Origin: Oscillospiraceae bacterium
Lineage (GTDB): Bacteria; Bacillota; Clostridia; Oscillospirales; Ruminococcaceae
Assembly (NCBI GenBank): GCA_017460955.1
Contig: JAFTZY010000044.1
Location: forward strand, 1 to 46,417
DNA length: 46,417 bases
Direction: 5' to 3'
Shown here: in pieces, positions 1-46,417 of the stretch
Layout: every line of letters starts with the position of its first letter
How positions within the stretch are numbered: position 1 is the stretch's first letter
Notes under the pieces: model-generated
Databases searched by the model: none
The model's input: only the letters and a program-made list of their open reading frames with translations
Told to the model about the DNA's origin: nothing
Position numbers and translations under genes: made by a program

Positions 1-32
1 AAAGGAGGCACGCAGAGGCTGCCCTCCCCCTG

Positions 33-54
33 CCCCCTCCCTGAAGGGAGGGGG
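33..54. repeat. GC-rich hairpin in the left-edge intergenic region
   Basis: A perfect 9-bp stem, CCCCCTCCC against GGGAGGGGG, closes a TGAA loop. It lies in the gene-free stretch 1-250. It could terminate a transcript entering from outside the window, but there is no T-run on either side, so the role is open. Confidence 0.4.
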
Positions 55-79
55 AGTATGCGGGGCTTCGCCCCCGTGC

Positions 80-227
80 CCCCAGCAGGGGCTGGCCGCC
101 CCTGCACCATGCATGGGAAATAACGCAACAAGGACCCTTTTCGGCGGGGACAGTCGGCATCTGTTTCTGGGGGAGGCTCCGGCAGAGCGCCCTCCCCCGC
201 CCCCAGAGGGGCTGACCGCCCCTGCAC
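80..227. repeat. Two imperfect 28-bp direct repeats, each a hairpin
   Basis: Positions 80-107 and 201-227 carry nearly the same sequence, centred on GGGGCTGRCCGCCCC and differing by one missing base and one substitution. The first copy can pair as an 8-bp stem (GCAGGGGC at 85-92 with GCCCCTGC at 98-105); the second keeps a 5-bp core. I see no gene or promoter here. Function unknown. Confidence 0.45.
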
Positions 228-250
228 GCTGACCGGGACATTTCGGGAAA

Positions 251-273
251 CGAAAGAGGATCCGTCCGGATCC
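251..273 (-). terminator. Probable terminator after the M23 gene
   Basis: Directly after the stop codon on the minus strand, GGATCCG pairs with CGGATCC (258-273) and is followed by a short TCTTTCG stretch. The T-run is weak, so termination may be partial. Confidence 0.45.
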
Positions 274-275
274 CC

Positions 276-1946
276 TCAGTCCGCATTCACCCGCAGGTAA
301 TTGGCGGGATTGTTGCAGATATTATTGAAGCGCACCTCGAAATGACAGTGATTGCCGGTGGAGTCGCCCGTCGAGCCGACATAGGCGATGAGCTGCCCCT
401 TCTCGACCTGCTGTCCCTCCACGGCGATGACCAGGCAGCAATGCGCATACAGTGTCCGGTAGCCGTTCTCATGCTCGATGATGACATAGTTCCCGTAGCC
501 GCCGCTGTTCCACCCGGCTGTGACCACCGTGCCGTTGCCGGCGGCATAGATCTCCGTTTTATAAGGTGCCGCGATGTCGAGTCCCTTATGGTTGCGTGCC
601 CCGCCGAAGGGGGAGCTGATATACCCGCCGTTGACCGGCCAGCCGAACATTCCGTTGCCCAGCAGCACCGTCGTTTCACTGGCAGGCTCCGGACTGTAGG
701 TCCCCACGCCGATCTGCTCGGGGACGGGGGGCTTGGTGATAGCGGTGTGCAGGATCTCCCGGCTCTGCTCGGTGCCGTCCACATAGGTGACCAGCACGTC
801 GCTCGTGCGCTTGCCGAGCACGCCCTTCGAGAGGATCTTCTCCACGCCGAGGTTGAGCGCCGAGGTATCCACCCGGACGGTCGTATAGTCAATGAAGCTC
901 GTGACGGTCATCTGCTTGGTGTAGGCGATGGGGATGTAGCGCTCCCTCGTCACGATCTCAAGCGTCATCCCCGCCCGGAACGTCCGGCGCAGCAGCGGAT
1001 TGCGCTCGATGAGCTCCTCGCGGGTCATGCCGAACTTGGCAGCAATGAGCTGGGGGGTGTCCCCCTCCTCGGTCACATAGGTGCCGGTGAGCTCCTTCTG
1101 CGCGGTGAGGATCTCGAGCAGATCCGCGGGCTCTGCGATGCTGGCCGTCAGATAGATGCCCTCCTCGTAGGTGATCTCCCGGGTATAGTAGACCTCGTTG
1201 GCAAGCTCGTCAAGTCCCACAGCGTACTCCGCCAGGGCCTTGTCCATCTCATCGGACACGGCGTCCTTATTGCGCACCGCACCGATGAAGGTCCCGTCCA
1301 CATACACGCCCCACGCCTCATCGAGCTCGTTATGCGAGCTCTCAAGCAGGCGGTCGGCGATGCGGTGGGTGGTGATATACTGGTCATTCTCCGAGACGAT
1401 GCGCAGGGTGTACACCGGATCGAACCGGATGTCCGCATCCTCCCCGGCCGCACTGATGCGGGCGATGGCCTCGGCCTCGGCGGCCTCGAACTCCTGCTCG
1501 GACTGCACGATGCCGATCTCCTGCCCGTTCACAGCCACGCTGATGGCATAGTCGAGCCCTGCGCCGTAATGCAGGATCGCTGCAAGGAAGAACACGGACA
1601 CGACGGGCAGGATATAATTGAAGCCCGTGCGCAGCAGGCCGTGCTCCCCGAACACGGCCTCCCGGAGCAGCCGCAGCACCGGACGTGCCGCGCCCCCGCC
1701 CTCCCGGCGGGCTGCTTCGATCTCATCGAGCAGCGCCTGGGAGGCGGCATTGCGCTCCCGGAAGGCACCCGCGATCCCGTGTCCGAGGAAGGCGAACATA
1801 CGCCCGATCTGCCCGAGGGTGTACCCTGCCATACGCAGGACCCCGCGCACGATCCGCCACACGACATGCAGCAGCGCACCCGCACTGCGCACACTCATCC
1901 TGCCAAACGCTGCGATCCCATCGACGGGACCTCTCCGTGCTGCCAC
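276..1946 (-). CDS. LysM-G5-M23 cell-wall peptidase, membrane anchored
   Basis: Probably a peptidoglycan endopeptidase held at the outer face of the membrane. The product is 556 aa from the chosen start. An N-terminal, apparently cytoplasmic stretch of about 110 residues leads to one membrane segment (LPVVSVFFLAAIL). Then come an extracellular region, a LysM wall-binding module (EEGDTPQLIAAKFGMTREEL), a G5 domain, and a C-terminal M23 domain with the metal and catalytic motifs HKGLDIA, YAHC and HCHFEV all present, so it should be active. The start is set at a GTG because AAGGAGG lies 7 nt upstream of it; the in-frame ATG at 1976 has no ribosome site. It has its own promoter and is not in an operon with the upstream rluA-like gene. 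M23 and G5 assignment is firm; the substrate bond is not known. Confidence 0.88.
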   Translation of the reverse strand: MAARRGPVDGIAAFGRMSVRSAGALLHVVWRIVRGVLRMAGYTLGQIGRMFAFLGHGIAGAFRERNAASQALLDEIEAARREGGGAARPVLRLLREAVFGEHGLLRTGFNYILPVVSVFFLAAILHYGAGLDYAISVAVNGQEIGIVQSEQEFEAAEAEAIARISAAGEDADIRFDPVYTLRIVSENDQYITTHRIADRLLESSHNELDEAWGVYVDGTFIGAVRNKDAVSDEMDKALAEYAVGLDELANEVYYTREITYEEGIYLTASIAEPADLLEILTAQKELTGTYVTEEGDTPQLIAAKFGMTREELIERNPLLRRTFRAGMTLEIVTRERYIPIAYTKQMTVTSFIDYTTVRVDTSALNLGVEKILSKGVLGKRTSDVLVTYVDGTEQSREILHTAITKPPVPEQIGVGTYSPEPASETTVLLGNGMFGWPVNGGYISSPFGGARNHKGLDIAAPYKTEIYAAGNGTVVTAGWNSGGYGNYVIIEHENGYRTLYAHCCLVIAVEGQQVEKGQLIAYVGSTGDSTGNHCHFEVRFNNICNNPANYLRVNAD

Positions 1947-1988
1947 TGCTGCACCTCCTTCCTCAGAGCCTGACATAATAATAAGTAT

Positions 1989-2017
1989 ATCATACCATAC
2001 CGCCCGCAAAAATGCAA
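1989..2017 (-). promoter_or_regulatory. Sigma-A promoter of the LysM-G5-M23 gene
   Basis: On the minus strand TTGCAT (2012-2017), a 17-bp spacer and TATGAT (1989-1994), with an extended -10 TGG. The RNA would start near 1982, giving a leader of about 36 nt that contains the AAGGAGG ribosome site used with the GTG start at 1946. A start at ATG 1976 would leave almost no leader. Confidence 0.65.
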
Positions 2018-2046
2018 GGCAGCGCCGCCCTCTTCCGCATGCATCG

Positions 2047-2943
2047 TCAAAAGTCCGTCATGCTGCACAAATCGAGCGCCTCATTTTTAGTGAAGATGCA
2101 GCCCTCCCGGCCGGTCAGCGCCCGCAGATCCGCCGGCAGCGGCGAGCACACGGGATGCACGATCCCCTGCGCATCGGTATAGCACACGGCGGCGCAGTGC
2201 AGGGCATGGCGCCGGATGTCCGTCATATCGCCCCCGTAGAGCTCATCCCCGGCCAGGGGGCAGCCGATGGAGGCCATATGGACGCGGATCTGGTGGGTGC
2301 GTCCCGTTTCGAGGCGCAGGGCGGCAAGCGTATAGCGCTCTCCCCGGGCGAGCACCCGGAAATGTGTGACCGCCCGCTTGCCGTCGGGTGCGATGCAGCG
2401 CTCGATGAGCGACCCCGGAACGCGGCCGATGGGGGCATCCACGGTGCCGCGGTCGGGCGGGGTGCCGCCAAGCACGGCAAGGTAGAGCTTCCGGAGCGCA
2501 CCGGGCAGGCGCGGCACCGCCACCGGATGCAGGGCGGCGGCCACGATGCCGGAGGTGTTCCGGTCGAGCCGGTTCACGGGACGGTAGGTCAGTCCCGGGC
2601 AAAGCGCCGCGAAGGCATTGCCCAGCGTATCCTCCCGGTGGCGGAGGCTCGGATGGGTGGGCATCCCGGCGGGCTTGTCGAGGAGCATCACGTCCGCATC
2701 CTGAAAGAGCACCGGCACCGTTTCCCCGGCGGTCATCCGGGAGGCGTCCTCAAAGCGCAGGACGAGCTCCTCCCCCGGCTGCACGGGGTCGATGCTGCGC
2801 ACGGTCCTGCCGGCGCAGGTGATGCCGTTCTTTGTTGCCTTGAGCCGGCGCAGCTGCCGCTCGGAGATGCCGCAGTCGTGTCTGAGAAATGTCCCCGCCC
2901 GGCACGGCTCGCTCCGGTCCATGATAAAATGCAGCTCGGTCAT
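2047..2943 (-). CDS. RluA-family pseudouridine synthase
   Basis: Converts uridine to pseudouridine in rRNA or tRNA. The product is 298 aa. The family catalytic motif is present as NRLDRNTSG (HRLDxxTSG in most members, with the invariant Asp kept), followed by KLYLAVL and the conserved RTHQIRVHMASIG. An N-terminal S4-like segment (ERQLRRLKATKNGI) precedes the catalytic domain. The start is ATG 2943, preceded by AGGAGG; the frame stays open upstream only because it runs through the structured repeat at 2960-3217. It probably is the last gene of a unit phosphatase - DUF975-like - repeat - this gene. Which RNA position it modifies cannot be read from the sequence. Confidence 0.88.
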   Translation of the reverse strand: MTELHFIMDRSEPCRAGTFLRHDCGISERQLRRLKATKNGITCAGRTVRSIDPVQPGEELVLRFEDASRMTAGETVPVLFQDADVMLLDKPAGMPTHPSLRHREDTLGNAFAALCPGLTYRPVNRLDRNTSGIVAAALHPVAVPRLPGALRKLYLAVLGGTPPDRGTVDAPIGRVPGSLIERCIAPDGKRAVTHFRVLARGERYTLAALRLETGRTHQIRVHMASIGCPLAGDELYGGDMTDIRRHALHCAAVCYTDAQGIVHPVCSPLPADLRALTGREGCIFTKNEALDLCSMTDF

Positions 2944-3046
2944 AATGCCTCCGCCTCCTAAGAACCTGTCTTCCCAAGATACCACGGCAGCTTTTTGGCA
3001 TCTTTGCACCGTGTCTTTGTCCAAAATCCTTGCAAGACACCAAGTA

Positions 3047-3100
3047 CACTCCCCATCGTAAGGGGGAGCGTGCAGACTGCATTTCCGCTGACAGTCTGTA
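3047..3100 (+). repeat. 54-bp two-hairpin unit, forward copy, inside the structured repeat
   Basis: Absent from the second copy of the host repeat, where the flanks join directly. Hairpin 1 pairs CTCCCC with GGGGAG; hairpin 2 pairs CAGACTG with CAGTCTG. It aligns without gaps to the reverse complement of 3132-3185. The loops are conserved and the stems differ by paired changes. GTA occurs on both edges, which could be a short target duplication. Confidence 0.75.
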
Positions 3101-3131
3101 TTGCTGCGGATTTTGGACTGTGACACGGCAC

Positions 3132-3185
3132 GCACAAGCACCAACGGGAATGTGCTTCTGCCGCATCCCCTTACGATGGGATGTG
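3132..3185 (-). repeat. 54-bp two-hairpin unit, inverted copy, inside the structured repeat
   Basis: Reverse complement of the unit at 3047-3100 with about 60% identity. Hairpin 1 pairs CATCCC with GGGATG, hairpin 2 AAGCAC with GTGCTT, in the same register as the other copy. The 14 bases at 3167-3180 are also perfectly complementary to 3052-3065, so a long-range pairing could compete with the two local hairpins. Confidence 0.75.
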
Positions 3186-3192
3186 AATCTGC

Positions 3193-3990
3193 TCAAAAAT
3201 CTGCTCGTGTCCCTTGTGAAGCCATGTTCTGAAAATATTCCCGCATCCGGATCTGCAAAAACACCGTCACATCGCACGCAAGTGCCGGCAGCAGAAAGGG
3301 GATCGTCACCAGCGGCAGTGCGCCCGGCAGATACCACAGGAGGATCCGCAGGAGCTCCCGGCGGTGTCCCCGGAGCATCCGCAGCGCCTCCCGGATGCAG
3401 CGGTGTGCCGGAAGCTCCGGACGGTGCAGCCAGAGCACCGGTACGCCGGCAAGTCCCAGGCACAGCCGCAGGTAGAAGAGCAGCGCCCAGAACGCGCCCG
3501 AAAAGCACTGCACGGCCAGCAGGAGCCGCCATGCATCCTCCCCGCTGCCGCCGCATCCGCGCAGGGCTGCGATGCCGCCCATGCACAGCAGCGCACACGG
3601 CAGGAGCGCAGCCGTCCGCCACAGCCCCGTGAGTGCAAAGCACCACAGCGCCCGCAGGTTCTGCACCGCACCGGAAAAGCACCGCATGGGGCGCTCCTCG
3701 AGGCCGCACAGCGCGGCAAACCAGCCGGCGCTTGCAAGGCCCACGGGAACGAGCACGCACAGCCGCACCGGCTGCCACAGCAGCATGAGGAGCTGCCAGG
3801 TGCGCTCACGCCCGAAAAACAGCGCCTGCGGTGTCACGCGGCCAAGCGAAGCGGCATATACTGCAAGAGCGCCCGGCACGAGCGCGAGCACAAGCGCTGC
3901 CGCCGGGTACCACAGTGCCGATACGAAGGCCGTGCGGTAGTGTCCGTGCAGCGTGCGTCTTGTAAAAGCGTGCAGCTCCCTGAGTTTCAT
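3193..3990 (-). CDS. Multi-spanning membrane protein, DUF975-like
   Basis: A 265-aa integral membrane protein with about five to six hydrophobic segments and many Arg, Cys and Trp residues. The N-terminal pattern (Arg-rich helix, then HGHYRTAFVSALW) and the late motif REALRMLRGHRRELLRILLW resemble DUF975 membrane proteins, whose function is unknown. The start ATG has GAAGGGG upstream. It lies 28 bp after the phosphatase gene and is probably co-transcribed with it. The last eight codons (SQGTRADF) and the stop come from the dispersed repeat, so the natural C-terminus was probably replaced when the repeat arrived. Family assignment is tentative. Confidence 0.7.
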   Translation of the reverse strand: MKLRELHAFTRRTLHGHYRTAFVSALWYPAAALVLALVPGALAVYAASLGRVTPQALFFGRERTWQLLMLLWQPVRLCVLVPVGLASAGWFAALCGLEERPMRCFSGAVQNLRALWCFALTGLWRTAALLPCALLCMGGIAALRGCGGSGEDAWRLLLAVQCFSGAFWALLFYLRLCLGLAGVPVLWLHRPELPAHRCIREALRMLRGHRRELLRILLWYLPGALPLVTIPFLLPALACDVTVFLQIRMREYFQNMASQGTRADF

Positions 3991-4018
3991 GCAGGTTCCC
4001 CCTTCGCGGTGATATGTA

Positions 4019-4642
4019 TCAGCCCCTCGAGTAGGGGGTCATGCCAAGGATCTCGAAGGCCTGGGAGCGCTGCCACATCTGGGCGGTCAGGAGGATGTCG
4101 TACCCCTCCCCCGGCTCCGTTTGCAGCTCACTCGCGGCGATCTTGGGCAGTCCGAAGCAGGCGAGCATGTTGCTGATGACACCCGCATGCGTCACGCACG
4201 CGCAGTGGTAGAACTCGTTCTCCATCATGTCCATGAGGATGCGGTCGAGTGCCCGGTAGGTCCGGATGCACAGCTCCTCGATGCTCTCCCCGCCCGGGGG
4301 CTTGAGGTCCGGGGAGCCGCCGCGCAGCCAGGTCCGGAAGTCCTCCCGCCCGACCAGCTCATCGGCGGACTTTCCGTCAAATTCCCCGAAGTTCAGCTCC
4401 CGCAGGTCCTCCGCTAAGTACAGCGGCACCTCCGGGAACAGGATCTGTGCCGTTTCCGTACAGCGGGACAGCGGGCTGCTGTATACTCTTTGTACTCTGG
4501 GATATTCGTACAGATCCAGCTTTCCCGCGAGCATGGCACGCCCCTCGTCCGTCAGCGGAAGATCCGTCCCTCCGATATAGATCCCCAGGTCGTTCGCCCG
4601 GGTGCGTCCGTGCCTGATGAGGCTCAGCCGATAACCGTGCAT
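4019..4642 (-). CDS. Histidine phosphatase (phosphoglycerate mutase-like)
   Basis: A 207-aa member of the histidine phosphatase superfamily. The catalytic RHG motif is at the N-terminus (LSLIRHGRTRAND), with SSPLSRCTETA and LRELNFGEFDG further on, and the second catalytic His in CVTHAGVI. The layout is like CobC alpha-ribazole phosphatase and small-molecule phosphatases, but nothing nearby points to cobamide synthesis, so the substrate is unknown. Two ATGs lie close together; the second (4642) is chosen because AGGAGG stands 8 nt from it and only 2 nt from the first. It is divergent from the XRE regulator gene and leads the DUF975-like gene. Confidence 0.85.
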   Translation of the reverse strand: MHGYRLSLIRHGRTRANDLGIYIGGTDLPLTDEGRAMLAGKLDLYEYPRVQRVYSSPLSRCTETAQILFPEVPLYLAEDLRELNFGEFDGKSADELVGREDFRTWLRGGSPDLKPPGGESIEELCIRTYRALDRILMDMMENEFYHCACVTHAGVISNMLACFGLPKIAASELQTEPGEGYDILLTAQMWQRSQAFEILGMTPYSRG

Positions 4643-4679
4643 ATGCATTTCCTCCTGTATCCCGGCAGTATATCGCCGT

Positions 4680-4742
4680 TATTTTGCATAAGTTCCCGCC
4701 GCTTTCTGCGGTCCGTTTTGTGCTTTCCGTCATTTTGCACAA
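4680..4742. repeat. Direct repeat ATTTTGCAYAA in the divergent intergenic region
   Basis: ATTTTGCATAA at 4680-4690 and ATTTTGCACAA at 4732-4742 are spaced about five helical turns apart between the phosphatase and XRE genes. They might be an operator of the XRE protein, but this is only a position-based guess. Confidence 0.25.
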
Positions 4743-4784
4743 TGTAAAAACCAAATCTTCCTGTTTTTTCGATAAAAAACACGC

Positions 4785-4813
4785 TTTACAAATAGTATAA
4801 TCTGTATTATAAT
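4785..4813 (+). promoter_or_regulatory. Sigma-A promoter of the XRE regulator gene
   Basis: TTTACA (4785-4790), 17-bp spacer, TATAAT (4808-4813). A strong match. The leader to the ATG at 4880 is about 60 nt and has GGGGG-type ribosome binding around 4862. Confidence 0.8.
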
Positions 4814-4879
4814 GATAAGTGAGCCGAATCGGGCTTTGAACGCCCGGAATTTGAAACGTAAGGGGGCTGTAAACGTACC

Positions 4880-5572
4880 ATGAATTCCGATTTTCCAAGA
4901 ATCATTGCCCTGCAGCGCAAGGAACGCCAGATCAGCCAGAAGCAGGCGGCTGCCGATCTGGGGATCTCCCAGGCACTGCTGTCCCACTATGAAAAGGGCA
5001 TCCGGGAATGCGGCCTGGACTTCCTCGTGAAGATCGCCGATTATTATAATGTTTCCTGCGACTATCTGCTCGGACGCACGCCCGAGCCGGAGGGCCGCAC
5101 CATCTCCATCGAGGACATCCCCGACGATGACGGCAACAACAGTATGCCCAGTCCCGAGGTGGTCGCCTTCAACCGCAAGATCATCAACAACTCCATCAGC
5201 CTGCTGTTCTCCTTGGCGCAGAAGGCCCACAGCATCACGCTCATCAAGGAGATCTCCTCGTATCTGATGCTCAACATCTACAAGCTTTTCCGCATCGTCT
5301 ACAATGCCAACCCCCGCAACGACCAGAAGCTCTTCTCGGTCCCGAAGGTGGTGGCCAACGATGATGCGAGCGCCATTGTCAGCATGAACGAGGCCAACAT
5401 CAAGGCTGCCTCGAGCGGCGTGCCGATCGGGGAGAACGACTATGTGCGGGATACGGATGTGCTGTACCTGACCACCGCCATCCTCTCGCAGACCTATCCG
5501 GAATACTCCTCCTCCCTGCTCAATCTCATCAAGATCAGTGAGGACAGCATCCACAAGAAGCGCAACGCCTGA
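4880..5572 (+). CDS. XRE-family transcription regulator
   Basis: A 230-aa DNA-binding protein. Residues 8-65 form a Cro/CI-type helix-turn-helix (RKERQISQKQAAADLGISQA, then LLSHYEKGIRE, then LDFLVKIADYYNVSCDYLLG). The remaining 160 residues form a mostly helical effector or dimerisation part that I do not recognise, with no metal or peptidase motif. It has a strong promoter of its own and stands alone between the phosphatase operon (divergent) and the rnf operon (same strand, 206 bp downstream). It might control either neighbour or itself; no operator could be proven. Confidence 0.85.
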   Translation: MNSDFPRIIALQRKERQISQKQAAADLGISQALLSHYEKGIRECGLDFLVKIADYYNVSCDYLLGRTPEPEGRTISIEDIPDDDGNNSMPSPEVVAFNRKIINNSISLLFSLAQKAHSITLIKEISSYLMLNIYKLFRIVYNANPRNDQKLFSVPKVVANDDASAIVSMNEANIKAASSGVPIGENDYVRDTDVLYLTTAILSQTYPEYSSSLLNLIKISEDSIHKKRNA

Positions 5573-5778
5573 TCCTATTGTACCACATTTTCCGGAAAAA
5601 TAAAAGCTTTTTTTGAAAAATTCCGTCCCCTGTATGAAATACCGATCTCCAGAGCTCCGACGGATGGCCGGACGGCAGCATGCCGCCCCGTCCTTTCCGG
5701 GGCTCAGTATCAGGATCATGCAGGGGGCATGTTTCGCCGGGGGCTCCCCCGTCAAGCGTTCCCACAGGAGGTGCTTTT
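5573..5778 (+). other. Leader region of the rnf operon
   Basis: A 206-bp gap between the XRE gene and rnfC. It has AT-rich sequence at 5585-5625, then a GC-rich part with several short palindromes (for example around 5670-5690). No convincing -35/-10 pair with correct spacing and no FMN or other known riboswitch core was found. The rnf promoter should lie here, since the operon is otherwise unlinked. Confidence 0.35.
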
Positions 5779-7071
5779 ATGCGCAGACTGCACGGTATTC
5801 ATCTGCCGCATACCAAACAGACGACCGACATGCCCTTCGTACACCCGCCGCTCCCCGAGCAGGTCATCCTGCCGATGGTCATGCACATGGGCCTTGCCTG
5901 CGAGCCGACTGTCAGGGCCGGGCAGACAGTGCATGTCGGCGATCTCATCGGACATAACGATGCCGTCTTTTCCGCCGACATCCACGCCAGTGTCTCCGGT
6001 ACGGTCAAGGCCATCACGGACTACCGTCTGGCAAGCGGCGTGATCTGCAAGGCCGTGGTCCTCACACCGGACGGCGCCCAGACGCCCTCCCCGGACATCG
6101 CGCCCCCCGTCTACAGCGGCCGTGAGGAATTCCTTTCTGCCATCCGCAAAAGCGGTGCGGTGGGGATGGGCGGTGCGGGCTTCCCCGTCCATGTCAAGCT
6201 CAGCACGCAGCAGGCGATCGAATATCTCATCGTCAATGCCGCCGAATGTGAGCCGTACATCACCGCGGACGACCGCACCATGCAGGAAAAGCGGGATCTC
6301 ATCCGCGACGGCATCCGCCGCATCATGGAGGTGCTCGAGATCCCCTCGTGCATCATCGGCGTGGAGTCCAACAAGCCCCGTGCCATCGCCCTGATGGAGG
6401 AGGCGGCTGCCGGGGACGACAGCATCCGCGTGCGTGCGCTCCCGCCGGTCTATCCGCAGGGTGCCGAGAAGATCCTGATCTTCCACACGACCGGACGCAT
6501 CGTCCCGGAGGGGCACATCCCCGCCGACCAGGGCGTGCTGGTCATGAACGTCTCCACGGTGGCGTTCCTGGAGGAATACTTCACCACCGGGATGCCCCTT
6601 GTCGAGCGCAGCCTGACCGTGGACGGCGATGCCATCGGAAGGCCCTGCAGCGTGACCGTCCCCGTGGGCACGCCCCTCGGACACATCCTGCAATACGCGC
6701 AGTGCGACTTTGACGCCGTGGACCGCCTCATCAGCGGCGGCCCCATGATGGGCGTCTGTCAGCGTGATTTCGAGCAGGCCGTCACCAAGACCACCAATGC
6801 CATCCTTGCCATGAAGGAGGCCCCCGAGCGGCGCACCTGTGCATGCATCCGCTGCGGCAGATGCATCCGGGTCTGTCCCATGCACCTGATGCCCACGGAG
6901 CTCGAGAAGGCCTATCTGCGCGGGGATCTTGACCGGCTCGACCGGCTGCACATCTCCCTGTGCATGCTCTGCGGCTGCTGCTCGTACGTCTGTCCGTCGA
7001 ACCGTCCCCTTGCCCAGACCAACGGGCTTGCCAAGGCGGTCATCCGCCGCAACAAGGAGGTGCAGGTATGA
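5779..7071 (+). CDS. rnfC: Rnf complex subunit C (NADH/FMN/Fe-S subunit)
   Basis: Peripheral subunit of the Rnf complex, which couples electron flow from reduced ferredoxin to NAD+ with export of Na+ or H+. The product is 430 aa. The glycine-rich nucleotide-binding motif GMGGAGFPVHVK is near residue 130, followed by NAAECEPYI typical of the NuoF-like fold. Two [4Fe-4S] sites close the protein: CIRCGRCIRVCP and CMLCGCCSYVCPSN. The start ATG is set by AGGAGG 7 nt upstream. It is the first gene of rnfCDGEAB; its stop overlaps the rnfD start as ATGA. Confidence 0.96.
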   Translation: MRRLHGIHLPHTKQTTDMPFVHPPLPEQVILPMVMHMGLACEPTVRAGQTVHVGDLIGHNDAVFSADIHASVSGTVKAITDYRLASGVICKAVVLTPDGAQTPSPDIAPPVYSGREEFLSAIRKSGAVGMGGAGFPVHVKLSTQQAIEYLIVNAAECEPYITADDRTMQEKRDLIRDGIRRIMEVLEIPSCIIGVESNKPRAIALMEEAAAGDDSIRVRALPPVYPQGAEKILIFHTTGRIVPEGHIPADQGVLVMNVSTVAFLEEYFTTGMPLVERSLTVDGDAIGRPCSVTVPVGTPLGHILQYAQCDFDAVDRLISGGPMMGVCQRDFEQAVTKTTNAILAMKEAPERRTCACIRCGRCIRVCPMHLMPTELEKAYLRGDLDRLDRLHISLCMLCGCCSYVCPSNRPLAQTNGLAKAVIRRNKEVQV

Positions 7072-8009
7072 AGCTCCTGACGCTCTCGGCATCCCCCCAT
7101 ATCCGGGATACCATGACGACCCAGAAGATCATGCTGTGCGTGATCGCCGCCCTCCTTCCCGCAGCTGTGGCAGCCATCGTGCATTTTGGCTGGCGTGCGC
7201 TGCTGCTCATGGTGTTCTGCGTCCTTGTCTCCATGGCCACGGAGGGACTGTGCCGCATCGCCATGAAGCGCGAGCAGACCATCTTCGACGGCAGTGCGGC
7301 CGTCACGGGACTGCTGCTTGCCATGAACCTGCCCGTGACGCTCCCCCTCTGGGAGGCCGCGCTCGGCTGCATTTTCGCTGTTGCCGTTGTCAAGCAGATG
7401 TTCGGCGGCTTAGGACAGAATTTTGCCAATCCCGCCATTGCCGCCCGCATCGTCCTGATGGTCTCGGTGAGTGCGGACATGACGCACTGGATCCTGCCGA
7501 GAACGGCAGTGCAGGACTTTTCCTACGACGCCGTATCCTCCGCCACACCCTTAGTCGAGCGCTTCCCCATCCAGAGTCTCATCTGGGGCAGCACGGGCGG
7601 ATGCCTGGGGGAGACCTGTGCGATCGCACTTCTCTTCGGCGGATGCTTTCTGATGTTCTTAGGGGTCATCTCCCCTGCCACGCCCCTGTCGTACCTGGGG
7701 ACGGTGGCCGTCTGCACGCTTTTGTACACGGGCGGCAGCGCCTATGAAACGGTGTACCAGCTCCTGTCGGGCGGACTGCTCCTCGGTGCCTTCTTCATGG
7801 CAACGGACTATGTCACGACCCCCGTCACGGCACGGGGCAAGATCGTGTTCGGCATCGGCTGCGGCGTGCTGACATTCCTCATACGCGCCTTCGGCAGCTT
7901 CCCGGAGGGTGTCTCCTTCTCGATCCTGCTGATGAACCTGCTCACGCCCTATATCGACCGCTTCACGCTCACAAGTCCCCTGGGCGCCCTGAAGGGAGGC
8001 GAGGAATGA
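7068..8009 (+). CDS. rnfD: Rnf complex subunit D (membrane flavoprotein)
   Basis: Integral membrane subunit of Rnf, 313 aa, with about nine to ten hydrophobic segments. DGSAAVTGLLLAMNLP and the QNFANPAIAAR motif are characteristic of RnfD/NqrB. The covalent FMN site is expected at the Thr of VSSATPLV. It overlaps rnfC by four bases and rnfG by four bases, which implies translational coupling. Confidence 0.95.
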   Translation: MKLLTLSASPHIRDTMTTQKIMLCVIAALLPAAVAAIVHFGWRALLLMVFCVLVSMATEGLCRIAMKREQTIFDGSAAVTGLLLAMNLPVTLPLWEAALGCIFAVAVVKQMFGGLGQNFANPAIAARIVLMVSVSADMTHWILPRTAVQDFSYDAVSSATPLVERFPIQSLIWGSTGGCLGETCAIALLFGGCFLMFLGVISPATPLSYLGTVAVCTLLYTGGSAYETVYQLLSGGLLLGAFFMATDYVTTPVTARGKIVFGIGCGVLTFLIRAFGSFPEGVSFSILLMNLLTPYIDRFTLTSPLGALKGGEE

Positions 8010-8518
8010 TGCAGAAAATACTGCCCACCGCCGTCCTGACGCTCGTGTGCGCTGTCGTCTGCGCACTGCTCGCACTCGCACACATGGTCACGCGGGACCG
8101 CATCGAGGCCGCCGAGATCGAGAAGGTCCAGAAAAGCCTTGCCTCCGTGTTCGGAGAGCAGACCTATACGGCACTGGATACCGTTCCCGAGGGTGTGACG
8201 GCCGTCTATCGGAGCAGTGACGGCCTGACCATCTACGACATCACCGCCGACGGCTATGCCAGGGGGGGACTGCGCGTCCTCACAGGGCTTTCTCCCGACG
8301 GGCGCATTGCCGGTGTGGGGATCGTCTCGTGCGGTGAGACTGCCGGCATCGGCACCCGCGTGACGGAGGAGAGCTATCTCTCGCGCTTTACCGGTGCCGC
8401 CGATGAAGCGGCGTATCCGGATGCCATTTCCGGTGCGACCTTCTCCTCGGGCGGCCTGCACCGCGCCGTCGCCCTTGCGCAGGCATCCTATGCAAAGGAG
8501 GAACATGACAATGGCTGA
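8006..8518 (+). CDS. rnfG: Rnf complex subunit G (FMN-binding)
   Basis: A 170-aa membrane-anchored subunit with one N-terminal membrane helix and a large extracytoplasmic domain. The covalent flavinylation motif SGAT is present in DAISGATFSSGG near the C-terminus; the modified residue is its Thr. It passes electrons between the other flavin and Fe-S subunits. It starts within rnfD (ATGA overlap) and its end overlaps the start of rnfE. Confidence 0.94.
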   Translation: MMQKILPTAVLTLVCAVVCALLALAHMVTRDRIEAAEIEKVQKSLASVFGEQTYTALDTVPEGVTAVYRSSDGLTIYDITADGYARGGLRVLTGLSPDGRIAGVGIVSCGETAGIGTRVTEESYLSRFTGAADEAAYPDAISGATFSSGGLHRAVALAQASYAKEEHDNG

Positions 8519-9185
8519 GACCTCACATCTCAAAGAGCTGACCAAGGGTCTGCTCCGTGAAAATCCCACCCTCGTGGGACTGCTCGGCATGTGTCCGACG
8601 CTTGCCGTCACCTCCCAGGCCTCGAATGCCCTGGGCATGGGGCTGGCCACGACCTTCGTACTCATCGGCTCGAATCTGGTCATCTCCCTGCTGCGCCGGG
8701 TGATCCCCGCCACGGTCAAGCTGCCGTGCTACATCGTCATCATCGCGGGCTTTGTGACCATCATCGACTTTCTCATCCACGGCTTCCTGCCGGAGCTCCA
8801 TGAGGCGCTCGGGACCTTCCTGTCCCTCATCACCGTCAACTGCATCATCTTAGGCCGCGCCGAGATGTTCGCCTGCAAGCACGGTCCCCTGCCGTCCGTC
8901 CTCGACGGGCTCGGGATGGGACTGGGCTTCACCGGCTCGCTCTTCGTCATCGGCTCGGTGCGGGAGATCTTCGGGCAGGCAAGCTGGATGGGCCTTGCCC
9001 TTCCGGAGGGCTTCCCGACCATGAGCCTGTTTTCGCAGACCGCCGGAGGCTTTTTAGTGCTGGGCTTTCTCATCGCCATTGTCGGCCGCATGACGAAAAA
9101 GCCGCAGACACAGGGCTGCGCCGGACACTGCGCCGGCTGCGCTGCCGGATGTGCTGCACCGGAGGAAGGGGGCGGGAAGGCATGA
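8511..9185 (+). CDS. rnfE: Rnf complex subunit E, with a Cys-rich tail
   Basis: Integral membrane subunit, 224 aa, about six helices. The RnfE/NqrD hallmark is NPTLVGLLGMCPTLAVT. The second of two close ATGs (8511) is chosen because GGAGG is 9 nt from it and only 3 nt from the ATG at 8505. The protein ends in a hydrophilic tail with four Cys (GCAGHCAGCAAGC), spaced like a metal or disulfide site; I cannot say whether this is usual for clostridial RnfE. It overlaps rnfG and rnfA. Confidence 0.94.
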   Translation: MAETSHLKELTKGLLRENPTLVGLLGMCPTLAVTSQASNALGMGLATTFVLIGSNLVISLLRRVIPATVKLPCYIVIIAGFVTIIDFLIHGFLPELHEALGTFLSLITVNCIILGRAEMFACKHGPLPSVLDGLGMGLGFTGSLFVIGSVREIFGQASWMGLALPEGFPTMSLFSQTAGGFLVLGFLIAIVGRMTKKPQTQGCAGHCAGCAAGCAAPEEGGGKA

Positions 9186-9763
9186 CCACGCTCCAGACGA
9201 TCGTCTCCACCCTGCTTGCCGCAGTCCTCACGGACAACTACGTCCTCTCCCGTTCGCTGGGCATCTGCCCGTTCCTGGGTGTTTCCAAGAAGCTCTCCTC
9301 GAGCGTCGGCATGGGCGCGGCCGTCATCTTTGTCATGGGCTGCGCAGCGGCCGTGACATGGCCGGTCTACCAGCTCCTGTCCCTGCTGGACCTGACCTAC
9401 CTGCGCACGGTGGCGTTCATCTTAGTCATCGCGCTGTTCGTGCAGCTTGTGGAGATCGTGATGAAACGGCTCCTGCCGCCCCTGTACAAGACCCTGGGCG
9501 TGTACCTGCCCCTCATCACCACCAACTGCGCCGTCCTCGGCGTGACCATCAACAACATCGACGACGGCTACGGCTTCGGTCTTGCCGTCTGGAATGCCGT
9601 CTGTGTCGGCATCGGCTTCACACTGGCACTGGTGCTCTTTGCCGGGGTGCGCTCGCGCATCGAGGAGGCCGACGTCCCCGAGACCTTCAAGGGCATCCCC
9701 GCCACGCTCGTGGCCGCATCGCTCGTATCCCTGAGCTTTTCGGCTTTTTCCGGCATGATCTGA
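9182..9763 (+). CDS. rnfA: Rnf complex subunit A
   Basis: A 193-aa integral membrane subunit with about six helices. The N-terminal signature is TDNYVLSRSLGICPFLGVS, mirrored by TTNCAVLGV later; the paired half-membrane Cys motifs of RnfA/RnfE hold a membrane [2Fe-2S] cluster in known complexes. The ATG overlaps the rnfE stop. Confidence 0.95.
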   Translation: MTTLQTIVSTLLAAVLTDNYVLSRSLGICPFLGVSKKLSSSVGMGAAVIFVMGCAAAVTWPVYQLLSLLDLTYLRTVAFILVIALFVQLVEIVMKRLLPPLYKTLGVYLPLITTNCAVLGVTINNIDDGYGFGLAVWNAVCVGIGFTLALVLFAGVRSRIEEADVPETFKGIPATLVAASLVSLSFSAFSGMI

Positions 9764-9782
9764 GAGAGGAGGCATATCTGAT

Positions 9783-10592
9783 ATGGAGATCCTGATCCCC
9801 GTTTTGCTCCTCTCCGCCATCGGCCTTGCCGCGGGCATCCTGCTCACGGCGGCCTCCCATTTCTTTGCGGTGGAGACCGATCCCACGGCCGACGCCATCA
9901 CACAGGCCCTGCCCGGTGCGAACTGCGGCGGCTGCGGCTTTGCCGGGTGTGCCGACTATGCTGCAGCCATTGCCAAGGGGCGTGCCGCGCCCAATCTGTG
10001 CAAGCCCGGCGGCAGTGATGCGGCTGCAAAGATCGGGGCCATCCTGGGCGAGGAGGTCACGGCGGCCGAGCCCATGGTCATGGTCGTCCACTGCAGGGGC
10101 GACCGCAGTACGGCCATGCCGCTGTTCCGGTATACGGGCGTGCAGACGTGCCTGGCTGCCAAGAAATTCTACGGCGGCAGCAACATGTGTACCTACGGCT
10201 GCCTGGGCTTCGGCGACTGCGCCTCGGTCTGTGAGGAGGAGGCCATCTGCATTCAGGAGGGGCTTGCCCATGTGATCCCGGAGCGCTGCATCGCCTGCGG
10301 CAAATGTGCGAAGGTCTGCCCGAACGGCCTGCTCTCCCTGCGCCCGGCTGCCAATCCCGTGGCCGTCTCCTGCTCCTCGCGGGATACCGGCAAGCGCACC
10401 CGTCAGGTCTGTCAGAACGGCTGCATCGGCTGCGGCCTGTGCGAAAAGCACTGCCCGAACGATGCCGTGAAGATCCGGGACCTGCATGCGGTGATCGATT
10501 ACACCAGATGCACCGGCTGCGGCGCGTGTGCCAAAAAATGCCCCACCGGCGCGATCCGGCCGCTGGGCAGGCAGTCCGTAAGCTTAGGCTAA
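9783..10592 (+). CDS. rnfB: Rnf complex subunit B (ferredoxin-accepting Fe-S protein)
   Basis: The likely entry point for electrons from ferredoxin, 269 aa. An N-terminal membrane helix (residues 3-24) is followed by the GANCGGCGFAGC cluster site near residue 46, then an extended Cys-rich part (CTYGCLGFGDCASVC) and three ferredoxin-type motifs: CIACGKCAKVCP, CIGCGLCEKHCP and CTGCGACAKKCP. Gene order C-D-G-E-A-B is the clostridial one. It is 19 bp after rnfA, and a strong terminator follows at once, which defines the operon end. Confidence 0.96.
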   Translation: MEILIPVLLLSAIGLAAGILLTAASHFFAVETDPTADAITQALPGANCGGCGFAGCADYAAAIAKGRAAPNLCKPGGSDAAAKIGAILGEEVTAAEPMVMVVHCRGDRSTAMPLFRYTGVQTCLAAKKFYGGSNMCTYGCLGFGDCASVCEEEAICIQEGLAHVIPERCIACGKCAKVCPNGLLSLRPAANPVAVSCSSRDTGKRTRQVCQNGCIGCGLCEKHCPNDAVKIRDLHAVIDYTRCTGCGACAKKCPTGAIRPLGRQSVSLG

Positions 10593-10596
10593 CACA

Positions 10597-10643
10597 GATC
10601 CCGCACCCCTCCCCACCCAGGAGGCGGTGCGGGATCTTTCTGT
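10597..10643 (+). terminator. Intrinsic terminator of the rnf operon
   Basis: GATCCCGCACC (10597-10607) pairs perfectly with GGTGCGGGATC (10626-10636), followed by TTTCTGTTGT. Confidence 0.9.
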
Positions 10644-10675
10644 TGTGCCGTCGCCTGTTTTTTTGTATTTTTTTG

Positions 10676-10704
10676 TTGACAAACGGGAAAGAGTGTAGTA
10701 TAAT
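10676..10704 (+). promoter_or_regulatory. Sigma-A promoter of the amidase-queH-ldh unit
   Basis: Consensus TTGACA (10676-10681), 17-bp spacer, consensus TATAAT (10699-10704). The best match in the window, so high constitutive expression is likely. Confidence 0.92.
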
Positions 10705-10746
10705 AAGGATGTATATTGCATACATACAGAGAAAGGAACAACATCT

Positions 10747-11556
10747 ATGGAACCTCAGAACCGCAGTCTGCTCCAGCGTGCCAGATGGGACCGCATCTTC
10801 GGTGCGCTCATCATCCTGGTGCTCATCATCATCCTGCTCGTTACCCTATGCAAATCCTGCTCACGGGAGAAGAAGCCCGCGGAGGATGCCTTTGCCAACA
10901 TGGAGACCCTTGTGGAGGAGACGCAAGCGCCCACACAGGCGCCGACCGACAACTCCATGGCCGTTTTCCTCAGTCCCTCGACGCAGTATGACAATATCTA
11001 TGCCTGCGACGGTGTGACGACGGAGGCTGTCGCCATGATCGACCTTGCCAAGCGGGTACGCGATCTGCTCGAGGCCGACGGCTACACGGTGTACATGTGC
11101 GGCGAGGAGGACAGCATCAAGGAGAAGGTCACCCAGGGCAATGCCCTCAAGTGCGGTGCGTATGTGGCACTGCATACCAACTCCGGCGGTGAATCCGGCT
11201 ACGGACAGGGCACGGAATGCTACTACAATTCGCAGCTTGCCGGCAGCTATGAGCTTGCCGAGAACATCTACAACCGCGTGGCAGAGCTCACCCCCACCGA
11301 GGACAGAGGTCTGAAGGACGAGACCCAGCGTGATCTCTACGAGCTTCTGAACAACCATGGAGCCTGCTGCCTGCTCGAGGCAGAATTCCATGACATCGAC
11401 GAGTACTCCCAGTGGATCCTCGACAACAAGGATGAGCTTGCCAAGGCCATCAAGGAGGGGATCGTGGCCTACCTGAAAAACAGCGTGGTCAACGAGCAGC
11501 CCGAGGAGGAGGACCCCACCGGTGAGGAGATCGAGTACGAAGGCGAGGATCCGTAA
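10747..11556 (+). CDS. Membrane-anchored N-acetylmuramoyl-L-alanine amidase-like protein
   Basis: Probably cleaves the MurNAc-L-Ala bond of peptidoglycan outside the cell. The product is 269 aa: a membrane helix at about residues 17-35, a short Thr/Gln/Pro linker, then an Amidase_3-type domain. The metal and catalytic residues seen are the Glu of VTTEAVAM, the His of VALHTNSGG and the Glu of LLEAEFHD. The first zinc His of the classical GHGG motif is missing; the segment reads FLSPSTQYDN, which matches a known gut-clostridial and phage variant of the family. The C-terminus is acidic. It is first in a unit with queH (TAATG overlap). Confidence 0.8.
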   Translation: MEPQNRSLLQRARWDRIFGALIILVLIIILLVTLCKSCSREKKPAEDAFANMETLVEETQAPTQAPTDNSMAVFLSPSTQYDNIYACDGVTTEAVAMIDLAKRVRDLLEADGYTVYMCGEEDSIKEKVTQGNALKCGAYVALHTNSGGESGYGQGTECYYNSQLAGSYELAENIYNRVAELTPTEDRGLKDETQRDLYELLNNHGACCLLEAEFHDIDEYSQWILDNKDELAKAIKEGIVAYLKNSVVNEQPEEEDPTGEEIEYEGEDP

Positions 11557-12179
11557 TGACACAAAAGCGCAATTATGAGCGCGACATGCAGGAGATACTT
11601 CATGCGGCGGCGACCCCGCCGCATGTTTTGCTCCATGCCTGCTGTGCGCCGTGCTCGAGTGCCGTGCTCGAACGGCTGTGCAGCAGCGCCCGCCTCACGC
11701 TCTATTTTTACAACCCAAACATCCTCCCCGAGGAGGAGTACCGCTACCGGCTCGCGGAGCTGCGACGGCTCATCACTGAAATGCCCCTGCCCGCCCCGGT
11801 AGAGCTCCTCGAAGGCCCCTATGAGCCCGAGCGCTTCCTCGCATTTGCGCGGGAGCTGGCCGATGCGCCCGAGCGCGGGGAGCGGTGCCGTCTGTGCATC
11901 CGCATGCGGCTCGAAAATACCACCCGTGCGGCACTCGCGCTCCATGCGGACTACTTTGCCACCACCCTCACCCTCTCTCCCCACAAGGATGCCCCCTTCA
12001 TCAACGAAGCGGGCTTTGCCATTGCGGCGGAGACGGGCATCCCGTGGCTGCCCTCGGATTTCAAGAAGCGTGAGGGCTACAAGCGCTCCATCGAGCTGTC
12101 ACGGACGTACTGCCTGTACCGCCAGGACTTCTGCGGCTGTCCCTTCTCCAAGGCGCAGCGCCACCCGGAGGAGAGCTGA
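11556..12179 (+). CDS. queH: Epoxyqueuosine reductase QueH
   Basis: Final step of queuosine synthesis: reduces epoxyqueuosine to queuosine in the tRNA anticodon. The product is 207 aa (DUF208/QueH). Motifs in order: HACCAPCS, FYNPNILPEEEYRYRL, CRLCIRMRL, TLTLSPHKD, DFKKREGYKRSIELS, LYRQDFCGC. The Cys residues bind Fe-S and metal. Its ATG shares a base with the stop of the amidase gene, so translation is coupled. No other queuosine gene lies in the window. Confidence 0.93.
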   Translation: MTQKRNYERDMQEILHAAATPPHVLLHACCAPCSSAVLERLCSSARLTLYFYNPNILPEEEYRYRLAELRRLITEMPLPAPVELLEGPYEPERFLAFARELADAPERGERCRLCIRMRLENTTRAALALHADYFATTLTLSPHKDAPFINEAGFAIAAETGIPWLPSDFKKREGYKRSIELSRTYCLYRQDFCGCPFSKAQRHPEES

Positions 12180-12236
12180 GCATATCCCCGCAGACACTGT
12201 GGCATACTATTTATAAACACACAGGAGGTATTTCAG

Positions 12237-13187
12237 ATGGAACAGATCAATCCCCGCAAGGCAGCCATCATCGGCTGCGGCTTTGTCGGCTCGGCATCGG
12301 CCTTTGCACTCATGCAGAGCGGGCTCTTCTCCGAGATTGTCCTGCTCGATGCGGACATGCAGAAGGCGGAGGGGGAAGCCCTTGACATCAGCCACGGTCT
12401 GCCCTTTGCCAAGCCCATGCAGATCCATGCCGGCACCTACGACGATCTCGAGGACGCCTCCATCGCCATCGTGACGGCCGGTGCCGGACAGAAGCCCGGC
12501 GAGACAAGGCTTGACCTGGTGCGCAAGAACGTGGGCATTTTCCGCAGCATCATCCCGGAGATCGCAAAGCGTGATTTTGGCGGGATCCTGCTGGTGGTCG
12601 CCAATCCCGTGGACATCCTCACCTATACCGCTGCCCGTCTGAGCGGCCTGCCGGAGAACCGGGTGTTCGGTTCGGGCACGGTGCTCGATTCCGCACGGCT
12701 CAAATACATCCTCGGGGAGCACCTCGGGGTGGACAGCCGCAGCGTGCATGCCTTCATCCTCGGCGAGCACGGCGACAGTGAGATCGCTGCGTGGAGCAGT
12801 GCGCATGTATCGGGCGTGCCGCTGCATGATTTCTGCGAGATGCGCGGCCATCACGACCACCAGGCGGCCATGCACCGCATTGCCGAGAACGTCAAGAACA
12901 GCGCCTATGAGATCATCGAGAAGAAGAAGGCGACCTATTACGGCATCGCCATGTCCGTGCGCCGCATCTGCGAGGCCATCGTCCTTGACCAGAAGTCCGT
13001 GCTGCCCGTATCGAGCATCCAGCACGGGACCTTCGGCATTGAGGGCGTGGCGCTGAGCACGCCGGTCATCGTTGGCAAGAACGGCATCGAGTCTCCCGTC
13101 CCCATCAGCCTGAATGAAGAGGAGCAGGAGTCCCTGCGCCGCTCCGCCAAGGCCCTGCGCGAGGTCATTGACGGACTGGAATGGTGA
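12237..13187 (+). CDS. ldh: L-lactate dehydrogenase
   Basis: Reduces pyruvate to L-lactate with NADH in fermentation. The product is 316 aa, the normal length. The Rossmann motif is GCGFVGSASA. The substrate-specificity Gln is present in AGAGQKPGETRLDL, which separates LDH from malate dehydrogenase (Arg there). The catalytic His is in LGEHGDSE, with the Asp and Arg of DSARLK. AGGAGG stands before the ATG. It is 57 bp after queH with no clear promoter between, so it is probably read from the strong promoter at 10676. A terminator follows. Confidence 0.96.
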   Translation: MEQINPRKAAIIGCGFVGSASAFALMQSGLFSEIVLLDADMQKAEGEALDISHGLPFAKPMQIHAGTYDDLEDASIAIVTAGAGQKPGETRLDLVRKNVGIFRSIIPEIAKRDFGGILLVVANPVDILTYTAARLSGLPENRVFGSGTVLDSARLKYILGEHLGVDSRSVHAFILGEHGDSEIAAWSSAHVSGVPLHDFCEMRGHHDHQAAMHRIAENVKNSAYEIIEKKKATYYGIAMSVRRICEAIVLDQKSVLPVSSIQHGTFGIEGVALSTPVIVGKNGIESPVPISLNEEEQESLRRSAKALREVIDGLEW

Positions 13188-13204
13188 AAACCTCCCCCAA
13201 ATGC

Positions 13205-13237
13205 AAGCGCTCCCCCGCCAAAACGGGGGAGCGCTTT
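13205..13237. terminator. Strong terminator between ldh and the CAP gene
   Basis: AAGCGCTCCCCCG pairs with CGGGGGAGCGCTT, followed by a T-run on the plus strand. On the minus strand the run after the stem is weaker (TTGCATTTG), so it mainly ends ldh but may serve both convergent genes. Confidence 0.92.
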
Positions 13238-13249
13238 TTTGCACATCCC

Positions 13250-14014
13250 TTACTTTCCGCACAAGAGCTGCATCACGTTAAGGGCTGCCGGGAGATCCCC
13301 GCATTTGCCCAGCGCAATGACATCCTTGAGACAACCTGTGCTTTGTCCGTCCCTGCAAGCCGACAGCGCTGCAAGCAGACTGTCGGGAATACAGCTTTCC
13401 TGTGCCGTGCAGCTCTCCCCGATGCAGGGCGCATCCGCGTTCTGTGCGGGCGGCTGCGTCACGGGCTGCGTGACCGGCTGCGTATTTGGCTGCGTATTTG
13501 GCTGCGTACCCGGCTGCGTCACCGGTGTCTCCTCCGGGAGGACGGCACCGCCCGTAAAGACCTGCGTCCAGTAGGTGGTCCCGCCGTACTCAAAGACCCC
13601 GATGCCGATGCTGTCATACTGCCCGCTCAGGATATTGGCGCGGTGGCCCGGGGAATTCATCCAGCCGTCCATCACCGATTCCGGCGAGGTGTAGCCGTAG
13701 GCGATGTTCTCTCCGGCACTGCGGTAGAGCACGCCGTACTCCTCGAGCACCGTAAAGCAGCTCGACCCGTCCGGACGGGTGTGGGAGAATTGCTGCACGA
13801 TCTCCTGCGCCCGCTGCTCGGCGGCACGGTCCAGCACGGCCTCCTCACGCAGCGCCGGAAGTCCCTGCCGGGCACGTTCTGCATTGACGAGCGCCGTCAC
13901 GGCCTGCTGCTCTCCTGCGGCAGCTGCCGGCGGTGCCGACAATGCGCAGCACGCTGCCATTGCCATGACCATGGCACAGGCGGCGGCTGTCCTTTTCTGT
14001 CGATTCATGTACAT
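13250..14014 (-). CDS. Secreted CAP-domain protein with a Cys-rich tail
   Basis: A 254-aa exported protein. A signal peptide ends near the AAAAG at residues 35-39. A CAP/SCP-PR1 domain follows: VNAERARQGLPAL, FSHTRPDG, GENIAYGYTSPESVMDGWMN and SPGHRANIL with the conserved His and Glu residues. A Gln-Pro-Thr linker (repeats of VTQP and NTQP) joins it to a tail of about 60 residues with six Cys, which I do not recognise. Bacterial CAP proteins are often wall-associated; the activity is unknown. It has its own promoter and converges on ldh. Confidence 0.85.
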   Translation of the reverse strand: MYMNRQKRTAAACAMVMAMAACCALSAPPAAAAGEQQAVTALVNAERARQGLPALREEAVLDRAAEQRAQEIVQQFSHTRPDGSSCFTVLEEYGVLYRSAGENIAYGYTSPESVMDGWMNSPGHRANILSGQYDSIGIGVFEYGGTTYWTQVFTGGAVLPEETPVTQPGTQPNTQPNTQPVTQPVTQPPAQNADAPCIGESCTAQESCIPDSLLAALSACRDGQSTGCLKDVIALGKCGDLPAALNVMQLLCGK

Positions 14015-14026
14015 CCGACCCCTTTC

Positions 14027-14047
14027 TGCAGCCGCGTTCCGGCTGCA
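14027..14047 (-). other. 5'-terminal hairpin in the CAP gene leader
   Basis: TGCAGCCG pairs with CGGCTGCA at the predicted RNA start (about 14046). Such terminal stems can protect an mRNA from decay; that role is inferred. Confidence 0.45.
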
Positions 14048-14052
14048 TCTTC

Positions 14053-14082
14053 ATCATACCACGGACCGGGTGCAGCTGTCAA
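14053..14082 (-). promoter_or_regulatory. Sigma-A promoter of the CAP gene
   Basis: TTGACA (14077-14082), 18-bp spacer, TATGAT (14053-14058) with an extended TGG. Confidence 0.78.
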
Positions 14083-14101
14083 CGCACAATGTTTTCCATG
14101 G

Positions 14102-14132
14102 AAAAAAGACTGCCGGGAAATCCCGGCAGTCC
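14102..14132 (-). terminator. Terminator of the transglutaminase-dockerin gene
   Basis: GACTGCCGGGA pairs with TCCCGGCAGTC and is followed on the minus strand by TTTTTT. Confidence 0.92.
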
Positions 14133-14145
14133 GTGTGTTCAGGGG

Positions 14146-16248
14146 TCATTCGCCGTGCAGCATCGCAAACAGGAGACGGCGGACCATCGTCAGGTCAATG
14201 ACGTTCACCCGTGCATCCCCGGATACATCCGCAGCTGCATACTCCTTCGGCGTCATCGGCGCTGCGCCGACCAGATACCGCTGGAGATGGATCACATCGC
14301 GCAGCCCAAGCTCACCGTCCCCGTCCAGATCGCCGGGTACTGTGGGCGCTTCAGTCGGTTCGTCCGTGGGAGCCTCGGTCGGTTCGTCCGTGGGTTCCTC
14401 GGTAGGCTCATCGGTCGGAGCCTCAGTCGGTTCATCGGTCGGAGCCTCAGTCGGTTCATCGGTCGGTGCCTCGGTGGGTTCCTCAGTCGGCTCATCAGTC
14501 GGAGCCTCGGTGGGTTCCTCAGTCGGCTCATCAGTCGGAGCCTCGGTGGGTTCCTCAGTCGGCTCATCAGTCGGAGCCTCGGTCGGTTCATCAGTCGGCG
14601 CATCCGTAGGAGCTTCGGTGGGAGCCTCAGTCGGTGCCTCGGTGGGAGCCTCAGTCGGTGCCTCCGTGGGAGCCTCGGTCGGTTCGTCCGTCGGTGCCTC
14701 CGTGGGAGCCTCGGTCGGTTCGTCCGTCGGTGCCTCCGTGGGAGCCTCTGTCGGTTCGTCAGTCGGCGCCTCGGTGGGAGCCTCGGTCGGTTCATCCGTC
14801 GGTGCCTCCGTGGGAGCTTCGGTCGGCGCCTCTGTGGGCTCTTCGGTCGGTTCCTCAGTCGGCGCCTCTGTGGGTTCGTCAGTCGGTTCCTCGGTCGGCA
14901 GCGAGATCAGGCTGCTGACATCGTAGGTGTAAACGGTCACTTCGGTGGAGGGCTTTTCGGACAGCATGTAGTACATCACGCCGTCCTCCACATACATGCC
15001 GTAGATCTTGCCGATCGCCTTCTGCTCCTGCGTCAGGTCGAACAGCCAGATGCTTCCGCCGTCCTTCCACGCATAGACCGATGTCGGCGAGGTGAAGAAC
15101 AGCGTATCGCCCTCGGCGCTGACCACGGTGTAATTGCTCGTGGTGAAGATGGACGAGGGACGTGCGGTGTAGCCCCAGTAATCATCCGTGCGGGTGTTGA
15201 AGCTCTTGGTCATGGCGGCGGTGAAATCATCCCCGATCCCGCACTTGACGAACCACGAGGTCCGCAGGTTCTGGTCACTGACAAGCGATGCGGTCCATGC
15301 ATCCTCATAATAGGGGATCACCGAGATCGTATGCTGCCAGAAGGCATCCTCATACGCCGTGCCGATGTTCAGTGCCGAAACCGGCGTGCCGCAGGCCAGC
15401 TGCCAGTCCGTACCGGTATGGCCCGTGTCCTCAAGCTGTGCGGTCGTTGCCAGGAAATTGGCATGGGAGGCCATCCCGGCATGCTGCTGATAGCTGTCAT
15501 CCCATGTCACATCGACATAGTACCATGCGTCATCGAGCTGCACAGCATTCCATGCATGCCCCATGCTGTCGCTGGTGATCATGATCGCTTCCACGCCGAC
15601 CCGGTGCAAAAGCACCGTATACAGCCAGGCATAGCCCTCGCAGACGGCCTTGTCACGCAGCAGCATGCCATATGCCGTATGCCGCAGTGCCTGCTCGTCA
15701 CTGTCGGTATAGCTGGTGTAATCGTAATTGTAATGCACAGCCATGTACTCATGGAGGTACAGGGCCTTCTCGGTATCCGTCCAGTCGCTGTGAACGCCCG
15801 CTGTGATCGCATCGAGCTGCGCGATCGTATCCGCATACGTCTGCTCGTAATCCTCCGTGACCAGATACGCGATCTGGATGCCGCCGACGCAGCCGAGCTT
15901 CTTGCGGCTCACGGTCGTCCACATGGTGTTTTTCACCGCCAGGATGCCCGCATCCCAGCCGCCGACCACGGCCTGATAAATGGAGAATACGTCCGAACGC
16001 TGGGACTGTGCAATATCCGGCATATCATCGCCGTCGAGCGTGACCGACGTGCGGTGGGCGGCCAGTCCGTCATAGATCGCACCGGCGATCTGTGCAGTCT
16101 CGGCCTCGGTGAAATCACCGACGGCACCCAAGGACGAAAAATCCGGGCGCGTCCCGGCCTGCGCCTGCATCCCTGCGGGCATCTGCAGCAGTGCCATCGC
16201 TGCTGCCAGCACACCGGCTGTCAGCCGTTTCCAATTCTTTCTCATCAT
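14146..16248 (-). CDS. Secreted transglutaminase-like protein with Pro/Thr linker and dockerin
   Basis: A 700-aa exported protein. The signal peptide covers residues 1-30. A transglutaminase-like (papain-fold) domain lies at about 160-260 with a complete triad: Cys203 (AVCEGYAWLY), His231 (GHAWNAVQ) and Asp246 (YYVDVTW). It may be a protease or a cross-linker. Next is a region without a clear family, then about 185 residues of TDEPTEAPTEEP-type repeats, and a C-terminal dockerin (639-700) with two calcium loops, GDLDGDGELG and DVSGDARVNV. The dockerin should dock it on a cohesin carried elsewhere. It is a single gene with its own promoter and terminator. Confidence 0.87.
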   Translation of the reverse strand: MMRKNWKRLTAGVLAAAMALLQMPAGMQAQAGTRPDFSSLGAVGDFTEAETAQIAGAIYDGLAAHRTSVTLDGDDMPDIAQSQRSDVFSIYQAVVGGWDAGILAVKNTMWTTVSRKKLGCVGGIQIAYLVTEDYEQTYADTIAQLDAITAGVHSDWTDTEKALYLHEYMAVHYNYDYTSYTDSDEQALRHTAYGMLLRDKAVCEGYAWLYTVLLHRVGVEAIMITSDSMGHAWNAVQLDDAWYYVDVTWDDSYQQHAGMASHANFLATTAQLEDTGHTGTDWQLACGTPVSALNIGTAYEDAFWQHTISVIPYYEDAWTASLVSDQNLRTSWFVKCGIGDDFTAAMTKSFNTRTDDYWGYTARPSSIFTTSNYTVVSAEGDTLFFTSPTSVYAWKDGGSIWLFDLTQEQKAIGKIYGMYVEDGVMYYMLSEKPSTEVTVYTYDVSSLISLPTEEPTDEPTEAPTEEPTEEPTEAPTEAPTEAPTDEPTEAPTEAPTDEPTEAPTEAPTDEPTEAPTEAPTDEPTEAPTEAPTEAPTEAPTEAPTEAPTDAPTDEPTEAPTDEPTEEPTEAPTDEPTEEPTEAPTDEPTEEPTEAPTDEPTEAPTDEPTEAPTDEPTEEPTDEPTEAPTDEPTEAPTVPGDLDGDGELGLRDVIHLQRYLVGAAPMTPKEYAAADVSGDARVNVIDLTMVRRLLFAMLHGE
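14341..14898 (-). repeat. Coding minisatellite for a Thr-Glu-Pro-Thr linker
   Basis: About 45 tandem 12-bp units encode TDEP, TEAP and TEEP in mixed order. The unit is close to GTCGGTGCCTCS on the plus strand. Near-identical higher-order blocks (for example 14471-14580) suggest growth by slippage or unequal exchange. The length is likely to vary between strains. Confidence 0.85.
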
Positions 16249-16295
16249 CCCTCACCTCTCTGTGTGTACGGGGGCTCCTACATTTCCATGGTTTT

Positions 16296-16324
16296 ATTGT
16301 AGCACTTGCGCTAAAAAAAGTCAA
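16296..16324 (-). promoter_or_regulatory. Sigma-A promoter of the transglutaminase-dockerin gene
   Basis: TTGACT (16319-16324), 17-bp spacer, TACAAT (16296-16301). AGGTGAGG precedes the ATG at 16248. Confidence 0.75.
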
Positions 16325-16656
16325 CAGCTTTTAGTAAAATCGTCGGAATGCACACAAACGGGAGGAAGATTTTGACGAATTGGATTGAAGCATTTTAAGG
16401 TTTTCGCAGGAATTGTCATAACAGGAAATGTCTGGAAAGCAGAGGGTACAAACAAAGAAGCCGCACCGGAATGGTGCAGCTTCTGTAGTGGGCTTGAACA
16501 TGTCAACACAAGGGACGCGAGCAGATTTTTGAGCAGATTTGTGCTGTGTCGAAGTACAAAATCCGCAGCAATACTTGGTGTCTTGCAAGGATTTTGTACA
16601 AAGACACGGTGCAAAGATGCCAAAAAGCTGTCGCGGCATCTTGTGAAGACAGGTTC
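16325..16656. other. Intergenic region: terminator plus structured repeat
   Basis: The gene-free stretch between the transglutaminase-dockerin promoter and mscL. It holds the mscL terminator hairpin at 16450-16483 and the second copy of the dispersed repeat at 16505-16659. From 16325 to 16450 I see nothing specific. Confidence 0.5.
16450..16483 (-). terminator. Terminator downstream of mscL
   Basis: GAAGCTGCACCATT pairs imperfectly with CCGGTGCGGCTTC and is followed on the minus strand by TTTGTTTG. It is 170 bp from the mscL stop because the repeat lies between them, as if the repeat had inserted between gene and terminator. Confidence 0.7.
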
Positions 16657-16659
16657 TTA
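16505..16659. repeat. Dispersed structured repeat, copy 2 (short form)
   Basis: A 155-bp match, in reverse orientation, to 2960-3217 without its two 54-bp blocks. CTGTGTC + GTACAAAATCC (16544-16564) pairs with GGATTTTGTAC + GACACGG (16589-16609). A second hairpin pairs AAGATGCC (16614-16621) with GGCATCTT (16635-16642). GAGCAGATT occurs twice near 16520-16540. It begins on the mscL stop codon itself (TAAGAACCTG on the minus strand) and ends before the mscL terminator. Confidence 0.85.
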
Positions 16660-17136
16660 CTTCTTCTCGTTGTTCTCCTTGAGCAGGTCGCGGATCTCTG
16701 TCAGAAGGAGCTCCTCCTTGGTGGGCTCCGGCGGAGCTTCCTCAGCCTCCTCTTCCTTCTTCTTGCCCAGGGTCAGGGCCTTGTTGGTGGCCTTGATGAT
16801 GAGGAACAGGATGAAGGCGATGATCAGGAAATTGACAACAGCGGAGATGAACGCACCGTAGGTGAATTCCACGCCGCCCACACTCCAGGAGCCTGCGGAG
16901 ACGATGATCTGTCCGGTCTCCGGATCCTTCTGTGCGCCGCCGGTCACAAGCCCGATGAGCGGATTGATGAAGCTGTCGGTCAGTGCGGTCACGATGTTAC
17001 CGAACGCAGCACCGATGATGACACCGACTGCCATATCCACCACATTGCCCTTGAGTGCGAATTCCTTGAATTCCTTCAGAAAACCGCCTGCTTTTTCTGC
17101 TGCAGCGCCTGCTACATTTTTTTCTTCGTTTGCCAT
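16657..17136 (-). CDS. mscL: Large-conductance mechanosensitive channel
   Basis: Opens under membrane tension to release solutes on osmotic downshock. The product is 159 aa. Two membrane helices are seen: the first in VVDMAVGVIIGAAFGNIV with the family signature, the second in FISAVVNFLIIAFILFLIIK. The cytoplasmic tail is long and charged (KKKEEEAEEAPPEPTKEELL) and ends with the C-terminal helix LLTEIRDLL. AGGAGG precedes the ATG. It follows the zinc-ribbon gene by 85 bp and may be co-transcribed with it. Its stop codon coincides with the edge of the dispersed repeat. Confidence 0.96.
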   Translation of the reverse strand: MANEEKNVAGAAAEKAGGFLKEFKEFALKGNVVDMAVGVIIGAAFGNIVTALTDSFINPLIGLVTGGAQKDPETGQIIVSAGSWSVGGVEFTYGAFISAVVNFLIIAFILFLIIKATNKALTLGKKKEEEAEEAPPEPTKEELLLTEIRDLLKENNEKK

Positions 17137-17221
17137 AGTTACCTCCTGTAATTTTTGGTTCCTGCCGCACAGGCGGCATGATTTTTGATCAAAGCAGGAA
17201 AAATCTGCTTGTATCCGTGGT

Positions 17222-18901
17222 TTATGAGAGCGAATCGAGGATCGCCTGTGCCTCGGCTGCGGCCTGATTATCCTCTAAGAGCGCCTGTGCGGCACCGCCG
17301 AACTGCGGATCATCCGAGATGGCATTGAGGTCAATATCCAGATCTGCCGACTGCATCGAGCGCACGGACTTCTTCTTGCCCGTGCGGTTCATGGCCGCAA
17401 GCTGCTGCGTGAGTTGGTCATCCGAGAGCGTCCCGATATCGCCGATGCCCTGCATGCCGCTTGCGCGGCGATTGGGCTTGTCATCGAAGAACTCATCCGG
17501 GGAGATGATCTTCGGGGACGGCTTTTTCGGCGCATCCTTGACCTTGGTCTTTTTGGGAGCCGGGGTTTTTTCCTCCTTGGGGGCAACGGCCTTGGGTGCC
17601 GACGTCTTGCGCGTTGCAGACTCGGTCTTTTTCGGCTTCTCCTTGGGTGCGGCAGCGGGCTTTGCGGGCGCGGGCTTTTCCTCGGCCACGCTCGTGATCT
17701 CGCTTGCGGAGACGCTGATCGAGAAGGTTGCCGCTGCGGGCGTTGCACCGCTCGTCATCGTGTAGGCCTTGGGCGCATCGCTGAAAATGGACTCGAGGAG
17801 CTGCTGCTCATCAGGAACATCCGGCTGCCCGTCCTGTGCGGGCTCCTCCATCAGGGATTCCGCACTGACAAGCTCATCGGCGGACGCTTCAAAGGTCCCC
17901 TGCACCGGCTGATCCGGATATGCCGTTTCCTGCACCGCCTCGGGCTGCGCATAGGCAGGCTCGGGCTGCGCATAGGCGGGCTCCGGCTGTACATATCCCT
18001 GCGGCTGCACAGCGGGCTGCTGGTAAGCGGGCTCCGGCTGTGCATACGCCGGCTGTGCGGGCTCCGGGTACGCATCGGCGGGGCGGTAATCCACCACATC
18101 CTGCACGGGCTCCTGCATACCGATGGCCATGGGACCGGACGGCTGGCCCATCATGGGCATGCCCATCATCTGGGGCATCCCGTAGGTCTGCACGGGCACC
18201 ATGGTATACATCGGATTGCCGTAGGCGTCATAGCCCATGAGCTGCGGCATCATCTGCATATAGATCGGGTTCCCGGCCGGGTCATAGCCCATGAACTGGG
18301 GCATCCCCATCTGCATGGGCATGCCCATCATCTGGGGCATTCCCTGCATCATACCGCCGGGCATTCCGGGCTCCTCAGCGGGCATCTGCATCTGCGGCAT
18401 GCCCATCATGCCCATCTGCTGCATGGCGGGGTTCATCATATTCATCTGGGGATTCATCATCCCCTGCATCATGCCCATCTGCGGATTCATGCCGCCCTGC
18501 ATGCCCCCCATCTGGGGCATCACGGTCTGCTGCATGGCAGGATTCGGCATGGCCTGCTGCATCCCCGGCTGTACCTGGGGCTGGGGCTGTACCTGCGGCT
18601 GGACCTGCGGCTGTATATTCGGCGCGGGCATGGGACCGGCCTGCTTGGGTGCCGGGCCTTTCGGGACCGGCGGCGGCGGGACGGGCTTCGGCGCAGGCGG
18701 CGGCACAGGCTTTGTCTTCTGTGCCTGCTGCGACCTCTGTTCCTTCTGGGCTGCGGCATATTCATCCGCGCGTGAGGTGCCCGTTTTCCCAGACTTTGCG
18801 AAGAAGCCCTTGGGCTTGGCAGAATCCAGTGCAAAGCCGCACATGACACAGAAGGACAGCTTTTCCTGTTCGAGCTTCGCGCCGCAATTCGGACAAATCA
18901 C
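17222..18901 (-). CDS. Zinc-ribbon protein with a Met/Gln/Pro-rich disordered body
   Basis: Function unknown. The product is 559 aa from the chosen GTG. The first 30 residues are a zinc ribbon (MICPNCGAKL then FCVMCG, two Cys pairs). Then follow a Lys/Pro-rich stretch, about 200 residues very rich in Met, Gln, Pro and Gly (for example MNPQMGMMQGMMNPQMN), a Tyr/Pro/Gln part with repeats of YAQPEPA, a Lys/Ala/Pro part, and a more ordered acidic C-terminus (LSDDQLTQQLAAMNRTG). GTG 18901 is preferred over ATG 18937 because GAAGGAAGG lies 9 nt upstream and zinc-ribbon proteins commonly begin M-x-CPNCG. No membrane segment or signal peptide, so cytoplasmic. The low complexity could point to scaffolding or condensate formation, which is inference. 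Confidence 0.8.
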   Translation of the reverse strand: MICPNCGAKLEQEKLSFCVMCGFALDSAKPKGFFAKSGKTGTSRADEYAAAQKEQRSQQAQKTKPVPPPAPKPVPPPPVPKGPAPKQAGPMPAPNIQPQVQPQVQPQPQVQPGMQQAMPNPAMQQTVMPQMGGMQGGMNPQMGMMQGMMNPQMNMMNPAMQQMGMMGMPQMQMPAEEPGMPGGMMQGMPQMMGMPMQMGMPQFMGYDPAGNPIYMQMMPQLMGYDAYGNPMYTMVPVQTYGMPQMMGMPMMGQPSGPMAIGMQEPVQDVVDYRPADAYPEPAQPAYAQPEPAYQQPAVQPQGYVQPEPAYAQPEPAYAQPEAVQETAYPDQPVQGTFEASADELVSAESLMEEPAQDGQPDVPDEQQLLESIFSDAPKAYTMTSGATPAAATFSISVSASEITSVAEEKPAPAKPAAAPKEKPKKTESATRKTSAPKAVAPKEEKTPAPKKTKVKDAPKKPSPKIISPDEFFDDKPNRRASGMQGIGDIGTLSDDQLTQQLAAMNRTGKKKSVRSMQSADLDIDLNAISDDPQFGGAAQALLEDNQAAAEAQAILDSLS

Positions 18902-18989
18902 ATCGATCACCCTTCCTTCCCTGACTGACTTTGACATTTCGATTTCTGCACCCTCCCCGGGCCATGCATGCCGGGAAGGCTCTTATCCT

Positions 18990-19018
18990 ATTATACCACA
19001 GCTTTGCAGAAATGGCAA
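18990..19018 (-). promoter_or_regulatory. Sigma-A promoter of the zinc-ribbon gene
   Basis: TTGCCA (19013-19018), 17-bp spacer, TATAAT (18990-18995) with the same GTGG context before the -10 as the VanY promoter. Confidence 0.78.
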
Positions 19019-19082
19019 GATGTTTTTCAGTTTTGTACGAATCCGTTTAGAAAGGGGGTCCGGATTTGTTGATATTGTACAA

Positions 19083-20228
19083 TTATTCCGATGCATCCGC
19101 CGGAGCGTCCGCTTCCGTAGACAATGCCTCCGCGGGGGTATCCTCCGGAGAGTCTGCATCCGGTGCTATATCCGAATCCGCATCGCCTTCGGGCTGTTCC
19201 GCGGGGGCGGCATCGGCCTCGGGCGCATTTTTCAGTGCATCGGGATTCTCAAATGTCACGATAAATCCGTCCGCATTGTTGCCGGAAACGGTATAGGGAA
19301 GGCTGCTCGGGACCGGTACCATCGTACTGTCATATTCTGCATCCATCTTGTAGGAATACACCTCATAGAGCTTGCCGTCGCAGTCCGTAATGACAAGGTG
19401 CTCCCCGTCATAGGGATGCTCCTTGAGCAGATCCATATATTCCTCCAGGCACAGGTGGTTGTTCATCATATAGAAGGCATGGGGCCTGCCGACATAGCGG
19501 TAGTGCCAGGGCTCGGCCTGGATCTCGGTGACACTGGTCTTGTCATCCGGATAGCGCAGGATGAAGCCGTATTCATAGCAGTGCTCGTTGATCCACGCAT
19601 ACACACCCGTGCCGTCATAATCCGTGCCGTCGTAGAGTCCGAGATCGACGCACAGGCCGGTCTGGTGCTCGCTGTGGCCGGGCGCTGCGACGAGCTCCGA
19701 ATAATCGAGTCCCGTGGCGGCAAGGTCGGCATCGTACAGCTCCTGCTGGCGCTCCTTGGAACGGTAGCCGCTCTGCACGACGATATTGTCATCATAGGTC
19801 GCCTCAAAGAAGGCATCGAACATGGCCGTGAGCTGCTCGGCGGTCGTACGGCGGACCATCACCTCGGAATCGCGCACGCCGTAGCTGTGGCTGTCATGCT
19901 CGGTCTTGACATCGTACAGGCTCACGAGGTCACCGTCGCCGCCCTGGTAGCCGTACACGCTGTTGACGAGGATCATATCCCCGCTGAACACCTCGGAATT
20001 GGGCTCCTCCTCGCTGTCAAAGATCACCTGGTCCTCGGGGACTGTCTCCTCGACGGTCTCCTCCTCCTGGGGCTGTGCCACCTGGTAGGTGGAGTTCTGG
20101 TCGATCTTGCTGCCGTTTTGCGCCACATAATAGCATCCGTAGCCGATACCGCCCACCAGTGCCAGTGTCAGGATGACATCGAGCACTCTGCCGGCACCGC
20201 TGCTTTTCTCATTCTTCTTTTTGCTCAT
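19083..20228 (-). CDS. VanY-type D-alanyl-D-alanine carboxypeptidase
   Basis: Trims the terminal D-Ala of peptidoglycan stem peptides outside the cell. The product is 381 aa. An N-terminal membrane anchor (VILTLALVGGIGYGCYYVA) is followed by an acidic linker, and the M15B domain at about 90-285 has all metal and catalytic motifs: SGYRSKERQQ, GHSEHQTGLCVDL and EPWHYRYVG. An extra C-terminal domain and a Glu/Asp/Ala/Pro-rich tail follow. Chromosomal VanY-like enzymes are usually housekeeping; no vanHAX or vanRS genes are seen, so this is not evidence for vancomycin resistance. Confidence 0.9.
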   Translation of the reverse strand: MSKKKNEKSSGAGRVLDVILTLALVGGIGYGCYYVAQNGSKIDQNSTYQVAQPQEEETVEETVPEDQVIFDSEEEPNSEVFSGDMILVNSVYGYQGGDGDLVSLYDVKTEHDSHSYGVRDSEVMVRRTTAEQLTAMFDAFFEATYDDNIVVQSGYRSKERQQELYDADLAATGLDYSELVAAPGHSEHQTGLCVDLGLYDGTDYDGTGVYAWINEHCYEYGFILRYPDDKTSVTEIQAEPWHYRYVGRPHAFYMMNNHLCLEEYMDLLKEHPYDGEHLVITDCDGKLYEVYSYKMDAEYDSTMVPVPSSLPYTVSGNNADGFIVTFENPDALKNAPEADAAPAEQPEGDADSDIAPDADSPEDTPAEALSTEADAPADASE

Positions 20229-20318
20229 GGTTCACACTCCGTTTCTGTTCTACGCGGGATCGCACCGCTGTCCACAAAATCTCCGTGCAGCCTGTCTTTC
20301 TTTTGGGGCTGCATTTCT

Positions 20319-20347
20319 ATTATACCACAATCCCCTGCAAAAGGAAA
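20319..20347 (-). promoter_or_regulatory. Extended -10 promoter of the VanY-like gene
   Basis: TGTGGTATAAT with the -10 at 20319-20324. The -35 position (20342-20347, TTTCCT) is poor, so the extended -10 probably compensates. Confidence 0.55.
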
Positions 20348-20448
20348 GGCTTTTTTTCAAATTCCCTGTCAAAAATCCGCCGCCGCTGCATAACCGCACC
20401 CACAGGGGACATACATTCCTACAGATGCAGGAAGGGATGGTGGACGCT

Positions 20449-21654
20449 ATGCATATGGTACATAGGATGGCAGCGCTCCTGCTGTGTCCGCTCTGTCTGT
20501 GCGGCTGCGCCCGGCCGATGCCGCTGACGGGGACACAGCCGCTCTCGGTGATCTGGCCGGAGCCTGCGCCGCCGCAGCCGGAAATGCTCCCGCCGCCGAC
20601 GCAGCCGGAGGTGCTCCCCGAGGTACACACCGCCGCCGTCTGGATCCCGATGATGGTGCTCTCGGACTGGATGGACGGCGGGGAGGCGGCCTTCCGGGAG
20701 CGGGCCGTGCGGGCGCTCGAGGACTGCGTATCGCTTGGCATCGGCACGGTGTACCTGCATGTGCGTGCCTACTGCGATGCCTACTATGATTCGGCGCTCT
20801 TTCCCTTAGCGGGGGACGGCAGCTTCGACCCGCTTGCCATCGTACTGGAAGGTGCGCACGCACGCGGGATCGCCGTCCATGCCTGGATCAATCCTCTGCG
20901 CGGGGATACGGCAAAGCGCACGGCCTCCCTGCCGGAGGCGTCCCTTCTGCGGCAGTGGTACGACGATCCGGGCAGCGGCTGCCTTGCCGTGGTGGACGGC
21001 AGATGCTACCTCGATCCCTCGCAGCCGGCGGTGCGGCAGCTCATCTGCGACGGCGCCGAAGAGATCTTTGAGCACTACGATGTGGACGGGCTGCATATCG
21101 ACGATTACTTCTACCCGACGACCGATCCGTCCTTTGATGCGGGGAATTTCGCCACCTCCGGGCAGACGGATCTGGGGGCATTCCGCAGGGAGAGCTGCAC
21201 GCAGCTCATCCGGCAGCTGCATGACACGGCGGCTGCCCACAGCGTTCCCTTCAGCATCAGTCCCCAGGGCAATCTGCAAACGGACTATGACACGCTCTAT
21301 GCGGATGTCTGGACCTGGTGCCGGGAGGGGCTGTGCGAGCAGATCGTCCCGCAGCTCTACTACGGCTTTGACAACGACACCTGTCCCTTTTCCGAAACGC
21401 TCCATAAGTGGGAGGAGGCCGCGGGGGACACGCCGCTCCTCATCGGGCTTGCCGCCTACAAATACGGGCAGGAGGACCCCTGGGCGGGGAGCGGTGTACA
21501 CGAGTGGATCGACGATCCGCAGGTGCTCACCCGGCAGCTCGAGCTGGTACTGGCCTCCGATGCCGCCGACGGGGTCGCCTTCTACAGCTATGCCTCCCTC
21601 GGGCTGCTCCCCGATGAAGAGCGGCAGAAAATCGCCGCCATGCTGGGCGCATAG
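20449..21654 (+). CDS. GHL10-type glycoside hydrolase-like lipoprotein
   Basis: A 401-aa predicted lipoprotein: a short signal with lipobox LCLCGC near residue 24, a Pro-rich spacer, then a (beta/alpha)8-type domain of the GHL10/DUF187 (YngK-like) family. Motifs: AVWIPMMVLSDW, VYLHVRAYCDAYYDS, GIAVHAWINPLR, YLDPSQPAVRQLICDG, DGLHIDDYFYP (likely acid residues), QLYYGFDN. These proteins are thought to act on cell-wall or other glycans, but the activity is poorly defined. The start at 20449 is the best of several close Met codons (GGTGG 5 nt upstream), and is not certain. No promoter was found in the 220-bp divergent gap. It converges on metK without a visible terminator. Confidence 0.83.
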   Translation: MHMVHRMAALLLCPLCLCGCARPMPLTGTQPLSVIWPEPAPPQPEMLPPPTQPEVLPEVHTAAVWIPMMVLSDWMDGGEAAFRERAVRALEDCVSLGIGTVYLHVRAYCDAYYDSALFPLAGDGSFDPLAIVLEGAHARGIAVHAWINPLRGDTAKRTASLPEASLLRQWYDDPGSGCLAVVDGRCYLDPSQPAVRQLICDGAEEIFEHYDVDGLHIDDYFYPTTDPSFDAGNFATSGQTDLGAFRRESCTQLIRQLHDTAAAHSVPFSISPQGNLQTDYDTLYADVWTWCREGLCEQIVPQLYYGFDNDTCPFSETLHKWEEAAGDTPLLIGLAAYKYGQEDPWAGSGVHEWIDDPQVLTRQLELVLASDAADGVAFYSYASLGLLPDEERQKIAAMLGA

Positions 21655-21666
21655 CGGCGATGTATC

Positions 21667-22836
21667 TCACTTCACGGCATCCAGGAGTGCCTGCACCTTG
21701 TCGGTGCGCTCCCATGCCACGCCGATGTCCTCCCTGCCGAAATGGCCGTAGGCAGCGACCTTGCGGTACTGCGGGCGGCGCAGGTCGAGCATCTCGATGA
21801 TGCCCTCGGGCCGCAGGTCAAAGAGCGTGGTCACGGCTTCCTCGAGCCGGTCCTCGGCCACCTTGCCGGTGCCGAAGGTATCCACACGGACGGAGACCGG
21901 ACGTGCCACGCCGATGGCGTAGGCAAGCTGGATCTCGCACTTGTCGGCAAGGCCGGCTGCGACGATGTTCTTGGCGATATAGCGGGCGGCATAGGCGGCG
22001 CTTCTGTCCACCTTCGTCGGATCCTTGCCGGAGAAGGCACCGCCGCCGTGGCGTGCATAGCCGCCGTAGGTGTCCACGATGATCTTTCTGCCGGTCAGGC
22101 CCGCATCGCCCTGCGGTCCGCCGACCACGAAGCGTCCCGTGGGATTGATGAAGTACTTGGTGTTCTCATCGACCAGCTCGCCGGGCAGGACCTTGTCGAT
22201 GACCAGCTCCCGGATGTCCTCACGGATCTGCTGGGTGGTGATGTCCCCGGCATGCTGGGTGGAGATGACCACGGTGTCCACGCGGACGGGCTTGCCGTTC
22301 TCGTCATACTCCACGGTCACCTGGGACTTGCCGTCCGGGCGCAGATAGCGCAGGGTGCCGTCCTTTCTGACCTCGGTCAGGCGCATGGAGAGCTTGTGGG
22401 CAAGCGAGATGGGCATCGGCATGAGCTCAGGGGTCTCGTTGCACGCAAAGCCGAACATCAGGCCCTGGTCACCGGCGCCGGTCTCGTGTGCGTCACCCTC
22501 ACTGTCATAGGATTCGTTGACACCCATGGCAATATCCGGGGACTGCTCATCCATGGCCACGAGCACGTTGCAGGTGTGGCCGTCAAAGCCGAACTTGGCT
22601 CTGTCATAACCGATGTCCACAACGACCTTGCGGGCAATGCCGGCGATATCCACCTTGGCCTTCGTGGAGATCTCGCCCATGAGCAGGACCATGCCCGTGG
22701 TCGTGCAGGTCTCGCAGGCCACTCTGGCCTTGGGATCCTGTGCCAGGATCGCGTCGAGGACGGCATCGGAGATCTGGTCGCAGATCTTATCCGGATGGCC
22801 TTCCGTCACGGACTCGGATGTGAATAATCTTCTCAT
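21667..22836 (-). CDS. metK: S-adenosylmethionine synthetase
   Basis: Makes SAM from methionine and ATP. The product is 389 aa, normal length. Motifs: [30 protein letters not shown], and the phosphate loop [25 protein letters not shown] precedes the ATG at 22836. Expression is controlled by a SAM-I riboswitch and terminator in its leader, so the enzyme is turned off by its own product. It has its own promoter behind the long LRR operon. Confidence 0.98.
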
Positions 22837-22885
22837 AATAGCCTCCTGTAAGATATGGGATTTTGACATTTTGCGACATCCAGAG

Positions 22886-22919
22886 GCAAAGAAACGGCAT
22901 CCGGGTTCCCGGATGCCGT
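22886..22919 (-). terminator. Riboswitch-controlled terminator before metK
   Basis: ACGGCATCCGGG pairs with CCCGGATGCCGT and is followed by TTCTTTG on the minus strand. It lies just downstream of the SAM aptamer and 50 bp before the metK start, the expected expression platform. Confidence 0.88.
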
Positions 22920-22928
22920 GAAGTACTT

Positions 22929-23034
22929 TGTGATCCTCATCTCTCGGGTATACCGCAGGATTTAGCACCATCGGTGCAGTTCGCACCAGGTTGCCGGGCT
23001 TCACAGGACCTGTTCCTCAGCCACTCTTGATAAG
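22929..23034 (-). promoter_or_regulatory. SAM-I (S-box) riboswitch aptamer
   Basis: Read on the minus strand: CTTATCAAGAGTGG, CTGAGGGA, CCTGTGAAGCCCGGCAACC, then the GGTGC/GCACC arm, GGTGCTAAATCCTGC and GATGAGGA. These are the conserved S-box elements in order. SAM binding should favour the downstream terminator and stop metK transcription. Confidence 0.96.
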
Positions 23035-23065
23035 GTTGTATTCATGAGTTATGCCGCTGTATCCT

Positions 23066-23094
23066 ATTATACTACATTCTACAGCACTTGTCAA
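23066..23094 (-). promoter_or_regulatory. Sigma-A promoter of metK
   Basis: Consensus TTGACA (23089-23094), 17-bp spacer, consensus TATAAT (23066-23071). The RNA would start about 25 nt before the aptamer. No terminator is seen between the end of the LRR operon (23155) and this promoter, so some read-through into metK is possible. Confidence 0.92.
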
Positions 23095-23154
23095 GTGTCA
23101 TGTTAACCTATTAAATCCGTAGGCGATCGGTAAATTTTGTGGATTCCCCCAAAC

Positions 23155-24354
23155 CTACCGCCCGAGGAATTCGTCGAGCGTCTTTGTCCCCTTCGCGCCG
23201 ACGTAGGCGGCATAGCGCAGGATGAGGGCGGCATCATTGGCATTGATGCGGGTATTGCGGTCCACATCGGCGGCTGTCTGCTGGGCGCCCGTCAGGCCGC
23301 AGTGGCGCTTGGCCCCCACACGGGCGGCGGCCCTGAGCACCATGGCGGCATCGTTGGCATTGATCCTGCCGCTGCCGTCGGGGTCGCCAAGGGCGCGTTC
23401 GGATTCCGCAAGGGCTTCAAAATGCAGATCATATTTCTCTGCATATGCCTGCGCCGTGGAGCCCGCATAGCCCCGCAGGGTCCCCTCCCACTGGATGTCG
23501 TCCCCGGCAAAGCCAAACGCATGGGAATAGGTCCCCTCCAGCCGGCAGCCGGGATCAAGGACCGTGACGGTATCCACCACGCAGTACAGAAACGGCTCAT
23601 TGGTCGCATCGAGCATCCCGGCCGGGAGCACGACCTCCCCGACCGTGCTCTCCCAGAAGCAGCACTCCGGTGTCCGTGTCATGCCCACCGGGAGCTCCAC
23701 ACGCGTGAGGGAGTAGCAGTCCCCGAGGAATCCGACAGGCGCATCATCCCCGTAGATGACATAATCGAAATCCGTGAAGGCCGTGATGCGTGCCGGAAAG
23801 CGCACCTCCTCCAGCTCCGTGCAGCCGCCGAAGAGCTGATTGCCGATGCTCGTGACGGAATCCGGGAGCACGGCCTGTTTCAGATGGGTGCATCCCCTGA
23901 AGGCGCCCGCCCCGATGCTCGTGACGCTGTCCGGGACGGTGAATCCCGTCAGGCCGGTACAGTCGGAGAAGGCGAGCTGTCCGATGCTGTGCAGGCTCTG
24001 CGGCAGACTGACCTGTGTCAGTGACCCGCACCCGTCAAATGCCGCATCGCCGATGCTCGTCACGCCCTCTCCGACCACGATGCGCCGGATGTCGCGGTTA
24101 CCGGGGGTCTGGATGTTCCAGCCGATCACCTGTCCTCCCGTGCTCCACGGTGCCAGCTCCCCCTCCGGGGCGCTCCCGTGGTAATCGTACATCGCCCCCG
24201 TTCCCTCGATGGTAAGGGTATCGCCCTCGAGTGTCCAGGTAAGGTGCTCCCCGCAGGTGCCGGAGCCGGCCGCCTGCACGGCGGGGCCTGCCGGAAGCAG
24301 GCCGACCGTCAGCAGGGAGAACGCGGTGAGCGCAGCAAGAGCCCTGTGTTTCAT
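23155..24354 (-). CDS. BspA-type LRR protein with dockerin (LRR1)
   Basis: A 399-aa exported protein, probably for binding or display. The signal peptide is residues 1-29. An N-terminal module (CGEHLTWTLEGDTLTIEGTG) precedes LRR_5 repeats of about 23 residues (VTSIGDAAFDGCGSLTQVSL and so on). The C-terminal 77 residues are a dockerin with calcium loops DPDGSGRINAND and DVDRNTRINAND and the helix DAALILRYAAYVGAKG. It is the last of ten closely spaced genes; its GGAGG overlaps the end of the preceding gene, 14 bp away. No catalytic domain. Confidence 0.88.
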   Translation of the reverse strand: MKHRALAALTAFSLLTVGLLPAGPAVQAAGSGTCGEHLTWTLEGDTLTIEGTGAMYDYHGSAPEGELAPWSTGGQVIGWNIQTPGNRDIRRIVVGEGVTSIGDAAFDGCGSLTQVSLPQSLHSIGQLAFSDCTGLTGFTVPDSVTSIGAGAFRGCTHLKQAVLPDSVTSIGNQLFGGCTELEEVRFPARITAFTDFDYVIYGDDAPVGFLGDCYSLTRVELPVGMTRTPECCFWESTVGEVVLPAGMLDATNEPFLYCVVDTVTVLDPGCRLEGTYSHAFGFAGDDIQWEGTLRGYAGSTAQAYAEKYDLHFEALAESERALGDPDGSGRINANDAAMVLRAAARVGAKRHCGLTGAQQTAADVDRNTRINANDAALILRYAAYVGAKGTKTLDEFLGR

Positions 24355-24368
24355 AGAAATGATCCTCC

Positions 24369-26729
24369 TTATAAAATGCCTTTCAGCTTCAGATACGCAT
24401 CAAATGTCGCCGTCCCCTTCGCGCCGACGTAGGCGGCATAGCGCAGGATGAGGGAGGCATCGAGGGCATTGACGGTGCCGTCCTTGTTGACATCACCGGC
24501 GCTCGTCTGCTCGGCATCGAGTCCCGAGGTGCGCTTGGCCCCCACACGGGCGGCCGCCATGAGCACGGCGGCGGCATCGTTTGCATTGACACGCTCGTCG
24601 CCGTCAAGATCGCCCGTTCCCAGAGGTGTAAGCTCCGAGAGCGGCCGGAAGGTCAGGTCCCGATCCTTGGCAAACTGCTCGACGGCCGAGCCCGGAACGC
24701 CGTAGATCGTAACGCCCGGATAGCTCTGTGCATCCCACCAGTTGTACCGGTTGATGGCGCAGTCGGGATTGCGGATAATGACGCGCTTAGGATTGCATCC
24801 CCAGCAGCCCAGGCTGTTCGTACCGATGTAGGACACGCTTTCCGGGATATCCACTGTGAACAGATCCGTGTTGCGGAAAATACCGCCGTACCAGTACGGA
24901 TCCTCATCACCGCTGATCCCCACAAGCTCCGTGAGACTCTGCGAGAGCTTCACATCCGTGAGCGACGTGCAGTAGGAAAATGCCTGGCTGCCGATCTCGG
25001 TCACGCTGTCGGGGATCGTCACGCAGGTGAGTCCCTTGCAGCCGTAGAAGGCCTGGCTGCCGATGGAGCGCACGCCGTCGGGGATGGTGACGGATCTCAG
25101 AAGGTCGTTGCCGCTGCCTGCATAGCCGTTGCTGAAGCACCCGCCTGCAATGCCGGTGGTATCGCTTTTCAGCGTGAGCTGCGCTGGGATATCCCCCTGC
25201 AGGCGATAGGCCACACGGCCTGCATATACAAGGCCGGAGGGCTGGGCATCCATCCATGCCGTGCCTTCAAAGGCACGATCTCCGATGGCATACACGCTGT
25301 CGGGGATCGTGATGCTCCGGAGGTTCTCACACCAGATGAAGGCGCTCGCCCCGATATGGGTCAGCCCCTCGGGAAGCGTCACGGACGTCAGGTTCCCCGT
25401 GGAATCGCCGATCGAAAAGGCATTGTCCGCAATGGCAAGCGTTCCCTCCCGCAGGGTGAGGGTGGAGGGCATCGTTCCCTTATAGCCGACAGCCACATGG
25501 CCTGCATAGACCACGCCGTAGGGCTGGGCATCGTACCAGGCAGTATTGCGGAACGGATCCACACCCACACGGCGCAGGGCATCGGATACGGTGACCTCGG
25601 CAAGTGCGGGGCAGTCGGAGAAGGCCAGGTATTCCAGCTCCTCCACGGTATCGCCGAGGACGACCTCCCGGAGATTGTCCCCGTAGAAGCCCGGTACATA
25701 GGTCACGCCGCTGCGCACGACAAGCTTTGTCACGCTCTGGCGCTCCTCCTGTGTCAGGTCGATGTATTCGTCCCAGCGTCCCCGTCCGGAGACGGTGAGC
25801 ACGCCGTCTGCATCAAGCGTCCAGCTCACGGCCGTGCCGCAGGTGCCGCTGCTGACGGTCGGCGCTTCGGTGGGTGCTTCGGTGGGTGCTTCGGTGGGCT
25901 CTTCAGAGCCCCTGGCTTCGGTGGGTGCTTCGGTTGTCTCTTCGGGTGCCCCGGCATCGGTGGGTGCCTGTGTGGGCTGCTCCGGCGCATCTCCGAGACT
26001 CTCGAAGTCGATCTTGTTGCTGCGTGCATAGGTATATGCGGTGGAGTCGTCATAGCCCGTGACCGACCCCGAGTAGCTCAGATAGATGATGTGGTAGCGC
26101 TCCTGGTTGCTCCCGTCGTTATCCTGTGTGTACACATAGGCAGAGCCGCTGCTGTAATGGTTGACAAAGGCATTCTCTGCGATCTCACAGTCGGGACTCA
26201 GGATGGTGACATCGGACAGGCGGCCGCCGTAGGGGTAGGTGTTGTCCTTGATATACACCCCGTCCTCCTGCGCAATATACGACGGGAAGGTGTAGAGCTG
26301 GATATCCCCGAGCATACAGAAGGCCAGATAGCCGATGGAGGTCACCCCTGCCGGGATCGTGACGGAGTCAAGACTGTCGCAGCCGAAGAAGGCCCTGTTT
26401 CCGATCTTAGTCAGGGAATCCGGCAGCGTCACGGAGGAAACGCCGGCACATCCGTAAAACACACCGTCACCGATCTCCGTGATCCCTTCACCGATGCGGA
26501 TCTTCCGGAACCGGTCCTTGAAATCGGAAAAGCCGCCGGTGAGCTTTCCTGTTCCGTTAATGCAAAGCTCTCCGTCATCGTAGAGGATCCATGTCACATC
26601 CCCCGATGTCCCCATAACCTCCTCCGCCCGTACAGAAAGCTCCTGTACGGGCAGAGTGAAGGGCATGGGGAGCCCTGTCAGCAGCATGGCGCATGCTGTC
26701 AGGCGTGCAACCCAATGTTTGTGTCCCAT
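24369..26729 (-). CDS. BspA-type LRR protein with two repeat blocks, Pro/Thr linker and dockerin (LRR2)
   Basis: A 786-aa exported protein and the largest of the three LRR_5 paralogues. After the signal peptide come a first module and LRR block (to about 245), a Thr/Glu/Pro/Ala linker (about 249-294; TEAPTEAPTEAPT), a second CGTAVSWTLDADGVLTVSG module with a longer LRR block (YAGHVAVGYKGTMP inserts between repeats), and a dockerin (706-786: GDLDGDERVNAND, DVNKDGTVNALD). The two halves begin with the same module, so the gene looks like a fusion or tandem duplication. It lies 20 bp after LRR3 and 14 bp before LRR1. Likely a surface or complex-bound adhesion protein (inference). Confidence 0.88.
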   Translation of the reverse strand: MGHKHWVARLTACAMLLTGLPMPFTLPVQELSVRAEEVMGTSGDVTWILYDDGELCINGTGKLTGGFSDFKDRFRKIRIGEGITEIGDGVFYGCAGVSSVTLPDSLTKIGNRAFFGCDSLDSVTIPAGVTSIGYLAFCMLGDIQLYTFPSYIAQEDGVYIKDNTYPYGGRLSDVTILSPDCEIAENAFVNHYSSGSAYVYTQDNDGSNQERYHIIYLSYSGSVTGYDDSTAYTYARSNKIDFESLGDAPEQPTQAPTDAGAPEETTEAPTEARGSEEPTEAPTEAPTEAPTVSSGTCGTAVSWTLDADGVLTVSGRGRWDEYIDLTQEERQSVTKLVVRSGVTYVPGFYGDNLREVVLGDTVEELEYLAFSDCPALAEVTVSDALRRVGVDPFRNTAWYDAQPYGVVYAGHVAVGYKGTMPSTLTLREGTLAIADNAFSIGDSTGNLTSVTLPEGLTHIGASAFIWCENLRSITIPDSVYAIGDRAFEGTAWMDAQPSGLVYAGRVAYRLQGDIPAQLTLKSDTTGIAGGCFSNGYAGSGNDLLRSVTIPDGVRSIGSQAFYGCKGLTCVTIPDSVTEIGSQAFSYCTSLTDVKLSQSLTELVGISGDEDPYWYGGIFRNTDLFTVDIPESVSYIGTNSLGCWGCNPKRVIIRNPDCAINRYNWWDAQSYPGVTIYGVPGSAVEQFAKDRDLTFRPLSELTPLGTGDLDGDERVNANDAAAVLMAAARVGAKRTSGLDAEQTSAGDVNKDGTVNALDASLILRYAAYVGAKGTATFDAYLKLKGIL

Positions 26730-26749
26730 AATGTCCCCCTTCTATCGTG

Positions 26750-28648
26750 TTATACAGCGATCCCGAATCGTCTCAGGAAGGCTGCAAAGGTGTCGGTCCC
26801 CTTGGCACCCGCATAGGCGGCATACCGCAGGATGAGGGCTGCGTCGTTGGCATTGACGGCACCGTCCCGGTTCACATCCGCCGCAGCCAATTGCAGATAG
26901 CTCAGACCGTGGTCGCGCTTGGCACCGATCCGGGCCGCCGCGAAGAGGACGGCGGAGGCATCGTTGGCATTGACCTTGCCGCCCCCGTCAAGGTCGCCGA
27001 CGGGCAGCGTGGGGATCTCCCCCAAGGACGCAAAGGTATAGCCGTAGGTGTCCGCATAGAGCTGCGCTGTGGAGCCCTCATAGCCGCAGATCACACCGGT
27101 ATAGAAGAGGTTCCCGTCCTCGTCCGTGCCGCTGCTGATCGTGTCCCGGCTCCACACGGAGTTGCCGTAGCGGTCCAGGCATCCGGGATTGAGGACCGTG
27201 ATGCGCTCGAGCGCACTGCACCCGGAAAATGCATTGTCCCCGAGATTGGTCACGCGCTCCGGGAGCGTGATGTCCGTCAGGGCCGTGCAGCCCTGGAAGG
27301 CACGGTACTCGATGGAGCGCAGGTGCTCCGGCAGCGTGATCTGTGCAAGGCTCGTGCAGTTATTGAAGGTATCATACAGGATCGCAGTCACGCCGGACGG
27401 CAGGTCGACCTGCGCAAGGCTCGTGCAGCTTGAGAAGGCCCGCCCTCCGATGCTCGTCACGCTCTCCGGAAGATGCACCGTTTGCAGGGCTGTACAGCAA
27501 GAGAACATCTTCTCCGGAACGGATGTGATCCCCTCCCCGAGTGTCACCTCTTCAAGGGCTTCGCACTGTCCAAAGCAATCCTCGCCGATCTCCTCCACCG
27601 TGGCGGGGACCGTCAGCGATGTAAGCGTCCGGTTGAAATAGAAGATACAGGAGCCGAGCCTTTTGAGGGACTTTGGAAAATTGATCGATCCTAAGCTGTA
27701 GCAGCAGTCAAAGCAATGGTCCCCGATCTCCTCGAGGGTATCCGGGAGCTGCACCGCCTCGAGCCCGAAGCAGGACCCGAAGGCATATGCCCCGAGTGAT
27801 GTGACACCGTCCGGGATGACAAGCGTCCCGGTCACGCCCTGGCAGTAATCAAATGCATAGTCGGCAATGCGGGTCAGTCCTGCCGGGAAGCGGTATTCCG
27901 AAAATTTCCGTCCATTGGGGAGACGGTAGAGCGTGGTGCGGTCCTTGCTGTAGAGCGCACCGTCCTCGGAGGAGAAATAGGGATTCTCCGCGGATATATC
28001 AAATTCCTGCAGCGCATAGCAGCCCCCGAAGGTGTCGCCGCTGCCAAGCTGCGAAAAACAGCTGCCCAGATGGAGGACCTGCAGCGAATTGCTCGTGTAG
28101 AACGGTTCACCCTCAAAGCCCTTGAAGCCGTCCGGGAAGGTCAGCTCTGTCGCTGTGCAGTAGGCAAGCGCACGGTCTCCGACGACCTCGAGCGTATCCG
28201 GGAAGGTCGTCTCCGTATAGGGCTTGCCGATGGGATGGCAGATCAGGCGTTTGAGATCCTTGGTATACAGCACACCGTCCAGTGAGGTGAAGCACTCGTT
28301 CCCCTCATCCACATAGATATTCCGGTCCGCATTGACACCAACGTTGCTGTAGGTAAAGGTGAACGTGCTGTCGATCCTCGTCACACTTGCCGGGATCGTG
28401 ACCGAGGTGAGCCCCTTGCAGTCGCCGAACACGCTGTTGCCGATCCATGTCACCGGAACGCCCCCGATGGTATCCGGGATCACAAAATCCCCCTCCACCG
28501 AGGTATCGCAGTAGACGATCCTCACGCCGTCCTCCGTGACCTCATAGGTAAGTACGCCCTCGGTGCTGCTTGCCCGTGCGGGCAGGAGCGCTGCCGTGCC
28601 GGACAGCATGAGGGCAGCCGTGACCATGCCAAGGAGTTTTCTGAACAT
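26750..28648 (-). CDS. BspA-type LRR protein with dockerin (LRR3)
   Basis: A 632-aa exported protein. The signal peptide (MFRKLLGMVTAALMLSGTAA) is followed by LRR_5 repeats through about residue 520 (GVTSLGAYAFGSCFGLEAVQL, SVTSIGGRAFSSCTSL) and a dockerin at 551-632 (GDLDGGGKVNAND, DVNRDGAVNAND, DAALILRYAAYAGAKG) of the same class as in LRR1 and LRR2. It starts 21 bp after upp with GGAAGGAGG in the gap and no promoter or terminator, so it should be co-transcribed with upp. Confidence 0.88.
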   Translation of the reverse strand: MFRKLLGMVTAALMLSGTAALLPARASSTEGVLTYEVTEDGVRIVYCDTSVEGDFVIPDTIGGVPVTWIGNSVFGDCKGLTSVTIPASVTRIDSTFTFTYSNVGVNADRNIYVDEGNECFTSLDGVLYTKDLKRLICHPIGKPYTETTFPDTLEVVGDRALAYCTATELTFPDGFKGFEGEPFYTSNSLQVLHLGSCFSQLGSGDTFGGCYALQEFDISAENPYFSSEDGALYSKDRTTLYRLPNGRKFSEYRFPAGLTRIADYAFDYCQGVTGTLVIPDGVTSLGAYAFGSCFGLEAVQLPDTLEEIGDHCFDCCYSLGSINFPKSLKRLGSCIFYFNRTLTSLTVPATVEEIGEDCFGQCEALEEVTLGEGITSVPEKMFSCCTALQTVHLPESVTSIGGRAFSSCTSLAQVDLPSGVTAILYDTFNNCTSLAQITLPEHLRSIEYRAFQGCTALTDITLPERVTNLGDNAFSGCSALERITVLNPGCLDRYGNSVWSRDTISSGTDEDGNLFYTGVICGYEGSTAQLYADTYGYTFASLGEIPTLPVGDLDGGGKVNANDASAVLFAAARIGAKRDHGLSYLQLAAADVNRDGAVNANDAALILRYAAYAGAKGTDTFAAFLRRFGIAV

Positions 28649-28669
28649 CTCTGCTTCCCTCCTTCCGTC

Positions 28670-29299
28670 CTACTTCGTGCCGAAGATGCGGTCGCCTGCA
28701 TCGCCAAGGCCGGGGATGATGAACTTGTCGTCATTGAGTCCCTCGTCCATGGTGCCGCAGTAGATGTCCACATCCGGGTGGGTCTTGATGAGGGTGGAAG
28801 CGCCCTCGGGGGAGCAGAGGATGCACATGAATTTGATGTGCTTCACGCCCATCTTCTTGAGCTCCGTGATGGCCGCGCAGGCAGTGTTGCCGGTGGCGAG
28901 CATGGGGTCCACGATGATGACATCCCGCTCGGCGATGTCATCGGGTACCTTGCAGTAGTACTTGACGGACTCATGCGTCTCGGGGTCGCGGAACATGCCG
29001 ATATGGCCGATCTTGGCGGCCGGCACGAGCGAGGTCACGCCGTCGATCATGCCCAGACCTGCACGCAGGATGGGGATGAAGGCAAGCTTTCTGCCGGAGA
29101 CGATCTTGGTTTTTGCCATGCAAAGGGGCGTTTCCATCTCGATCTCCTTGAGGGGCAGATCGCGTGTGGCCTCGTAGCAGATGAGCATGGCGGTCTCGGA
29201 GATGAGCTCACGGAACTCCTTGGTGCCCGTGTTCTTGTCACGCATCAGGGAGATCTTGTGCTGGATGAGCGGGTGGTCGATGATGTTCAGATTTGCCAT
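28670..29299 (-). CDS. upp: Uracil phosphoribosyltransferase
   Basis: Pyrimidine salvage: uracil plus PRPP gives UMP. The product is 209 aa, normal length. The N-terminus ([20 protein letters not shown]) is typical, with the PRPP loop [15 protein letters not shown] and the uracil-binding end [17 protein letters not shown]. It sits between two dockerin gene groups, 33 bp after the DUF285-A gene and 21 bp before LRR3. rpiB and upp lie near each other in many Firmicutes, so the surface-protein genes look like insertions around it. Confidence 0.97.
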
Positions 29300-29332
29300 A
29301 ATAGGTTCCTCCTCTTTGAGAAAAATGTGTGT

Positions 29333-30811
29333 TTATCCTTGCAAAAGCTTCTGCTTTAAAAGGGTCAGGTCCAGAATATCGATACGTCCGTCGTCATTCA
29401 GGTCGGCGGCGCCGGGGTTTAAAAGCCCGCCCTGCCGGACAAGGTATTTTTGCAGGGAAACGACATCCAGGACATCCACTGCCCCGTCGGCGTTCACATC
29501 GCCCGGGATCTCCGTGAGGATGCGGATATAGGTATTCGTGCCCTTGTTGGTGAAAACGGCGAAGTAGTCATCGCTTACGGGGACGCCCGGGGTCTTGCTG
29601 TTCGCCCAGAAGGGGGTGTTGAGCAGGAACAGGTCCTCCTCGATCTTTGTGATGCCCTGTCCGAGGGTCAGGGAGGCAAGCGCGGAGCAGCCGTAGAACA
29701 TCTCGCTCATTCCCGGCGCTCTGGTGGTCACAAAGCTCGACAGATCCAGTGCGTGCAGGCTGGCGCAGCGGTAGAACATGGCGCTCATATCCGTCACCTT
29801 CGAGGTGTCAAAGCCCGATACATCCACGGATCTCAGCGATGTACAGTCAAAGAACATGTGCCCCATATCCTTCACCTTCGAGGTGTCAAAGCCCGACAGA
29901 TCGAGCGTGGTCAGGCCCGTGCTGTAGGCGAACATCGCGTCCATTTCCGTCACCTGCGAGGTGTCAAAGCCCGTGAGATCGAGCGTGCGCAGGCTGGCGC
30001 AGCCGCTGAACATCCAGCCCATATCCGTTACCTGCGAGGTATCAAGCCCCTTAAGCTCCAGGGCCGTGAGCGCCGTGCAGTCATAGAACATGGCTCTCAT
30101 ATCCGTCACCTGCGAGGTGACAAGGCAGGACACATCCAGTGCTCTCAGGGAGGAGCAGCGGTAGAACATGCCGTTCATGGTCGTCACGGCCGAGGTGTCA
30201 AGGCCCGACAGGTCCAGTGCAGTAAGGCTCCTGCAGTCCCGGAACATATGGCTCATATCCGTCACGTTTGCAGTGTCAAAGCCTGTGACATTAAGTGCCG
30301 TCAGCGCCGTGCAGCGCTCAAACATGGACTCCATGCTCGTCACGGCCGAGGTGTCAAGCCCCGATACATCCAGGGCGGGCAGTGCGGTGCAGCCGTCGAA
30401 CATGTAGGACATGTCCGTCACCTGCGAAGTGTCAAAGCCCGACAGATCGAGCACCGTCACCGAGGAGCAGTTCTGGAACATACCGGACATCTGCGTCACC
30501 TGGGAGGTGTCGGCATTTTTGAGGTCGATCTGCACGGCGCTGTCAAAGCCGGTAAACAGTCCCGCGCAGTTTTCCGGGAGCACCGTTCCGGGCTCTGCGG
30601 TGATCTTCAAAACAGGGTCCCGCTCAAATGTCCACAGCACGTCCCTGTCCACGCTGCCGTGGAGGGTCAGCGCCCCCGTCTCCTTATCAAAAGTATAGCA
30701 GTCCGCCGCATGCGCTGTCAAAGCAGCCTCCTGCAATACCGGCAGCTCTGCCGTAACGGGCAGTCCTGCCAGGCACAGGGTAAGTGCGGCGGCGGCAATT
30801 CTGTGTTTCAT
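29333..30811 (-). CDS. DUF285 (BspA-like) repeat protein with dockerin, paralogue A
   Basis: A 492-aa exported protein. The signal peptide ends near AHAAD. After a short beta-rich start (CYTFDKETGALTLHGSVD) come about fourteen 23-24-residue DUF285 repeats (FDTSQVTDMSYMFDGC type), a short break, and a dockerin at 437-492 (GDVNADGAVD, DLNDDGRIDI, LTLLKQKLL). Paralogue B lies directly upstream with nearly the same ends. Repeats of this kind are found in surface adhesins; the partner is unknown. The ribosome site AGGAGG overlaps the stop region of paralogue B. Confidence 0.88.
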   Translation of the reverse strand: MKHRIAAAALTLCLAGLPVTAELPVLQEAALTAHAADCYTFDKETGALTLHGSVDRDVLWTFERDPVLKITAEPGTVLPENCAGLFTGFDSAVQIDLKNADTSQVTQMSGMFQNCSSVTVLDLSGFDTSQVTDMSYMFDGCTALPALDVSGLDTSAVTSMESMFERCTALTALNVTGFDTANVTDMSHMFRDCRSLTALDLSGLDTSAVTTMNGMFYRCSSLRALDVSCLVTSQVTDMRAMFYDCTALTALELKGLDTSQVTDMGWMFSGCASLRTLDLTGFDTSQVTEMDAMFAYSTGLTTLDLSGFDTSKVKDMGHMFFDCTSLRSVDVSGFDTSKVTDMSAMFYRCASLHALDLSSFVTTRAPGMSEMFYGCSALASLTLGQGITKIEEDLFLLNTPFWANSKTPGVPVSDDYFAVFTNKGTNTYIRILTEIPGDVNADGAVDVLDVVSLQKYLVRQGGLLNPGAADLNDDGRIDILDLTLLKQKLLQG

Positions 30812-30823
30812 CCGTATTCCTCC

Positions 30824-32302
30824 TTAGGATCGTAAAAGCTTCTGCTTTAAAAGGGTCAGGTCGATCACGTCGATACGCCCGTCGGCATTCATGTCAGCGG
30901 CACCGGGACTGATAAGCCCACCCTCCCGGACAAGGTATTTTTGCAGGGAAACAGCATCCAGGACATTCACCCACTCGTCGGCGTTCACGTCGCCCGGGAG
31001 ATCCGTGAGGATGCGCACATAGGTGTTCGCGCCTTCGTTTGTAAAGGCGGCATAGAATGCATCACCGCTCACAATCGTTTCCGGCGCGGTGCGGTTTGCC
31101 CAGACAGGCGTGTTGGACAGCATCATGTCCTCCGTGACCTCTGTAAAGCCCTCACCAAGGGTCAGGACATGCAGCGAGGGACAGGTGTCGAACATATTGC
31201 TCACATCCGTCACATTTGAGATGTCAAAGCCTGCGAGATCAAGAGCGTTAAGACCCGTGCAGCCGCTGAACATAGCGCCCATATTTATTACACCGGATGT
31301 GTCGAACCCGGAGAGGTCGAGGCTCTGAAGACCGGTACAGTCGTAGAACATGAGTGACATATTTTTCACGCCCGAGGTGGCAAAGCCCGACACATCGAGT
31401 GCGGTCAGCGAGGTGCAGTTCTGAAACATGGCGGACATATCCGTCACATTTGAGGTGTCAAAGCCCGATACATCGAGTGCAGTCAGCGAGGTGCAGTTCC
31501 GAAACATAGCGGGCATATTCGTCACATTTGAGGTGTCAAAGCCTGTAAGATCAAGAGTGTTAAGGCCCGTGCAGCCGCTGAACATAGCGCCCATCAGCAC
31601 CGCATTTGAGGTGTCAAAGCCTGTGAGATCAAGCGCGTTAAGGCCCGTGCATCCCCGGAACATATTGCGCATATCCGTCACCTGTGCAGTGTCAAAGCCC
31701 GTGACATCCAGTGCCGTCAGACCGGAGCAGCCGCCGAACATATTCTCCATATCCGTCACCTGTGCAGTGTCAAATCCCGTGACATCAAGCTCTGTCAGAC
31801 CGGCACAGTCGAAAAACATTCTGTTCATATCCGCCACCTGCGAGGTATCAAAGCCCGTGACATTAAGTGCCGTCAGCGAGGAGCAGCGAAAGAACATACC
31901 GTTCATATCCGTCACACGGGAGGTGTCAAATCCCGACAGATCCAGAACCGTCACCGAAGAGCAGAGCTCAAACATACCCTGCATTTGCGTCACCTGCGAG
32001 GTATCGGCCTGACGCAGGTCGATACGCTGTGCCGAAAAGCCGCTGAACAGATAGCTGCAATCCTCCGGCAGCACCGTCCCCGGCTCTGCGGTAACCGACA
32101 GCACGGCATATCCGTCGATCTCCGTGAGCGCACTCTTGTCCACGCTGCCGTAGAGGGTCAGTGTGCCCGTTTCCTCATCAAAGGTATAGCAGTCCGCCGC
32201 ATGCGCTGTCAAAGCAGCCTCCTGCAATACCGGCATCTGTGCCGTGACCGGAAGGGCGGCCATACACAGCGCCAGTACGGATGCAATGATCCTTCGTTTC
32301 AC
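30824..32302 (-). CDS. DUF285 (BspA-like) repeat protein with dockerin, paralogue B
   Basis: A 492-aa exported protein of the same plan as paralogue A: signal peptide, CYTFDEETGTLTLYGSVD, about fourteen DUF285 repeats (FDTSNVTDMSAMFQNC), dockerin at 437-492 (GDVNADEWVN, DMNADGRIDV, LTLLKQKLL). The start is a GTG at 32302 with AAGGAGG 8 nt upstream; the longer frame would overlap rpiB and lose the signal-peptide position. The first calcium loop has Glu-Trp in place of Gly-x, which may weaken calcium binding. The gene follows rpiB by 13 bp. Confidence 0.88.
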   Translation of the reverse strand: MKRRIIASVLALCMAALPVTAQMPVLQEAALTAHAADCYTFDEETGTLTLYGSVDKSALTEIDGYAVLSVTAEPGTVLPEDCSYLFSGFSAQRIDLRQADTSQVTQMQGMFELCSSVTVLDLSGFDTSRVTDMNGMFFRCSSLTALNVTGFDTSQVADMNRMFFDCAGLTELDVTGFDTAQVTDMENMFGGCSGLTALDVTGFDTAQVTDMRNMFRGCTGLNALDLTGFDTSNAVLMGAMFSGCTGLNTLDLTGFDTSNVTNMPAMFRNCTSLTALDVSGFDTSNVTDMSAMFQNCTSLTALDVSGFATSGVKNMSLMFYDCTGLQSLDLSGFDTSGVINMGAMFSGCTGLNALDLAGFDISNVTDVSNMFDTCPSLHVLTLGEGFTEVTEDMMLSNTPVWANRTAPETIVSGDAFYAAFTNEGANTYVRILTDLPGDVNADEWVNVLDAVSLQKYLVREGGLISPGAADMNADGRIDVIDLTLLKQKLLRS

Positions 32303-32315
32303 TAAAGATCCCTCC

Positions 32316-32759
32316 TTATTCGGTATCGCCCTTCTCAAGCGCCCGGATCAGGTCCACGCGCTTCTGGTGTCTGCCGCCCTCAAAGGGGGTGGCAAGGAAG
32401 ATGTCGAGCAGCTCGAGCGCCAGCCCCTGCCCGATCACACGCTCACCCATGCACAGGACATTCGCATCGTTGTGCAGTCTGGTATAGCGTGCCGAAAAGC
32501 TGTCCGAGCAGCACGCCGCCCGGATGCCCGGGAGCTTGTTGGCGGCAATGCTCATGCCGATCCCGGTCCCGCACAGGAGCACACCGCGCTCGGCCTCTCC
32601 CGAGAGGATCTTCCCGCACACGGCCTTCGCCATATCCGGGTAATCACACGCCTCCCCGTCCGTCCCCATGTCGATATAGGGGATCTGTTTTTCATCAAGA
32701 TGGGCAAGCACTGCCCGGCGCAGATTCACTGCGGCATGGTCACATCCGATCACGATCAT
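32316..32759 (-). CDS. rpiB: Ribose-5-phosphate isomerase B
   Basis: Interconverts ribose 5-phosphate and ribulose 5-phosphate in the pentose phosphate pathway. The product is 147 aa. Motifs: IGCDHAAVNLRRAV, GVLLCGTGIGMSIAANK and RAACCSDSFSARYTRLHNDANVL. It is 6 bp after tsaB and 13 bp before the first dockerin gene. Confidence 0.96.
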   Translation of the reverse strand: MIVIGCDHAAVNLRRAVLAHLDEKQIPYIDMGTDGEACDYPDMAKAVCGKILSGEAERGVLLCGTGIGMSIAANKLPGIRAACCSDSFSARYTRLHNDANVLCMGERVIGQGLALELLDIFLATPFEGGRHQKRVDLIRALEKGDTE

Positions 32760-32765
32760 ACATTT

Positions 32766-33473
32766 CTATCCCTTCTTAGTGATATTCACATTCTGCAAAT
32801 AGCTTGCTGTCAGGTCCGCCGCTGCGGGCAGTTCCTTATTGGCTGCGATGTACTGCGCTGCACACCGGCACACGCCCGCTGCCGATTGCAGGCGCAGTAT
32901 GGGCGGTACCGGGCGCAGCATTTCCCCGGCATGTTCCATCGCTTCAAGCTGCTCCATGAGCTGTCCGCACCCGTCCCCGACAAGGAGGATGCGCGCCTTG
33001 GTTTGTCCGGTCATCCCGGCGATCTGTGCAGCGCTCTGTAATTCGTCCGGGGTCCGGCGCTCCATGCGGTCCCCCCCGCAGGAGAACCGGGCGCAGTAGA
33101 ATTTGTCCTCGCGTGCGTGCATCACCGCTAAAATGTCGTCTGCACCGAACAGGCGCGACGCCATCGCTTCGAGCGTGGACACGCCGATGCACGGCGTTCC
33201 CCTTGCCATGGCCAGTCCCTGCACGGCGGCAATGCCGATGCGCAGTCCCGTATAGGAGCCGGGACCGGTCGAGACGGCATAGCAGTCCACATCCTCCAGT
33301 GTGAGGGCGCAGTCTGCCAGCAGGCGCTCACACAGCGGCAGGATGATCTGCGAATGTCCCCGCCGGGTGTACACCGACTGCTCCCCGAGCAGGCAGTCCT
33401 GCTGTGTGTCGAGCAGAGCGCAGGAAGCGACCTTCCCGGAGGTATCAAGTCCCAAGATGCGCAAAGCGTTCAT
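32766..33473 (-). CDS. tsaB: tRNA t6A synthesis protein TsaB
   Basis: Partner of TsaD in making threonylcarbamoyladenosine at tRNA position 37. The product is 235 aa. The ASKHA-fold start ILGLDTSGKVASCALL and the motif VSTGPGSYTGLRIGIA are diagnostic. The gene starts inside tsaE (29-bp overlap); ATG 33473 is used, with GGAAGG just upstream, although a TTG three codons later has better spacing. tsaD is not in the window. Confidence 0.93.
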   Translation of the reverse strand: MNALRILGLDTSGKVASCALLDTQQDCLLGEQSVYTRRGHSQIILPLCERLLADCALTLEDVDCYAVSTGPGSYTGLRIGIAAVQGLAMARGTPCIGVSTLEAMASRLFGADDILAVMHAREDKFYCARFSCGGDRMERRTPDELQSAAQIAGMTGQTKARILLVGDGCGQLMEQLEAMEHAGEMLRPVPPILRLQSAAGVCRCAAQYIAANKELPAAADLTASYLQNVNITKKG

Positions 33474-33888
33474 CCCCTTCCAGTGTGATGCGCCGGTCCG
33501 TATCGCCCGTGCGCTCAAGCGTCAGCGTGACCGTCCGTCCGGGCAGGGTGCCGATGTTCTCCGACCACTCCACGGCAAAGACACTCTCCTCGGGGAGATA
33601 ATCATAGAAGCCCGTGGTCTCAAGCTCCTCCTCGGAGGAGATGCGGTACAGGTCAAAATGGCACAGCTGCAGGGGCGGCGCACCGTAGACATGGGCGAGT
33701 GCAAACGTCGGGGAGGTCACGCAGTCGGGCAGACCCATCCCCATGGCAAGGCCGCGTGTGAAGGTGGTCTTGCCCGCGCCGAGGTCCCCCCGGTAGGCGA
33801 TCACATCGCCCGCATGCAAAAGCGCTCCGATGCGCTGCCCGAGCGCGATCGTCTCCTCGGGGGTATGTGTTTCAAAAACGTACCGCAT
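33445..33888 (-). CDS. tsaE: tRNA t6A synthesis ATPase TsaE
   Basis: P-loop ATPase needed for t6A formation with TsaB and TsaD. The product is 147 aa. Walker A is GDLGAGKTTFTRGLA; SPTFALAHVY, FDLYRI and FAVEWSENIG are family motifs. Its ATG shares a base with the fhs stop (TGATG) and its end overlaps tsaB. Confidence 0.95.
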   Translation of the reverse strand: MRYVFETHTPEETIALGQRIGALLHAGDVIAYRGDLGAGKTTFTRGLAMGMGLPDCVTSPTFALAHVYGAPPLQLCHFDLYRISSEEELETTGFYDYLPEESVFAVEWSENIGTLPGRTVTLTLERTGDTDRRITLEGDERFAHLGT

Positions 33889-35567
33889 CAGAACAGCCCC
33901 GTGATGTTGCCGTCGTTGTCGCAGTCGATGTTCCAGGCCGCCGGTGCCTTGGGCAGACCCGGCATGGTCATGATGTCCCCGGTGAGGACGACCACGAAGC
34001 CCGCGCCGGCCGACAGCCGCACATCACTGACGGTGATGGTAAAGCCCTCGGGCTTGCCAAGGCGCTTGGGGTCGTCCGAGAGGGAGTACTGGGTCTTGGC
34101 GATGCACACCGGCAGGTTCCCGTAGCCGAGGTCCTCGATCTCCTGCAGGGCCTTGGCGGCCTTGGGCAGGAACTTCACCCCGTCGGCACGGTAGATCTCG
34201 CGTGCGATCGTCTCGACCTTGCGGGAGATGGGCTGCTCGAGCTTGTAGAGCGGACGGAAGGTGTCGGCCGTCTCCTCGCACATGGCAATGGTGTCGCAGA
34301 CCTTCTGTGCAAGGTCGGTGCCGCCCTCACCGCCGCGGGCGAAGATCTCGCACATGGAGGTCTCCACGCCCATCTTGCGGCAGTACTCGGCGATGAAGCG
34401 CAGCTCCTCGTCACTGTCGGTGTGGAAGCGGTTGATGGCGACCACGACCGGCAGATGGTACTTGAACATGTTCTCGATATGCGTGCGCAGGTTGATGATG
34501 CCCCGGCGCAGTGCATCCACATCCGGGATGGTCAGATCCTGCCGGTCCACGCCGCCGTTGTATTTGAGCGCACGGACGGTGGCCACGAGGACGACGCACG
34601 AGGGCTTGAGTCCGCCGTAGCGGCACTTGATGTCGAAGAATTTCTCCGCACCCAGATCCGAGCCGAAGCCGGCCTCGGTGATGCAGTAATCGCCGAGCTT
34701 GAGGGCAAGCTTGGTGGCGCGGATGGAATTGCAGCCGTGGGCGATGTTGGCGAAGGGACCGCCGTGGATGAGCACGGGGGTGTGCTCGAGGGTCTGCACG
34801 AGATTGGGCTTGAGCGCATCCTTCAAAAGCGCGGTCATCGCGCCCTCCGCCCGCAGATCCTTCGCATAGACGGGCTCCCCGTCGGTGTTGTAGGCAACAA
34901 GGATGTTGCCAAGGCGGCGCTTTAAGTCGGCAAGGTCCGTTGCCAGGCACAGGATGGCCATGACCTCGGAGGCAACGGTGATCTGGAAGCTGTCCTCACG
35001 GGGCACGCCGTTGGCCTTGCCGCCCATGCCGATGACGATGCTGCGCAGGGCGCGGTCGTTCATATCCAGACAGCGCTTGAAGAGGATGCGTCTGGTGTCG
35101 ATCTTCAAAGCATTTCCCTGCTGCAGGTGGTTGTCGAGCAGCGCACATAGAAGATTGTTGGCAGCGGTCATGGCGTGGATATCGCCGGTGAAATGCAAAT
35201 TGATGTCCTCCATGGGGACCACCTGGGAATAGCCGCCGCCGGCAGCACCGCCCTTGATGCCGAACACCGGCCCGAGGGACGGCTCACGCAGGGCAAGCAT
35301 GGTCTTCTTGCCGATCTTCGCCATGGCCTGTGCAAGGCCGACGCTCACGGTGGTCTTGCCCTCACCGGCGGGCGTGGGATTGATGGCCGTCACGAGGATG
35401 AGCTTGCCGTCCGGGCGGCAGGCGGTCTTGCCGTAGAGCTTTTCGGATACCTTGGCCTTATAGCGGCCATAGGGCTCGAGGTCCTCCTCGCTGATGCCGA
35501 TGCTCGCGGCGATCTCGGTAATGGGCTTCATCTTTGCGGACTGTGCGATCTCAATATCTGTCAGCAT
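33888..35567 (-). CDS. fhs: Formate-tetrahydrofolate ligase
   Basis: Makes 10-formyl-THF from formate, THF and ATP; used for one-carbon supply or acetogenic pathways. The product is 559 aa, normal length. Motifs: [18 protein letters not shown] (ATP site), [20 protein letters not shown] and [21 protein letters not shown] 35567 has GGAGG 8-9 nt before it. It is the first gene of the ten-gene run and has the only strong promoter seen for that run. Confidence 0.98.
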
Positions 35568-35601
35568 GATAGTTTTCCTCCGATCAAAAATCTTTAACTT
35601 T

Positions 35602-35630
35602 AGTATAGCATATTTTTCCGCCGATTTCAA
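35602..35630 (-). promoter_or_regulatory. Sigma-A promoter of the fhs to LRR1 run
   Basis: TTGAAA (35625-35630), 17-bp spacer, TATACT (35602-35607). No terminator or second clear promoter was found in the nine short gaps downstream to 23155. Confidence 0.8.
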
Positions 35631-35654
35631 GTAGTCGGGCAGTGCGAAGTCGGA

Positions 35655-36101
35655 TCAATCCTCCGAAAAGCACATGGCAAGGGCTGCCTGTGCATCCGCC
35701 TCTCCCTGCGCGATGGCACTGACGGCATCGCCCGTATCCTCGACCACGGAAATGGCATAGAGGAAAGCATCCTCCACGCTCTGTGCATCGGGGGCGCTCC
35801 CGATCTGTCCCAAACGGAACACGAGCAGGCGTTCCTCCTCATCAAAGAAGAAGCCGCCCAGCAGCATGCGGACATTGACGCCGTTGGCAAATGCGAGTGC
35901 CTGTGCTGCATACTCTGCCGGGATCTGCACATCCGGTGCGACCAGCAGAGTATAGGCGGACGGTCCGATCACTGCATGGATGGACGCGCCGCCCGGGGCG
36001 CTCTCGAGCGCCACACCGCTCTGGACGAGGTTTTCCTCCCGGGCATAGTCCCAGCCCTGCTTTTCAAAAAAACCGATGATACGCTGTTCGATCGTTTCCA
36101 T
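35655..36101 (-). CDS. YbjN-like small protein
   Basis: A 148-aa cytoplasmic protein that resembles the YbjN / type III secretion chaperone-like fold, a family with poorly known regulatory roles. The pattern is an N-terminal helix (METIEQRIIGFFEKQGWDY), alternating strands (GPSAYTLLVAPDVQIP), then two helices. ATG 36101 is chosen because GGAGG lies 6-7 nt before it; an upstream ATG has no ribosome site. It follows the pspA terminator and is probably fed by partial read-through. Function unknown. Confidence 0.65.
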   Translation of the reverse strand: METIEQRIIGFFEKQGWDYAREENLVQSGVALESAPGGASIHAVIGPSAYTLLVAPDVQIPAEYAAQALAFANGVNVRMLLGGFFFDEEERLLVFRLGQIGSAPDAQSVEDAFLYAISVVEDTGDAVSAIAQGEADAQAALAMCFSED

Positions 36102-36121
36102 ATCTGATACCTCCATGAAAG

Positions 36122-36153
36122 AAAAATTCCCCTTCCCGCGTGCAGGAAGGGGA
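36122..36153 (-). terminator. Terminator of pspA
   Basis: TCCCCTTCC pairs with GGAAGGGGA across a short loop and is followed by ATTTTTCTTTC on the minus strand. It stands between pspA and the YbjN-like gene. Confidence 0.85.
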
Positions 36154-36166
36154 TGACAGCATTTGC

Positions 36167-36952
36167 TTATTCGGCAGCCTCTACGGCAACCTCACCGGAT
36201 TCACCGGCAGCAGCAGCGGCACCGGCAGCCTCCGCAGCGGCGATCTGCTCCTCGAGGGAGGGCTCACCGGGGGCAGCGGGCGCAGTCTGGCCCATCTCGG
36301 CCATCAGGCGCTGGAGCTCGGAATCCACCTTGGCATTGTTCTGGATCTGCTCGAAGGTCTCATAATCCTTGGCAGCAGCGGAGCCGGCCATTTCGGAGAA
36401 TGCCTCTGCCTCGGCCTCCTTGCGGGTGACCTTCTCCTCCATGCGGTTGAACTTCTCAAACGAGCTGGAGGTATCGATCCCGCCGATGGACTGTGCAAGG
36501 CTCTTCTGGGTATCGGCCATCTGGGAGCGTGCGATCAGCATCGCCTGACGGCTCTTGGCCTCCTCCATCTTGGACTTGAGGGTCTCCACCTGGGCACGGA
36601 TGGCCTCGGTCTGGTTGGAGATGGTCTCATACATTTCCTTATAGGTAGCGACCTCCTCATCGGCCTTGACCTTCTGGGAGAGGGCACGCTTGGCCAGATC
36701 CACATTGCCGGAGGCAAGGGCTGCCTTGGCCTTGGCTTCCCAGTCGGCAGCGCGTGTCACGGCATCCTTGTACTTCTTTTCTGCCATGCGCTCACTGGCA
36801 ACGGCCTTCCCAAGGGCTGTTGTGGACTTGCTCAGTTCCTTCTGCATATCGATGATGATCTGCTTGACCATCTTCTCCGGATCCTCTGCACGGTCGATCA
36901 GATCGTTGACATTGGACTTGAAAATATCACTGATTCTGGTGAAAATTCCCAT
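36167..36952 (-). CDS. pspA: PspA/IM30 membrane-stress protein
   Basis: Binds and stabilises the inner membrane under stress. The product is 261 aa. The N-terminal amphipathic helix (MGIFTRISDIFKSNVNDLID) and DPEKMVKQIIIDMQKEL are typical, followed by a long coiled-coil (residues 30-215). An Ala/Glu/Gly/Pro-rich tail of about 40 residues follows, longer than in E. coli PspA. No pspF, pspB or pspC genes lie nearby, so regulation differs from the enteric system. Confidence 0.93.
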   Translation of the reverse strand: MGIFTRISDIFKSNVNDLIDRAEDPEKMVKQIIIDMQKELSKSTTALGKAVASERMAEKKYKDAVTRAADWEAKAKAALASGNVDLAKRALSQKVKADEEVATYKEMYETISNQTEAIRAQVETLKSKMEEAKSRQAMLIARSQMADTQKSLAQSIGGIDTSSSFEKFNRMEEKVTRKEAEAEAFSEMAGSAAAKDYETFEQIQNNAKVDSELQRLMAEMGQTAPAAPGEPSLEEQIAAAEAAGAAAAAGESGEVAVEAAE

Positions 36953-37015
36953 TTCTCGTTCCTCCTTGCTCCGTCATCCGCCGGTCGCTCCGGCACATAC
37001 GGCTATGATACTATC

Positions 37016-37044
37016 ATCATAGCACAAAAGCCCAAAAATGTCAA
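37016..37044 (-). promoter_or_regulatory. Sigma-A promoter of pspA
   Basis: Consensus TTGACA (37039-37044), 17-bp spacer, TATGAT (37016-37021). An AAGGAGG precedes the pspA ATG. Confidence 0.85.
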
Positions 37045-37187
37045 GGGGGCAGAGGAAGAAATCGTGGATCTTGAATAATCCAGGGGCGGCGGCTCCATCC
37101 TTCTCGCAGCGCAAAAAGCAGGGGGAGCCAGGCGCATCCTCTTCCCAAACCCCTTTTTTCATGCCGATGCACAAAAAAGAGGGGGTC

Positions 37188-37212
37188 GCAGGGGGAGCGC
37201 AGCTCCCCCTGC
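37188..37212 (-). other. Hairpin A of a three-hairpin array
   Basis: GCAGGGGGAGCTGCGCTCCCCCTGC is nearly self-complementary over 11-12 bp. On the minus strand it comes after the terminator at 37219-37262 and may act as a back-up or as an anti-read-through element toward pspA. Confidence 0.5.
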
Positions 37213-37218
37213 ATCAAG

Positions 37219-37262
37219 AAAAAGAAACTCCCCCCGTGCGCCGTCAGGCGCACAAGGGGGGG
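37219..37262 (-). terminator. Terminator of the dockerin/CW-repeat/transglutaminase gene
   Basis: CCCCCC TT GTGCGCC pairs with GGCGCAC GGGGGG and is followed on the minus strand by AGTTTCTTTTTC. Confidence 0.85.
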
Positions 37263-37263
37263 T

Positions 37264-37281
37264 GCACGCCGTACGGCGTGC
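37264..37281. other. Hairpin C: perfect palindrome near the gene end
   Basis: GCACGCCGTACGGCGTGC is a perfect 18-bp palindrome 32 bp after the stop codon at 37313, just before the terminator stem. Role unknown; it could add to termination or bind a dimeric protein. Confidence 0.5.
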
Positions 37282-37312
37282 GGGGGGCCGCCCACTCCGC
37301 GGGAGTCCCGTA

Positions 37313-39379
37313 TTAGTCAAGCTGCCAGAAGAAATCCTGCCATTCGCCGTTCTTTCCGTAGTTGCCGCATTCCACAAGATAGGTATGCTCACCGATGCGG
37401 ACCTCCGTCCAGAAATGCTGGTTGCCGTAATCCGTATACCCCTTGACCATGTATACATCAAAGCCGTAATACGCCAGCATTGCGGCCATCGCACCGTTGT
37501 ACTGGACACACTGCCCCTTCTTGTGGTTGAAGATCGCATCCACATACGAGCAGCCGGCGATCTCATCCCACAGCTCCCCTGCATAGGCATAATCCACATT
37601 GTAATGGATCCACTGGTGCGTGATGTAGAGCTTCTCAGGCAGGGAGGCACCCGCCGGGAAATTCTCCGCTGCAAACTTCTCAAGGATCGCAATGTCCGCA
37701 TCCGAGATCGTCACCGTCTGGGATACCGTCTCCGGCTCGTGCTGACGGTCATAGATGATGAAGCTGCGCTTCGGAGAGAGATCGGCACTCATGATGGTGC
37801 TCGCCATGGGCACCGAATTGTCATATGCACAACCCAGACAGATCCCGCTGTCATCGAAAATGTACGGCACACCGTCGATATCGACATTGCCCGTCACCAT
37901 CACGCCGTCCTTGCCCATGTAGCGCTCTACGCCGTCGGCATAGACCCATCCGGTCTGCATCACACCGGAAGCATCGAAATAATAGACCTTCCCGCCGATC
38001 GTCTGGAAGCCCGTCTGGAGCAGACCTGCGGAATTGAAATAGTACCGGCTCACACCGATGGTCTGGAAGCCCGTGCGCCGCACACCGTCCGTCCCGAAAT
38101 AATAGGTGCCGCCGCTGATGAACTGCCAGCCGATCTTAGACTGTCCCGTTTCCGTGTCAAAGAAGTACATCTTGTTGTCGATGTGCTGCCAGCCGTACTG
38201 CATCTCACCGGCGCTGTTGAAGTCGTAATTCCTGCCGCCGATGGTGATCAGGCCCGTGCGCATCACGCCGTTGTCCCCCAGATAATAGGTCTTGCCGCCC
38301 GTCTGGAGCCAGCCCGTCCTGCGCTTGCCGGTGGTCGTGTCAAAATAATAGGTCTTGCCGTCCACCGTCTGAAAGCCCGTGCGCATCACACCGTCCGTGC
38401 CGAAATAGTACAGATTGCCGTCCACGGCCTGGAGCCCCGTGCGCCGGACACCGTCCGTCCCGAAGTAGTAGGTGCCGCCGCTGATGGTCTGCCAGCCGAT
38501 CTTGGACTGACCGGTCACGGTATCGAAGAAATAGGTCTTGTTGTTCACGCGCTGCCAGCCGTACTGGAGCACGCCGTTTTCATTGAAGTCATAGTACCTG
38601 CCGCCCATGGACACAAGGCCCGTGCGCATCACACCGTCGTTGCCGAGGTAGTACTTGCTGCCGTCCACCGTCTGCCAGCCCGTGCGCATGGCGCCGTCCG
38701 TGCCGAAATAATAGGTGTTCCTGCCGATCTTCTGGAAGCCAAAATACTGCTCCCCCTCCGGACCAAAGCAGCACTTGACGCTGCCAAGGCTCAGCCAGCC
38801 GGTGACCAGGGTATAATCGGAGCGTGCATAATAATGGCGGCTCCCGTCGGTGATAAAGCCCGTGCGCAGCACGCCGGAGCTGTCGGCATAGTAATAGGCT
38901 GCGCCCATCGGGAGGGTGTCCTGCCCGACCGCAGCACCGCGCTTGGCGGAATAGCTCAGGATCAGGGATGCGTCCACGGCATTGGTCAGGCCGTCATCGT
39001 TCACATCGCTGAAGCTGGCCGCCTCCTGGACATTCTCATAGGCGGGAACAAGCTGGGTGAGCACCGCCTGCGCACTGCTTGCATAGCCGGCACCGGCCTT
39101 CGAGGCGGCCTGCAGCGTTATGGACGCATCGACCGCATCGACCTTGTCGTCACGGTTGACATCCCCCATCGTAAAGTCCGGGCTCAGGACAAATTTGCCG
39201 GTCAGGCGCTGTCCGTCCCGCATCACATACGCATTGCCCGCAGCGTCATACAGGATCCGATCCGCTGCCAGATTGTACAGTGCATCCGCTGCCCTGCCGG
39301 CAGCCGGTGCGATCAGCATACCACAGACCGCCGTGCATACGGCAGTGCTGAGCAGCTGTTTTCTGCGTTTTGCCTTCAT
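37313..39379 (-). CDS. Secreted dockerin-like / cell-wall-binding-repeat / transglutaminase protein
   Basis: A 688-aa exported protein. The signal peptide is residues 1-31. A dockerin-like module lies near the N-terminus (72-148: GDVNRDDKVDAVD and DVNDDGLTNAVD), then about sixteen choline/glucan-binding type repeats (YYFGTDGVMRTGWQTVDGSK), and a C-terminal transglutaminase-like domain. Its Cys624 (KKGQCVQYNG) and His655 (GNQHFWTEV) are present; the third acidic position is Glu (TYLVECGNYG) where Asp is usual. It could anchor to the wall through the repeats and present the dockerin. ATG 39379 has GGGAGG just upstream. Single gene with its own promoter and terminator. Confidence 0.87.
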   Translation of the reverse strand: MKAKRRKQLLSTAVCTAVCGMLIAPAAGRAADALYNLAADRILYDAAGNAYVMRDGQRLTGKFVLSPDFTMGDVNRDDKVDAVDASITLQAASKAGAGYASSAQAVLTQLVPAYENVQEAASFSDVNDDGLTNAVDASLILSYSAKRGAAVGQDTLPMGAAYYYADSSGVLRTGFITDGSRHYYARSDYTLVTGWLSLGSVKCCFGPEGEQYFGFQKIGRNTYYFGTDGAMRTGWQTVDGSKYYLGNDGVMRTGLVSMGGRYYDFNENGVLQYGWQRVNNKTYFFDTVTGQSKIGWQTISGGTYYFGTDGVRRTGLQAVDGNLYYFGTDGVMRTGFQTVDGKTYYFDTTTGKRRTGWLQTGGKTYYLGDNGVMRTGLITIGGRNYDFNSAGEMQYGWQHIDNKMYFFDTETGQSKIGWQFISGGTYYFGTDGVRRTGFQTIGVSRYYFNSAGLLQTGFQTIGGKVYYFDASGVMQTGWVYADGVERYMGKDGVMVTGNVDIDGVPYIFDDSGICLGCAYDNSVPMASTIMSADLSPKRSFIIYDRQHEPETVSQTVTISDADIAILEKFAAENFPAGASLPEKLYITHQWIHYNVDYAYAGELWDEIAGCSYVDAIFNHKKGQCVQYNGAMAAMLAYYGFDVYMVKGYTDYGNQHFWTEVRIGEHTYLVECGNYGKNGEWQDFFWQLD

Positions 39380-39471
39380 GGTACCTCCCTTGTGCGGCAT
39401 TGCCGCTGTCCATCCAAAAGCCTGCATTTCTATCGGAAACGGTCCCCAGATGCTGTACCGCTCCGTGTTCC

Positions 39472-39500
39472 ATTATACTATATCCTGTGGACTTCGTCAA
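39472..39500 (-). promoter_or_regulatory. Sigma-A promoter of the dockerin/CW-repeat gene
   Basis: TTGACG (39495-39500), 17-bp spacer, TATAAT (39472-39477). The leader is about 85 nt. Confidence 0.85.
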
Positions 39501-39653
39501 TAAAATGTAATCTTTTTCGTCGGTTTGAACAAGATTTTCGGTTGGTATTAAGACAATTTAAACAAATCCGGCAGTGAAAACGACCAATTTCGCGCCAAAA
39601 TAGTTACAAACAGGAACAGATCCGGAAGGCTGCGGTCTGTAATGCATTCCCTC

Positions 39654-39682
39654 TTGCAATGTCCGGGCACCTGTGCTATAAT
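39654..39682 (+). promoter_or_regulatory. Sigma-A promoter of the DUF2461 gene
   Basis: TTGCAA (39654-39659), 17-bp spacer, TATAAT (39677-39682). It is divergent from the promoter at 39472-39500. Confidence 0.8.
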
Positions 39683-39723
39683 AGAGAAAGCAATAGAGAA
39701 AACGAACACAAGGAGGCATGGCA

Positions 39724-40452
39724 ATGGGCTATATCACGCAGGAGATGCTGGACTTTCTGGACGGCATCCGCACGCACAACGACAAGGCATGGTTCGAGGC
39801 ACGCAAGGCGGACTATCTCCGGGCGGTCTACGAGCCGCTCAAGGCGCTGGGGGCAGCGCTGTATGCGCCGTATGCGGACAGGCCGGACATGATGTACAAG
39901 GTGGCGCGGATCTACCGGGACGCCAATTTTCCGCCGTACCTGCACTACCGGGATACGATGTGGATCTATGTGCGGCATGAGGCGATGTATTGGAGCCGCA
40001 CGCCCACACTCTTTTTCGAGGTATCGCCGGAGGGGGCGCGGTTCGGCTTCCGGATCGCTTCGCCGCAGCCGGCCTACATGGCGTATTTCCGGCGGATGCT
40101 TGAGGAGGACCCTTCGGAATTTCTGGGGATCGTCGCTGCGCTCGAAGCCGGGGGACTGGCGCTGTCGGGGGAAGAATACAAGCGTCCGAAGCCCTGCCCG
40201 GACGAAGCACTGCTCCCCTATTTTGCCAAGCGCTCCCTTGCGGCAGAAGCTGTTCTCCCGCCCGGGGAGGCGCTCTTCTCCGATGATCTGCCCGGACGGG
40301 TGCTGGACGTCTTTGCGAAGGTATTCCCGCTGCATGAGTACTGCCAGGGACTGCTGACGGAATTTGAGCTCTCCCATATCGTGCAGGAGGCTGTGCAGTC
40401 CGACCCCGAGCCGCCCATGGCCAAGGCCCCGACGCAGGAATTTATGTGGTAA
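39724..40452 (+). CDS. DUF2461 family protein
   Basis: A 242-aa cytoplasmic protein of the DUF2461/TIGR02453 family, function unknown. The family start pattern is seen (MLDFLDGIRTHNDKAWFEAR, in place of the usual NNNREWF), then KVARIYRDANFPPYLHYRD and ARFGFRIASP, which resemble the conserved R-D-x-RF and G-x-G-x-Y-x-P sites. Of two close ATGs the second (39724) is preferred: AGGAGG is 7 nt from it and 1 nt from the first. It stands alone, with its own promoter and a shared terminator. Confidence 0.8.
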   Translation: MGYITQEMLDFLDGIRTHNDKAWFEARKADYLRAVYEPLKALGAALYAPYADRPDMMYKVARIYRDANFPPYLHYRDTMWIYVRHEAMYWSRTPTLFFEVSPEGARFGFRIASPQPAYMAYFRRMLEEDPSEFLGIVAALEAGGLALSGEEYKRPKPCPDEALLPYFAKRSLAAEAVLPPGEALFSDDLPGRVLDVFAKVFPLHEYCQGLLTEFELSHIVQEAVQSDPEPPMAKAPTQEFMW

Positions 40453-40486
40453 AAATGATCCCCCGGTTTCCCGGGGGATCACTTTG
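40451..40486. terminator. Bidirectional terminator between DUF2461 and ctpA-like genes
   Basis: TGATCCCCCGG pairs with CCGGGGGATCA (40456-40481). T-rich tracts follow on both strands (ACTTTGTTATT on plus, TTTTTACC on minus). Confidence 0.92.
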
Positions 40487-41668
40487 TTATTCAAAGAGCT
40501 GCATTGCAGCGGCAAGCTGCGGATCGGTCAGCGGGTCACCGTCGGCAATGCGGGTATCCTCCCCCGCCTCGACCTCGACATCGGGGACAAGTCCCACGCC
40601 GTCATAGCACTCCGAGCGTGCGGTCTGGTAGGTCGCCACGGTCAGTGTCAGGCCGCCGCCGTCATCGAGCCGGCTCGTGACCTGCATCACGCCCTTGCCG
40701 AAGCTCTGCTTCCCCACGAGCTTGGCACCCTTGAAATCCCGCAGGGAGGCGGCAAACAGCTCGGCGGCACTCGCGGAGTTCTCATTGATGAGCACGACCA
40801 TGGGCAGATCGAGCTCGGACGCATCCGAGTAGACGACCGTTTCGGTATTGCCCTCCTGGTAGGTGGCCGTAGCGATCACGCCCTCGGGCAGCAGCGGATC
40901 GACCATCTTTTCGAGACTGTCGAGCAGTCCGCCGCCGTTGGAGCGGACATCGAAGAGCAGCCCCTTCGCACCGTTGGCCGTCAGGGTATCGAGCGCATCC
41001 TGGAACTGCTCGACCGTATTCTCCCGGAAATTCGTGATGCGGATATAGCCCACGCCGTTGTCGAGCATCTTCGAGTACACGGTCGTGACCTCGAAGGTGC
41101 GCCGGGTGATGGTGAAGCTCAGCTCCTCCTCCCCGCGCAGGATCTGCAGCGTGACGCTGGTGTTCTCCTCGCCCCGGATACGCGTGACGGTCTCCTCGTA
41201 GCCGAGGGACGCAGCGTCCTCGCCCTCCACGCCGACAATGCGGTCATCCACGGCAAGCCCTGCCTCGGCCGCCGGGGAGTTGTCCTCCACGAGCAGGATC
41301 ACCGGCACGCCCGTCTCCGCATCCTCCTGCACGGAAATGCCGATGCCGACGCTGCGGCCGGATTCCTTCTGCTGGAGGGAGGCATACTCCTCGGGCGTCA
41401 TATAGCTTGAATACCGGTCGCCAAGGCCCGCGACGTAGCCCTTGAGCAGGCCGTCCATGGCGGCATCCTCATCGATCCTGGTATAGTAATTCTCGTGGAC
41501 ATAGGTGTCCAGGGCCTCCAGACGATCGTATTTCTCCGCTTTTTCCTTGACATCCTGTACCTGGCTGTTGAAGCCCTGCAGGGAAAAGAAGGAGGTCAGG
41601 ATAAAGGTGACGGCACAGGCCAGTGCAGCGATGCTGATGGTCAGGCCGAGACTGACTTTGTGATTCAT
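40487..41668 (-). CDS. C-terminal processing protease (S41, CtpA type)
   Basis: A membrane-anchored extracytoplasmic serine protease, 393 aa. One N-terminal helix (SIAALACAVTFILTSFF), a helical linker, a PDZ domain at about 100-185, then the S41 core with DVRSNGGGLLDSLEKMVD, the nucleophile Ser in INENSASAAELFA and the general base Lys in VGKQSFGKGVMQ. The end has SECYDGVGLVPDVEVE in the usual substrate-groove position. It is last after ftsE, ftsX and the M23 hydrolase gene. In other bacteria CtpA/Prc proteases degrade wall hydrolases, so control of the adjacent hydrolase is plausible but inferred. Confidence 0.93.
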   Translation of the reverse strand: MNHKVSLGLTISIAALACAVTFILTSFFSLQGFNSQVQDVKEKAEKYDRLEALDTYVHENYYTRIDEDAAMDGLLKGYVAGLGDRYSSYMTPEEYASLQQKESGRSVGIGISVQEDAETGVPVILLVEDNSPAAEAGLAVDDRIVGVEGEDAASLGYEETVTRIRGEENTSVTLQILRGEEELSFTITRRTFEVTTVYSKMLDNGVGYIRITNFRENTVEQFQDALDTLTANGAKGLLFDVRSNGGGLLDSLEKMVDPLLPEGVIATATYQEGNTETVVYSDASELDLPMVVLINENSASAAELFAASLRDFKGAKLVGKQSFGKGVMQVTSRLDDGGGLTLTVATYQTARSECYDGVGLVPDVEVEAGEDTRIADGDPLTDPQLAAAMQLFE

Positions 41669-41725
41669 GCGTCCTCCTATTCAAGAGGAACGGGCTCTGC
41701 CCGCCCGCCTCTTGCAGCAGTTTTT

Positions 41726-41753
41726 CCCCGGAATGCCGTTTTGCATTCCGGGG
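41726..41753 (-). other. Intercistronic hairpin between the M23 hydrolase and protease genes
   Basis: CCCCGGAATGC pairs perfectly with GCATTCCGGGG seven bases after the M23 stop. On the coding strand the stem is followed by A residues, not T, so it is not a standard terminator. It may protect the upstream mRNA and set a lower level of the protease. Confidence 0.65.
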
Positions 41754-41760
41754 AGTGTAC

Positions 41761-43362
41761 TTAATAATTTAAATAATTGCTCGGGTTGACGGGGGTACCG
41801 TTCTTGCGCACCTCAAAATGCAGATGGTAGCCCGTGGACCAGCCCGTGGAGCCGACATAGCCGATCGTCTGTCCCTTGGACACATAATCGCCCACGGAGA
41901 CGGTGATGCTTGCCATATGGCCGTAGAGTGTCGAATAGGTCGCATCGTCATGCTGGATGATGACGTAATTGCCGTAGCCGTTGCCGCAGCAGTTGCTGGA
42001 CTTGCCGTAATTGTGGGTACAGGACGAATTGGCCTTGATGACGGTGCCGGACCGCGATGCCACGACATCGGCACCCTGGTTCTGGGCGATGTCGATGCCC
42101 TTATGGGTGGTGCCCCAGCGCGAGCCGAAGCCGCTGGAGATATAGTAGTGTCCCGGGCAGGGCCATCCGAACGAGCCGTCGGAATAGCTCTCGGTCACAG
42201 CGGGAGCCGGGGTCTCGGCCACCTCTGCGGGCGCCTCGGGATCTGCCACGGCAGCCTGTGCCTCTGCGGCAGCCTCCTGCGCCTGCTTGGCTGCCTCCTC
42301 GGCAGCAGCTGCATCCTCGGCATTCTTAGCCGCCTCCGCCGCAGCAGCCGCTTCCTCCGCCGCCTTCTTGGCAGCGGCCTCATCCGCGGCCTTCTTTCTG
42401 GCAGCCGCTTCATCGGCAGCCTTCTTCGCAGCGGCCTCCTCTGCGGCCTTCTTTGCCGCCGCAGCCGCCTGCTCGGCCGCCAGTCTGGCAGCCTCCTCGG
42501 CACGGCGCTTGGCTTCCTCTTCTGCCTTGCGCTTGGCCTCCTCCTCGGCACGGCGGATCTGCTCGCGGATCTCCTCCTCGGCCTCATCGGCCAAGCGGTT
42601 CTTCTCCTCGAGCTCCTCAATGGAGGCATTGGCAGCCTCGGCTTCCTTTGCCAGACGCTGCTTTTCCGCCTCGGATTCCGCATACGCATCATGCAGCTCC
42701 ACCATGGAGGCCTGCATCTCTGCCTGCTTGCTCTCCTTGTCGGCCTGGGCCTGCTCGGCCTGTGCCTTCTGGCCCTCAAGAGTATCAAGATTCTCGTGAT
42801 ATTCCTCAAGCTGGTCCTTCAGGTCGTTGACCAGCTCGTCGTCATGTCTTGCCACGCAGGAAATGAGCTCATACTTGGACAGCAGGTCGTAGAAATCCGT
42901 TGCGCCCACGAGCGCCGATGCCAGACTGTCCGAGCCGTTGACATACATCGCACGCAGACGGAGCTTGAATTCCTCAAGTCCCTCGTCGATGTCCTGCTCC
43001 TGCCGGTCGATGGTGACCTCCATGGCGGAGATGTCATTTTCAAGATCGAAGATGTTCTCCTTGATCGTCTCGAGCTCCGCATCGAGGATCTGCATGTTGC
43101 TCTGCAGCGCATCGATCTTCTCCTGGAGGGCGGCCTGGTATTCTGCCTGCTCCTTCTGGTCCTCGGCGAACTGAGAGAGCTTCTCCTCATATTCCTTGAT
43201 CTTCTTGTTATTTTCTTCCTTCTGCGCCTCGAGCTCTGCGATGGTCGCAGCCTCGGTGGGCATGAGCTGTACGGCGGGACGGCACACACTGCCGGTCAGG
43301 CAGACACAGGCCAGCACCGCTGCCAGCGCTTTTTTCCACTTCAGTGTACGCATATACTGCAA
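41761..43362 (-). CDS. Coiled-coil M23 murein hydrolase (EnvC/PcsB-like partner of FtsEX)
   Basis: Probably a septal wall hydrolase or activator worked by FtsEX. The product is 533 aa. The signal peptide is residues 1-30. Two long coiled-coils follow (about 37-115 and 165-260), with a short non-coil part between, and then an Ala/Glu/Lys-rich helical region ([18 protein letters not shown]) of about 120 residues. The C-terminal M23 domain has [14 protein letters not shown] and YHLHFEV, so zinc ligands are complete. Two Cys pairs ([15 protein letters not shown]) sit inside it. The start is a TTG with GAGG 8 nt upstream; the ATG three codons on is too far. It is 24 bp after ftsX. Confidence 0.9.
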
Positions 43363-43386
43363 AATGCAGTCCTCACTCCTCTCGTA

Positions 43387-44292
43387 TCACACATTGATAT
43401 AGCGTCTGGTGCTGATGGCACTGCCGATCGCGCCGATGAGCGCACCGCCGAGCACATACGCCAGGGCGACCTTGAGATAGATCGTGTTAAACTGGATGAT
43501 GCTGCCGATGCCGATGATGCTCAGCAGGGATTGCTGATCCTGCAAAATATGCACCACGGCGTCGTACAGGAGCCATGTCGTAATGAGCGCCACGCACCCG
43601 GCAAAGAAGCCGGTGATCATGCCCTCCACAAAGAAAGGCAGCCGGATGAAGGCATTGGTCGCGCCGACATATTTCATGATCTGGATCTCCTCACGTCTTG
43701 CATAGACGCTGGCCTTGGTGGTGTTGGAGATGATGACCATGGAGATCATCACCATTGCCAGGATAATGGCACCCATCACCCATGTCAGCAGCGTGCGCAG
43801 GTTCACCAGGATGTTCACAAAGTCATACGGTGCCCGGATGGAATAGATATGTCCGAGCGTTTTGATCTGTCCGATGGTCGCATCGATCCGGCTGATATCC
43901 TCGACCTTGAGGCGGTAGGCATCCACAAGGGGATTGTCATCGCCGAGGGACTCGAACAGCACCTCATATTCTGCCATGCTCTCCTTGAGGGACTCATACG
44001 CCTCCTCCTTGGAATAGAACACGACCTCCGTTACATTTTCCATCCCGCGCAGGGTATTGCCGATCTCCTCGATGGTCGGATCGTCCGTCCCGTCCTCGAG
44101 ATAGACAATGACCTCATTTTTGGATTCGATGCCGCCGATAATGGAATTGACGTTGAAGTACGCCAGCACCGAAATGCCCACCAGCAGCAGCGAGACCAGC
44201 AGCACGCAGAAGGAAGCAAATGCCATCATCCGGTTCTTCCAGACATTATCAATGCCCTTCTCGACCAGATATTTTACACCGCTAAGCTTCAT
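43387..44292 (-). CDS. ftsX: Cell division protein FtsX
   Basis: Membrane part of the FtsEX complex, which transmits ATP hydrolysis to wall hydrolases at the septum. The product is 301 aa with four membrane helices: one near residue 25, then an extracytoplasmic loop of about 120 residues that should contact the hydrolase, then three near the C-terminus. KYVGATNAFIRLPFFVEG is the conserved FtsX motif. Its ATG lies inside ftsE (11-bp overlap). Confidence 0.95.
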   Translation of the reverse strand: MKLSGVKYLVEKGIDNVWKNRMMAFASFCVLLVSLLLVGISVLAYFNVNSIIGGIESKNEVIVYLEDGTDDPTIEEIGNTLRGMENVTEVVFYSKEEAYESLKESMAEYEVLFESLGDDNPLVDAYRLKVEDISRIDATIGQIKTLGHIYSIRAPYDFVNILVNLRTLLTWVMGAIILAMVMISMVIISNTTKASVYARREEIQIMKYVGATNAFIRLPFFVEGMITGFFAGCVALITTWLLYDAVVHILQDQQSLLSIIGIGSIIQFNTIYLKVALAYVLGGALIGAIGSAISTRRYINV

Positions 44293-44965
44293 CCATACCT
44301 CCTATGATCTCATCAAAGACGATCTGTCCCTCCGTGATATTGATGATCCGTCCGCCGAAATGGCGCACCAGATCATGCTCATGCGTGACCATCAGGATGG
44401 TGGTGCCGCAGGCATTGATGCCCTTGAGCAGCTCCACGATCTCATAGGACAGCTCCGGGTCGATGTTGCCGGTCGGCTCATCGGCAATGATGAGCTTGGG
44501 GTCATTGACCAGAGCTCTTGCGATGGCCACACGCTGCTTCTCGCCGCCCGACAGCTCATCCGGATAGGCGCTTGCCTTGGACTGCAGCCCGACAAGGCTG
44601 ATGACATAGGGCACACGCTTGCGGATATAGCGTCTGGGCGCGTCGATCACGCGCAGCACGAAGGCGATATTCTCATAGACCGTCATGGTCGGGATCAGGC
44701 GGAAATCCTGGAACACGAAGCCGATCGTGCGCCGCAGCTCCGGGATCTTGCGTTTCTTGAGCTTACTCAGATTATACCCATTGACGGTCACCACGCCGCT
44801 CGTTGCCTCGATCTCCTTGAGGATGAGCTTGATCATCGTGCTCTTGCCGGCACCGGAGGAGCCGACCACGAAGGCGAAGTCGCCGTCATTGATCTTCAGA
44901 TTGACATGATTGAGTGCGTCCACGCCGCTCGAATACGTCACGGACACATCCTTGAGTTCTACCAT
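44282..44965 (-). CDS. ftsE: Cell division ATP-binding protein FtsE
   Basis: ABC-type ATPase, 227 aa. Walker [11 protein letters not shown]-loop VFQDFRLIP, signature [15 protein letters not shown], Walker [13 protein letters not shown] and H-loop VTHEHDLV are all present. ATG 44965 gives the usual FtsE start ([11 protein letters not shown]), although the ribosome site is weak (GTGGTG), so it may be expressed at low level. First gene of the ftsE-ftsX-M23-protease group; no clear promoter was found in the 147 bp before it. Confidence 0.96.
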
Positions 44966-45063
44966 AGAAATGAATGCACCACTCTTTCCCTCGTCATTTC
45001 CCGGCAATACTGCCCCATCGGAAACGGACGCAAAAAGCGTCACAGCATAAAAGCGATTGCCCA

Positions 45064-45088
45064 ATGCGCCGGCACCGGGCCGGCACAT
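45064..45088 (-). terminator. Possible weak terminator after the CdaR-like gene
   Basis: ATGTGCCGG pairs with CCGGCGCAT (one G-U) 25 bases after the stop. There is no T-run directly after it; CTTTT occurs 14 bases later. Partial read-through into ftsE is likely. Confidence 0.4.
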
Positions 45089-45112
45089 CAGGCAAGAAAT
45101 GCATGTATCGGA

Positions 45113-46198
45113 TCAGAACTTGGTCGGGTTTGCCTGAAGATATTTTTTCACCATAAGAGCGATCTTGAAAATGATCGCATGATCGAATTCTCTCAGGTCA
45201 AGGCCTGTCAGCTTCTTGATCTTTTCCAGTCTGTAGACGAGTGTATTGCGGTGTACGAACAGCTTCCGGGAAGTTTCGGACACGTTCAGATTGTTCTCAA
45301 AGAAGCGCTGGATGGTAAACAGCGTTTCATGGTCGAGCGACTCGATGCTGCCGCGCTTGAACACCTCATGCAGGAAGGTCTCACACAGGGTCGTCGGCAG
45401 GTGATAGATCAGTCTTGCGATGCCCAGATTATCGTAGCTGACAATGATCTTATCCGTATCAAAGACCTTGCCGACCTCCAGGGCGGTCTGTGCTTCCTTG
45501 AAGGAGCGTGCCAGATCCTTGACGCTTGTGACGGCCGTACCGATGCCCACATTGACTCTCGTATAGAATTCGCTCGAGAGCGTATCGGCGATGGAGCGTG
45601 CGAGCTTTTCGAGATCCTTGGAATCCACGCTCGACTTGATCTCCTTGACCAGCACGATATCGGACTCGGTGATGTTGAACACAAAATCCTTGTTCTTATC
45701 GGGGAACAGATTCTGTATCACATCATATGCGGAAATGTCATTCGACGACACAATGCGGATGAGCAGCACCACGCGGCTGATCTCGGCATTGAAGTGCAGC
45801 TCCCTTGCCTTGATGACGATGTCACCGGGGAGCACATTGTCCAGCACAACGTTCTTGATGAAGTTGTTCCGGTCGTACTTCTCGTCATAATACTGCTTGA
45901 TGTTCGACAGTGTGATCGCAAGGATGCTCGCATACTTGGAGGCCGTCTCATCCGTACCCTCGACGAACACCGCATAATCGGGCTTCGCATGGGCGCCGAA
46001 CGGCTTATAGGTGTAGCCGTCACGGATGAAAATATCATGTGTATCACTCAGATCGAGCGACACAAACTCATTGGTCGTCCCGACCTTGGTCAGATCGCTG
46101 CATGCGATGATCGTGGCGTTCTCGTCTACGACACCGATCGTGGCATCCATGGTGTCACGCATCTGGTGTACCAGTCCCTGGAACAATCTGTTGGACAT
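45113..46198 (-). CDS. CdaR/PucR-family transcription regulator
   Basis: A 361-aa regulator. The N-terminal sugar-diacid-recognition-like domain (QGLVHQMRDTMDATIGVVDE...IIACSDLTKVG) is followed by a GGDEF-related middle domain and a C-terminal PucR-type helix-turn-helix at about 295-350 (FFENNLNVSETSRKLFVHRN, TLVYRLEKIKKLTG). ATG 46198 is used; an upstream GTG frame has no ribosome site. In E. coli CdaR controls glycerate and sugar-diacid use, but no such genes are seen here. Its target may be the following fts genes or itself. Confidence 0.85.
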   Translation of the reverse strand: MSNRLFQGLVHQMRDTMDATIGVVDENATIIACSDLTKVGTTNEFVSLDLSDTHDIFIRDGYTYKPFGAHAKPDYAVFVEGTDETASKYASILAITLSNIKQYYDEKYDRNNFIKNVVLDNVLPGDIVIKARELHFNAEISRVVLLIRIVSSNDISAYDVIQNLFPDKNKDFVFNITESDIVLVKEIKSSVDSKDLEKLARSIADTLSSEFYTRVNVGIGTAVTSVKDLARSFKEAQTALEVGKVFDTDKIIVSYDNLGIARLIYHLPTTLCETFLHEVFKRGSIESLDHETLFTIQRFFENNLNVSETSRKLFVHRNTLVYRLEKIKKLTGLDLREFDHAIIFKIALMVKKYLQANPTKF

Positions 46199-46417
46199 AA
46201 TCTCTGACTTCCCTTCTGTTTTGATTTTACCATACACTCGTTGTCTTGCATTTCTTACATATTACAGATTGTAACATAAGTTTGTGAATGCAATATGAAT
46301 AAATAGTTAATTTTTCTTGTTTTTTCGTGAAAACGGCGAATTTTTTCCGCTCCATTTGTGGATTCATCACAAAATCCAGGATGGGATTTGTAACCAAACC
46401 GTAACCGAGGGCGGGAG
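46199..46417. other. AT-rich region upstream of the CdaR-like gene
   Basis: The last 219 bases are AT-rich, unlike the rest. A TACAAT on the minus strand near 46270 could be a -10 box, but no -35 at proper spacing is seen. No gene is visible to the window end. Confidence 0.35.

Follow-up and report, generated by a model that had tools for sequence, protein, structure and literature searches.

Two 54 nt blocks in the window, the 46,417 nt stretch of DNA analysed here, are best explained as copies of one small two-hairpin DNA module nested in a hairpin-shaped copy of a non-autonomous transposon; as a whole this explanation is given a probability of about 0.6. The host is a MITE-like element of 161 bp whose insertion target is TNA, duplicated as 3 bp, and under this explanation it is held by selection to a long imperfect hairpin. 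The module would have entered repeats of one lineage at least three times, at the MITE apex, at a MITE stem junction and in the hairpin of another repeat, and would later have spread partly as its hosts were copied or recombined.

The window is contig 16 (C16) of a 2.48 Mb draft genome of a gut or rumen bacterium, in 84 contigs and ~91 % complete. Three covariance models are referred to: R1, made from five units; R3, made from seven units; and R2, made from 15 compact copies of the host. The unit of copy C33 is included in the unit models, and copy C33 is not in R2.

Features of the window and further unit copies of the same genome
Feature	Position	Strand	Evidence
RNA pseudouridylate synthase gene, minus-strand neighbour downstream of the host	2050..2943	-	PF00849, E 5.8e-24
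Host, MITE-like palindrome with both units	2962..3229	-	R2 match, E 2.8e-19; alignment with 10 other copies
Unit 1, block of two hairpins within the host's apical loop	3047..3100	+	R1 and R3 matches; site empty in other copies
Unit 2, homologous block of two hairpins, inverted relative to unit 1, within one strand of the host's stem	3132..3185	-	R1 and R3 matches; also in copy C49
Upstream ORF without Pfam match (E <= 0.001)	3193..3990	-	ORF coordinates
Compact 161 bp host copy without units	16496..16656	+	R2 match
MscL gene, ORF	16657-17136		PF01741, E 3.2e-43
Unit copy C37	C37:25628-25681		R1 match, E 2.5e-9
Unit copy C43	C43:49425-49478		R1 match, E 9.4e-6

The two blocks and their fold

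Both blocks were confirmed where the preliminary description had placed them (3047–3100 and 3132–3185). One had been called the reverse complement of the other; homology in inverted orientation stands, but identity in the ungapped inverted alignment is 31 of 54 positions rather than full. None of 5000 dinucleotide shuffles reached 31 identities, the largest value being 26. The shared letters are chiefly those of the loops CCATCGTAAGG and CATTYCCGYTG, and the stems differ in pairs. By eye, the window host copy without 3047–3100 equals the compact copy at 16496–16656 at that point, whereas without 3132–3185 it is one T shorter than the compact copy there.

Each block forms a two-hairpin fold (z −3.9 and −2.5). 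In the five-unit alignment 91.1 % of cells pair and 10 of the 18 stem pairs have changed on both sides, changes that are not ten independent events because they fall mostly on one split, unit 1 type versus unit 2 type. The seven-unit alignment has 88.8 % of cells paired and both-sided change in 12 of 18 pairs. When the structure was slid, by up to 3 columns in the five-unit case, both alignments gave 0–3 such pairs. The compensatory stem changes noticed earlier, put then at five or more, are borne out by these counts. At one stem position an A-C mismatch is retained in 5 of the 6 units with letters on both sides. Folded by themselves, the C37 unit reaches z −2.16 and the C43 unit does no better than shuffles (z −0.66, 52/200).

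The unit is about 51 nt long plus flank. Inspection of the 51 nt unit found no terminal inverted repeats, its ends (CAC... and ...TCT or ...CTT) being non-complementary. The flanking 3-mers, also by inspection, are GTA on both sides of unit 1, GCA/GCA at C37 and, at another offset, TAC/TAC at C43, and unit 2 is without a clean flanking duplication; GTA and GCA hint at duplications, but as they are also paired within stems they could be stem complements instead. The 5′ flanks of the units are alike (GTAC, GCAC, TTAC). An origin as a degraded piece of a protein-coding element, raised in the preliminary description, drew no support from a reading of all six frames, in which each block has a stop in one frame and none looks gene-like, a length of 54 nt saying little here and being too short to decide.

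Occurrence of the unit and of other inserts

A search of the genome with R1 returned its own five units and two further places, C37 and C43, whose units were therefore detected first by a model not containing them. With R3, seven units were found in the window’s genome (E 5e-20 to 2e-15), and the next best match across 38 genus genomes had an E of 0.048. As the R3 search scored 149 of the 636 first-look candidates in the window’s genome, the count of seven is a minimum, and there might be copies that are not within repeats. Five of the seven units are in MITE copies, either in the apical loop or at one stem junction, and two are in a different type of repeat.

Unit 1 is present in 3 of the 11 host copies of the genome (C16 at 3 kb, C48 and C33) and unit 2 in 2 of them (C16 at 3 kb and C49). 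Each occurs without its partner: unit 1 is alone in C48 and accompanied by another insert in C33, and unit 2 is alone in C49. Found in such different subsets of the host copies, units 1 and 2 come and go separately; the presence of unit 1 in three MITEs and of unit 2 in two may in each case reflect one event copied with the host. The covariance search proposed in the preliminary description as a check on whether units are single or host-bound found them singly as well as in the inverted pair of the window, with two outside the MITE host.

The C37 unit splits the apex of a hairpin, with GGTCGCTCGCCGCA before it and GCAAGCGGCGAAATC after it, and the empty form of this hairpin is present at seven loci, six in the window’s genome and one in the genus genome G011. 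The C43 unit lies in a related composite repeat, of which only the right flank clearly resembles the C37 hairpin and whose host hairpin is less clear. No similarity was noticed between the repeat carrying these two units and the MITE host.

Several weaker candidates were set aside. R1 gave 11 further matches (E 0.003 to 0.1) in the window’s genome and other genus genomes, which were taken as chance; the stretches round four of them were fetched (L156 to L159). Over 297 family genomes R1 matched the window’s genome and gave two weak hits (G164 and G108), and since 19 candidates were scored per genome, absence of the unit elsewhere in the family is weak evidence. These two hits, and one of 13 viral-contig loci with the unit pattern, reached 18–24 bits with R3 and were likewise taken as chance.

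Other sequences are also inserted in the host. A different insert lies a few bases at most from the unit 2 site in C8 (L108 / L432) and C33 (L431), and a third kind occurs in the 3′ strand of the host in C8 and in the G011 copy (L170). Folded alone, the C33 and G011 inserts reach z −4.2 and −3.7, and both of those in C8 about −1.9. In another genome (G020; L173, around 1501–1730) a GACTT-ended MITE sits inside the apical loop of a GAGCC-ended MITE. The host fold seems to tolerate additional sequence at a few points. On C32 of the window’s genome (L068, 1424–1723) a MITE copy itself interrupts one loop of an FMN riboswitch aptamer, and the Rfam model still matches across it. A common repeat (L142–L148) forms the hairpin GGTCGC(TCGCCGCAGCGA)GCGAAATC, with the variant GGTCGCCGCTCGCAAGCGGCGAAATC, and has paired stem changes.

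Ends, target and gene neighbourhood of the host

BLAST of 2955–3235 against the window’s genome returned 24 pieces, grouped into 11 copies, 7 of them in the compact 161 bp form. The host has terminal inverted repeats, its ends pairing in compact copies. These ends are mostly GAACCTG, GAACATG or GAGCCTG, paired with ACAGGTTC or ACAGGCTC. Three end types were recognised in the window’s genome, one of which begins GACTTACTCGG; other ends, still paired, are found in other genera (GGGCGTG in G306, GAAGTTG in G065). On the minus strand the host in the window runs from GAACATGG to CAGGTTC and is flanked by TCA (3230–3232) and TTA (2959–2961), both of the form TNA and non-identical, as are the TTA and TCA flanks of L002 (by eye).

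The flanking 3-mers are identical in 35 of 57 host rows, and 34 of those 35 are TNA; two rows (L381 and L419) are one place, and counted over distinct rows the figures become 34 of 56 identical and 33 TNA. These rows leave out L003 and took 28 of the 40 loci of one fetched set and 11 of the 19 loci L375–L393, the omitted loci having other lengths or places or being repeats of a copy. Clear 3 bp duplications flank young host copies of other genomes. Dispersed near-identical copies number nine each in G039 and G071, nine being the number of candidates scored, with equal scores in 9 of 9 and 8 of 9, respectively.

TNA covers TAA, TGA and their reverse complements, and because stops on either strand are thereby included some host copies abut gene ends. 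For 12 of the 57 rows, an open frame of 90 codons or more has the flanking triplet as its stop. In the window, the right end of the compact copy adjoins the mscL stop (TTA on the + strand, 16657–16659). The host carrying both units ends 18 nt ahead of the ATG of the pseudouridine synthase gene (start chosen by eye), and the frame of the upstream ORF enters this host and stops within it. A promoter/terminator scan of 2900–3300 found none. Elsewhere the window holds a SAM riboswitch (22934–23036, minus strand; Rfam RF00162) and an ORF (14146–16248, minus strand) that contains a long EPTEAPTDEPTEAPT-like repeat and, judged by eye, ends like a dockerin.

Spread and covariation of the host

Own genome counted, R2 matched 15 of the 38 genus genomes at E <= 0.01. 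At E <= 1e-4, with nine candidates scored per genome, its matches across the family cover 66 of 297 genomes and 34 of 126 genera, own genome again counted. In the window’s genome it gave 35 matches, both strands counted and more divergent copies included. Most of the family matches listed are 158–164 nt long, and many of the genus matches listed are shorter or core-only. Most of the copies fetched, from eight other genera and two own-genome loci, have ends of the same kind and the same fold. The fetched named records that R2 matches include an Oscillospiraceae MAG (RGIG1574), one MAG of Ruminococcus flavefaciens and uncultured Ruminococcus.

RNAalifold on the 15 compact copies gave 55 pairs, 23 of them changed on both sides. 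In a sequence-only alignment of 31 diverse copies, 43 of the 54 pairs predicted on both strands have at least two Watson-Crick types. On the canonical strand of these 31 copies G-U cells outnumber A-C cells by 78 to 43, and in 46 copies aligned to the model by 99 to 30; in the first 15 copies the counts are 16 and 15 for pairs shared by the strands and 80 and 39 for the union. Judged from these alignments, RNA-level selection on the host fold is likely; it is graded no higher because G-U and A-C are about equal in the shared pairs of the first 15. Among the unpaired features kept in most host copies are GA steps that oppose each other and, close to the apex, a GCA/AA inner loop.

Rfam gave no match over 2940–3250 up to an E of 1, and no credible match to the unit or the host in the window and other copies. 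The one Rfam hit on an element, in the L377 host copy, was to a plant microRNA family; it scored 29 bits where the cut-off is 245 and is not credible.

Searches for transposases and carriers

Y1_Tnp (PF01797) has no match in the window’s genome (91 % complete), so that the nearby TnpA/RAYT-type transposase looked for after the preliminary description did not materialize. Two of the 38 genus genomes, namely G030 and G016, do have a PF01797 match. R3 gave no unit match at E <= 0.1 in either, although in G016 R1 had given a 19-bit match at 0.025. PF01609 has no match in 7 of the 8 draft genus genomes tested, the window’s own among the seven. A search for an autonomous partner with one end type in 8 draft genomes, in which 12 loci were inspected, recognised no transposon.

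The window element was not found in phages and plasmids, nor was the host copy L395, from another genus, found in plasmids. L395 matches 11 records without annotation that are titled ‘Bacteriophage sp.’ and come from human stool; they may be phage or bacterial, and five of them, when inspected, held whole or cut copies, and no partner transposon was seen. An 18-base core pattern was found in named genomes in at least 113 stretches, many probably by chance. R2, applied to 24 of the 80 stretches listed and to 38 viral loci, gave 8 loci at E <= 0.01, all from named Clostridia and none viral. A scan of viral contigs for host ends gave three loci (viewed by eye). A 107 bp form of the host with its middle part missing is present in a record called phage (L438, MT835732.1). 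In literature on MITEs, palindromic repeats and structured RNA in Ruminococcus or Faecalibacterium, and on TNA/IS5 MITEs, covering few subscription papers, the element was not described.

Discussion

The module is separable: it occurs without its partner and is present in two kinds of repeat. The preliminary description had suggested a small mobile hairpin unit or a paired RNA module; a separable hairpin module, which may be either of these, is upheld, and the link to TnpA/RAYT is not. Short hairpin units without inverted ends are typical of REP/RAYT and IS200/IS605-derived hairpins. The two hairpins of the unit, the absence of inverted ends, the sites in hairpin loops and the alike 5′ flanks would all suit a mobile hairpin that moves as a single strand (HUH/Y1), like those of REP, PATE or IS200/IS605, and inserts in exposed loops. 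Unlike those systems, however, the unit is in a genome (91 % complete) where no Y1 transposase was found, and the 2 of 38 genus genomes that have one are without an R3 unit. With no Y1/RAYT transposase found in the draft genome the REP-like route is unsupported, and it is judged very improbable.

Ribosomal RNA and ribozymes gain and lose hairpins in their loops, and the host might similarly be a structured RNA with helical expansion segments, the unit being shared by recombination and not itself mobile. At least three kinds of insert at about three places in one host fold fit this, as do the strong covariation of the host stem (43 of 54 pairs with at least two Watson-Crick types) and the canonical-strand excess of G-U over A-C (78 v 43 and 99 v 30). 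However, the unit is also in a repeat without noticed similarity to the host, and it is present in both orientations; G-U and A-C are equal in the shared pairs of the first 15 copies (16 v 15), and, of the four other inserts, two have only a weak fold by themselves (z about −1.9). Such an account is possible, if somewhat unlikely. That the unit occurs in both orientations on one host strand also speaks against a role for it as a strand-specific RNA. The paired changes could also have arisen without selection on a fold, by template switching at quasi-palindromes during replication, long hairpins being substrates for this kind of stem repair. Paired changes with loops kept are what it would leave, but repair would remove the A-C mismatch kept in 5 of 6 units, as well as the GA steps and the GCA/AA inner loop kept in most host copies, and template switching is considered improbable as the source.

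A nested module remains preferred. Points against it include the small number of events (three or four), a unit for which neither a partner transposase nor terminal inverted repeats were found, the missing clean duplication at unit 2 and a C43 copy that folds no better than shuffles. The module probably moved as DNA, and it would survive at apical loops and junctions since an insert at such points does not disturb host pairing. A more specific form, in which the ~51 nt unit targets exposed loops of extruded DNA hairpins and the host hairpin is kept as RNA or cruciform across ~34 genera, would be a new nested mobile DNA; it is put forward as rather doubtful.

Among known systems, Correia/NEMIS elements of Neisseria are small palindromic MITEs with target site duplication that form an RNA hairpin, and a 50 bp inner sequence sets their long form, of 155 bp, apart from the short one, of 107 bp (PMC2229807). 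Like them, the host is a palindromic MITE with target site duplication and an inner piece present or absent. Unlike Correia, the inner piece here consists of two hairpins and is found in two orientations, at two host sites and in a second type of repeat. ERIC of enterobacteria is a palindromic intergenic MITE that has an effect on the transcript when inserted at the 3′ end of a Yersinia gene, and MITE transcripts fold and influence mRNAs (PMC10969869). Like ERIC, the host is a palindromic MITE, and it differs in its ends and its TNA target. ERIC variants with inner inserts also exist. IS5-type MITEs are a class with a TNA target, and the host resembles them in its 3 bp TNA duplication and GAGCCTGT-like ends; unlike them, it occurs in a genus where 7 of the 8 genomes tested have no PF01609 match. 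Given the long and short Correia forms and folding MITE transcripts, an inner insert that comes and goes is of a kind already known. As far as the searches tell, what is new is that a two-hairpin module is nested in hosts of two kinds and that the host structure is widely conserved.

MITE-like elements are often seen as worn remnants of insertion sequences. The host family varies little in length and fold between genera, which would be unusual for MITEs. A simple reason for such repeats to sit on stop codons is that the TNA duplication rebuilds a TAA or TGA stop. The nested units, together with other inserts near these points, are a natural experiment that could show where the hairpin has to remain unbroken.
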